NCBI RefSeq assembly: GCF_032854445.1
Contig: NC_088297.1
Location: forward strand, 3,967,991-4,031,990
Direction of reading: 5' to 3'
Source: Liolophura sinensis
Lineage: Eukaryota; Mollusca; Polyplacophora; Chitonida; Chitonidae
DNA: 64,000 bases
Numbering within the stretch: the stretch's first letter is position 1; every line of letters starts with the position of its first letter. The notes under the pieces were generated by a model, which had not been told where the DNA came from, searched no databases, and saw only the letters and a program-made list of their open reading frames with translations. Positions 1 to 64,000 of this stretch are shown piece by piece. The translations under genes and the position numbers were made by a program.

Positions 1-1934
1 GTCAAGCCCACTGTCCGTGACCAGGAGTGGACGTGGGTCTAGACGTCAAGCCCATTGACCGTGACCAGGAGTGGACGTGTGATTAGACGTCAAGACCACT
101 GACCGTGACCAGGAGTGGACGTGTGTCTAGACGTCAAGCCCATTGACTGTGACGAGGAGTGGACGTGTGATTAGACGTCAAGACCATTGACCGTGACCAA
201 GAGTGGACGTGTGTCTAGACGTCAAGCCCATTGACCGTGACCAGGAGTGGACGTGTGCCTAGACGTCAAGACCATTGACCGTGACCAAGAGTGGACGTGT
301 GTCTAGACGCCAAGCCCATTGACCGTAATCAGGAGTGGACGTGTGTCTAGACGTCAAGCCCATTGACCGTGACCAGGAGTGGACGTGTGTTTAGACATCA
401 AGCCCATTGACAGTGACCAGGAGTGGACGTGTGTCCAGACGTCAAGCCCATTGACCGTGACCAGGAGTGGACGTGTGTCTAGACGTCGAGCCCATTGACC
501 GTGACCAGGAGTGGACATGTGTCCAGACGTCGAGCCCATTGACCGTGACCAGGAGTGGACGTGTGTCCAGACGTCAAGCCCATTGACCGTGACCAGGAGT
601 GGACGTGTGTCTAGACGTCAAGCCCATTGACCGTGACCAAGAGTGGACGTGTGTCTAGACGTCAAGCCCACTGTCCGTGACCAGGAGTGGACGTGGGTCT
701 AGACGTCAAGCCCATTGACCGTGACCAGGAGTGGACGTGTGATTAGACGTCAAGACCACTGACCGTGACCAGGAGTGGACGTGTGTCTAGACGTCAAGCC
801 CATTGACTGTGACGAGGAGTGGACGTGTGATTAGACGTCAAGACCATTGACCGTGACCAAGAGTGGACGTGTGTCTAGACGTCAAGCCCATTGACCGTGA
901 CCAAGAGTGGACGTGTGTCTCGACGTCAAGCCCATTGACCGTGACCAAGAGTGGACGTGTGTCTAGACGCCAAGCCCATTGACCGTAACCAGGAGTGGAC
1001 GTGTGTCTAGACGTCAAGCCCATTGACCGTGACCAGGAGTGGACGTGTGTTTAGACATCAAGCCCATTGACCGTAACCAGGAGTGGACGTGTGTCTAGAC
1101 ATCAAGCCCATTGACAGTGACCAGGAGTGGACGTGTGTCTAGACGTCAAGCCCATTGACCGTGACCAGGAGTGGACGTGTGTCTAGACGTCGAGCCCATT
1201 GACCGTGACCAGGAGTGGACATGTGTCCAGACGTCGAGCCCATTGACCGTGACCAGGAGTGGACGTGTGTCCAGACGTCAAGCCCATTGACCGTGACCAG
1301 GAGTGGACGTGTGTCTAGACGTCAAGACCATTGACCGTGACCAAGAGTGGACGTGTGTCTAGACGTCAAGCCCACTGTCCGTGACCAGGAGTGGACGTGT
1401 GTCTAGACGTCAAGCCCATTGACCGTGACCAGGAGTGGACGTGTGATTAGACGTCAAGACCACTGACCGTGACCAGGAGTGGACGTGTGTCTAGACGTCA
1501 AGCCCACTGTCCGTGACCAGGAGTGGACGTGGGTCTAGACGTCAAGCCCATTGACCGTGACCAGGAGTGGACGTGTGATTAGACGTCAAGACCACTGACC
1601 GTGACCAGGAGTGGACGTGTGTCTAGACGTCAAGCCCATTGACTGTGACGAGGAGTGGACGTGTGATTAGACGTCAAGACCATTGACCGTGACCAAGAGT
1701 GGACGTGTGTCTAGACGTCAAGCCCATTGACCGTGACCAAGAGTGGACGTGTGTCTCGACGTCAAGCCCATTGACCGTGACCAAGAGTGGACGTGTGTCT
1801 AGACGTCAAGCCCATTGGCCGTGACCAGGAGTGGACGTGTGTTCAGACGTCAACACCATTGACCGTGACAAAGAGTGGACGTGTTTCTAGATGTCAAGCC
1901 CATTGACCGTGACCAGGAGTGGACGTGTGTCTAG
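1..1934. repeat. 44-bp tandem satellite with higher-order structure
   Basis: About 44 head-to-tail copies of a 44-bp unit that starts GTCAAGCCCATTGACCGTGA and contains TCTAGAC and GACGTC. The array begins before the window and stops near 1934. Sequence from 1 to about 240 is repeated exactly from 661, so the monomers are organised in blocks of 15 (660 bp); a later block has one extra monomer and a third block restarts at 1497. Because 44 is not a multiple of 3, short ORFs here are artefacts of the repeat. Confidence 0.95.
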
Positions 1935-3060
1935 AACTACCCAACATTTGATGGACTCCGTAAAGTGAACATTGTCATTTAACGGACTACTGAACTATAG
2001 TAACAGAAGAGACTTATGAAGCGAACAGTTGTCGAATTAAGACACTAATTAAACTTAGACATTTATCTAGTCAGGCAGACTCAGAGATGAGTTCAATTTC
2101 GATTTATTACCGGTGAATGAAAAAGTAATGCATACCGGTTAGTAATCAACAGAGAAATACTCTAATGCAGTTAATACTCAGGCGAAGAATATAATTGATA
2201 TATACCTCTGCAGCGAATTGTGCTGACACTGAACACCTCGTGAACTTCTCCCAACAGCTGCTGAACTTGAAATTCCATTACAGTGATGTTAAAGTACCCT
2301 TTGTACTTTTTTCTTTTCTTTCGTTGTTTCTTTAATAAAAGGAAAGATGTTACGATATATTTTTGCACTAATATCTGTGACGTCATCAGTCCATGTTGTC
2401 CTCTCTCGCTGTACTGGTATATCAGACGCTAATACAGGATTACTGTGCAGTTGTCAACCCTGGTGTTGGTCTTCTAACTCTTTGTATGTATATGCAACGG
2501 CCAATCGTAACAATCACCACCTGTCTCCTTGTGTCGTCTCGCCCAAAATTTCATGCTTTCACCATTAAAACTCATACCTGCCCAAAGCTTAGCCAATTTC
2601 CATCATTTTGATACAAAGCACCTGTACATCAAAAATCGTAGGCTTTACGCCCTAAATTACACAGAATTACTTTCGTAGGCAAATAGGGTACTAATTCCGT
2701 ATTGAGCCCCGGATTGAACTAGCTTAATCCCGTGTGTTCATCGGAAGGCAGTGTGTCTACCTATTTCTAATCGATTCAAACTGATGCCAATTATAGAAAT
2801 AAAACCCTATATATTTGGTGTGTCAACGGCATTAGACCGGATCAAACTCTACAGCTTTGAAACTTCTGCGCTTCGGGATGACAACTGAAGGTCAAGGTAA
2901 GTAACTCTAGCTCTAACTCATAAAAGAAATTTTCCTTTTATGGCCCTTTGCCACAACTCAAAAGGCTAATGAGACACGTTGTTGAAATTTTCCGAAATTG
3001 GTGAAAATGATACTTGAAGGTAATGACATTGATGAAAGGACACACCTTGCTTGGGTAGGC
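1935..3060. other. non-coding, no gene seen
   Basis: Unique-looking sequence after the satellite. The only structure I see is a dispersed repeat at about 2514-2680 that recurs near 21447. No ORF resembles a known protein. Confidence 0.5.
2514..2680 (+). repeat. dispersed repeat, copy 1
   Basis: Clearly similar, in the same orientation, to 21447-21640: both carry CACCTGTCTCCTTGTGTC, then ATTAAAACTCATACCTGCCC, AAGCTTAG and CACCTGTACA in the same order. Family unknown. Confidence 0.75.
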
Positions 3061-3066
3061 CTAATT

Positions 3067-3424
3067 AGTCTGCTAGCTCAGTTGGTAGAGCGTCCGCTTC
3101 GGGAGCGATAGATCCAGGATCAATCCTGGATTAGGTCACACCTAAGACCTTAAAAGAGGAAGTCGTAGCTTCCGCATTAAGGAAATCAGAATTAAGGGGA
3201 AGTGCAACGACTGGTTGACCCGTATAAGTATAATGGCTCGGGTATGTCAGCTTACTTGCCTTCAGTAAAGTCATCTCAGTGAAGCAGTACTAGATAAAAG
3301 AGTGGTGGATATCCGTCCTACAGCAAGGAGGCACATTACACGTACATGCAATCTAAGGATTCCTTCGTCGTCATATGACTGAAAAATGGTTAAATACGAC
3401 GTTAAACCCTAAGCACTCACTCAC
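3067..3424 (+). mobile_element. tRNA-derived SINE, family A
   Basis: The tRNA-like head has an A-box (TAGCTCAGTTGGTAGAGCG) and a B-box-like GATCAATCCTGGATT. A body follows with GACTGGTTGACCCGTAT and GGAGGCACATTACACGT, and the tail reads GACGTTAAACCCTAAGCACT plus CACTCACTC. At least seven other copies occur in the window. Slightly degenerate and nearly full length. Confidence 0.9.
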
Positions 3425-3623
3425 TCGTTACCAAAAAATACCTGTACATGAGCAGGTATCCACTGGAAACAAACATTGACACCCTGGTGGAATAACAGTT
3501 GAAGTAATATCAAAAAGAATTTCGAGGATTTAGAGAATGTTAAAATGACACACATGCTGATCGCAATGTGTAACAGGACATGTTGAGACCTTAAAATACC
3601 TGTATAAGCCCATGCAGATCATG

Positions 3624-3682
3624 AGCGAGTGAGTGAGTGCTTGCGGTTTAACGTTGTACTCAACAATTTTTCAGTCAGATAG
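3624..3682 (-). mobile_element. SINE family A, 3' tail fragment
   Basis: Reverse complement of the last ~55 bp of family A (GAGTGAGTGCTTGCGGTTTA followed by ACGTTGTACTCAACAATTTT). Confidence 0.7.
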
Positions 3683-3787
3683 GTATAGATGTCATTTAGA
3701 AAGTGGGATTAAGTAACAGTATTATCGTTAATAAGGATTACACTTTCTGAATATAGCACAGATTCTAGTGCTGAAATTTGGCTGAGA

Positions 3788-3888
3788 CCACTGCGGGTTT
3801 CGAGCCAGCGACCTCAGAGTCAGGCACCTAACCGCCAGCAATACATGTCAACCGTCTAGACCACTCGACCAACAGGCCTTCCACAAAA
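3788..3888 (-). mobile_element. tRNA-like SINE head, unassigned
   Basis: On the minus strand GGCCTGTTGGTCGAGTGG looks like an A-box and GGCTCGAAACCCGC like a B-box, about 65 bp apart. It does not fold as a complete tRNA by eye, so it is probably a SINE head or tRNA relic. Confidence 0.4.
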
Positions 3889-3943
3889 AATGGAAGGTAG
3901 TTGACCGGTAGACTTTACAGTGAACATGCATTAATACTGTTAA

Positions 3944-4264
3944 TTTTTCAGTCATATGACGACGAAGGAATCATTAGGGTGCATGTACGTGTAATGTGCC
4001 TCCTTGTTGCAGGACGGATTTCCACCGCTCTTTTATTTAGTGCTGCTTCACTGAAACGACTTACCGAAGGCAAGTAAGCTGCCCCGCCCGAGCCATTATA
4101 CTGATACGGGTCAACCAGTCGTTGCACTATCCCCTTCATGCTGAACGCCAAGGGAGGAAGTTACAACTTCCTCTTTTAAAGTCTTAGGTGTGACTCGATC
4201 AAGGATTGATCCTGGATCTACCGGTCCCGAAGCGGACGCTCTACCAACTGTGCTATCCGGGCCG
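3944..4264 (-). mobile_element. SINE family A, near full length
   Basis: Reverse complement of family A from the TCAGTCATATGACGACGAAG end to the tRNA head ending CTATCCGGGCC. The extreme tail is missing. Confidence 0.9.
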
Positions 4265-4302
4265 GCCCCCATGCAGATCGTGAGATCTGCGGCTGTGGAA
4301 AT

Positions 4303-4443
4303 AAGCTGACATCACTTCCTGCTTAATTATAATGACCTTACAATGATCTCGGCGTTGTTCAAGGTTTCTGTACAAGCTTTGCTGGTAGTGGCAGTGATGT
4401 AAGGAAAATGTAGAGCCCCGCGCATGCGCTGTAAGGAGTATGT
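4303..4443 (+). mobile_element. solo end of MITE family 3
   Basis: Similar to one half of the inverted-repeat element at 33165-33572. It carries CTCGGCGTTGTTCAAG, GGCAGTGATGTAA and GCGCATGCGCTGTAAGGAGT in that order. The opposite terminal repeat is not seen next to it. Confidence 0.65.
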
Positions 4444-4889
4444 GACTTTACCTCAGTTAGGGTTATATTTAAATAAAAATTGTACGCCCCCTAACAGAAT
4501 TAGGTTTAAACAGTGCGGTGATGTTAATTTTTTGGAGGTCACTGGTCTAGGACTAGATCATGGTGAATACTGTAAAAGGGGAGATTTGAGTTCGAACTCT
4601 TGCATCATTGAAGGTAGAAAAAGTCCAACTGTATCATGTGAACTGTCAAAAATGTTAGGCAACTATGTTTGATGCCATTCACTATCACATAGGCGTCTGT
4701 AAAAAGTGTCATAAAAGTAATTTAGACTACTGAATGAAAGAGAAATTGAAAATCTGAACGTTTTGTGAAATGGAGAAGTTCCTAAAGGAAAGAGGTCTCG
4801 TTTGTGCATCTTGAAAAGAGTGAGACAGGTGATCAGTAAGTCATTTTCAACAAGGTTGCCTGTCATTTTTCACCATTCACACACTAGGG

Positions 4890-5155
4890 CTGTTATTATC
4901 TTCGACGACAAAAGAATTTCTCGAACTCGAAATTCCCTTACTGGTGGAAGGTTTATGTGATTTCACCTGAACTCTGTGTAAGACCACATTAACAGCCTCG
5001 AAGAGACCTGTCGATTGTTCATTGTCACGGAGGCACTCCGAGAGTTTGGGAGGCGGGTGAGTCTCGAATTCCCTGCCCGGGATTGAAATTATAAAGCTAA
5101 AGCTCAGTTTCCACAGCATTGAAAGGCAAGCCCTTCAACCGTTAAGTCGAAGCCA
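4890..5155 (-). mobile_element. SINE family C, degenerate copy
   Basis: Shares with 29838-30203 and 17690-17966 a GGTGGAAG motif, GTCGATTGTTCATTGTCAC and a B-box-like TCAATCCCGG relic near 5080, with a tRNA-like head (reverse complement of AACCGTTAAGTCGAAGCCAC) at the right end. Confidence 0.5.
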
Positions 5156-5718
5156 CGATCCGCTCATTTCAATGAATGAAGAAAAATACGTTACAGTTAC
5201 CGCCTGAGGTTTAGCTGTTCAAGCTCGATGATCGCCCAGCGACAAAAGGTGGCCTAGGCTAGGTGATCATCTAACTTTTGCACCAAAACCGAAGGCGGTA
5301 ACTGACTTATACAATGGTTTCATTGCTTGGCAAGAGTCATTCGTTATATGAAATCGCCATTTTAGCGACTAAAGTCGGACGAATTTTTCAAAATATTAAA
5401 ATTCACCTTAATTGATACGTATGCGACGCGAATGTAGCGGCTTGTAAAACTATGTATTTCACTAATACATTCACGATACCGATGTGGTCTTATATGAAGC
5501 CCTGAAGATAATATCCATTATACATGGTGCCGTGAGAAACTACATCGGTTTACTATGTACAATTACTTGGTTTCATCGTTCATGTTAGCAGTAAGTTTTT
5601 CGAACAGAGTTTACAGGTACCCAATAAGTTAACTTACATTAGCCTGAAAGAAATTTGCAAATTTCTCAGTTTATATAACCTTCAAACGCTCTTTACCAGC
5701 AGAGCTTGGTCTATTGAG

Positions 5719-6041
5719 AGTGAGTGCTTGTAACGTCGAACTTAACAATTTTTCGGTCATATGATGACGAAGGAATCCTTAGGGTGTATGTAATGTGCCT
5801 CCTTGTTGCAGGACGGATTTCCACCGCTCTTTTATCAAGTGCTGCTTCACTGAGACGACTTACCGAAGGCAAGTAAGCGGCCCTCCAGAGCCATTATACC
5901 GATACGGTATCCCCTTAATACTGAGCGCCAAGCGAGGAAATTACAAGTTCCTCTTTTAAAGTCTTAGGTGCGACCCAGGATTGACCCTGGATCTACCGCT
6001 CCCGAAGCGGACGCTCTACCAACTGCGCTATCCGGGTTGGT
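5719..6041 (-). mobile_element. SINE family A, near full length
   Basis: Reverse complement of family A from the AGTGAGTGCTTG tail to the tRNA head at 5985-6041. A ~15-bp deletion removes the GGTTGACC motif. Confidence 0.9.
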
Positions 6042-7920
6042 GGTCTAAGGAAAATGAACAAAAAAATTTCACAATTTCTCTGAACAAGCACAGCAGGCAA
6101 AACAAATCCCCAGAAATATACTATGTACTGCTTTAAATAAATAATTTTGTGCAGATATATGAAAAAACTCATTTAGAAGCTTTAATAGATATTTTCTGAT
6201 TATTGCAAATAAAAAAAATTGCCTTGAAAAAATAAATCCAGTAGCTCGTGAAATTTAATCCGCTATACTGAAAATGGAAACATATAAATAGTCGAGACAA
6301 AAGGCGTTACGCCCCACGGGGTGTTGTTGAAAAGTGTCAGAACCGAGAGAATATAGTACGATGTTATGATGATGGCCTAGCCGGGCTTCCATAGATGTGT
6401 GTAACGGGACCAGCTTTCCAACGCTTATACTAGCAGTATCAACTGGAGAATACCAATTACTCAGATGGTAGAGAGCTGGACTACGGACACAAAGATTCGA
6501 TTTTAAATCTTGATGAGTGTAACAGCCAATTTTTAAATGGAATCTGCGAAATTAGCACGTCACTTGAACACCTGGTGTACGTCAATTGAACACTTGTGAT
6601 CAGCCAGCAAAGCGGTGGGTACGAAGGATGAATGACCAGTGTGTAATGACTACCACAGGTGCAGAAACAAACAAGTAGTTTTATGCAACGTCTTCACGAT
6701 TATGACGGGCGGAGCGAAGCGTAGACCGCCGATCGTTTTAGACGACTGATTGACTATTTCATACAAAGCCACGCCCTCTCTTCCTGTCACTGGTCTGTCA
6801 GTGTGTCAACCCAACAGCCGTTGTTATGTCACATGGTCGGTGACCTGTCAATCAATGTCTGCTCACTCGGCGCGCGGTTTCTTTGGCTCCGCCCCTACTG
6901 TCTTCATATGACGTTTTCTTCATTAATAAGTACTTTGGAATTAAAGCCTGTGATTGGCTGAAAACACCATCGATAGCCAATCTGTCGTCTAAATAACTAT
7001 ATAACTAGGTTTGTTCCTGTTTTTGTGTTCTGTTTTTTGTTTGTTTGTTTTTTTGTTGTTGTTTTTTTTATGGAGAAGAGCCATAGTATAAGAAGAAAGA
7101 AAGAGAAAATTTTAATTTCAATATTGTTGTACTGCATCTGCAGTTTTAAGCTGTCGTTCTTATCAGACATACTGTGTGTTAGCGTCGTCAATAAAATTGA
7201 GGTGGTATATACAAGTATATAAAACATATTTCACTCGAACGCAGGATATTCAAGCTTCCAAAAAGTATCTTTTTTTAGTATTTTAATGAGATTTCACCGA
7301 ATAATATGACAATACTACATAAATGGTTGGTGTAAGTCGAGGCAGACACATTTTCAGCCTTCCAGAATTTTATCCAATCAAACACGTTGCAATCAGATTG
7401 ATAAGCCCTAAACTGTGACGTAGCTCCATGAAGTGACATATGATAACACAGAACTATTGCACAAGACATCATTTTGGGATCGTTTACAACGATTTAGTTA
7501 CGTGTAGCCGAGGGACCATTTCACAAAGTGTTATGGAACAGGCCTGTATCATTCACGGACCACAACAGACGGAAAATCAGTTGATTTACAAGCGATGTAA
7601 TATTCAACGACGGTGTCACAAATTATGTCAGACAGACGCATACCGTCTCGGCCCATACCGCATTCATCTCACCAAATACAGCTTTTGTCTTTCATTTCGG
7701 CAGTTTCTAAATAACAAATATCAGAGAGTGCAAACTTCACTAGGTGATGCCGAAGGTTTATGGGAATGAGAAGGCGGTTTCTCACCGGACAACGCTTAAA
7801 ATTAAATCTTATTGCAACAAACCTTATAACACCATCACATTCAAAGTCAGCTAAGGCGCCAGCTGAATAGGCCTAAACAAGGCTGGTGTACAGTTGCAAC
7901 AAACCTTATAACACCATCAC
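6042..7920. other. non-coding, no gene seen
   Basis: AT-rich sequence with a more GC-rich island at about 6690-6910. I see no homologous ORF. A degenerate tRNA-like motif lies near 6460-6530 but is too weak to call. Confidence 0.45.
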
Positions 7921-7972
7921 AATATTATATTATATTATATTATATTATATTATATTACATTATATTATATTC
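7921..7972. repeat. (TATAT)n microsatellite
   Basis: Ten or so copies of a 5-bp unit (ATATT/TATAT), flanked on the right by a SINE tail. Confidence 0.9.
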
Positions 7973-7982
7973 TGTTTTATTA

Positions 7983-8193
7983 TGTATTTATTTATTTATT
8001 TATTTGATTGGCGTTTTACGAGGTACTCAAGAATATTTCACTTATATGATGGCGGTTAGCATTATGGTGGGAGGAAAACGGGCAAACCCCGGTGGAAACC
8101 CACGGTCATCCGCAGGCTGTTGCCAGACCTTCCCACTTATACGGCCGGAGAGGAAGCCAACATGAGGTGGACTTGAACTCACAGCTACCCAAT
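7983..8193 (-). mobile_element. SINE family B, 5'-truncated
   Basis: The reverse complement carries the family-B landmarks: tail AATAAATAAATAAATA, CACCAATCAAAT-like end, core GCCAGCATTATGGTGGGAGG and AACCCACGGTCATCCGCAGG. The head is truncated just before the A-box. The core resembles the conserved central domain of tRNA-derived SINEs described from lophotrochozoans (possibly the MetaSINE group, not verified). Confidence 0.85.
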
Positions 8194-8240
8194 GTTATAT
8201 TATAGGCGGACATGTGCAGTACACAGACAATCCCAAACAC

Positions 8241-8373
8241 CAGGTAATATTCAAGCACGTCAGGTGATATTCAAGCACGTCAGGTGATATTCAAGGGAGT
8301 CAGGGGATCACGTCAGGTGATATTCAAGCATGACAGGTAATATTCAAGCACGTCAGGTGATATTCAAGCACGT
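8241..8373. repeat. 20-bp short tandem repeat
   Basis: Six to seven copies of CAGGTGATATTCAAGCACGT, with one irregular unit containing GGGAGTCAGGGGATCACGT. Confidence 0.9.
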
Positions 8374-8643
8374 TGAATCGGTAATATCTGACAACTGCGA
8401 AATCATGTTGAAAGAATAATTATGAATATAAAAGCAATTAGCTTGCTGGCTCGCAAACTGCCACGCTATGCACCTACGAAAACACTTAAAATGACTCTTA
8501 AGGAATTCACTCTCACCAGAATTGTGCATGTAAATGTTTATTTAATTCCTTTCTTTTTTCATTTTTATTTAATTTGCTCGCACTGTGTATTCATAGCAAA
8601 TACTACTGACTGAAGAGAAATATATATGTTCACTTTATTTAGT

Positions 8644-8984
8644 TGCGGAGTGGAGCAACTCTTAGCGAGGAACGCAGAAATTCATGACAATCGAATCAAC
8701 TCATGAAAAATAATCACCTTTTCCGATTCTATGTCGGTCGCAGTAGGGTATACCCGGAAATTAGCCTTTTTGTAATTTTGTGCTATTGCCAGGGACTATT
8801 TATGGTTAGGCCACCTAAGCACGGGTTAGTTAATTTGTGGAAACATGCGGCTAACAATGATTTATGCTAGGGAAGATTTAATGCGCATGTGAATGTTCCT
8901 TACTGTCAGTCCGACACATTTGGGGCTGTTTCTCTTCGTAACTCTCGGAACTGCGTTGCTCGATAAGAGTTACCCCAGTCCGCA
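8644..8984. mobile_element. MITE-like element 1 with terminal inverted repeats
   Basis: The ends match as inverted repeats over about 35 bp: left TGCGGAGTGGAGCAACTCTT with GCGAGGAACGCAG, right (reverse complement) TGCGGACTGGGGTAACTCTT with TCGAGCAACGCAG. The 341-bp interior has no ORF. A diverged copy lies at about 37785-38190. A target-site duplication is not clear. Confidence 0.75.
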
Positions 8985-9070
8985 TCTATACTTTACACCG
9001 ACTTGTGGCCTTGTGTCAACTCTAAATGTGTTTGCTCCATAATGTACCAAAAGAAAGAATGAAAGACAAG

Positions 9071-9083
9071 AGAAAAAAAAAAT
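9071..9083 (-). terminator. Pol III oligo-T terminator of tRNA-Gly
   Basis: An uninterrupted T run on the minus strand begins about 8 nt after the tRNA 3' end. Confidence 0.8.
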
Positions 9084-9089
9084 CACCGC

Positions 9090-9160
9090 TGCATCGGCCG
9101 GGAATCGAACCCGGGTCACCCGCGTGGCAGGCGAGAATTCTACCACTGAACCACCGATGC
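9090..9160 (-). tRNA. tRNA-Gly (anticodon GCC)
   Basis: Complete 71-nt tRNA. Acceptor stem GCATCGG pairs with CCGATGC, discriminator A (complement of 9090), D arm GTTCAGTGGTAGAAT, anticodon stem CTCGC/GCGGG with loop CTGCCAC (anticodon at 9126-9128), T arm CCGGGTTCGATTCCCGG. No intron. A run of A on the plus strand at 9072-9082 becomes a strong oligo-T Pol III terminator just downstream. The A-box and B-box are internal and canonical. Unlike the SINE heads in this window it is a true, foldable tRNA. Confidence 0.97.
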
Positions 9161-9884
9161 TTCACGTTCATGAAGGGCAACAATTAAGTATATATTGTAA
9201 TAATTAATTAATTTATTATTTCCTACCCCCGTTTGGATTAATTTCAAATCATAGTCTGTCGAGAAATTTAAGTTAGCAACAAAAATATCACGTATGTATG
9301 GAGTTACCCAGCAAAACCGGTGCTATCATAAATCAAGCGTTGAAGTCGATGAATTATCTCCCTTAGAACTGAACTGTAAGAAGTGGCTGTTTACAAAGGC
9401 CAATCCTTAATCTCTTGAGAATTCCTCAATTTGTCACATATATGCTGCTCACAATGCAAGAACAGTTTGCTGGATAATGTTAGTGTCGCTATGAGTTATA
9501 CTGTGTCAGTAGCTGCCAAGGTTGATATCATAAGTTAGTCGTTGTTGTTGTTTTTAACCTTGTTGGACAGCCAGCATCGCCACGTGCAATGGACCAGGCT
9601 GACTACGCTACAGTGCTCAGTTAGACTTGGCCAAAACTCGCGTATATGCAGGTCTGTCACTTGGTCCCACTGGGTGCGATAGGGGTTACCAACATTCGTC
9701 ATATAGGGGGTGGGGTAAGGGTTAGTCCTCCGCGAGCAGGCCGTACACTTAAAGGAGTGTTGTAGCTAAGCTGCTGGGCGAAAACTAGCCCCCTACCACC
9801 AGACAATAATACAGGCCTGAAGGCTAGCAATTTAATGTGCTACATTTCCCCCGCCTACCACCCTGAGTCTGGCTCTGAAGTATT
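9161..9884. other. non-coding, no gene seen
   Basis: Upstream flank of the tRNA gene and unique-looking sequence with no recognisable ORF or repeat. Confidence 0.5.
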
Positions 9885-10033
9885 TTGTTTTATTTATCTA
9901 TTGATTGGTTTATCTATTTACGCCGTACTCAAGAATAGTTCACTTATACGAGACGGCGGCCAGCATTATGGTGGGAGGAGACCGGGCTGAACTAGGAGGA
10001 AACCCACGACCATATGCGGGTTGCTGACAGACC
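9885..10033 (-). mobile_element. SINE family B, 3' part
   Basis: Core GCCAGCATTATGGTGGGAGG, GTACTCAAGAATA and AACCCACGACCATATGCGG in reverse orientation. The tRNA head is missing. Confidence 0.85.
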
Positions 10034-10690
10034 ACTCTGAAGTATAACCAAACAACTATAAGCTGAATATAAATGCTAGTAGGGCTTCAATCCCTGTCAG
10101 CCATGCAGTTCGATGTCTAGAAAGTTGGCATATAGACATTTCCCTGTTTAAGAATGCGGGCGGGACCTCACTTGGCTAAACAACCTATAAGCCCTTATAA
10201 CTACCATGACAACGTATGTTTTAAACATATAAAGAGCACTTAGTTAAGGGCAACCTAACACTAAGTACACTTCATGAAACTCTGGCCCGGTCCAGAATTA
10301 GGCCAAAATTAAAACATCATAAGTCTGAAGTTAAGCGACCGACCCTTCAGAAAGGCCACGTTTTTACAGATGCTATTTTTTTTTTATTTATTTTTTTTTT
10401 TTTCATTTAGTTACTTGGGTTTATTCACCGAGTGACGGGCGATCTTTCCAGGCATAAAATTTCCTCTCCCACTGTTGAGCAAGGTGGGCTTTATCAGCTT
10501 GACGGGTATACGGTATTCGATACCCATAGATCGAGATAGGGGCCTACCTGTGAAGTGTTTTGACACATAGCCCTATCCATTTTGCATACCCGTAAAATAC
10601 TTTACTGAACTGATGACCAGTGGCCTTGTGTTTAGCAAGGGCCTTGTATTTCCATAGGGAGTGGAGATGTCAAATTATGGATCATTTGTA

Positions 10691-11129
10691 AAGCCTAGCG
10701 CACACGGGCAAAATTTGTTCTCCAAAATCGGATTTTCAGATCCCGATGTCAAATGATCCGCAATATCGGTTACCCGCACACGAGCAACATTGTTGTCCAT
10801 TTTTCAAGATTTAAGCGGCGAAAGAGTGTCACATGATACGCTCAAGGGCCATTTGGCCCCAAAAATGGTGTAGACGACCAACGATCTCAAACCATCCAGA
10901 TTGCCCTTAAACCAGTGAAATCTTGTGCCTGGCCTCATTTGTTTCCGGATTTTTTGTTGCCCCAAATTAAACAAGGTGAATCTTTGGATCAAGGGGTCGC
11001 ATACTCAAGAATTCTTGTTCTGGTTATCCGCACGCGCGTAGCCTAAATGGTCCAGGATGTTTTGTTGTGTGGATCAAGCAAATCTTTTTTTTTTCCGACA
11101 ACAAATGTTGTCCGCGTTTCCTAGGCTTA
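10691..11129. mobile_element. MITE-like element 2 with terminal inverted repeats
   Basis: Left end AAGCCTAGCGCACACGGGCA then AAATTTGTTC; the right end reverse-complemented reads AAGCCTAGGAAACGCGGACA then ACATTTGTTG. The repeats are about 33 bp with few mismatches. The ~440-bp interior has only incidental short ORFs, so it is non-autonomous. Flanking TA on both sides may be the target duplication. Confidence 0.75.
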
Positions 11130-11623
11130 CCATAATCACTGTAAAATGTTCAAGGAAATTTTGTAAACATAGCAGCTGTTAACGTCTTACGACGACAAAA
11201 TGAGTTCTCCGTGAGCCAATTCTTTTCGCCACGCTATGCCTTAAAAAACGCACCTAATCTCGCGAAAATCGAATTGCTGAGAATTGTGTGCCTCTGGTTA
11301 TAACAGCGGCGCAAAATGTCCACAAACATTTACGAAACGTGTCCTATACACGTACCTCCAAGGGCAAGTCGCTCAAGCTGAGGTTCTACGTGTAACCTAG
11401 TTATGTAGATCCTCTAGTTTATTCTTTTTTAATTAAATTAATTCAGTTATGGACTGGTATAACCATGATGACAATTTGAGACCTTACACCATAATATCAG
11501 CTGCAACACGTGCAAAACAGAATATTTTTACATACCGCTTAAGACGCTTAAGTTGTTATTTTGTTATTATTGTTTTGTTAAATTCACAGAAATAGTTTTG
11601 TTTTAAATCTACGTTATCGAAGA
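11130..11623. other. non-coding, no gene seen
   Basis: AT-rich sequence between MITE 2 and the assembly gap. Nothing recognisable. Confidence 0.5.
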
Positions 11624-11823
11624 NNNNNNNNNNNNNNNNNNNNNNNNNNNNNNNNNNNNNNNNNNNNNNNNNNNNNNNNNNNNNNNNNNNNNNNNNNNNN
11701 NNNNNNNNNNNNNNNNNNNNNNNNNNNNNNNNNNNNNNNNNNNNNNNNNNNNNNNNNNNNNNNNNNNNNNNNNNNNNNNNNNNNNNNNNNNNNNNNNNNN
11801 NNNNNNNNNNNNNNNNNNNNNNN
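11624..11823. other. assembly gap (200 N)
   Basis: Exactly 200 N, which looks like a default scaffold gap of unknown real size. Part of the nanos 5' region could be hidden here. Confidence 0.99.
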
Positions 11824-12333
11824 AATCAAAAAAAAAAAAACTATAGAATATGTTGTTGTACAGTTGTAAAATTCGTGTCTGCACGTTTTTAACTATCTGC
11901 TGTGCTCTTTACGTGTAAACGCCAAAATAACAGAGGAAGGTTGCTTGACACTGTTATGGAAGTGAAAATACACCAAAATTCTGTCAAAGAATGAATGTTT
12001 AAACGATTTCAGGCAAATATTTTGAGAAAGGATTTTGGTGGATCTTACCAGAGTTTTCAGAAGCAGCCGACAATGAGCTGGGCAGCACGTCCCACAATTC
12101 CTCGTCCCGGAATACACTGTCTGGACTGGTCCAGAACTGGGCCGACTTTGTGCAAGCATATTATCCTTAAATCTTTGGCTGTCCGTTGCAGAAGTTGTAA
12201 ACGTACTATTCTGCCAAGGGCAGATAACTGGCCCAAGATCGATAACTCTATAATTTGCTCTTATAAAGATACTGTAAAAAGATGGTCAGTTTCACGAATA
12301 AGTCACGATGTCAGCACAACATCAGGCTAATGC

Positions 12334-13465
12334 ATGTAAGTTATACGAGTGTCTGTCTGAAGACTTCACGGACAATAACTAAACCGTATACCTGTACTTT
12401 TTACTGAAGTGATTCCAGGTAAGGGTTTTGATAACGGAGGTCTGATCGAGGCAGCGGAGGAATGATTTTCCAGGGGGTATTACGTATTTTATACTGGTAG
12501 CTCAATTTGTTCCCACGGGAACTGAACCAGTGCTGGTCTAGTTTTGATAACTGGCACATTTAGGGCAATGTGAATTGTAACTGAATACTGGCTAGCCAGC
12601 AATGGCGTGGTACTGGGTGCGTTAAGGATGTGACGTGCCGGTACTGCCTTAATACGCTGCTTCAACACCGGAATCGGCCCACTGGTGTCATGTTTGTTGG
12701 GGTAGCTGTGAAGTTGCATGTCCCTCTTGTATTTGGGTCATGTTTGTATTTTCTGCTTGTCTAATGTATAGTGGGGGCCTCCGTGGCTCAGTCGTTTAGT
12801 GCGCTAGTGCAGCGTAATGACCCAGAAGCCTCTCACCAATGCGGTCGCTGTGAGTTCAATTCCAGCTCGTACTGGCTTCCTCTCCGGCCGTAAGTGGGAA
12901 GGTCTGCCAGCAGCCTGCGGATGCTTGTGGGTTTCCCCTGGGCTCCGCCCGGTTTCCTCCCACCATAATGCTGGCCGCCGTCGTATAAGTGAAATATTCT
13001 TGAGTGCGGCATAAAACACCAATCAAATAAATAAATCTAACGTATAGTTTTGATTCATTGGTTTTCAGGCGATGCTCAACTCCCCCAACCCGTGATGACC
13101 TCCATGAGCTTGTTCAGTTAATGAAACAGATGTTAACTCATCAGTTCCCAGTGAATGGTCAGTTCCCAGTCAGTCGGTTCTCAGTCAGTGGATATGGGCC
13201 TCTCTACTGCGCCTTCTGTCGGCAGAACGGAGAGACGGAGATGTACTATCTTTCCCACAAGCTGAAAGACAGATTTGGAAACGTCACCTGCCCTGTTCTA
13301 CGTGCGTATGTTTGCCCGCTGTGCCGCGCCACTGGGGACGTGGCTCACACCATCAAATACTGCCCACTTGGGGACAAACAAGCCTCCATACCGTTGGCCA
13401 AGATGGTACACTCCGGGAGGAATTGCAGCGGCAAGAAGCGATATCGGATGCACCGTTACACCTAG
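12334..13465 (+). CDS. nanos: Nanos-type RNA-binding zinc-finger protein (5' end uncertain)
   Basis: Nanos proteins bind RNA with Pumilio and repress translation, chiefly in germ cells. The exon 13069-13465 encodes two CCHC fingers with exact nanos spacing: C-x2-C-x12-H-x10-C, then C-x2-C-x7-H-x4-C, starting YCAFC and ending YCPL. The stop is TAG at 13463-13465. The exon follows a good acceptor (TTGGTTTTCAG, AG at 13067-13068) with branch-like CTAAC at 13037-13041. Upstream, ATGCAT|GTAAGT gives a strong donor at 12336; joining the two creates an ATG split across the intron (AT at 12334-12335 plus G at 13069) and a 132-aa protein with fingers at about residues 48-99. That joining is inference: the frame before 12334 has a TAA, and a different first exon, perhaps in the gap, is possible. 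The intron holds a full-length SINE. The finger identity is near certain; the N-terminus is not. Confidence 0.85.
12774..13036 (+). mobile_element. SINE family B, full length, inside nanos intron
   Basis: Complete copy. A-box TGGCTCAGTCGTTTAGTGCG, B-box GAGTTCAATTCCAGC, conserved core with TTTCCTCCCACCATAATGCT, then ATATTCTTGAGTGCGGCATA and tail CACCAATCAAATAAATAAAT. It ends at the CTAAC presumed to be the intron branch point, about 32 bp before the nanos acceptor. Confidence 0.95.
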
Positions 13466-13629
13466 ATTGCACTGAATGTATGGTTAGATATTTCAGTGCC
13501 AGATTAGCAGAACTGCTGGTTATATCACAAAGCTTTAACCTTTACGTGAAAATGTATTTGGTTTGGAATTTAGTTTTGGATTTATTTATATTCCTGGGTA
13601 ACATTTAGCCCCAGAGTTCATTTCAGTCA

Positions 13630-14025
13630 AGATTGACAGAGGCATTACTTATGGATAACAATTCCTAGATTTATTGTGTTGGTGAGGTTTCGATGTAGGT
13701 TCTTACATCGTTATCAAACAATATGAACATACAGAGATACAAGGCAACATATATACAGTAAGAGAGTGAGTGGTGTCAACAACAGGCAACAATGTAACAT
13801 AGATAGTAACTTCAGGGTAATGGCTTCAGGGTTTAAGGCGGTCACTGTCTAATCCTGTCTAATTGTTGCCTGTTGTTGACACCACTCACTGTCTCACTGT
13901 ATATATGTTGTCTTGTATCTCTGTATGTTCATATGGTTTGATAACGATGTAAGAACCTACATCGTAACGTCACCAACACAATAAATCTAGGAATTGTTAT
14001 CCATAAGTAATGCCTCTATCAATCT
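13630..14025. mobile_element. Long inverted repeat (fold-back element)
   Basis: Arms of about 165 bp (13630-13795 and 13862-14025) are nearly perfect reverse complements around a ~65-bp spacer. Outer end AGATTGACAGAGGCATT faces AATGCCTCTATCAATCT; inner ends TGTCAACAACAGGCAACA and TGTTGCCTGTTGTTGACA. It interrupts the repeat cluster; CATTTCAGTCAA stands on both sides (13619-13630 and 14063-14074), possibly a target duplication. No coding capacity. Confidence 0.85.
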
Positions 14026-15845
14026 ATACCATCCCAATTCCTAAATGCCCCTGAAAGAAGTCATTTCAGTCAAATATGATATTTTATTGATCACGGATCT
14101 GTCTCATGTGCCTACAGTTTATTTTGCACGTGGTATTGTTTACAATGGAGAAGTGTGAAATGTCAAGTAATGTGAGAGTAACTAAATTTAATGGAGAAGT
14201 GTGAAATGTCAAGTAATGTGAGATATATATATATACAGAGAAGAATCTCTCTTTCATTTCCGTTATTTTGCAATATGTAAGCAAAATGGCTTTTTTTTTT
14301 GTTATGTATGTTTCTTGTGGATTGATTTGGAGTAATCCATTGGTCATGTCAGCCATCATCTACTGTAACAGGCCCATTATTTGCCACGTCTTAAACCTGT
14401 GTGAAAATGCATGTACATTCAAAATTCAGCGAAATCTTGTAACACAGTTTACCTGATGAATTTTGTTGTTTCAGTTTTGTACCGAATATTTGATTTAAAG
14501 TGAATAGTCTTAAATTTAAGGATTTTGGCCATAGAATGCTCCAGATACACTCAGCAAGAATTCCTTATGAATAACAAAAAGATTATTTATTTTTATTCCT
14601 GTGTACTTTGTTTTATTTTGTTTTTTTTGATTTATTTATGTCTGTTTATTTATATTCCTGGGTAACTTTTTTGCCCGAGAGTTCATTTCAGTCAAATATG
14701 ATATTTTATTGATCACGGGTGTGTCTGATGCGCCTACAGTTCATTTTGCAATGTGTCACGTGGTATTTTTTAAAATGGAGAATTTAAGGATTTTGGCCAT
14801 AGAATGCTCCAGATACACTCAGCAAGAATTCCTTATGAATAACAAAAAAGATTATTTATTTTTATTCCTGTGTACTTTGTTTTATTTTGTTTTTAATTTA
14901 TTTATATTTATTTATTTATATTCCTGGGTAACTCTTTGCTCGAGAGTTCATTCCAGTCAAATATGATATTTTATTGATCACAGATACATCGGATGCACCT
15001 ACAGTTTATTTTGCGATGTGTCACGTGATATTTTTAAATTGGAGAGATGTGAAATGTTCAAGATTGTAATATGAGATATATATACAGAGAAAAATATCTC
15101 TTTCATTTACATTATTTTGCAATATGTAAGCAAAATGACTTTTTTTTTGGTATGCATGTTTCTTGTGGGTTAGTCTGGAGTAATCCGTTGGTCATGTCAG
15201 CCATCATCTACTGTAACAGGCCCATTATTTGCCACGTCTTAAACCTGTGTGAAAATGCATGTACATTCAAAATTCAGCGAAATCTTGTAACACAGTTTTG
15301 CCTGATGAATTTTGTTGTTTCAGTTTTGTACTGAATGTTTAATTTAAAATAATTAGTCTTAAATTTAAGGATTTTGGCCACAGAATGCTCCAGATACACT
15401 CAGCAAGAATTCCTTATGAATAACAAAAAAATATTTATTTTTATTCTTGTGTATTTTGTTTTATTTTGTTTTTGATTTATTTATGTCTGTTTATTTATAT
15501 TCCTGGGTAACTTTTTGCCCGAGAGTTCATTTCAGTCAAATATGATATTTTATTGATCACGGGTGTGTCTGATGCGCCTACAGTTTATTTTGCAGTGTGT
15601 CACGTGGTATTTTTTAAAATGGAGAATTTAAGGATTTTGGCCATAGAATGCTCCACATACACTCAGCAAGAATTCCTTATGAATAACAAAAAAAAATTAT
15701 TTATTTTTATTCCTGTGTATTTTGTTTTATTTAGTTTTCTGATATATTTATATTCCTGGGTAAATTTTTACCCCGAGAGTTCATTCCAGTCAAATACGAT
15801 ATTTTATTGATCACGGATATATCTGATGTACCTATATATCTGATG

Positions 15846-15990
15846 GGGTGATTTGCCAAGAGTTCAAGTCTGGTGGCTTAACTTTTTCTGGACTTGCTTT
15901 GTATAGATAACTTAGGCACCCTAATTATTCAACCATTCAACCACCACAGCAACAAGTATTTTAGAAACATTTTGAGAGAACTATGGAAGG
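15846..15990 (+). repeat. dispersed repeat pair, copy 1
   Basis: Similar to 16866-16995. Both carry GAGTTCAA, TTTTTCTGGACTTGCTTTGT, GTAGATAA-like sequence, TTCAACC and CCACCA. The GAGTTCAAGTCTGG end looks like a tRNA B-box, so this may be another SINE. Confidence 0.6.
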
Positions 15991-16865
15991 TAGTGAAATG
16001 CCTTGCCACAATTTTATACCTGTACTACTTCAGGTTTGTTTCTTTTGTAAAATGTGGAAACATTTTGAAAATGTTACAGAGGATATCAGGAATAAGTTAA
16101 AGATTTGGTGGTTAACTTTTTTACGTGTACAACATTCATGTAGATGCTGGTCATCTCAGCCATCATCTGCGGTAACGGCTCCATTATTCACCAGACGAAT
16201 TAAACCTGTGTGAAAATGCATGTGCATTCAAAATCCAGGCAAACTGATCAGTTTTGTCATTTCAGTTTTGTACCGAATATTTAATTTAAAGTGAATAGTC
16301 TTAAATTTAAGGATTAAAGACACCAGGACTCATTCCAGTCAAATATGATAGTTTATTGATCACAGATATATCGGATGCGCCTACAGTTTATTTTGCAATG
16401 TGTCACGTGGTATTGTTTACAATGGAGAAATGTGAAATGTTTAAGTTTGTAATGTGAGATATATATACAGAGAAGCATCTCTCTTTCATTTCCGTTATTT
16501 TGCAATATGTTTCAATCAGTAAAAATTGCTTATTTTTGTTATGCATGTTTCTTGTGGAGTAGTTTCTAGTAAAATCGTGTCTCTTGTTTTGGATTTTTTT
16601 ATGTTCCTGGGTAACTTTTGACCTAGGGTTAGTTTTTTTTTCCCAATGTATCAGGCGGTATTACTTACAGTGGAGATGTGTGAAATCCTTACATGATGTA
16701 TACATATGTATAACATACAGAGAGGAATTTCTCTTTCATTTCCGTTATTTTTGGAGTTTGTTTTGTTTAATAAAAATTGAACAATTTTTTGTAGCATTAT
16801 TGTTGTAGCACATGTTTCTTGTGGAATAATTTTTTTTTGGGGGGGGGGGGGAGGGGGGGTGCTTG

Positions 16866-16995
16866 TCCCAGGCCAGGAGTTCAAATCCTGGTACATTAAT
16901 TTTTTCTGGACTTGCTTTGTGTAGATAAAGTACCCTAACCTTTCAACCTTTTCAACCACCAGAGCAACCAATATTTTTGGAACATTCTGGCAGTA
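16866..16995 (+). repeat. dispersed repeat pair, copy 2
   Basis: See copy 1 at 15846. A 22-bp G-rich tract (16837-16859) lies directly upstream. Confidence 0.6.
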
Positions 16996-17051
16996 GAGAA
17001 ATACAGTTGTGCAGTTTTATGAATCTGGCGTCTTTCCTGATACAAAAGAAA

Positions 17052-17389
17052 ATGGCCCAATTAGTAGAGCTTCTGCTTTTGGGTGGTAGATACAGGGTCA
17101 ATCCTGGGTGGTGTCACACTTGCGACCTTTAAAGAGGAAGTTGTAGCTTCCTCGCTTGGCATTCAACATTAAGGGGAAGTGCAATGACTGGTTGACCCGT
17201 ATCGGCATAATGGCTCTGGCAGGGCAACTTACTTGCCTTCGGTAAGACGTCTCATTGAAGCAGCACGAAATAAAACAGCGGTAGAAATCCGTCCTGCAAC
17301 AAGGGGGCACATTACATGCTGTCTGAGGACTTCATCATCAAATGACTGAAAAATTAAGTACGACGTTAAACCCCAAGCACTCACTCTTG
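17052..17389 (+). mobile_element. SINE family A, full length but degenerate
   Basis: The head retains TAGTAGAGCTTCTGCTTTTG and GGGTCAATCCTGGGT. The body retains GACTGGTTGACCCGTATC and GGCACATTACAT; the tail is GACGTTAAACCCCAAGCACT with CACTC. Confidence 0.9.
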
Positions 17390-17689
17390 ACACAAAAAAA
17401 TTCTTTTTATAGTAATTGTACGCCTAAATTTTGTTGCAAACAAGGCTGTAGTGGTTGAAAAGTTTCGAAAGATTTACGGTATTGTCTGGTTGAGTGATAG
17501 TCCTGTGATCGTTATAAATTCGGCCCAATGCATGCCTGCGACTCTCACAGGATTTACAGTCATGACATCTAGCAACGAGGGAAGCACTATCCAGCTGTCG
17601 TGCTCATATATATTTATTTCATCGAGTGTTATTTCACACCATGATAATAACTGTTTCGATGATATACCTGCTTGAAACATCCGTGGATA

Positions 17690-17966
17690 GCTTTATGCGT
17701 GGAGGAAATGAGGGTAAAACCACCGACCTTTGACAATTTACTGATGCACTTTCCCACATATGATTTAATCTGTAGCAGGTCATATTGGTGGAAGATTGCA
17801 CTAGCAGGCACAGAAGCGTTGTCGATTGCTTATGTCACCAAAAAGTGAAAGCCATGTGAGTTTGCAAATTCCCTTTCCAAGGACAGGGTTGAACCTATGC
17901 CTGGCGCGTCCGAGGAGATAAAAAAAAAAAAGAACTCGAGCAGCTTAACCACTCGCCCATGGCTGA
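17690..17966 (-). mobile_element. SINE family C, degenerate copy
   Basis: Reverse orientation. Landmarks GACCTTTGACAATTTACTGA, CACTTTCCCACATATGA, TTGGTGGAAGATTG, TTGTCGATTGCTTATGTCAC and AAATTCCCTTTCC match the fuller copy at 29838-30203. A tRNA-like head sits at the right end with a B-box relic near 17885. Confidence 0.55.
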
Positions 17967-19850
17967 CACCTGTATTATCCACCTATACTGAACTACCGTT
18001 CAGCCCTACGAGTTGTATCGGAGGAGTCACTTTTAGTAAACCGACCCACAAATGAATCGATTTTATGCATTTGGCACGTGAATGGTCGTATCAACGGTTT
18101 GATTGGTGGTTTGTAAAAACATATCCCATGTATCACTAGGAAACCATCCCTATTGAACATCTAGGTTCATATAAAAGTCTTAACAACTAGATATACTGGG
18201 TTTATATTATCTGGCTGCTATGGTCTGTTGTTTTTTTTTTGTTTGTTTGTTTGTTGTTGTTTTTTTAGCATGCCGAATTATATTGAAGCAACTCGGTCTG
18301 CGCTGTTGTAGAACATTGATCATGACGTAACTCTGAGAGACAAAGTATTCCGGAGAATACAGCAGCCTGTCTACCGGCACACGGAGACCGTGATCGGCTG
18401 CTCGACCCAGTATCACAGAGCGACATACGACATTTCTTTATTGTACATTTGTCGTACGATATTTTGTACATCACTATTACTGTACTATTGCCCTATATGT
18501 GCAATTACCGTACATATACGACATCTTTGCGAAACTGTGCCCAGGTATCAAGCCTCACTCATCCTGAGTGTTTGTGTGTGTGCGTTTTCCAAGCGTTAGG
18601 TTTAACCCCAATCACTCACTCACTCCAAGCGCCAGCTTACCCAGTGTACTGCACGATCTCAATACTAGAATTAGCCAAGCTCTCCTTATGTAGCACTACT
18701 TGAACGGAATAAACCTGTCAATAAGTACATGAATAAAAGAAAGAAAAGTGAGATTCATAATTAAAACCGTAAGAGTTTTTCTTCTTTTTTTTTTCGTTAA
18801 CTTCAAACTAGCACCACCTTTTCAAAGAGAAAAATCTACCGGTGTCCCATTCATGATAACACTTATTTATCCCTATAGTTCGCGTCGTAAGCAAAATCCA
18901 GGAACAAAATAAATGCTACTATGAAAAAAACTCACACTACTAATATAGTGGAAATTACCATGGCTTTATTATTAACGTATATACACACAATGGACAGTGT
19001 GAGCTCCCTGTGTGGCAATTCATTCCAGAGTGAGGGGATACCAAACCGTTATAGGTTACGCTTCCAGAACCCATAAAAAATGACCAATCAGCGTCCGGTG
19101 TATTTCTAGTCCCAAGGCAAACGTAATCAAGAGATACCCATAAGCTTCAAAAACCTTGTCAACAAAACTCAATTTTCAAGGGGGACGACTCTCCTAGCCA
19201 TATACATTTATAGTAGATAACCCTTAATTGGTGATAGCTCCCCTACGTACATAACATTGCTCGGATTGTAGTTAATATCAGTTAACATAGAACTGTAAAC
19301 AGTACTTTGTGTAAGACGGCCTATGTCTTTGCTCACACAAAAGTATGTTTCTCAAGAAGAAGAGAAGAAGCTCAAAGATACGAACTTTTTTCTCATGATG
19401 CAACCAGTTTTCTGTAGTGATTTCGTTAGTCCACTGGACGATGAAGGATGCCTGAAAGAGTACCGCAGAAATACAGGCTTTAAACTCGCCAAAATCTGAC
19501 AAAACTGATGTTGTTATAAAGATTATATTTTACGCATGAACACAAAACGTTAACTAAAACGAAACTTTGACAGCACATAAAAAGGATAACGTTTCTTGTT
19601 AAGGCTGATTTTCATACTGTAAATCTTAAACACTGCATCGTTTGAACGAAAAATGTGCGTTTTTGATCGAGAGTGCATCTGTGGTGGGTTATTACTAAGC
19701 AAGCATATCTTTTATGGTCATATAAGTTTTATGGTGCTTCGACAAACTTTTATACTTCTGATCTGGACATTTACATAATTATGCTGGGATTTGGGAATTT
19801 GCATTTTCCCGTCGTTCCTCACTTGGGCCACTTCTCCCCCTTACTGTGCC
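17967..19850. other. non-coding, no gene seen
   Basis: AT-rich sequence. A short TTTAACCCCAATCACTCACT at about 18601-18628 looks like a family-A SINE tail. No ORF resembles a known protein. Confidence 0.45.
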
Positions 19851-19851
19851 A

Positions 19852-19968
19852 GGGGCCTGTTTCACAAAGTGCAGGTAACGTTACGTGCACATATGGCAAC
19901 CATGGTATTACGTCACCATGGAAGTTATGTGAGCGTAGCTCTACAGCGCTTTGTGGAACGGAGCCCAG
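19852..19968. mobile_element. Small palindromic MITE-like element
   Basis: Left end GGGCCTGTTTCACAAAGTGC; the right end reverse-complemented reads GGGCTCCGTTCCACAAAGCG. The ~117-bp interior is itself partly self-complementary. No ORF. Confidence 0.65.
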
Positions 19969-21446
19969 GTCCTTTAACAGACACGATAAAAGTGCACAGG
20001 TCATTATTCCCCATCTGAAGCTTTGTTCACACCACAATTCTGCCCTACACCATCAAAGGTAAATTGATACGTCAAAAAAAGATAACGAATCCATAAAAAG
20101 CCTTTATAAAGCCATAGAAATATGAACATACCGGTATCGAGCGGCCTGAGAGTGATTCAACTATTAAATAATCTACCTCACAAAAAAAGTGTTGACAAGA
20201 GAAAATATACTGCATTTCAAATAACTGAAGAGTATATACTATATAGTAAATAGAGCCTGCTTACTCGTCTATACAGTACTCAAAAAACTCAGTTAAGATA
20301 TAGGATTCTAAACTTCATCCAGAATCAGACAAAATACTCCACTTTTCATTGGACATCAACGGTCACGTGAGGTACAGACGTATTCTCGAATCAAACAGAC
20401 GACCTCAAATGTTATCTCCCTTTGATGGGTTGTGAATACAATGGTCGCATCGCAGAAGAGATTCACCAAATTTTAATAAATTTTAATTAGAGATTCACCA
20501 ATACATCGGTCTTAATTCTGCACTGAACTGATGGGTCTTTGCAGATTAAATTCAAAAATCTATGGTGTCATAATCCTCATATCAGGTGAGGGGGTCAGCA
20601 GAAGGTCTATGTATAAGTACGGGATTCAAGAATATATCTGTACGGCACGTGACTTTGTACACAGTGGGCCAGGTCGTCCCACACTCATCTTATCAGTGGC
20701 ATTACCTCACCATGTTTTCAGTTTGTTTATAGCGAACAAAAATATGGCGAGGTACTGTCACTGATTAAAAGATACAGATGGAGAAGCAGTAAATAAGAAA
20801 AGTTGTTGACATGGGATATTAGTTTTCGAGTATGTGGAATAGCCAAGGATACAAGAAATACATTAAATGAAGTCAGACGAAATTAAGGTGGGGGTGGGGG
20901 AGGGGGGAGGAGGAGGGTGTCTACATGTATAGGATATGGAGAATTTAATCAGAACCCACAACAGTTGACAGTTGTAAATATTGCTCACGATCATTGCATG
21001 ACGCATTTACACCATCCGTGAACACACATACCCGAAAAATCTTAGTTTCATTAGCTGTTGCTTTCAAAAGATTAAAAACAACATGCTGGAGGGAGGTGGC
21101 ATAAGAAAGTTCGATTCATGGTAATGCACTGTCCCTATCAATCAGCAGAGGGTCAAACTTCCCGCGAAATCACATGTCATCGCTTTTTGTGAACCCGCGC
21201 GTCTCGCGTTGTCAGGCCACAGGCCCCCATTAGTTTCCCATAAGCGACAATCTTAACGTTTAGCGCTGTAGCCTAGTCCCAAACATTCCGTGGCCAATAA
21301 CCTTTGGTGCATACCTGGCCCAGCCTGTGAGAAAGAAGCCATACAAATCTGGACATAGCTTGGCCGTCAAAATCTGGACCTTTCCATGCCGGCAGCTGGG
21401 AGGGGTGCCTAGCAACGCCAAGGGGACGTCACTCGCAGCCTCATCA
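19969..21446. other. non-coding, no gene seen
   Basis: Unique-looking AT-rich sequence with a purine-rich GGGGGTGGGGGAGGGGGGAG tract near 20890. No supported ORF. Confidence 0.5.
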
Positions 21447-21640
21447 CCACCTGTCTCCTTGTGTCCTCTCACCCAGAATTTCAAACTTTCATCATTAAAA
21501 CTCATACCTGCCCTAAGCTTAGACAATTTCCACCATTTTCATACCAAGCATGCACCTGTACACCAAAAACGGCAGGCTGGCATCAAAAAAAAAAAAAAAA
21601 AAGACTTTACACCCAACAATAGGCTACACAGAAGTTCTTA
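21447..21640 (+). repeat. dispersed repeat, copy 2
   Basis: Second copy of the repeat at 2514-2680, interrupted by an A-rich insertion at about 21585-21604. Confidence 0.75.
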
Positions 21641-21729
21641 TGGGGGTCTGTGTTCGTCACTTTGTGTGCGCCGTTGTTCCTCTGCAACGGACAGTTGCCA
21701 CAGCATACACGCACGTTAGTTAAGTGGTA

Positions 21730-21990
21730 TGTTTTGGTATAAAAATTGAAGATCTTCACAAAATACGTAATTAATTCATCTCGGTATGATCTACGTGGCC
21801 CTTCTTCAGAAGGAGAAATTTCTGCAGTAAAGTACTATCTAGGATACAATACTCCGATTGTAATCTCCAAAGAAAACTGAAGATCTTCAATAATCACGTA
21901 ATTTATTCATCTCGGTATGATCTCCGTGACCCTGGGGTTATCTGGGATACAATCGATTTGTGAACGTGTCCATTCAGTAAAGTGAGATTT
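21730..21990. repeat. 132-bp direct duplication
   Basis: Two diverged copies offset by 132 bp (landmarks TGAAGATCTTCA at 21747 and 21879, and TTCATCTCGGTATGATCT in each). Confidence 0.7.
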
Positions 21991-23159
21991 CCGCTACATT
22001 TGTTGTCACTATCTATATCAGAGTGGTAAACACACCAGTTCAATCACAGACGACGTCGTGCAGCAACAACAACATTTTCGATACAATGAAGAGTTTCCAG
22101 AGCTTTTATTTTTATTTTGGTAATTCCTCTCTACTTTAAGTTGGTTTGTAAGTAAAGGTACATCCATAATCCTTCTTGTTTTATTTAACTTTAAACGTTT
22201 GACCTGGACCACAAAGGCCATTTCATACAGACTCGAAATCTGGTTTAAATATTGTTTTCCTTTGTTCTTGACTTTCAGACAGTGAATAAAATGCAAAAGT
22301 CAACTCGTTTCTGCGGCTGACCTTTGGAGCCATATTAAATAGACAGAAGCACAGTGACATCATAGAACCTTTATTCTCACTATAATCAACTCTGTACGTC
22401 AGATATAGATGTTACACTATACTTGAATATTCATTACTAACGGAGAAATACAGCAATCGGAAGACATCTGGCTGATGACAAGAACTGTTGACATCAGCGT
22501 GGTTCAATAGGGTCAGAAAAATCCATTGTATAGAACCTGTATTTGCAGCTTCTTCTCTTTGAAACAACCATGAAAACCATATTGGGAATCCACACGAAAT
22601 AACATTTTAGACGATGCATGCTTTATTTTAAAGTGGTGTTTTTTTTTGTTTGTATGTTTGTTTACAAAAAAAAGACCTCTAAAAATCGAAGTAGGCATCA
22701 CGTAAATTAATAGACCACTTAAAACAATGCATAAACATACTTTCATTTATTTTTTTAGATGTTTGTGAAGAAAGATAAAGGCGTTTAAACGTTTGAATTC
22801 TAAGGTGGGCTTTATGGACCATACTATCAGAGTTTAGGAACTCCGACGTCACAGGAAGATTTTCCAACTTTAATCACCACCCTTAGTTTCTGAAATAACT
22901 CTTTTTACCCTTGACTAAGATTACTAAAATAATATCCACAAAAATTCTAGGTGAATAGGGCCAAGATACTTAAACAGGATAAACACAGAATAAAATTTGA
23001 GGCAATATGATTGGTTAAAAATGAGATATCATCTGAGACTTGACAGTTACCCTTCTCTTGTATAGATACGAGTATTACTTCAGAAATATGATTTTTCGTC
23101 ACGATAATCGTTAGATTTTAATTTGGAAAAGTGCTTGGCGCCTAAAGAGAAGTTTGCTT
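21991..23159. other. non-coding; 3' flank of the first EF-hand gene
   Basis: No supported ORF. On the minus strand ATTAAA lies about 40 bp after the stop at 23160 and could be a poly(A) signal; this is weak. Confidence 0.4.
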
Positions 23160-24685
23160 TCACTTTTTGGCGTACAAGAATGAGAAGTCCACCTTTGGAT
23201 CTTCGCCCAGACCATACTGTAAGAAAGCATATTCAAATTCTGACTTGGAGATCCTTCCGTCACCATTTTTGTCCATTCTTCTGAAAGTTGACTTGCAAAA
23301 CTCCTCATTTGTAATACCGCGCTGGCTGTAGAGCTTTTTCCACTCGGCAAACGTCACACCTTGGCCGTTTGCGACGTCGAGAGACCGGAAGTAGACGTCG
23401 ACGACCGGAGGCATGAACTCTTGCGCGTACCAGTCTGTTTTGTGCACAAGGAGAGCTCCGCTGATCCAGTCTTTCCGCCCGATAGAGGTCGCTCCTGTCT
23501 CCAGTCCGGCCGCCTGACAGACCCGCTGGAAGTAATTCTTGTAGGTGACTGCTAGCTGCACACCCAGATAGACACGATCTTTCTTAATAAGTTCGACTGG
23601 AAAGGTCATCAGTGTTTTCAAGGTCAAGGTGTCCGAGTTGTCCAAATTCAGGAAGTCAAAGGTTATCCCCGACTTTTTTTCCATGAACGACTCGCCATTC
23701 TCTGTCTGAAATAAAACCAGGCACATCATGCTGTATATGACTGTAGTGAGCCATTTTCTTTGATTTTGTAAGTTATTGATCATTGATATTGATTTTACAA
23801 AGATGTCAGATTTGCTGACATGCCGATATGATGATATCCTCCTGGAAAAATGTAAGTCTCTGCAATCTTATATGTAAACGGGGCCTCTGTGGCTCAGTCG
23901 GTTAGCGCGCTAGCGCAGCGTAACGACCCAGGAGCCTCTCACCAATGCGGTCGCTGTGAGTTCAAGTCCAGCTCGTGCTGGCTTCCTCTCCGGACGTAAG
24001 TGGGAGGGTCTGCCAACAACGTGCGGATGGTCGTGGGTTTCCCCCGTGCTCTGCCCGGTTTCCACCCACCATAATGCTGGCCGCCGTCGTATAAGTGAAA
24101 TATTCTTGAGTACGGCGTAAAACACCAATCAAATAAATAAATAAATAAATTATATGTATAAAAAAAAATCGGTTAGTTTTAGTCTATTGTCTGAGTGATG
24201 GTAGAATGTCTTCTGTTATTATAACACAATAGTGTTTTATTCAACACAATATTCTGTTGGTTTAACAGAATCCTTATGTTAAATTGACAGAATATTTGTG
24301 CTGTATTTAACAGAATAATCTGCTGTAATAACAGAACACATTCCCGCGTCACTCAACAGATTGACAACAGATTTTCTGTCAGATTTAACCGATTATTATT
24401 TGAGGGTAATAGTATCATTTTATTAATTTATTTATTTATTTTGATTGGTGTTTTACGCCGTACTCAAGAGTATTTCACTTCTACGACGGCGGCCAGCATT
24501 ATGGTGGGTGGAAACCGGGCAGAGCCCGGGAGAAACCCACGACCATCCACAGGTTCAGTAACATTTTATATTTGTCTCTTAGAAACCGTGTCTTAGGGCG
24601 AACTTTTCGGACACGTGAGATTACTCGTCTTCCGGTTTCATATCGCCTTTGTTGTAAACCCCTCCTGTATTTCTGTGACTGTGGG

Positions 24686-24761
<76 letters not shown>

Positions 24762-25625
24762 CATTGATGCATGAAACGTTTCACTGGGGCGATTTAATCG
24801 ACTCGTTTTTATGGTTATAGATGGGTGGCGAAAAACCAGAATCGTATACATTGCTTCAGGTAGACGAACTATGAAAGTCCGTGTGCACAACATAGGTAAC
24901 GCTTCGATGAATCGCTTGGTCAGATATAGAACTACAGACGACAGTGATCACATGCACTATGCGGCTGGTTAATGTGCCCAGGTCCATTTGTCCCCTTCAG
25001 ACCATTTGTCAACTGTAAAGTGCCGTTGGCCGGTAAGTATTAACAAGATATTAAAAAATAAATAAAACTTCCACGGTCAGTCCCTAATGTGAAGTTTACT
25101 TGCGTATGTTCTAATTTATGACCGTGTGAAGGGGCATATTCCTGAACTGGCTTAAAACCGGCATCGATTTAAACGGGCTCAGATTTCATTCGGATTAAAT
25201 TTTGCCGTGGGCTCACCCGGGCTCTGCCTGAATTTTTAACACGTTTAACATTGCTGGCCACCGTCGTATTAGTGAAATATTGTTGAGTAGGGCGTAAAAC
25301 ACCAATCAAATAAATAAATAAAGCCTTACATGAGCACTGGTTTTTTAATTAAGTACACATATGCATGTACACATATAGTGAGTCCGTGACACGGAGCATC
25401 TGTTCACTGCCATTAGTGCATATAAGAGAATGATTGTTTGTGGCAAGTAGTGTGAAATTTGTGTGTGGATATTGTAAAATGATAATTACGTGTTTTTATA
25501 TTCCCAGAAGTGAAAATAATTGTACGTTATGTTTAATGGGGATCTGTCAAACGCCTTCCGCTTCACATTGAAGAAGAAATACGAAATGACGTAAATTAAA
25601 ACAAACATCTTACCTTTTCGCACAT
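23160..25625 (-). CDS. Sarcoplasmic calcium-binding-type EF-hand protein, paralogue 1
   Basis: A cytosolic calcium buffer by family, typical of invertebrate muscle. Two coding exons. Exon 1 is 25614-25625, just four codons M-C-E-K, ending in donor GTAAGA; exon 2 is 23160-23705, after a TTTATTTCAG acceptor, phase 0. The product is 185 aa, the usual length for this family. EF-hand 4 is canonical ([12 protein letters not shown], about residues 151-162). EF-hand 3 reads [12 protein letters not shown], with A at loop position 3. The hand-1 region ([13 protein letters not shown]) and hand 2 ([12 protein letters not shown]) are degenerate, so only one site looks fully competent. I chose the ATG at 25623-25625 because it joins in frame, sits 54 bp below a TATA box, and is mirrored in the paralogue at 26846-28687. 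The intron holds two SINE copies and a (TA)n tract. It could also be called calexcitin-like; EF-hand identity is secure. Confidence 0.9.
23880..24150 (+). mobile_element. SINE family B, full length
   Basis: Intact head (TGGCTCAGTCGGTTAGCGCG), B-box GAGTTCAAGTCCAGC, core CCACCATAATGCTGGCCGCC, and tail CACCAATCAAATAAATAAAT. Lies antisense in the intron of EF-hand paralogue 1. It is one of the least degraded copies, so probably young. Confidence 0.95.
24200..24400. repeat. AT-rich block with recurring AACAGAAT/ATTCTGTT motif
   Basis: At least eight occurrences of ACAGA or TCTGT with flanking TTAA in both orientations within 200 bp. A related, shorter block lies at 34090-34195, where CACTCAGGCAACAGA parallels CACTCAACAGA here. 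Confidence 0.5.
24419..24556 (-). mobile_element. SINE family B, 3' part
   Basis: Reverse-oriented core GCCAGCATTATGGTGGGTGG and tail TGATTGGTGTTTTACGCCGT. Stops at CCATCCACAGG. Confidence 0.9.
24688..24759. repeat. (TA)n microsatellite
   Basis: About 36 uninterrupted dinucleotides. Confidence 0.98.
25208..25321 (+). mobile_element. SINE family B, 3' fragment
   Basis: Degenerate GGGCTCTGCCTG, GCTGGCCACCGTCGTATTAG, and intact tail CACCAATCAAATAAATAAAT. Confidence 0.8.
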
Positions 25626-25678
25626 AGCTGCCACCTTTGATATATATCGTGGGTTAACGTACCTAGTCCGAGACTGGG

Positions 25679-25686
25679 TATTTATA
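25679..25686 (-). promoter_or_regulatory. TATA box of EF-hand paralogue 1
   Basis: On the minus strand CTATAAATACC lies about 54 bp upstream of the ATG, which would give a ~25-nt 5'UTR with initiation near 25650. Confidence 0.65.
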
Positions 25687-26162
25687 GTCAGCCCTATGGT
25701 ATTCGGGTATAATAGACAAGTATTTCTTTAGAAACACCGTGGTTCATATATAGGTGAGCATTGAGCATGGGCTAAACAGATAAATACCCAGATGATTTTG
25801 AAAAGAAAAATCCACGGTATTGATGAAGGTTGTTTTTTTTTATCACGGTTGACATCTTGTTCGAGTTTCTGTCGGTCTGTGGCGCTGTATACGCCGTATA
25901 AGTAAGTGAGAGAGCCCCAGGGTATCCCGAGTTATTTCACGGGTAGGAGCGAGGGGGGAGGGGGAAAGAGGGAGGGTGTGATTTACCTATTACCATACAT
26001 ACATGTACCTTTTCATATACTCACTCGGTTAAGGTTGTTTCTAAACGCAGAATTACTGGTCTTATAGACGGATGAACAAGTCTAAAGTTGAAAGGGATAG
26101 ATGTGAAAGAGAGAATAACATAGCCATTGAGTTACTCCTTTATTTCAGTGTTGTTTAACGCG

Positions 26163-26330
26163 GGATAAAACGCCCATTCTTTGCCAAGTCACTGGCGGAC
26201 TTCTTCACGTGTGGACGCATTATTGGTGGACCTGCAACGAACGATAGCCTACACAAACGGCTCCACAACTGATTATGATCACCAAGTCCCCTTGACTATG
26301 GAGAGCCGGGGAATCCATAGCACAACCACT
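26163..26330 (-). mobile_element. SINE family C, relic
   Basis: Fragments GCCAAGTCACTGGCGGACTT, CACGTGTGGACGCAT and ATTGGTGGACCTG follow the same order as in the copies at 29838 and 17690. Degenerate. Confidence 0.4.
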
Positions 26331-26436
26331 AAGAACCACCTCTCGCTCAGTGCAGCTTTGCGTCAGCAGATTTTTCAGATACTTGATTAGGTGCCGTTTC
26401 ATCTGTCTGGCATCCTCCACTCCTAAAATCTAAATG

Positions 26437-26517
26437 CGGGGCCTCCGTGGTCTAGTGGTTAGTGTGCTAGCGCAGCGCAATGATCCAGGAGCCTCTCGAC
26501 AATGCGGTTCAAGTCGA
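26437..26517 (+). mobile_element. SINE family B, tRNA-head fragment
   Basis: GGGGCCTCCGTGGTCTAGTG, then AGCGCAGCG and CAGGAGCCTCTC, stopping after GCGGTTCAAGTCGAGG. Confidence 0.8.
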
Positions 26518-26845
26518 GGCAGGAATTTAACAAAAACCTCTATATAGATATGTGTGTGGACGACAATTAAAAGAAAAGAAACCACTCAAACCGGCTGATG
26601 ATTCTAAAATCAGTCAGAAATTTCTAGGTCTCTGTTGACTGCATTCATGACGTTTTACGATTTTTGTAATCTAATAATCCTGCACGAAACACAGTAGACA
26701 TACAAATACGTGTAGGCTTTGGGGCAACAATGTTTGGCGACTTATATCCCTAGGTAGTTGTAAAACAAATCTTTCAACATTAGAACTGCCGACATACTTA
26801 AAATAACTACGGTAATAAAAGCGATTGTTGTTGGATAATTAACTC

Positions 26846-27887
26846 TTAGTTTTTGGAAAACAAGAAGGAGTAATCATTACCGGGGTTTACACCAAGAGCA
26901 AACTCTCTAAAAGCGTACTCAAATTCGTCCTTCGAGATGGCGCCGTTGCCATTTTTGTCCATCCTGGCAAACGTTGACCGACAAAACTGATCGTCAGTGA
27001 TACCACGAAGCTCGTACAACCGCTTCCATTCGTTGAGCGATATTTCATGGTTGTTATCGATGTCAAGACACTGGAAATAAACGCCCACTATACTTGTTAC
27101 GAACTCCGTCTTGTACCAGTTGGTTTTGATCACGTGGTGACTTCCCTTAATCCAATCCTTCCTCGTGATAGAGGTCGCCCCAGTCTTGAGGAGCGCCGCC
27201 TGGCAGATCCGGTCGAAGTAGCTTTTGTAGGTCAAGGCCAGACGGGCACCCAGCTCGACAAGCCCGTTCATTAGAAGCTGGATAGGAAATGACATCATGG
27301 TCGCCAGGGAGAGCTCTTCTTCATGATCCAAGTTGAGGAAGTCAAAGATTATTCCAGCCTTCTTGGCCCTGAATAAGTCTTCCGAGTTGCTCTACAGAAG
27401 AATGGAAACCTCATTTAGTAAAGCAGCTGCGTATTCAGTAGTTTCGTAATACAAAAGATCCATTTACAACGATTTACCGCCCTTGGCGGTCATGTGGGAT
27501 CACCACTGAAGAATGGAGGCCGGGAATATTCCATAACTAGGATTGAACCACCAGCTCGTGTGTCCCAGATTATCAGGTGTAACTTTGTACAAGCAACTGT
27601 GGCCTCTTTCGGATTATGCACCTATGTTTTCTGACTAACTATTAACAGACGACAGGAGACAGCGTGAAGTGGGCTCACATGATCACTAGTAACAGTGCCC
27701 GGATCAGAGACGCAGAGCTATGTGTAGATTCACAGCCATGTATTGGAGCCGCGTGCTGCCTTATATGTGATACACACCACACTGACGTCTATGTAACCTC
27801 ACAACCTCCTCTGATTTACCGCAGTTCCCACATACCGTAGTCTAACTGGAATTTTATCGGCAAATAAAAAGGCAATATTGGGAAAAG

Positions 27888-27947
<60 letters not shown>

Positions 27948-28687
27948 TTGTAAATAATTACATACAAATGTAAAAAAAAAATATTGAATATAGGGGCTTC
28001 AGTTTTAAATTTTAAACTGTTATACGTTTCCAGATTAATTTTCTCTAAATATCTGTGGCATTTATGTAAAACGGTCATAATAAACGCTACACTCTGTGTT
28101 ACTATAATTATTCTTAAGTCAAGAGAAGTTTGTCCTGCTATAAACTCTTATCACAGAAGAAGACGATTGCCTCATATACAATGTTTACAAAATTACATAT
28201 TTGTAAGTTGGAACAAAATTGAGACAGCGTGTAGGTTACACATGTAGAATTCGAGCAGTTGCGTCCAAGATTTGCCTCCGAACTGAAGCGTGAGGGAGCG
28301 GTGATTAAGTAACTCTGCCACAGAGACGTTTTAGATTGTCGATGCTGTATAAGTTTCTGAACTGTTTGACTTTGCACCTAGTCAAACTATGTGAAAATTT
28401 TGTCTGTTTTGGATCGAACTGAAAACTGTTTGGCCAGTGTTACTTCAATCACCCCCCCCCCCATCCTCACCCCCACCCCTCAAATATGGTGGTCATGCTA
28501 GGTTGCCTGGGCTAAACAACTGACAAACTTTTCCACGTATGATGCACTGATTTGCACGCCATACGGCATCATGAATAGTTGGAAATAAATAATTATTTGA
28601 AGTGTTTCTAAGTAGCAGAAATATTAGTGCATAATATGTATATATAGAACATAATATATAAAACAAATGACTTACCGTTTCGCCCAT
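26846..28687 (-). CDS. Sarcoplasmic calcium-binding-type EF-hand protein, paralogue 2
   Basis: Tandem paralogue of the gene at 23160-25625, same strand, same two-exon plan. Exon 1 is 28676-28687, four codons M-G-E-T, donor GTAAGT; exon 2 is 26846-27391 after a TTCTGTAG acceptor, phase 0. The 185-aa length equals paralogue 1. EF-hand 3 is DIDNNHEISLNE and EF-hand 4 DKNGNGAISKDE, both with acidic or amide ligands at 1, 3, 5 and E at 12, so two sites look usable against one clear site in paralogue 1. Hand 1 (DHEEELSLATM) and hand 2 (KTGATSITRKDW) are degenerate. The intron (27392-28675) contains a SINE C piece and a (TA)n tract. About 1.05 kb separates this stop codon from the promoter of paralogue 1. 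Likely a muscle calcium buffer; a calexcitin-like role cannot be excluded. Confidence 0.9.
27490..27606 (-). mobile_element. SINE family C, head fragment
   Basis: Reverse-oriented tRNA-like stretch with TAGGATTGAACCACCAGCTC (B-box relic) and CAAGCAACTGTGGCC at the head end. Lies in the paralogue 2 intron. Confidence 0.45.
27891..27945. repeat. (TA)n microsatellite
   Basis: About 27 dinucleotides, in the intron of EF-hand paralogue 2. Confidence 0.98.
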
Positions 28688-29837
28688 ATTTTCCAAAAAG
28701 CCTTCTTAGCTCGCCCGTGTTGATTTACTAAAAGCTGGGAGCGCGTATTGTTTAGCTGTACATCCAGACACTCACAGGGCAGGGTTCAAACTGGGCAGCG
28801 TCGTCACAGTATTTAATCTGCGTTCACAGACTGGCCTAAAATAGTACACTCTCACCTCGTTTCGCATCGGTTATAGACTTCATGCTGTGGGGAAAATATT
28901 CGACTGGCGACTGTCAATTCTGGACCACATATGCACGCTTCAGTAATTTAGTAGACTGGTAATATATTTATTATTTTGACTTTTGTTTATCGGTTTACTC
29001 CCATGCCAATTGATATAACATCATAGTCTAAAACTTATTGTCAAGTTATTTAAAATTGTGTTTTTGTTTTAAAATCTTGTCTAACTTCTGCAGTGTACAG
29101 AATTTCGTCACAAGAATTCCAGAATTAAACTTGATTTATAAATGTATATGTATGAAAAAAGGATAAAGGATGGCTGAGACTGCATGATAGGGTCCCGCTC
29201 GTCCGAAATAATTACGGTTGTGTTATTCTTTATCTTTCATGTCTTTAAAACGCAGCCCTGTCTATATCATATTTATAGGTTTAAAGAAAAGACAACAGAT
29301 AATATAACCTCAGTTATTAAGGTAAAGGGATAAAAACAGACCCAAACGGTGACAGGCATTTTTAATGACGTGCTTGATAAGTCTATAAATCAATGTCTAA
29401 AAAGGAATTCTTGTGATACGCCACATTACAGCAACCTCAAATCCCATGTCGCGTCACTCTTACCACACGCGCATGTTTGGGTGACGTAAGAGGAAACAGA
29501 CGCGTCCTCGAGTAATGGAAATAACTGACGCCTGGTTGAATAAAACTGATAGCATGGTGGCGCTTTCGATTCACTCAATGCGCGTGATTTTGCTTACTTT
29601 GAACTGCGATACTTTATGGATACATATATACATTTTAGTGTTGTCTTTTCTTTTATATGTCCTCAGCTCCTCTTGCGCCTGCGTCATCTGCTGTATTTAT
29701 CTCTCTGACGTGCGCTTCTGTATCCTGCATTGTGCCTTACACACTATTATGTTCAGTTCTTATTTTTATCGTAATATCTTGAAGGATATCGAAGAAACAT
29801 TGTCTCCTGGAATCGGTTGTTGGATTGTTGTTAAGTG
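28688..29837. other. 5' flank of EF-hand paralogue 2; otherwise no gene seen
   Basis: On the minus strand GATTAAATACTG at about 28809-28820 is a possible but weak TATA element. ORFs here have no recognisable domain. Confidence 0.4.
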
Positions 29838-30203
29838 GTTTACTCAAGATTTTTCACATATAAGATGGCGGCCAGTTCCATAAGTAAAGGAAACCAGAGT
29901 CCCCCTGGAATAAATCTCTAACCTATGGCAATTTATTGACGGACTTTTAAACGTGTGACGTATACAGGCTTGCACGTCATTTTGGTAGAAGATAATTTGT
30001 CATCAGCCAACGGAAGATTGTCGCCCTACGAGAGCAAACCACTTCATATTGTCACTAAAGTCCTTAATACAAGTAATGAGTGCCGGGAATCTATCTACAA
30101 ATTCCCTTTCCGGGATTGAACTCCCACCTCGCGATCATTGAAATACAGCACATCCTGTTTCGGAACCCTCTGCAACGATTAATTCACGTTGCTTGGCCTG
30201 CTT
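29838..30203 (-). mobile_element. SINE family C, near full length
   Basis: The 3' end on the left retains TTTACTCAAGATTTTTCACA and GATGGCGGCCAGTTCCATAA, related to the family-B core. Then come CTATGGCAATTTATTGACGG, TTGGTAGAAGATAATTTGTC, AAATTCCCTTTCCGGGATTG and a tRNA-like head ending near 30203 (reverse of CACGTTGCTTGGCC). About 365 bp, longer than family B. Confidence 0.65.
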
Positions 30204-30778
30204 GTCATGCACTTCTACTTACGAATCAGAGTTTCAGTTTAACTAGTAAATAGATATCGTGTATGCTTTTTCTGACGAATCGCCATACACGAATTAGAAT
30301 ATTAAAAAAACATAGCTGCAGTATGTCAGAAAAAAAAACACATTACACATCAGAAGATTTCCAATATTAAGTTTTACACGAGATAATTAAGCCTTTCTAA
30401 AAGCTTTGTACAGTATTGTTTATAATAGCTTTAGGGAATTTTCACGATACAATACCAAATATGGATAGTTAGTTCGGTGTATCTAAGTAGAACATGGCAT
30501 GACATTGACGTGCGTGGTTGAAACTTACCTTCAGATCTGCCACACACGTCTTGCAGTGAAATATTTGGCCACATTGTAAATGAGTGGATAAGAGTGCTAA
30601 TTAAAAAACGATCAAAAAATATAATGATTTTTAAAAAGCTGACTAGCGGAAGACCGTAAACAATGTAGAGACGTTATCAAATGCTGTCGTGGGTTTCCTC
30701 CTGGAAAATTATAATAAAATGTAAATGAATCAAATTGTCTTTGAAGCGTTTTGTCATCTAATATAAATTCTACTATAA
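30204..30778. other. non-coding, no gene seen
   Basis: AT-rich spacer with no repeat or ORF I recognise. Confidence 0.5.
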
Positions 30779-33065
30779 AGATCTATAGCTGAGAGACAAA
30801 GATGTGATGGTATTATTGAGTATGTATGCAGATCTATAGCTGACAAACAAAGCTGTGACGGTATTATTGAGTATGTATGCAGATCAACAGCTGACAAACA
30901 AAGCTGTGACAGTATTATTGAGTATGTACGCAGATCTACAGCTGACAAACAAAGCTGTGACGGTATTATTGAGCATGTATGCAGATCTACAGCTGACAAA
31001 CAAAGCTGTGACGGTATTATTGAGTATATATGCAGATCTACAGCTGACAACCAAAGCTGTGACGGTATTATTGAGTATGTATGCAGATCTACAGCTGACA
31101 ACCAAAGCTGTGACGGTATTATTGAGTATGTATGCAGATCTACAGCTGACAAACAAAGCTGTGACGGTATTATTGAGTATATATGCAGATCTACAGCTGA
31201 CAAACAAAGCTGTGACGGTATTATTGAGTATGTACGCAGATCTACAGCTGACAAACAAAGCTGTGACGGTATTATTGAGTATGTACGCAGATCTACAGCT
31301 GACAAACAAAGCTGTGACGGTATTATTGAGCATATATGCAGATCTACAGCTGACAACCAAAGCTGTGACAGTATTATTGAGTATATATGCAGATCTACAG
31401 CTGACAAACAAAGCTGTGACGGTATTATTGAGCATGTATGCAGATCTACAGCTGACAAACAAAGCTGTGACGGTATTATTGAGTATGTATGCAGATCTAC
31501 AGCTGACAAACAAAGCTGTGACAGTATTATTGAGTATGTACGCAGATCTACAGCTGACAAACAAAGCTGTGACGGTATTATTGAGTATGTACGCAGATCT
31601 ACAGCTGACAAACAAAGCTGTGACGGTATTATTGAGTATGTATGCAGATCTATAGCTGACAAACAAAGCTGTGACGGTATTATTGAGTGTATATGCAGAT
31701 CTATAGCTGACAGACAAAGCTGTGACGGTATTATTGAGTATGTACGCAGATCTACAGCTGACAAACAAAGCTGTGACGGTATTATTGAGTATGTACGCAG
31801 ATCTACAGCTGACAAACAAAGCTGTGACGGTATTATTGAGTGTATATACAGATCTATAGCTGACAAACAAAGCTGTGACGGTATTATTGAGTATATACGC
31901 TGATCTATGGCTGGCAAACAAAGCTGTGACGGTATTATTGAGTATATATGCAGATCTACAGATGACAAACAAAGCTGTGACGGTATTATTGAGTATGTAT
32001 GCAGATCTACAGCTGACAACCAAAGCTGTGACAGTATTATTGAGTATATATGCAGATCTACAGCTGACAAACAAAGCTGTGACGGTATTATTGAGTATAT
32101 ACGCTGATCTATGGCTGACAAACAAAGCTATGACGGTATTATTGAGGATATATGCAGATCTACAGCTGACAAACAAAGCTGTGACGGTATTATTGAGTAT
32201 ATACGCTGATCTATGGCTGACAAACAAAGCTGTGACGGTATTATTGAGTATATATGCAGATCTACAGCTAACAGACAAAGCTGTGACGGTATTATTGAGT
32301 ATATATGCAGATCTACAGCTGACAAACAAAGCTGTGACGGTATTATTGAGTATGTATGCAGATCTACAGCTGATAGACAAAGTTGTGACTGTATTATTGA
32401 TTGTATATGCAGTTCAACAGTTGACAAACAAAGCTGTGACGGTATTATTGAGTATGTATGCCGATCTATAGCAGACAAAGCTGTGACGGTATTATTGAGT
32501 ATGTATGCAGATTTATAGCTGACAGACAAAACTGTGACGGTATTATTGAGTATGTATGCAGATCTACAGCTGATAGACAAAGTTGTGACTGTATTATTGA
32601 TTGTATATGCAGTTCAACAGTTGACAAACAAAGCTGTGACGGTATTATTGAGTATGTATGCCGATCTATAGCAGACAAAGCTGTGACGGTATTATTGAGT
32701 ATGTATGCAGATTTATAGCTGACAGACAAAGCTGTGACGGTATTATTGAGTATGTATGCAGATCAACAGCTGACAGACAAAGCTGTGACGGTATTATTGA
32801 GTATATATGCAGATCTACAGCTGACAATCAAAGCTGTGACGGTATTAATGAGTATATATGCAGATCTACAGCTGACAGACAAAGTTGTAACAGTATTATT
32901 GAGTATATATGCAGATCTACAGCTGACAGACAAAAGCTGTGATGGTATTATTGAGTGCGTATGCCGATCTATAGCAGACAAAGCTGTGACGGTATTATTG
33001 AGTATATATGCAAGATCTTTAGCTGACAGACAAAACTGTGACGGTATTATTGAGTATACGTGCAG
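30779..33065. repeat. 51-bp minisatellite, about 45 copies
   Basis: Unit starts GATCTACAGCTGACAAACAA and continues with GCTGTGACGGTATTATTGAG. 51 bp is exactly 17 codons, so long ORFs appear in several frames on both strands (up to 498 codons), made only of the 17-residue translation of the unit. Each unit contains ACAGCT...AGCTGT, a 6-bp inverted repeat around a 9-nt loop. A 200-bp block (three 51-mers plus one 47-mer) is duplicated: landmarks at 32372 and 32572. Divergence rises toward the right end. Confidence 0.97.
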
Positions 33066-33164
33066 AAGTTCTAGTAATATTAAAACCACGTGCGCTCTGA
33101 AATTATGAATTGAATTTTTTGAATCATTAAAAATGTAAACATGTACAGAGGTCTTTATGCATAC

Positions 33165-33572
33165 TCCCTACTGCGCATGCGTCGCTCTATACCTTTCGCT
33201 TTACATCACTGTCACCAATAACACATTTGTACAGAAATCTTGAACAACGCCGAGGCCACTGATGTCACAGTTATGAGGCAGGAAATGTCAGAAAACAAAA
33301 AACAATCCGTCTCAGCCTTCGTCTCTAATACAGGTCATACTTTATACACATGCATTCTCTTTATCTTTAACATGTGCAACATGATCTAACCAACCCCTAA
33401 AACGAACTTTTGTAACGAATGCTGCTGAAATAATTCCGTGGGAGGACACAAGTGATGAGGCTAATCTTAATTAAGCCTACATGCGTCTCGCAGGCATCAA
33501 AAGTCAAGCTTTTGGTGGCAGTGATGTAAAGTGAAAGGTAGAAAGCGACGCATGCGCTGTAAGGAGTAAGGT
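33165..33572. mobile_element. MITE-like element 3 with ~60-bp terminal inverted repeats
   Basis: Left end ACTCCCTACTGCGCATGCGT, GCTTTACATCACTGTCACC; the right end reverse-complemented reads ACTCCTTACAGCGCATGCGT, ACTTTACATCACTGCCACC. Interior about 280 bp without coding capacity. A half copy is at 4303-4443. Confidence 0.75.
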
Positions 33573-34310
33573 CTTCAGATACACATGTGAAATCCGCATG
33601 AAACAAACACGAACAATGTCGCCGATTTGACGTCAAGATTTCATAAAAGTTTTCGATATTACAGTTTCATTTGAGATTCTTCAAACGGCTTTTTAGATTT
33701 CAGTGTATGTGCACAACTAGTTGAACTAAAATTTAGATACAGTGTAGGCCTACACACGTTTTGAACGGAACTCAACTTTATGTTCAGCCTCAGACAGTGA
33801 AATAGTTTTTGGAACTTGCGAATTACTATATCATGCATTTTATTTTTTTAAATGTTAAATTTTTTAAACTGTTGCAACTTTGATGAGAAGTAACAAATTA
33901 AATGCCTATATTCTTTGAGATGTGTTCAATAAATACGGTTTTTTCGAAGTTATCATGTATAGGATATCGCGCTCTTTCGCAGGTTGAGTCGAGATAAGGC
34001 GAGGGCTCTCACGAACTAATGCGAAGATTTTTCTGTTAAATTATATCACACCTTGTCCATTAATTCAACATAAAGTTTGTGTTCGATTAACAGGACATGA
34101 TGCTGAACATGGCACAGTATACACAGTATAACAGAATACAATCTAGCATCACTCAGGCAACAGACTTTTGGATAACATTAACAGATTTTTCGCATTGTGG
34201 GATGTCAGGGACAGTCTATGCTCCAATATTAAAGATCTCGCGTCATAATGCGTGAAAGGCCAGTAGTATACCTCGTTCCATGTCTGATGCATTCGACGTG
34301 AAAACCCAAG
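33573..34310. other. non-coding, no gene seen
   Basis: AT-rich; an AACAGA-motif block at 34090-34195 parallels 24200-24400. Confidence 0.45.
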
Positions 34311-34385
34311 CATACATACATACATACATACATGCATACACACATATATACGTACATACATACATATATACATACATACATACTC
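34311..34385. repeat. (TACA)n microsatellite
   Basis: Imperfect CATA/TACA tetranucleotides with some TATA interruptions. Confidence 0.95.
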
Positions 34386-34792
34386 GTTAGTTACATGGGA
34401 GTTTTTAATTATGTAAAACTAAGTCGCTAAGTGTTATCTGCTGTAAAATTGTGTACAGTTATCTACCTAACTATTAGCTTGTGACCTTGAGCAGAGTTTG
34501 CCGAAGTAATAAAAATCATCAGTTTACCGTCTATAAATCTATTTACCGATAAGAGTAGTCTCCCTTCTTTCCCCTCAACAGACCGCCGATGCAATCAATC
34601 TGTTTATAAAAAACAAGTATAAAAATACATGTAACCTATTTCGTATATTTGGTCAATCAAGGCAATGCAATGTTGTCTCCAGCATCATCAATACATTTAT
34701 AAATTGTAAACTGAACTCAAAATTGCCCTTTTATGTGCGAAAAGGCGGGGAAGACTACGACGCCATTATATACTCTATAGTGATAAGTATTT

Positions 34793-34910
34793 CCCCCGAG
34801 CTCTGACAGGTTTCCTCTCATAATGCTGGCCACCGATGTATAAGTAAGATATTCTTTAGTACGGCATAAAACGCCAATAAAATAAATAAATAAATAAACA
34901 AATAAATACA
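34793..34910 (+). mobile_element. SINE family B, 3' fragment
   Basis: CCCGAGCTCTGACAGGTTTC, ATAATGCTGGCCACCGATGT, then a long AATAAATAAATAAACAAATA tail. Confidence 0.85.
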
Positions 34911-34969
34911 GACAAGTATAATTCTGAGAAAATAAGTCATCTTTTTGTATTAGTTTTAGCTTTTCAAGG

Positions 34970-35355
34970 TTCGGCACATTACAGAAACTTACAGAACCGA
35001 TTCGACACATTACAGAAATTGTAGAACCGATCCGGCACATTGCAGACACTTACAGAACAGATTTGGCACATTACAGAAATTTACAGAACCGATTTGGCAC
35101 ATTACAGCCACTTACAGAATCGATTCGGCACATTACAGAAATTTACAGAACCGATTTGGCACATTACAGAAGCTTGCAGAACCGATTCGGCACATTACAA
35201 AAACTGCAGAACCGATTTGGCACATTACAGACACTTACAGAACCGATTCGGCACATTACAGAACCTTACAGAACCGATTCGGCACACTACAGAAACTTAC
35301 AGAACCGATTCGACACATTACAGAAACTTACAGAACCGATTCGGCACATTACAGA
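34970..35355. repeat. 31-bp minisatellite, about 12 copies
   Basis: Unit starts GATTCGGCACATTACAGAAA and continues CTTACAGAACC. 31 x 3 = 93, so short ORFs exist in every frame. No coding context. Confidence 0.95.
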
Positions 35356-36360
35356 CAAATGAAACCGCACTTCTTTGCTGGCTGTGATCACGTCTGTAAA
35401 GACATGTAGAATACTCTGCACTGCTTGTCAATAACTTTAGTTTTCTAGACCTAGTTGTTCAAAAGTGTATTAACCTAAATTTGAATTTACAGATATTTAC
35501 CAATATCAGTAAAATGAACAGAACAATTTCTTTTCGTACCTGTTCGGAATCCAAAAAGAACAAAAATAGTATCAGAGGTAGAGTAACGTTTTTCTATAAA
35601 CACTGTCTGCATGGTTTTCTTTGAAAACAAAATCTCAACAAAATCAATTTAAAGCAGACATAAAAATAATGTCCCTAATCAATTGAACAGTGTTATTGGC
35701 CTAATGACATGTTTGATTTATTTACTCATATTCAAAGAGCCAGGTCCATTTACAAAGATGACAGCAAATGGAATGGTAACAGAAAAATATATGACCAACG
35801 AAAAAATGGCATGCCTAACCTAACAGATAATGAAATTGTACAGATTAATGGACAAGCATGTGTGGGCCAAAAGACACAGAAAGTTGAATAAAGAGATGCT
35901 AATACAGCTAGTCTGCATTTGGTTTTAGAACCTGACAGATCGTTAAAAATTGTCGATATCTGATCTGGGAAGATAATTTGTTCAAAAGACCTTGTGATCT
36001 TATTAAAACATGGTTGTTCCGCCCGGATAGTGAGATGCCCGGACAGTGAGATGTCCGCGGACTTGAACAATATTCTCAGCATTTTTTTTAAATGAAATAC
36101 ATTTATATAGTGTGTTTTGATTTTCTTTTCAGCTTCCCCTCTGATTTTGTCTCTGATTCAGCGACCCTCAGCATGTTTTAAGGTCACGTTACATTGTTGT
36201 TAAACGTATTTCGACAAAAATGTCACATTGAACAATACGTTATAAAAAAAAATGCTGTACATTACTGAATAGCCAAAGGAAAGACGAGAACAAAGATGTT
36301 CCCCTTTTACCCGAGTCATTATCGGTGGGAGGCTGTTTCCATATAAGGTATACACGGCTT
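35356..36360. other. non-coding, no gene seen
   Basis: AT-rich; GGATAGTGAGATGCCC / GGACAGTGAGATGTCC near 36020-36053 is a small direct repeat. No supported gene. Confidence 0.5.
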
Positions 36361-36569
36361 GTGAGTGAGAGTGCTTGGGGTTTAACGTCGTACTTAACAA
36401 TTTTTCAATCATATGACGACGAAGACATCCTTGGAGTGCATGTAATGTGCCTCCTTGTTGCAGGGCGGATTTCCACTGCTCTTTTATCTAGTACTGCTTC
36501 AATGAGATGCCTTACCAAAGGCAAGTAAGCACACCCGCCCGAGCCATTATGCTGATAAGGGTCGCCGGT
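36361..36569 (-). mobile_element. SINE family A, 3' two-thirds
   Basis: Reverse of tail GGGGTTTAACGTCGTACTTA, then TCATATGACGACGAAG, GTGCCTCCTTGTTGCAGG and CCGCCCGAGCCATTATGCTG. The tRNA head is absent. Confidence 0.9.
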
Positions 36570-36669
36570 CCTACATGGCGAGTGATCCCTTGTGTATCAT
36601 AGGATGTCTATAGTTGTAGACATGTCACCCTATTTCGATTGGCACAGCCAAGAGAGTTACAATACCATA

Positions 36670-36990
36670 CAATGGACATTCCTAGCATATTGAGACGTCA
36701 CTTTCCGCCATTGCATATTCCTCTGCGTTAGCAACGGGCCTAAGTGTCTTCTGAGCCAGTGATCATATCGTATCCTCATCATTTCGGAGCTCCTTGTGGG
36801 TGCCGACGACAATTATTGGCATGTTTGGGTAGAATTAACTCAGTTCAGGTGCCCGTTTATCTTCTTTACTCCTTAAACTATACAGACCGTCAATGCAGAA
36901 CAACAGGAGGGTGACGTTTATGTCTGGGTTCTCCACAAGTGGAAGTGTGTAGTCATCTGTGTGTCCGAAAGCCGAAAATGACTCAATGAC
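36670..36990 (-). pseudogene. Rho-family GTPase pseudogene (RhoA-like)
   Basis: In one minus-strand frame the translation follows the middle of Rho GTPases: a TDDYTLPLV stretch like the post-switch-II region, then VTLLLFCIDGLYSL, then FYPNMPIIVVGTHKELRNDE, the region holding the guanine-recognition motif (NKKD in RhoA, here THKE), then SLAQKTLRPV and a weak MEC/SAK-like end. Three in-frame stops break it (plus-strand positions about 36835, 36763 and 36682). The N-terminal P-loop part is not recognisable. No intron interrupts the matched part, so it may be a retrocopy. RhoA resembles it better than Rac or Cdc42 because of the PNMPII and LRNDE segments. Non-functional as read. Confidence 0.8.
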
Positions 36991-37289
36991 GAACGGAGTC
37001 AGTTCGCATGGCTCCGCCTGTACAGGTGAGTCACGCTTACCGCTCCCGGACAACCTTACTGACGCGTTGTGGTATGTCATACATGTGAATACTGTCCGCA
37101 AATATTGTCAATGTTGCGTTAAGCCATACTCATTCATTCAATGCCCCCCGCCCCTGACCCCCATCCCCTATTCACCAGGTTTCTCATTTCCCACCAATAA
37201 AGTACACATCATTCAATATTGTGGCTGGATACTAAACCCCATAGGGATTGAGTTATCCATGATATTATCAATTATAAATTATCATGAAG

Positions 37290-37455
37290 AGCCCCTCCTT
37301 GGTCGAGGGGGTTAGCACACCAGCGCGGCGTAATGACCCAGGCTTCTCACCAATGCGGACGCTGTGAGTTCAAGTCCAGCTCATGCCGCAGCAACCTGCG
37401 GATGGTCATGTGTTTCCTCCGGGCTTTGCCTGGTTTCCTCCCACCATAACTGGCC
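37290..37455 (+). mobile_element. SINE family B, 3'-truncated with internal deletion
   Basis: Head GCACACCAGCGCGGCGTAAT, CACCAATGCGGACGCTGTGA, GTTCAAGTCCAGCTCATG, then CCTGCGGATGGTCATGTG and CTCCCACCATAACTGGCC. Confidence 0.85.
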
Positions 37456-37784
37456 CAAGTATTAATCACTGGGAGACGCCAAATGAAGTTTCTTTAAAAG
37501 AAGATTTTGTGAAACCCGAGTTCCAAAATTCAATCTCTGAATCTACACGTTGTTTACGCAACATTTTAATAAGAGGTCGAAGGTCGTGATGGTGGCAAGG
37601 ATATTGAAATCGCAATAGGTTTTATATTGTTATAGTTGTAGATTAGGGCAATTCTCATCCAGTAACACAGTTACGGGAGCTGGAGAGAAGCAGTCCCAAC
37701 TATGTCGGGTTCAGGATAACACTTAGAGCTGTACACATGCGCATTAAATCAGCCGAGTAGAAAATGGCGTCCACGATGTGGTCT

Positions 37785-38190
37785 CTGTGGTTAACTACCT
37801 TTTGCTAGACTTGCCGAACAAAAGGGGTTCATGGCAATCACGTCTGTTCACGAAAGAAAATTCCATCACGTCTGTTCACGAAAGAAAATTCCATTTCCAA
37901 GCCTATACCATGGCAGTTAACGAGATGGTGGCCGCGATGGAGTTGACCCTAAAAATGTCCTTTTTGTCAGTTTTTGTTTCTCCATGGACTATTTTTGGTT
38001 AGGCCATCCCAAGAACATGCAGGTTTGTTAATTTGTTGGAACATACGGTTGGCTCCGACAATGCCAGAGAAGACTTAATGCTCGTGAGAACAGCGGAAAA
38101 AGTTCCTTGCCGCCAATCCGACAGATTTGCGGACATTTCTCTCCGTAATTCTCGCAACTACGTTGCTCGATGAGAGTTACCCCATTCAAG
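37785..38190. mobile_element. MITE-like element 1, diverged second copy
   Basis: Collinear with 8644-8984: GACTATTTTTGGTTAGGCCA, CAGGTTTGTTAATTTGTTGG, GAAGACTTAATGC, TTTCTCTCCGTAATTCTCGC and the right terminal repeat TACGTTGCTCGATGAGAGTT with ACCCC. The left terminal repeat is eroded. The interior contains a local duplication of CACGTCTGTTCACGAAAGAA (about 37840-37890). Confidence 0.7.
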
Positions 38191-38469
38191 AACTAATATT
38201 ATTCTCCCTCTATACCGCCCAAATGTTGAATGTGTGTATGTTATATGGGTACGTGGGTTTTACATCGTGCTTAACAGATTTACGTGATACGACGGCCTGC
38301 GTCTACATTTAATGCTTTCTTGTCACAGGGCGACTCATGTCGCCAAAGTGTCACAAACCCTGCAGTATCATGCTGATATCATTTTAAAATGCAAGGCACT
38401 TAGAATGCAGACCAACGAGAGTGCTTTACCAGCGCTGTCGACTGCTTTTTACGGATGCCTATTCGTTCC

Positions 38470-38720
38470 ACTGTAAATGCAAAAAAAAAAAATGCGCCCA
38501 GCTTATTCGTTAAAAGGGATTACTATTTCGTTTTAACGAATTACAAAATCGTTTTAACAATGCGATTTCCTGTTTGATGTAACGGATTACTATGTAAGCG
38601 TATGGGGGTCAATAAAACAGCAATCTAACGAATTAGCAAATCGTTTTATGGGATTGCCAATACGTTGGTCGTTCGTTTAATGTACGTTAAAACGGGTTAA
38701 TATTGGTTGGAAACACTTCT
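38470..38720. repeat. block with repeated AACGAATTA...AATCGTTTTA motif
   Basis: TAACGAATTACAAAATCGTT (about 38542) and TAACGAATTAGCAAATCGTT (about 38627) are diverged direct repeats; neighbouring AACGG/CGTT motifs in both orientations suggest a decayed inverted-repeat element. Confidence 0.45.
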
Positions 38721-38864
38721 TTATTTAAAGTGGCACCAATAGGCTTCCGTAGCTTTTTGCTACCAATGATTCACAACGTCAGAGTGCATAGAGGCGAGAT
38801 TACCGGCCAGCGCTGGACTCGAACCAGTTTCCAGCTCGTGTATTCTGCTCTTATAAGACGTGGA

Positions 38865-39028
38865 CTGCATGTACTATGAACAACAGCATGTACAACCAGT
38901 TGTGTTTCCTTGCTCGAACATCTACGCTGAGCGCCTAGCTAGGCAGCAAGAAGTACAATATTTGACGTTTGATCCCGGGGTATCCCGACTTCGATGTGGA
39001 CGCTCTAACCATTAGGCCACCGGAGAAG
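38865..39028 (-). mobile_element. SINE family D, head half
   Basis: Minus-strand tRNA-like head CTCCGGTGGCCTAATGGTTA with GAGCGTCC, then CCCCGGGATCAAACGTC, then a body with CTTGCTGCC and GAGCAAGGAAACACAAC. Shares the body with 50795-51045. Confidence 0.6.
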
Positions 39029-40009
39029 TCCAAACCGCTACGCACACAAGCAATACACAAGAGGCGAATCCAAGTGTAAACTGCAATTACCCCGGACTTA
39101 AACTTCTCATTTTAAGTGTGATTATCTGCATTACCCTTTAATGTAGGAATTCCATGTTCGCTTTGTGCCATATACTGCTAGCGAGAACGTGCTCTCGTAC
39201 AACTATAAAACCCTCAAGTTCAAAACTGGTTTTAGACTCAATGTCGGATTTAAGTTTAAATCAAGTCAGCCTAAAAGAAAAAAAAAATTGACATTAAATA
39301 TGAACGGAAACTGCCGCGGTTATATTCGGATAACTGCATTTGGGTGCGGAGTTTGGCTAAAAATTTTAAACATTAAATACGACTAAATTCAAATATCAGC
39401 TAATAAGCTTTCGAACAACTGAGCCCTGCCCGTAAGTGCTGTTTTCGTGCTGAATGCCACTTCGTACGAACACCGGCTTTTGACCTTTTGAATGTCGACG
39501 GAACGACGTCGGTTGGCAGAGAAGGGACTTCACGAGTTTGTATGCTTTCAATCTGCACCATTCCACAAAAGCCTGAAACTACTTCACCTTGCCTCCAAAT
39601 TACATTAGCAATCGCCTGTCCCGACAAAATCCGCCTTTTTTTTCCCTTTCATATTAAAAAAAAAAAGAAGTCTGAAATCTGCCAATGAGGTTCACCAATC
39701 TGCAAAGGGAAGCAACTCATGGAAGGTGGTCCTCTACCTATTTGAATAACAATGTCAGTTATGATTGTTCATTATCACTTGTGTTGCTATTGAAATCAGT
39801 GGCATTGTTATTCTAGTAGGTAGAGAGCACTGCTGTTTTACGAGTTACAAGATTCGCTTGCCTTCGTGTAGACCGGAGAATCCCATTAAAGGAAAACTCC
39901 CATGTCTGTACATTACATGCGACAAACTGACTCCATGCACACGCCTGGTGCCCCTGGAATACGACTCCTAATTGTATAAACTGCAGAACAAGACAAGATA
40001 CAAATGTTT
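39029..40009. other. non-coding, no gene seen
   Basis: 3' flank of EEF1A. No ORF with recognisable homology. Confidence 0.45.
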
Positions 40010-40415
40010 GGTTTCACAGTATTCTGTTTTTATTTTAGATCAGTTAGCACGATGTTGTTGATCGGTTTGAGAACTGTTCAGTTTTCGTTTTTTTCTTTTT
40101 TCCATGGGCTTTGTATTAGCTTTCTCCAATCAGGCTGAAGGAAGTGTTGAGTTTGGCAGGCATGGACCGACAATACTTAAATTAAAACACCGGCGTTCCT
40201 TTCCTCCGGAACTCTTTACGATGTATTTTCGACCTAAGAAGCCATAGCGACAACATAACGAGCAGCTGCAGTAACGTCTTGAATAAAAGTAAAAACGGCC
40301 ACGTCGGCCTCGAAGAGGTTGTTGAGCTAACAACGTTCATGGTCTCCTTAAAAACGGTGCATCTTCTCCAGGTGCAGACAAAACTTAAAGACCCATGCCT
40401 ACCGATCCCCATATC
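40010..40415 (-). other. EEF1A: 3'UTR of EEF1A with poly(A) signal
   Basis: Minus-strand AATAAA at 40029-40034 (plus TTTATT), about 385 nt after the stop; cleavage expected just beyond, near 40010. No SINE inside. Confidence 0.6.
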
Positions 40416-46227
<5,812 letters not shown>

Positions 46228-47652
46228 CTGAAAAAAAAAATTTATACAGTGGTTTTATTACCAGTTACCTTCACAACAGGAATTCTCCGCCAGGTGGCTG
46301 GCTACTTTTCCAGGGTATTTTTTTTTAGTCAAAGAGATAAGCCATAGCATTGTAAGCTATTCTATATTTGGATACATATACATGCCAGTCCTTTAATAAA
46401 TGTGTACTATTCATATAAAGCTTCAATATCCAAAGTTATTAACTGTTAAAAACAGCTCTTCAAGCTGCTGTTTTTTCAAATGGATAAACTTTTAACAGGG
46501 ACCAATTAACTGTTCAAATACTGGACATCCTTATCCAAACTTGCTATTCACTTTCAGAATTTGCTATTAACATTGAATTTTATATGCCCATCTTTTCACC
46601 CCCATGAACTCTTTATAAAGTGAACTGAGTCCAATTGTATTATTATTGTGGATGGCCACCCACAAACATACAGGTTAAGTTAATTTCAAATACTATACAG
46701 AGCATACAACTAAATGTTCTGCCTTTCTTGTCTGCAGTTAGTATGCCAAATAATCAATACAACCGGTTTTCCCCAAGACAACTATTGCATTTGGCAATTT
46801 CCGCAAAGTTGCATTAAAACTATCCCAGTTTTGATCCTGGATTCCCAGTTGCTTAGCCACGTACTGCTCACACCCACATTCTTTATTAGAATTCCTTATC
46901 ACTAGAATTTCAGCCCAGCTAGCGTAACTTAACATTTCTTGAATCATACAGGAAAAGGAGTTCCTTAAATCACCTGTGGAAGTTTACACATCGGACACAG
47001 GAGCAAGGCATGTCAATTTTTCTTACTCCTGGTTGTGCAATGAGCGTTAGACCCACTTTTAAGAGTAATCTAGGCCACAAGTCTACCACGTGGGATCAAC
47101 AAAATGGCCGACGACAGATTCAGAGTGTAAGCCGGCACAGGATCTACGTTTTCGAACTGAATCAAGTCAGTCAACGAACGGATCCGCATTACACAATAAA
47201 TGTCTCACACAGGCGCCTGACTAAGACTTCTTAGGCAAAAAGACAAAGAAAAAAAGAATTCTTAGGCCCAGACAAAAGAAATACGACATCTAAAATTTGT
47301 AATTCCCTAAGCAACTGAGCGCATTATTTCATCAATATTTCATATTAAACATTCGGTTAGCACCTTGAACTTTCTTAAAATCAGAAGGAAAACTCTGAAC
47401 ATATGGTACTTTCAAGAACTCCAGACAAGCCGGCAACATCAAGATTCCATGATGTCGACGTGGCCTCGTACTGGTTTCGACTATACATATTTTGAAGACA
47501 ATTTTCACTCAAAAGATCAACAGACAGCGCGTAAATAATGTACATAACATAAAGCTGGATGTTTAAACTAATTGTCTGTGTGGTTAGAAAACCCGATGCT
47601 GCCGCGTAAGTTTGATATCTTTCCGATTCAAAATGACATAAATTTTACATAC

Positions 47653-47686
47653 CTTCAGCCTGAATCTGTAAGTGTGTAAAGGAAAG
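47653..47686 (-). other. EEF1A: EEF1A non-coding exon 1 with 5'TOP start
   Basis: Predicted initiation at 47686 gives CTTTCCTTTAC, a 5' terminal oligopyrimidine tract as expected for translation-factor mRNAs. The exon ends at donor GTATGT (47647-47652). Intron 1 is about 1.4 kb. Confidence 0.7.
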
Positions 47687-47696
47687 ACCCTTGGAA

Positions 47697-47757
47697 GTCA
47701 CGTGATATATATAGCCTCCTAGAGGGGTTTACACATTGACGTCACACAGGTGCTTCC
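47697..47757 (-). promoter_or_regulatory. EEF1A: EEF1A core promoter: TATA, E-box, CRE, ETS-like sites
   Basis: TATATATA at 47706-47713 is 27 bp upstream of the TOP-type start. CACGTG E-box (TCACGTGA) lies at 47697-47705, TGACGTCA (CRE palindrome) at 47737-47744, and CTTCCGG (ETS-like) near 47753. Sites are read directly; factor binding is inferred. Confidence 0.65.
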
Positions 47758-48302
47758 GGTATTGGGGGGCTGTCTTAAAATTACAGATTAGCACAAACGG
47801 TGACACGTGCAGGGTTTTCCTTCGAGGTCTTTTGTGGAGAAGTTGTGTCATATTACGTAACAATGAACAGCTTCTGCTTTCTTTGTTTGCATTTTCTATG
47901 CATGAGTTGACGTGTAACAAAAAGATAATGACAAACAGCGGAGAAGTGTTAAAAAACTTGTTGATCCACCAAGAATCGCAATTAGTATATAGTGCAAAAG
48001 CACACACCTATACACATACTCTAAAAAAAATTGAAAATTTGCATATTTGACATTTCAAATGTTCAACAAAATTTTATTTGCCATATTCAGGATACGTAAA
48101 AAGTCATTCAAGTAGCTAGTATATACACACAGTTTTTTTTGTACTTTTTTCTCCTGTCTTAAGATTGTTAATTTAGTTACATTGCTGACGCTATATACAT
48201 TTACCATGCTTAATCTCACCCCTGAAGAAAATTTTGACGAAATATTGAATCGTCAGATATGCGACTTGTAAGTGTGTTTGGGATAACAATGCTTTTGCGC
48301 TG
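47758..48302. other. non-coding, no gene seen
   Basis: Upstream flank of EEF1A. No divergent gene is apparent. Confidence 0.5.
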
Positions 48303-48812
48303 TTTGTTTATTTATTTGATTGATGTTTTACGTCGTACACAAGAATATTTCACTTATACCCCGGCGGCCAGCAGCATGGCGCATTGGAGTGAATGAGTGC
48401 ATGAGGTTTAACGTTGTACTGAACAATTTTTAAGGCATATGACGACGAAGGAATCCTTAGAGCGCATGTAATGTGCCTCCTTGTTGCAGGACGCATTTCC
48501 ACTGCTCTTTCATCTAGTGCTGTTTCACTGAGACCATTTACCGAAGGCAAGTAAACAGCCCTGCCCAAGCCATTATACTGATACGGATCAACCAGTCGTT
48601 GAACTATACCATTCATGCTGAACGCCAATCGAGGAAGTTACAATTTCCTCTTTTTAGGTCTTAGATGTGACTCGACCTAGGACTGACCCTAGATCTACCG
48701 CTCCCGAAGCGGACGCTCTACCAACTGTGCTATCGGGGCCGGTATATGGTGCATTGGAGGAAACCGGGCAGAACCTGGGTGAAACCCACGACCATCCACA
48801 GGTTGGAGGAAG
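48303..48812 (-). mobile_element. SINE family B interrupted by a family A insertion
   Basis: The left part 48303-48389 carries the tail and core (TATTTGATTGATGTTTTACG, CGGCGGCCAGCAGCATGGCG); the right part 48746-48812 continues in register (GGAGGAAACCGGGCAGAACC, CCCACGACCATCCACAGG). The interruption is the family A copy at 48390-48745. Confidence 0.9.
48390..48745 (-). mobile_element. SINE family A, full length, nested, with target duplication
   Basis: Complete copy from GAGTGCATGAGGTTTAACG to tRNA head CTATCGGGGCCGG. Flanked by ATGGCGCATTGGAG (48376-48389) and ATGGTGCATTGGAG (48746-48759), a 14-bp target-site duplication with one mismatch. Confidence 0.92.
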
Positions 48813-48904
48813 ACAAAATAAGAATTGATCGAGGCGGTCATGTGGACGATTTTTTTTTCCTCGAACAGATGCATTTAACAACTTGAATCCAGCCCGTCAC
48901 AATT

Positions 48905-49128
48905 ACCCAGGAGCCTCTCACCAATGCGGTTGTTGTGAGTTCAAGTCCAGCTCATGCTCGCTTCCTCTCCGGTCGTGAGAAAGTGAGAAAGTCGGCCTGC
49001 ACTTGCGGATGGTCGTGGGTTTCCTCCGGGTTTATGCCCGATTTCTTCTCACCATAATGTTGTCCACCGTGGTATAAGTGAAATATTCTTGAGTATGGCG
49101 TAAAACACCAATAAAAAAAAAAAATAAT
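48905..49128 (+). mobile_element. SINE family B, 5'-truncated
   Basis: Starts ACCCAGGAGCCTCTCACCAA; has GAGTTCAAGTCCAGCTCATG, GGATGGTCGTGGGTTTCCTC, ATATTCTTGAGTATGGCGTA and an A-rich tail. Confidence 0.92.
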
Positions 49129-49169
49129 AATTTTAACACGAGCACAAAGTCGAATCTCCTCCCTCAATT

Positions 49170-49171
<2 letters not shown>

Positions 49172-49258
<87 letters not shown>
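49172..49258. repeat. (TA)n microsatellite
   Basis: About 43 dinucleotides, followed by GTGTGTGTATAC. Confidence 0.98.
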
Positions 49259-49266
<8 letters not shown>

Positions 49267-49288
49267 ATACACGTATCCGATATGATAA

Positions 49289-49432
49289 AATTTATTTATT
49301 TGATTGTTACTTGTAGGGTGATATGGTCAGTTTACCGTGGTGAAGGAAACAGCTATATAGGATCCAGTGCTATATTAGGATAAACCACCCCACCTGTGGC
49401 AGGTCACTGACGAACATTTCCACGGTGAATAT
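49289..49432 (-). mobile_element. SINE family C, 3' fragment
   Basis: TTTATTTATTTGATTG tail, then GTGAAGGAAACAGC, GGATAAACCACCCCACCTGT and GGCAGGTCACTGACGAACAT, parallel to the 3' half of 29838-30203. Confidence 0.6.
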
Positions 49433-50794
49433 ATCATATTATAAAAGCCTTCCAACATTTGCTAGTATATATAGAGAGAACAAACTCAGACTAGCGACGA
49501 CAGTGTGGCTGTTGAGAAATGGCGATGTAACCGGTGAAATACGACATCTTGTCATCTTGTCTACCTCACGTAGTGTTTTATTCGAACTGTTCGGGTTAAA
49601 TGCTTAAACAGTAGCAAACTACACACACCCTGGCACAGTGTCTTAATCAGAATAAGGTTTTTGAAAAGAGGAATGCCGCGGTGGTAGTTGACATTTGTAT
49701 ATGTAGACTTGGCCTCGGCACCATATCGTTTTGGTGTATGGACGACGTCATCTATACGGAGCTCTAAAAAAGAAAAAGACCACTCTAAAGTGTATGCGTG
49801 TATCAGACGAAAGACCATTAAAAATGTCCAGGAAAATAGTTGGATTTATTATTTTTTTTTAAATGTACTTAACTTAGTAAAATGCATTGGAATATTTCAT
49901 TCTACGGTGGCCCAAATGGCGCATGTCACGATCGCAATCGCAGACTATATATCTGTATAAAACAGGATTGTCACATTACACTAGTATTACTGCACCAAGC
50001 GGCAGGTAGAAAATCATCAAAGGGAGACAATTTATTGCTCATCACCTGAAGCCGCGTACTAATCTCACCATATGTTACACTGTACGCAGGCGTAATCTAT
50101 CTATAGTGTGTGCTGCATGCTGACAGTATATAATGACCTTATTACATAACGATAATGGCCAGAATCCACCTAACTATGACGCATATACTCTAGAGAAAGC
50201 ACAGTCACTCACCCTCCCGCGCCTTCGCGAAGTTTCCAATTGACATACAGTGAACATGTGTATGCGCACACACGTAGGAAGGTCTTCAAGCAAGGCCGGA
50301 TCAACTCGCGAATGGTACCGTTCTCGTGCCGGGGTCCGCGGGCCGCGGAGCGAGATGTCCTCGTCGGACTTCCATACATGAGGATGCATGTATATACTAT
50401 ATATGTAGCTACTCTCTGAAAATAACCGGGTACGAAAAATACACGAGATGTGTACCACAGACTCACAGTAATTGTAACCAGTTTGCACAGGAACGTTATT
50501 AATGAGTACCTCGCATACATGAACTTCATGTATACATACACTTTTAATGTGTACCAAATTGTATACCTGTATGCTTACATGGCAAGCTGCACAAACACAC
50601 GTGTAGAAAAGGGCATACACGTTGCGTATTTGCTTAGTTGAGTATAGCTTAAATGAGGACACACTCCTCTTGTATACCATGTAATAGTGTTTTGCAATTA
50701 TGCTGTTGGAACTAAATAGGGCTAGACAATAGTGCAGTGCATGACCGTGCTGTATATATGGTGTGTGTATGCCCCCCACCCCCTCCTCCTCATG
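49433..50794. other. no confident gene; one 224-codon ORF of doubtful reality
   Basis: A minus-strand ORF at 50174-50848 has no domain I recognise and its 5' end runs into a SINE. A GC-rich patch with GGGGTCCGCGGGCCGCGGAG lies at about 50331-50350. Confidence 0.4.
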
Positions 50795-51042
50795 TATGTA
50801 CGCTTGGGGTGTTACGTCATACGTGACAGAGCGAAGTGCTGCTGCCACTCAAGTATATCGTGACAAAGACACCATGCATGTACACATGACACGCACCCAG
50901 TCACATTATAGCCTACTGACACCAGGCCAACTAGTCATGTTTCCTTGCTCTAGTCTCTCGGTATAATGAGTGCCAATTAAGCGAGGCAGCAACAAGTACC
51001 ACTTTTAAAGTCTTTGGTGTTTGATCCGGAATCTCCCTACTT

Positions 51043-51045
<3 letters not shown>
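50795..51045 (-). mobile_element. SINE family D
   Basis: 3' end on the left ACGCTTGGGGTGTTACGTCA, related to the family A tail. Then ATGTTTCCTTGCTC, GCGAGGCAGCAACAAGTACC, and head motif TTTGATCCGGAATCTCCCTA with CTTCGG, which parallels 38865-39028. Confidence 0.6.

Positions 51046-51089
<44 letters not shown>
51046..51089. repeat. (AT)n microsatellite between inverted SINE heads
   Basis: About 22 dinucleotides. Confidence 0.97.
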
Positions 51090-51092
<3 letters not shown>

Positions 51093-51150
51093 CCCACTAT
51101 ATCCGAAGTAGAGAGATTTCGGGATCAAACATCACATGTATAAAGACATG
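51090..51150 (+). mobile_element. SINE family D, inverted head fragment
   Basis: ATATCCGAAGTAGAGAGATT and TCGGGATCAAACATCAC are the reverse complement of 51017-51045, giving a ~35-bp hairpin with the (AT)n tract at its centre. Confidence 0.6.
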
Positions 51151-51898
51151 CCGCAGTACCGCGCTCACGGGGGTTACAGGGCGGTATCTCTAAACTTTCA
51201 TGGACGGATACATTGCAACCAGCATATGCTGATTTCATGAACAATTACAAATTGAACAGGCCTAAGTTGTATTTCATGACTGGAAATCGACTGTCTTCAC
51301 TATGGTTCAAGAAGATGGTTCAAATCACGCTGGAATAGTAGCCTATACAGTTCTCGTGTTGCGGGTCTCTATATAGGCCTACACGAAAACGATGCGATTA
51401 TTAGGCCTATCGTAGGTCGCGAGACGCGTGACGAGTCCTCCTCCGGCTTCCCTATATAATATATACTTCCCTTCATTACAGAAAACTGATGATTTCTTCT
51501 CTCTCTACGATTTACCATGCATTTTGCTTGCTATCCATATATTATTTCCTGCATATATCCCTTCGGTAGCTGGTGTTTTAGGGTGTTTTGGGGGTGGGTC
51601 TTGTAATTTATCGACTTGCAACGCCGTCCCCTTAATTATTAGTATAGGAATGTTCGACTTTACCCTTTGGATTTTATAATTTGTTTTTCTGCACGAAACT
51701 TGTCCAAGCAGCACACAAGACACACTTGAAGTGAAAAACTCTCCTTTCCTATCTGATTAGCAATTAAGAGTGGTTAATTTGCACTTCCTGGTTGGCCTAA
51801 ATTTTGTATATGCGTACTGCAGAAGCGTCGACCTATTCCCGCATGTGTGTAGGGGGGAGTGGAAAGCTCATAATCTGGGTCCCCACCTCTTCAAAAAT
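51151..51898. other. non-coding, no gene seen
   Basis: No recognisable ORF. A CCACCCCCAAAACACCC-type tract (minus) lies near 51580. Confidence 0.5.
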
Positions 51899-52013
51899 GA
51901 TTTATTTATTTGATTGGTGTTTTACGCCGTAGGCCTACTCAAGAATATTTCACTTATAATACGACGGCGGCCAGCATTATGGTGGAGGGAAATCGGGCAG
52001 AGCCCGGGGGAAC
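51899..52013 (-). mobile_element. SINE family B, 3' part
   Basis: TTTATTTATTTGATTGGTGT, CTCAAGAATATTTCACTTAT, CGGCGGCCAGCATTATGGTG and GGGCAGAGCCCGGGGG. A small AGGCCT insertion lies in the CGTACTCAAG motif. Confidence 0.92.
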
Positions 52014-52590
52014 TTCAAAAATGAGGAAAAATTTTGTTGAGGTTCCTACCTGTTCCGCACGCCAACACTGGCATACATCGCTGTCAATTTCTCGATGCTG
52101 TAAGTTGTCCCTGGAATTAAGATAGACGTCTATTTTAACCTCACGCTAAACGAATGCCGAATACATGCACTTAACTCTTATAGGCCTACGTAGCCCTGGG
52201 TGTACCTCGGCAAGTTTCAACATTGTTACCACTTGAAGAAAAAAAGATTTATACCATGTATTATATGTACTTTTTAGCAAACCCTCCAATCAGAAGTATT
52301 TAATATCATGCAATATTCCGATTTGGCCAGGAGTTGGGGGGGGGGGTCTTTCAGGGCTAATTTTTGGGATATCTTGTATGGTCCCTAATTTTAGGGCGAC
52401 TTGTCTGGGGAGTCGCAGTAGTGAAAATCACAAATTTCCGAAACTGTAACTAGGTTGTATGTATCAGTTCGTCATATTATTTGTTTTCACAACGACTGAA
52501 GCCAGGGAGAATTGTATTTCGACGTTAAATAGACAGCCACTTTCATCTCCATAAAACACGTGTCAGACCGGCTTTCAGCTCTAAAACAAA
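52014..52590. other. 5' flank of MRPS14
   Basis: Contains a CACGTG E-box at 52557-52562, 29 bp before the ATG, and AAAATGGCGGC at the start codon, which matches a YY1-type element seen in ribosomal-protein promoters. No TATA box is visible. Confidence 0.5.
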
Positions 52591-55500
52591 ATGGCGGCGG
52601 CCTTGCTGCGCCGTGCGACGGGGATCGTCAAGTCGATTGCACAAACTTGTGTAAGTTTTTCGTGCTGACTGAAAATAACAGCCAGGAAACACAATTTGAA
52701 AGCGTTCTTAAGACTAACTGGTACAGCAATTAATGAAAATAATACGGTTTTAACATGAATAGTTTGTACATAACGAGAACTATGACCACAATAACATATA
52801 GGCCTAACGCAACACAGAAAAAAGAAAGAAATAAGACAGAAGGATTAATAGTTTTCTCTAAGTTGAACTTCTACGCTTCGTCGTTCCATTAACCAGTTAA
52901 GGATATATGGTAAAATGTAATTTTGAAATGTTGGTTTTGGAAGATCTTTGGTACTGGACTAGTGGAAAGCAAAGTTCGAATCCAGCCTATGGCGGTCTTA
53001 CTGAATAAGCCCCATCAGCATGTCCGGAAAAATCATCAGAAAAATCTTCTAATTTGTGGAAAATGTGGACTGTGCCAGCAGTTGTACCTGATAAACATAT
53101 ATTCACATAATCTCAAAGCGTTGAAAACAGGAAATTATGAAAAAAATGTCAAGATTCGACGAAATAAAAATTTCCAGTTTTACATCTATGTATAGACTAC
53201 TTTGGAATATTCTGGTGTCGTCTTGCCCGAAAAACACAAAACAAACTTGGCACTGCGTAAGCTCACAAAAGCAAATATCACCAACTGGTCATTAAAAGTG
53301 TTATTTTTACCTGCACATTTTATGCAGCTCTCACTCTGTACCTATCTCCATGGGGTCGCTGTGAGTCCAAGTCCACCTCATGCTGGCTTCCTTTCCGGCC
53401 TTATATGCCAATATCTGCCAGGAACCTGTGGATGGTCGTGGGTTTCCCGCGGGCTCTGCCCGGTTTCCTCCCGCCATAATGCTGGCCGTCATCATATTAA
53501 TGAAATATTCTTGAGTACGGCATAAAACACCAATCAAATAAAAGACTAAGTGCAGCTACATCTAGCAGTATACCGGACATATTTATCCGTAGAAGTGAAG
53601 AGATATATACACAATTTACTGTACATGTACCTATCTCAACTGACGCTTACATAAATCATTGTTATTATGTGTAGGTAAAGGTTATTTTTTTCATTAACAA
53701 GAAAAAGTTTATTATCTGTGTGTATAGTTTTATATTAATTATGAAATTTAAAATTTGTTTTTTGACTAATGCATTTGTTTTGACTGCCTTTGCAGGCATT
53801 TCCCGAGTCTCTCCTTCATATGTCGCCAAACTCAGCGATGTTCGCACCAGTGGCATCTCAGCAGCGCCCCCTGATGGACTGGAGGATGATGAAGGACGAT
53901 AAAAGAAGAAAAATGACCAAGGAGTATTTCCCGCTAAGAACCAGAATCAACGCTATTCGCAAAAACACAATTTTGCCTAAAGAGATTCAGGTAGTAACAG
54001 AGAGATTCATGTAGTAACAGAGATATTCAGGTAGTAACAGAGAGATTCAGGTAGAAACAGATAGATTCAGAGAGATTCAGGTAGAAACAGAAAGTTTCAG
54101 GTAGAAACGGATAGATTCAGAGAGATTCAGGTAGAAACAGAGTTTCAGGTAGAAACAGAGTTTCAGGTAGAAACAGATAGATTCAGAGAGATTCAGGTAG
54201 AAACAGAGAGATTCAGGTAGTAAAAGAGAGATTCAGGTAGTAAGAGATATTCAGGTAGTAGCACGTGGAAATTGGCAACAGCTGCCACATCCAGTAGCAT
54301 AAGTTTCCATGTATTCTTGCACTCAGGCCTCCCATTAAGTGAATGCGCCTTGTTAAAGGAGCAGACCACATGTAAGTAAAGAATGCATTATCCCAAAGCC
54401 TTTCGGGGTGGTGGGGTTGGTGGGGGGGGCAGTGCCCTAATAGTCTCTCAACAATGCAGTCGCTGTGAGTTAAAGGTAGAGAAAGCATAAAAATGACATA
54501 AAGTTCAGATGAAAGAGTGCGAAAAAGTTATTCCTAAATGGGGTCTTCAGTATTTTTTTCTGATTTTTCCTTAAGGAGAAAAAGACACTTGAAAATAATC
54601 TTTGTATGGTGGGTATTAGAGACCACCGTTTGGCATTTATAGTCTTGTTTAATAATGTCATAGATGAGGATGTAACACAGGTTTGATAAATATTTTTGCA
54701 CTAGAATTTGTTCTTTTCAGCTAACAAATGTATTAAACCTCAATTTGGATCATATTTATATATTTAATATGTTTATAAATATTATCATAATTTAGGTTAA
54801 ATGCATATCTTTCGATATAAACAGCAAATTTACATTCAAATAAATTTATTAGACAAGCATCATATTTTCAAATACCCTTTTCTCTTGAAAAAAAATCCCC
54901 AAAAACATTAAAGATCATATTTGTAAATAAGTTTTGATGCTCTTTTGTTTGATTTTGGCATCATTTTCATGTTTTCTTCTCCTGTAAAGTCCAGCTCATG
55001 CTGGCTTCCTCTTCGGCCTAACGTGGGAAGTTTATCATCAACCTGCAGATGGTCGTGGGTTTCCCATGCTGGTTTCAAATTGTATGGTCTCTACATGATA
55101 ACTTTACTTCTTTTTAAACAGTGAATAAAATGCAACCAACGTTTAAGGTTCGACTTTTTTTGATAATATTGAACTAGGTGAAGCACAGTGATGTCTTTTT
55201 CAGATGTCTGTTTAAAACCTGTGATGTCACAGTATTTCAGCCTGTTCAGTATGGCCCAGATACAACTCTGTAATAGTCTGTAAAACTCTGAAAACCTTGT
55301 TTGAAACCTGCTTGAAATGGCTTTTCAACTGGTGCATACTTTATTTGAGGTTGGTCTCTTTCTTTCAAAAGAGAGTGTGACCGACTGACTGATATGAACA
55401 TCTTTGAGCCTCACCGGCCCGGATAGCACAGTTGGTAGAGCGTCCGCTTTGGGAGAGTAGATCCAGGGTCAATAATGGGTCGGGTCACACCTAAGACTTT

Positions 55501-56180
55501 AAAAGAGGAAGTTGTAACTTCCTCGCTTGGCGTTCAGCATGAAGGTGATAGTGCAACGACTGGTTGACCAGTATCAGTATAATGGCTCGGGCGTGGCAAC
55601 TGATATGCCTTCGGTAAGGCGTCTCAGTGAAGCAGTACTAGATAAAAGAGCGGTGGAAATCGGATCCGTCCTGCAACAAGGAGGCACATTACACGTACAT
55701 GCACCCTAAGGATTCCTTCGTTATCATATGACTGAAAAATTGTTAAGTACGACGTTAAACCTCAAGCACTCACTCACTCACTCATTCTTTGAGCCTCTTA
55801 GTTGGAGCTGAAAACATGATCTTCATTTACCAGATTAGAGACTCATCCTCCAATGTTGAGGACATAGGTCCAACTGTATTGTATTCTCTCCCTCTACAGT
55901 TTGCAGCAGAGGATTAAACAGTAATTTATGATGGGTTCCAAGAGTAGAAAATCAGTTTTTCTGAATTTTATGAGTAACTTTAGCTTCTCTGTTTCAGGAG
56001 TTGGCAGACCAGGAGATTGCCTCCCTTCCTCGCGACAGCTCCTATGTGAGAATTCGTAACAGGTGTGTGATCACTGCGCGACCTCGTGGGGTATTGCGAC
56101 GCTGGAGACTTAGTCGAATTGTGTGGCGCCACCTAGCAGATTATAATAAACTCTCTGGAGTTACTCGCTCCTGTTGGTGA
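52591..56180 (+). CDS. MRPS14: Mitochondrial small-subunit ribosomal protein uS14m
   Basis: Structural protein of the mitochondrial 28S subunit. Three exons: 52591-52650 ([20 protein letters not shown], donor GTAAGT), 53796-53990 (acceptor TTTGCAG, donor GTAGTA), 55998-56180 (acceptor CTGTTTCAG, stop TGA). All junctions are phase 0; the product is 145 aa, slightly longer than vertebrate MRPS14. Exon 1 gives a basic, Arg-containing presequence. Exon 2 has [13 protein letters not shown] and [14 protein letters not shown]; exon 3 has the family signature [15 protein letters not shown] and [19 protein letters not shown], ending in Trp. No zinc-binding CxxC pair, as in other mitochondrial S14. The exon-2 donor is the first member of a ~20-bp tandem repeat, and a second degenerate repeat starts in the last codons. 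SINEs occupy both introns. Confidence 0.97.
53350..53541 (+). mobile_element. SINE family B, 5'-truncated, MRPS14 intron 1
   Basis: GGTCGCTGTGAGTCCAAGTC, CATGCTGGCTTCCTTTCCGG, GGGCTCTGCCCGGTTTCCTC and tail CACCAATCAAATAAAA. Confidence 0.92.
53979..54260 (+). repeat. ~20-bp minisatellite spanning the MRPS14 exon-2 splice donor
   Basis: Unit AGAGATTCAGGTAGTAACAG, 20 bp, with 10-bp (ATAGATTCAG) and 16-bp variants, about 13-14 copies. The first unit contains the real exon end GATTCAG and donor GTAGTAAC at 53991, so nearly every unit is a copy of the donor site. Confidence 0.9.
54428..54478 (+). mobile_element. SINE family B, small fragment
   Basis: GTCTCTCAACAATGCAGTCG followed by CTGTGAGTT; degenerate head portion. 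Confidence 0.55.
54987..55066 (+). mobile_element. SINE family B, middle fragment
   Basis: AGTCCAGCTCATGCTGGCTT, CCTCTTCGGCC, CCTGCAGATGGTCGTGGGTT. Could be the continuation of 54428-54478 after an insertion. Confidence 0.7.
55417..55788 (+). mobile_element. SINE family A, full length, MRPS14 intron 2
   Basis: Head GATAGCACAGTTGGTAGAGC, body GACTGGTTGACCAGTATC, GTGAAGCAGTACTAGATAAA, GGAGGCACATTACACGTACA, and tail GACGTTAAACCTCAAGCACT with CACTCACTCACTC. About 200 bp upstream of the exon-3 acceptor. Confidence 0.95.
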
Positions 56181-56570
56181 TGGCACATGGGGTGTGATAT
56201 CTCTCTGGAGTTATCTGATCTTGCTGGTGATCAGAAACATAATACTGTGATATCATTGGAGTTTATTGCCCTTGTTTGAGGAATTACACAGGCAGTGTTG
56301 TACCTCTATGGAGTGGAGTGCCTCTGTTCATGTGACAGTGTGATATCAGGCTGGAGGTGTCTGCACTTGAACAGCTGTGGCTGAAGTTGTCTACCCTTGC
56401 TAGTCTGACTTACACATACACACACAGTGATATCCTCTTGAGTTTGTGTGGGGTGATATATAGCAAAAGAGAATTATCTGCCCTTGTAGGTGACCGGATG
56501 CATGGATATCTGTTAGAGTTATCTGCCTTCTTAATGATTAGACGCAAGACAGTGACATCAGATGCCAGTA
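56148..56570 (+). repeat. Degenerate ~50-bp tandem repeat from the MRPS14 stop region into the 3'UTR
   Basis: Recurring order CTCTCTGGAGTTA, (T)CTG, C(C)TTGCTGGTGAT, ACA...GTGTGATATC. The first unit overlaps the last coding residues and stop (CTCTCTGGAGTTACTCGCTC, TGTTGGTGA); the second at about 56201 reads CTCTCTGGAGTTATCTGATC, TTGCTGGTGATC. Weaker units continue to about 56570. Confidence 0.75.
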
Positions 56571-56591
56571 AAGACGGTTTTGTTGTTAGGA

Positions 56592-56597
56592 AATAAA
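56592..56597 (+). promoter_or_regulatory. MRPS14: Candidate poly(A) signal of MRPS14
   Basis: AATAAA 412 bp after the stop, just past the degenerate repeat. Confidence 0.5.
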
Positions 56598-56867
56598 ATC
56601 CATCAAGGGAACAGAAATACATGTGAGACCAGAGCACTGGCCTTAGTCTCAGAGAATGTTGAATGTCTTGTGAATCGTTATAAAGTTCCGAATACAACAA
56701 CAACATTGATATTTTGTGTTTATCAGGTGAGCTGACTCTAAAGAAAACAAAAATGGAATTAAAAAAATGACTGAAAATCTACCTTTTATATTTTGTCCTA
56801 TCTTGAGGGTTTTTATGAATTTCCTGTGTTCCAAGGCTTTCTGATCAGGAAAATATGTCTTTCAACA

Positions 56868-56924
56868 GTAAATATTTTTGAGTACGGCATATAATATCAG
56901 TCAAACAATCAAATAAATAAATTC
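56868..56924 (+). mobile_element. SINE family B tail
   Basis: ATATTTTTGAGTACGGCATA then CAAATAAATAAATT. Confidence 0.7.
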
Positions 56925-57139
56925 AACAGTAAAAATTTGCTGGGATTGTCGAAATGTAGGGCCATGGTGACAATAAGCTGTCTGCAATGCTTGTTTGGCC
57001 AAGGCTGTCTGAAGGTCACCAGTGCGACCTGCATATCTGCATGTCACATGGTGTGAAAGTTCTCCAGAAACTTGCCAAAGTTTGGTGGTTTACCACAAGC
57101 GCTCTAATTTCCTTCACCCTTAAAACAGACAGTCATCCA

Positions 57140-57197
57140 TCGTGTAAATGAAAAAGTCTCGAGCACGGCATAAATAAAATAATGCAATAAATAAATT
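57140..57197 (+). mobile_element. SINE family B tail
   Basis: GTCTCGAGCACGGCATAAAT then GCAATAAATAAATT. Confidence 0.6.
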
Positions 57198-57227
57198 CAA
57201 CAGTGTTGATAATCGAAATAGACCTAC

Positions 57228-57548
57228 AATGTTAAACCCCAAGCACTCGCTCACCCAAAATATACCGACGTTAAAACCCCAAGCACTCGCTCAAAAGATA
57301 CTTATGACGTTAAACCCTAAGCACTCGCTCACTCAAAATATACCTACAATGTTAAACCCCAAGCACTCACTCACCCAAAACATATAGACGTTAAAACCCC
57401 AAGCACTCGCTCACTCAAAATATACCTATTACATTAAACCCCAAACACTCTCTCACTCAAAATATACCTACGACATTAAACTCCAAGCACACATTCACTC
57501 AAAATATACCTATGGCGTTAACCCCAAGCACTCGCTCACTCACTCAAA
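57228..57548 (+). repeat. Minisatellite derived from a SINE family A tail
   Basis: About eight units of roughly 36-45 bp, each containing GTTAAACCCCAAGCACTCGC followed by TCACTCAAAATATACCTA. The TTAAACCCCAAGCACTCACT sequence is the 3' end of family A SINEs elsewhere in the window. Confidence 0.9.
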
Positions 57549-57569
57549 GTGTACCAATGATCACACAAG

Positions 57570-57683
57570 AATTCCAGAGGTCTGTCTGGCTTCTTCCATC
57601 CATAAGCTGGCTGTTGTTGTTTAACTGAAATGTTATGAGTACAGCTTAAGGCACCAATCAAATAAATGAAATAATAAAAAAAA
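57570..57683 (+). mobile_element. SINE family B, degenerate 3' part
   Basis: GTCTGTCTGGCTTCTTCCAT, TGAAATGTTATGAGTACAGC, CACCAATCAAATAAATGAAA. Confidence 0.65.
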
Positions 57684-57849
57684 AGTAAACGTACTGTAGA
57701 GGGGACAATGGTGCAGCAGTTCTTCAAATACAGCATTGAATGTGAAATAACAAAAAAAAAAAACTAAAAAAAAAATTGACTTTTTTTTTACTGGTAAGAG
57801 TGACGAAACATTTTAAAACTCTTACATAATACGATTCTATAGGTTCTGT

Positions 57850-57966
57850 TTGTGTTTTATGCCACACTCAAGAATATTTCACTTTTGCGACGACAGCCGG
57901 TATTCTGGTTGGAAGAAACCTGGCAGAGTGCGTGGAATACCCATGTCTGCTGTAGATACAGTGGCA
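57850..57966 (-). mobile_element. SINE family B, degenerate 3' part
   Basis: TGTTTTATGCCACACTCAAG, AATATTTCACTTTTGCGACG and GAAACCTGGCAGAG in reverse orientation. Confidence 0.7.
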
Positions 57967-59400
57967 GGGCCTCAAAGTGAACGGACAGACTGGATTGAGG
58001 GATGGATAACCCTTGTGCTATAATACAACCTGCAATATGTGTGTAACAAAAACAACAAAGAAAACCAGTCAACATGTTTGAGAGATTTTTACTACAGCCA
58101 TTTGATCAGTTTTATGTGTGGTTTCCATTTATCACAGAGTAGGGCTACAATCGTGAGCATCAGGGGAGGTAACTCTTCCCACCAGCAATATGAAACGTCA
58201 TGAAAAACAAAATGTGAACAAATGTACATCCAAGGGAATAAATGTTTACATCTGGAGTTTAAGTTAAGTGGAGTTAAGTATATGTCAAAGTATGTAACAA
58301 TCATGACATTTAGTATCAAAATTCTTTCCGCTCTAAATTCACTGCACCAATCTTCCTGTGTTTAAACTGAACGGCCAAACCAGTGCTTTCAACTTCCATA
58401 AAAATTTCTTATCCACAGGCTTCTCCTAATATTGTACAGGCTTGTGGAAGGTTTCTTTGCGATTATAGTATTTTCAATATAAATTTTGAGAATCATCCAA
58501 TGTAACATTGTACCATGACTGAAAATGTCCTTTGCTTGGATGTGTTTTTTTTTTAGTTGTTGTTGCTTTTTTGTTTTTCTTTTTTTATCCAGAACATGGT
58601 GAAGTCATAATGGTCCCTGACATTCATATTCAGCCAACTGTTTATGTTTTCTGACAAGTCTGACGTCACAATGCTTGAAAATTCAACAGGAACATGCCAT
58701 GGAGTTTGAGTAAATGATTTCTGACCATACAAAAGCTTACACGAATTAAAAAAAAACAAAAAAAAATAACACAATCATCACCATGTATTTACTCATGGAA
58801 TTTCACTATCAGAAGAAAAACAGCTGCAGTTCACTTTAAGTGTTACACAAATTAGAGAGAGTTTGCGGATGACGAGGGCTAAATCGAAGCCATTTTAGCA
58901 TGGGCTGGTATCGCAATTTTGTTCCACCATAGCCGACAAATGTACAGCATCGCATGCAAACGCTCTGAAGAAGGCAAAAGTCCATAACTACACCCCTCAT
59001 CTACAGACTGCTTCACCAAATAGCAGACACGTACAATTCTACAGAAATCCATGAAATGGGAGTTTACAGGCGTACATTCCTTCACGTGCCACTGTGAAAT
59101 GTTATGTACTGGACTGGTTTGTGGGCACACGCTACAGCTAGTTACAGATGTAAGAATACTTGTACATCTGAAGGCCAAACAAAAAAATAAAATGGTTTTC
59201 TGGCTGAAAATCATGTTTGTTCAAGATTTGAATCAGGTTTCAAGTCAAAAAACATACTGTATTTCACCTAGCATGTAAAAAATGTACTTTAAGAAACATA
59301 TAAAGGCTTTAAAATGATCGTACGATAAAGTGTGTGTGTAATCTAGAACAAGATCAGTATGCTCGTGTTGTTTTGTTACCATGTTGAATCTACATTCATG
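57967..59400. other. non-coding, no gene seen
   Basis: AT-rich sequence between MRPS14 and the membrane-protein gene. No supported ORF or repeat. Confidence 0.5.
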
Positions 59401-59419
59401 TATGGAGAGCTAGCTACTG

Positions 59420-59756
59420 TATTTTATTTCATTTAACTTCTGATTGTGACTAAGTCTTTTATTTCACCTAACTTCTGTTTGTGACTAGGTCACTTATTTT
59501 TTATTTTATTTCACCTAACTTCTGTTTGCGACTAAGTCATTTATTTTTCATTTTATTTCACCTAACTTCTGTTTGTGACCAAGTCACTTATTTCACCTAA
59601 CTTCTATTTGCGACTAAGTCATTTATTACACCTAACTTCTGTTTGTGACTAAGTCACTTATTTTTCATTTTATTTCACCTAACTTCTGTCTGTGACTAAG
59701 TCATTTATTTGACCTAACTTTTGTTTGTGACTAAGTCACTTATTTTTTCTTTGTCT
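59420..59756. repeat. 35/48-bp minisatellite
   Basis: About eight units of ATTTCACCTAACTTCTGTTT followed by GTGACTAAGTCACTTATTT. Some units carry an extra ~13 bp TTTTCATTTTATT. Each unit includes the near-palindrome GTGACTAAGTCAC. Confidence 0.9.
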
Positions 59757-61496
59757 TATTCTGAGAGGTCTATTGATTGTAGAAATCTGTCATGAGGTAT
59801 GTTTGTAAGGTAGGATGATAAACAGCTGGGAAAATGTACGTCTCAGCAGCAAAAGTACATGTAAAAATTACTGATCTCTGCCTCTTAAAAATGCACCCTT
59901 GGGGGTTGTGGGGGGGGGAGGGCAAATAAAGTAGGTGCCGTCATTATTTAAATATACATATAAGCTTAACAGAGTTGAATGTTTTTTGTTGTTCCACATC
60001 ATACTCAAGAATTGGAACAGTTAGATGACAGAGGGTTATCAAAAAATCTTACATGTAAACATAAAATATTGCACAGGAATGGTTCAAAATGGTTCATGTG
60101 GATATTTAATTGTTATCAACAACCAGATTCTAGGGCAATTAGCATAATACAGCAACAAAGTAAATTCACAAAAAAACTGATACAAAGGTGAAAGTTCACT
60201 CTTTTTTTGCCAGGACAAGATACTTGTAAAAATTACAAAAGTACAGTCCTGGGTAAATTTACATCTCTGATCTCAAAAGTTGTTCCCAGCAACTTTCACA
60301 ATTAGTGAACTTACCTCGGTAGAAAAATTGTAAAAAACTAAATAAAACTATTTTCAAGGACAGTGTTTAATGGTATTCATTTTACATACACTTCCTTTTA
60401 GCGTCCATTCTCTTTGCCTAAAATAATTCAGACGTAAACTGAGTGGTTTGTTGCTCATTGCAGATTTGTGACGGCGTTTTGTGTGCGAACTTGTAATGTA
60501 TTACTGACTCATCCATTGCAAGAGGACCACGTTCAATCCAGTTTGGAGCTGAGCTGTTAATGATAAAGCTAACCCCAAGACTCACTTGTGGCCAATGGCA
60601 GTTGGGAATCCTAAATATATACAGAATCAAATTAACCCAATGCAGCGTTGCGCTGCGCTTGATCTAGGCGTTTATCGAGTTGTTTAGGAGACATAAATCT
60701 TAACACACTATCAAGTCTTATTCTTCAGTATGTAACAAATGGCACTGAATTTCATAATACATGTGCCTAGCTTAAACAAGTTGGAGGACAGCACAAATCA
60801 CCTACATATGCGTGTATGGCCACAAGCTGGCCTTTATACCACATGCTTAAAATACATATCTATGCATACAACTGAAATGTGCTTTCTGCTCCTCCACTTA
60901 CTCCCTTCAGCTTGCTTCATGAAAAATGATTTCATTTCATTTTATTTATTACCATAAAAAAGATAGCACATATTTCTGTACCTGGGATAAACACTGTTTG
61001 GGCAAGAAAAAACAGGGCATGGCCTAAACTTATGGCAAATATGATAGCACCGTTATGTACAGACATCTTTATACACAAGAAATTGGGACATAGAGACCGT
61101 AATATACAGACATATGGAGACCAGATATTTCTTAAATACATGTACAAACATGTGGAGAACAGACATTTCTTAAATACATGTACAGGCTTATGGGATATAG
61201 ACATCTTTATATACACAACATTACTTACACCAGTAATGCAAAACAAAGTCTGAACATGAAAAAGAGAGTCACATCATAAAGACCGAAAGAAAATGACCAA
61301 AAAAAAAATAACAAAAAAAAAAAAACAGAAAAGTTAATAAACCAACTATGGCTACACATCAGTGAGATGAGATACAAAGATGACAATAAAAAAAAAAAAC
61401 AAAATAAAAATAAAAACAAGATGAAGTAGTGAGAACATGTTCAAAATTCAACAAAATTTATTTGGTTTGGAGCAACTGAGACAAAGTGAGCAACAT
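59757..61496. other. non-coding; distal 3' flank of the membrane-protein gene
   Basis: Short direct repeats at about 61060-61215 (ATTTCTTAAATACATGTACA twice, AGACATCTTTATA twice) and A-rich tracts at 61298-61400. No supported ORF. Confidence 0.5.
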
Positions 61497-61650
61497 TTAT
61501 TTGTTTATTTATTTGATTGGTGTTTTACGCTGTACTCAAGAATATTTCACTTATACGATGTCGGCCAGCATTATGGTGGGTGGAAACCGGGCACAGCCCG
61601 GGGGAAACCCACGACCATCCGCAGGTTGCTGGCAGACCTTCAAAGTGAGT
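61497..61650 (-). mobile_element. SINE family B, 3' part, in the 3' region of the membrane-protein gene
   Basis: TTTATTTATTTGATTGGTGT, CTCAAGAATATTTCACTTAT, GGCCAGCATTATGGTGGGTG, CCACGACCATCCGCAGG. It lies in gene orientation 67 bp past the stop, so its AATAAATAAA tail offers poly(A) signals. Confidence 0.93.
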
Positions 61651-61716
61651 AACAGGTACAGGGAAGCCATGTTGTGATCGTATACTCTACAATACGGCAA
61701 ATGAAAATCAACTGTT

Positions 61717-64000
61717 TCATGCTCGTACAGTTTCCATGGGAACAGCCTCCGCTGAGTACTTATCAAACTTTCCTTTCTTCTTTGGACTATGATTGGTCTT
61801 AGCTTTTGATTTGCAACATTTTTGATAAACAACACAAAAAATTCCGATAAAAACGAAAAGTCCAACAACGACACCGACAACGATGTAGACAATCAGCAAA
61901 TTGGTTTCAGCACTCTTTTCGTCCAGGTCAGTGACGGTGACATTGGGACGCACACCAAAGGTGATGTTTTCTCCATCAGGTTGAGGTGTGAAGTCAGGGG
62001 AGACAACCTGTGGTGTTGTCATTGGAGGCGGATTTCCATCCTTGGTTACTATCACTGTCAAAGACAGCGTGCTAGATTTGGGTGGTATGCCATCATCGGT
62101 TGCCATGACAACCATCTGAAATTTTTGACCAATCAAAAATGGCTTTTGTCTCTGCAAAGATCCAGTGGTTTGGTCCAGTGAAAAATCTTTTGGTTTATTG
62201 AAGCTGTAAGTGATGCTATCCCCATCCTCATCTGTTGCCTTGACAACCAACACTTCACCTTCAGCCAATCCCTCGGCAACATAAAACACTGGCTGCAAAA
62301 TGTCCGCAAATATAGGATAATGGGAGTTCATTGGTCCAAAAACCAATTCATATTGCACACTTTCTTGGAAACTAGAGTCATGGTGATCTATAAAATGAGC
62401 TAAATTTCTCTGTTCTATATAGGATGTTGACCATGAGTTTGTTACTGGTAATGCTCTTGTTAAAGTCTTGCAAGAAGCTGTTAACAAAGCATTCCCGCGT
62501 AAAACCTGAGCAACGATGTTATCGTCTACCTGAACATACCCCCAGCCAGACTTCAAAACTTTGACTTCCACACGTATGATGGAGTATCTTTTAGCACCTT
62601 TATGCTCATTGCGGTCAAAGCTCACGCTTTCAACAACCCACTGCACAACATCGTGCACAGCCTGACCATCGAATCCGTCGTACAGCCACTCTGGAATGCT
62701 GTTAAAATCGTCGTCAACGAGGAATGCTGGGATAGGTGAACCACTCTCTGACAAAACCGTTACACGATGAAACAAATGATGATGGTCAACTTGAGTGATA
62801 TTTGTTAAGTATGAGTTTCCGTATAAATCGCTGTTGGCAAAAGTCAAATTGAAACCCTTTATGACAACGGAAGTGTTCGATGTTATACCCCACTCTACTG
62901 TTGAACTTGTGTTGGGTGACATGTCTCCAATGTCTACAGACAGTGTTGGCAAAACATTTCCACCAGCTAACCGAGTGAATGTAACCTGGAAAGGGATAGA
63001 ATGTCCACCAGATGTCACGTTTAGGTGAAAATTGATTAAGGTGAGATTACGGCACAATCCGGCACCGTTGTTGGTTACCATGGCAGCGACTGTTGATGAA
63101 CAGTTGGCTCGCGGAACCGAGGACAGATTATTACGGGAAAGATTTGAATCGTAAAATAAGCGCAGGGTGACATTTTCTACTGGCACAATGATCATGTAAT
63201 TTGGGGATAATTCTTGCAGAAAATCCCCGCCGGCTACCTGATAGGTCATTTTGCAGCCAACATAAAACAAGGTTTTTTCCTAAGGCAGCTGAACAGTTAA
63301 GAGGAACGATTATCCAATCAGCAGAGGCCACCACTCCTGCTGCTAGGCGACCAGTACCATCCACTCCCATGATTCCAGATAAAGATGGCTTCCCTGCACA
63401 AAACAAAGGTATGATTTGCAGGTGAATTTGCTTTTTACTAATTAACCAAACTGGTGTTTGACAAGCACGGTAAAATCTTATTTATGGTTCACTAGTAAGT
63501 TATGGAAGTATTACATTTTTATAGTTTATCAAAAATATCCTAAAACACAGTTGTTGTTGTTAAATGACAAAGCCATTAGGCTTCAAGTTGACCCTCCTGT
63601 TTCAAACTTTAAATTCTTCAAATGCAACTGGATGAAAAAGCAATATATATCCTGTAAAATTTTAAACCAATCTGACTCAATATGCTTTCGCCCTGCTCAT
63701 AAAAAGTGAACTAATTTTGTAAGTTTTCGTCAAGTGGTTCTGTAGATGTCGTCGTTTTGTCAAAGAGTTTACAGACAGACGGACAAACTTATGGTTATGC
63801 CATGATTAAGAGTAAAACTGGCATACTTAGGCAATAATTGACACTGAAACTGTTGAATCTAACTGTACCTATTGAGAAACAGTTCTGCTCCACAGTTTCA
63901 TGTTTGTGCATGGCCTGAAAGTCAAGTTCCAGTTTTATATTCTGCATCACGGGGCCAGCTGTGTTGTCTAGTTTCACTTTCACTCTGACCTCCTCCCCGA
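61717..64000 (-). CDS. Single-pass membrane protein with a cadherin-like repeat (3' end of gene)
   Basis: Not a protein I can name. Two exons are visible: 63869 to beyond 64000 (5' end outside the window; donor GTACAG, phase 1) and 61717-63393 (acceptor TTTTGTGCAG). The join restores a Gly codon and reads CFSIG|KPSLSG. The long exon encodes an extracellular part with many N-x-S/T sites and beta-rich segments (DGTGRLAAGVVASADWIIVP, then TLFYVGCKMTYQVAGGDFL), then one cadherin-like repeat (VFYVAEGLAEGEVLVVKATD, DSITYSF, FSLDQTTGSL, ATDDGIPPKSSTLSLTVIV), a short linker, a transmembrane segment of ~25 hydrophobic residues beginning LLIVYIVVGVVVG, and a basic cytoplasmic tail of ~38 residues with KKKGK. 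The frame shifts once, at an A6 run (63273-63278): a one-base difference there joins the two parts. Probably cell-surface adhesion or recognition. Confidence 0.8.
63273..63278 (-). other. Frameshift at homopolymer in the membrane-protein exon
   Basis: Upstream frame reads NCSAALGKN, downstream frame reads TLFYVGCKMTYQ. The change falls exactly at six A (minus strand), and the downstream frame has an in-frame TAG just before it. Sequencing or assembly error is most likely; an allele-specific break is possible. Confidence 0.7.

Follow-up and report, generated by a model that had tools for sequence, protein, structure and literature searches.

A minisatellite carrying copies of the splice donor at the end of MRPS14 exon 2 in Liolophura sinensis

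The MRPS14 locus and its surroundings

The window analyzed here is the whole 64,000-nucleotide stretch of Liolophura sinensis DNA at positions 3,967,991 to 4,031,990 of contig NC_088297.1. On its plus strand, it contains two coding exons of MRPS14. The first of these (53796–53990), for which the name exon 2 is a label by analogy, is preceded by a TTTGCAG acceptor and ends in phase 0 with the residues LPKEIQ. The last coding exon (exon 3, 55998–56180) encodes a Ribosomal_S14 domain (Pfam PF00253, E 7.1e-19) and terminates in a TGA stop codon at 56178–56180. The two are separated by a 2007-bp intron (53991–55997), whose acceptor (TTTCAG, 55992–55997) lies ∼1.7 kb beyond a tandem array that covers the exon 2 donor.

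The assignment of these exons comes from the joined translation; the 39-aa exon 2 piece had zero Pfam hits when it was searched alone. When the two exons were joined, the product matched 49 distinct PDB sequences at E ≤ 0.001, and the best five were annotated as 28S ribosomal protein S14, mitochondrial, or MRPS14 (E 6.9e-43 to 8.2e-41), from chains that we take to be mammalian. These five alignments cover all 98 residues and are free of gaps, including at the junction: the exon 2 residues from DWRMM onward continue across it in register with known MRPS14, and the exon end KEIQ aligns to K-x-L-Q of the MRPS14 chains. Because joining 53990 to 55998 gives this gap-free alignment, we assign 53991 as the donor and 55997 as the acceptor. 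A protein search of the genome returned three matches, namely the two exons at this locus and one weak match (E 0.08); with only that match elsewhere among the best candidates scored, a second copy or retrocopy of MRPS14 is disfavored.

Other features were observed in the window. Within the MRPS14 intron, a tRNA-like, SINE-looking stretch at ∼55416–55790 ends, by eye, in CTCACTCACTCA; it is presumably molluscan from its appearance, and it has zero Rfam tRNA matches at the gathering score. Sequence similar to the tail of this stretch forms an array at 57216–57542. A tRNA gene is present on the minus strand at 9090–9160 (Rfam RF00005, 65.7 bits), and two further tRNA matches, at 48668–48739 (minus) and 3074–3129 (plus), barely exceed the gathering score. 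Protein-coding features include a Nanos RNA-binding zinc finger (13031–13462, PF05741, E 1.6e-25), an EF1-alpha-like gene of several exons (∼40416–46210, minus), and a 520-aa open frame (61720–63279, minus) that encodes a cadherin domain (E 9.3e-08) and, as judged by eye, a membrane-spanning segment toward its end. Two EF-hand open frames on the minus strand (23163–23867 and 26849–27391) are alike by eye and are perhaps a local duplicate pair. Another ∼20-bp array, at 8241–8373, is built of CAGGTRATATTCAAG units that include a donor-like CAGGT, and a 51-bp array of ∼45 copies occupies 30779–33057. The long open frames of this last array, found in several frames on both strands, are permitted by a unit length divisible by three and are probably not coding.

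Structure and origin of the donor array

The array at the exon 2 donor extends from 53981 to 54260 on the plus strand and is composed of 20-bp units (some of 18 bp) and three 10-bp stubs. A preliminary description of this DNA, made from the sequence alone, had proposed that the real exon end and donor, GATTCAG|GTAGTAAC at 53990/53991, form the first unit of a ∼20-bp tandem array in which the donor is repeated. A listing of the units, together with the MRPS14 alignment, confirms the position of the first unit, and the repetition is borne out by TRF, which reports a 20-bp unit in 14.8 copies across 53981–54260 (score 203), and by the 12 occurrences of CAGGTAG in the array (mean 0.18 and maximum 3 in 500 shuffles of the array). 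TRF also detects a nested period of 50 bp at 54018–54216 (4.1 copies, score 265); in 20 dinucleotide-shuffled windows, its scores reached 60 at most. These two sets of shuffles rule out a chance array. Elsewhere in the window, CAGGTAG occurs twice on the plus strand and four times on the minus strand.

The array has 16 TTCA starts, which correspond to 13 GTAG-type units and three stubs that lack a GT. Twelve of the GTAG-type units, including the real donor, read CAG|GTAG, and unit 2 reads CAT|GTAG. A ladder of donors therefore exists as originally described, with 12 further donor-type units in place of the "13 or so" first counted. In order, the array contains three GTAGTA units, then seven GTAGAA units with the three stubs interspersed, and then three GTAGTA units; the GTAGAA interior (54046–54211) is arranged in blocks of 20+10+20 or 20+10+18 and is flanked on both sides by units of the GTAGTA type. 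The stub, TTCAGAGAGA (54066–54075, 54116–54125, and 54182–54191), equals a unit minus GTAGAAACAG, a segment that lies between two CAGs. This structure is consistent with stubs that arose by deletion of GTAGAAACAG between CAG direct repeats, as from slippage.

At the exon side, the first 10 nt of the first unit are the last coding bases of exon 2 (the end of KEIQ), and the 20 nt that precede the array agree with the unit at 7 positions. The predicted RNA of 53971–54270 has no unusual structure (z −0.08). A 701-base query spanning the array has one match in the assembly, in the one assembly searched. When the 609-Mb genome was searched with the unit pattern (≤2 mismatches, a search that passes over very common words and misses more diverged copies), 12 places were found, 11 of them in the array and one elsewhere with 2 mismatches; the backward control of the pattern gave 2 places. 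Since 11 of the 12 genome matches fall in the array and its first 10 nt are coding, the array most likely originated at this site, from the edge of the exon.

Repetition of the donor motif is itself common in this genome. Triple CAGGTAG ladders occur at 1198 places (560 + 638 on the two strands) compared with 1205 (610 + 595) for the backward pattern. These places overlap inside long arrays; those listed, all on contig C1, reduce to ∼18 separate arrays by manual grouping. As ladders are not rare genome-wide, the unusual feature of the MRPS14 array is that it begins on a real donor. The TRF output contains ∼10 larger arrays in the window, and at that density some donor-overlapping arrays are, by rough estimate, to be expected in a 609-Mb genome.

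Predicted strength and outcome of the repeated donors

Donors were scored with a matrix of assumed frequencies, and duplex energies were computed against an assumed U1 5′ end. The U1 sequence employed agrees with the one in PMC9311317, which also describes a class of donor–U1 pairing in a bulged register. The authentic 5′ splice site, CAG|GTAGTAAC at 53991–53999, has a matrix score of 4.37 and a U1 energy of −9.0 kcal/mol; in its best computed duplex, one U1 base is bulged, and the same holds, at −9.0 kcal/mol, for all CAG-preceded GTAGTA units. This donor has G at +4 and T at +5. Six donors hand-picked from the EF1-alpha-like gene, which may have others, score 8.59–11.58 by the matrix and −9.4 to −11.4 kcal/mol for U1; we take this gene to encode EF1A, its label and exon ends having been assigned from the translations.

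The downstream copies differ little from the authentic site. The four downstream CAG|GTAGTA copies match it exactly, and the seven GTAGAA copies have a matrix score of 4.63 and a U1 energy of −8.0. The donor of unit 2, CAT|GTAGTA at 54011, is the sole one of the 13 in which position −1 is not G, and it scores 0.84 and −2.4. Thus, 11 of the 12 downstream GTAG units (matrix 4.37–4.63, U1 −8.0 to −9.0) are about equal to the real donor in predicted strength, in keeping with the earlier suggestion that the intron opens with decoy donors. Of the 134 GTs in 53991–56000, 22 besides the real donor equal or exceed its score, the top one being at 54372 (9.09). Across the window, its matrix score is reached by 333 of the 4042 GTs on the plus strand, a count that includes the real donor. 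The real MRPS14 donor is weak, and its predicted strength is no better than that of most copies. Because so many other GTs score equally or higher, sequence does not mark out the real donor.

The consequence of using each donor was assessed by joining all 13 GTAG donors to exon 3 and translating the products. Only the first yields MRPS14; any of the other 12 would add residues between KEIQ and ELADQ, change the frame, or introduce a stop. Use of the +20 donor (54011) causes a frameshift with a stop 52 nt inside exon 3. The 11 donors from 54031 onward all meet the in-frame TAG at 54012–54014 after the residues VVTERFM, and this TAG is part of the ATG TAG (54009–54014) that had been noted in the second unit. 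The expectation that downstream donors soon lead to a stop accordingly holds for all 12, each giving a frameshift or premature stop. Since a 20-bp unit leaves a remainder of 2 on division by 3 and a TAG stands at the donor of each GTAG unit, read-through into the array soon hits a stop. From these early stops, we conclude that the downstream GTAG donors cannot lengthen the protein. Splicing at a GT at +3, within GTAGTA, would insert a single valine and keep the frame, but this GT pairs poorly with U1 (0.55 by the matrix, −2.3).

The preliminary description had also raised selected redundancy as a reason for the array. This proposal is not supported, as none of the 12 further donors could replace the first without wrecking the reading frame. 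The stop lies 16 nt upstream of the junction for the +40 donor, 36 nt for the +60 donor, and 66–240 nt for the other nine. Given the mammalian 50-nt rule for nonsense-mediated decay and no intron in the 3′ UTR, the products of the nine donors from +90 onward would be predicted decay targets.

Comparison with known arrays and interpretation

Arrays that contain a donor have been described at exon edges in human genes. The human ABCA7 intron 18 VNTR adjoins exon 18, whose donor is the first GT in the array; it has a 25-bp unit in a C-rich region, and it is polymorphic (about 12 to 427 copies) and disease-associated (PMC5954066). There, a form longer by one unit, which is out of frame and subject to nonsense-mediated decay, is present at 2 ± 1% independent of array length, and longer arrays increase skipping of the next exon (PMC5954066). 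Both arrays come right after an exon and include the true donor, and in both the unit length is no multiple of three. The ABCA7 array starts at intron base 1, whereas that of MRPS14 also repeats 10 exonic bases. The outcome in MRPS14 is also expected to differ: use of a downstream donor would leave no complete protein, and if the next exon were skipped, the final coding exon would be lost.

A second human case is the minisatellite of IFI6 (G1P3, 6-16), reportedly the subject of Turri et al. (1995). According to PMC4526556, two downstream repeat units act as donors, giving three mRNAs. This minisatellite resembles the MRPS14 array in offering several donors, but the IFI6 donors lead to protein isoforms (PMC4526556), whereas the 12 downstream donors of MRPS14 lead to stops.

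Less similar cases are found in other settings. In human segmental duplications, internal tandem repeats at exon–intron boundaries alter splicing, with 27 intron modifications given, following inspection, in PMC2812944. The placement of the repeats is alike, but those cases, as described there, are recent primate duplicates with novel introns, whereas MRPS14 is a single-locus housekeeping gene whose intron extends far past the array. The Rogers model, with a fission-yeast case that has 24-bp tandem copies, explains intron gain through tandem duplication of segments with AGGT (PMC4974935). The MRPS14 copies also contain AGGT; in that model, the intron lies between two copies, whereas the MRPS14 acceptor lies ∼1.7 kb past the array. 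The MRPS14 intron is not bounded by two array copies: its acceptor (55997) falls beyond the array, and this site has no unit match (≤2 mismatches). Intron gain by AGGT tandem duplication is therefore rejected. Minisatellites near alternative exons are also noted for Caenorhabditis elegans in PMC4039745.

In the MRPS14 array, the authentic donor (53991) is itself a unit of the array (53981–54260), and 11 of 12 further donors are of similar predicted strength, as in arrays of the ABCA7 and IFI6 kind. Given the ABCA7, IFI6, and segmental-duplication precedents, a donor-containing array at an exon edge is a kind already known from human ABCA7 and IFI6, to which MRPS14 adds a case. No paper on the MRPS14 array was found in a literature search that did not include MRPS14 as a term.

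The array is probably the product of neutral minisatellite growth that was seeded by a weak donor, with infrequent and unproductive use of the downstream copies. A 20-bp segment taking in 10 coding bases at the exon end and 10 bases at the intron start would have been tandemly duplicated in place, and slippage or unequal exchange would then have expanded it into a minisatellite, the donor being carried along with each duplication. The exonic copy would be constrained by the protein code, and the remaining copies would drift. U1 is predicted to pair about equally with nearly all units, of which only the first of 13 would give MRPS14. Use of downstream units, probably infrequent like that of the ABCA7 repeat, would produce frameshifted or truncated forms, and the products from the +90 donor onward would enter nonsense-mediated decay if the mammalian 50-nt rule applies here. 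The array itself would be essentially neutral or slightly costly.

A different reading, to which we give an outside chance, is that the downstream copies bind U1 without being cut and so aid recognition of the exon through its weak donor, with G at +4 and T at +5. Both measures rank the real donor below the six EF1A-like donors, and predicted U1 pairing of −8.0 to −9.0 is kept in 11 of the 12 downstream GTAG units. In PMC10572768, engineered U1s that bind the intron downstream of a donor raise exon inclusion, although one of them activated a cryptic donor; every natural copy in the MRPS14 array is itself a cuttable donor. Whether the donor cores are preserved depends on how changes are counted. 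With all positions included, 7 of 117 cells deviate in the core (−3 to +6) compared with 11 of 143 outside it (p 0.63), which argues against preservation. When +5 is left out post hoc, the core is less variable (1 of 104 compared with 11 of 143, p 0.016), and counting by minimal events gives p 0.04–0.10. As the units share ancestry, none of these p-values is clean and they are suggestive at most, so the signal of selection on donor cores is weak. Three stubs without a donor and the lack of an excess of CAGGTAG ladders genome-wide also speak against a role in U1 binding. By analogy with the engineered U1s, a natural array of U1 sites might boost a weak-donor exon, and its copy number might set the proportion of functional MRPS14 to stop-containing forms, which we regard as a slim prospect.

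It is unlikely that the array serves as a set of regulated poison donors, in which donor choice would tune MRPS14 through nonsense-mediated decay. A 20-bp unit with a TAG in each GTAG unit does lead to early stops, and 11 of the 12 downstream donors share the same TAG. However, copying by chance predicts the same pattern, the data contain no sign of regulation, and the products of the +20, +40, and +60 donors would escape the 50-nt rule. An assembly error in copy number or at the junction is very unlikely: repeats are error-prone and the array was judged from the assembly, but it is just 280 bp long with distinguishable units, and both exons lie in order on one contig. Tandem arrays abound in the window and in the genome, but the least credible account is that an inserted dispersed repeat or array brought the donor to the exon edge: the array opens with 10 nt of MRPS14 codons, and in the genome search (≤2 mismatches) the near-unique unit has a single match elsewhere, with 2 mismatches.

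Among the redundancy, unproductive splice forms, and neutral slippage put forward in the preliminary description, slippage thus gives the best fit, and unproductive splicing probably follows from it. Growth of the minisatellite by slippage is favored by the near-unique unit, the nested blocks and donor-less stubs, the absence of a ladder excess, and the weak signal of selection, and the nested 50-bp blocks, 18-bp variants, and stubs count for growth of this type in particular.

The MRPS14 array, in which roughly a dozen donors of near-equal predicted strength follow one another and only the first is productive, is a natural experiment on position versus sequence in donor choice. If the first donor dominates, as is likely, the array would be a minor curiosity. 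It may also show how a donor that seeds a minisatellite tolerates the growth of that minisatellite, and with it, a situation known in human genes is also found in another organism, in a housekeeping gene.
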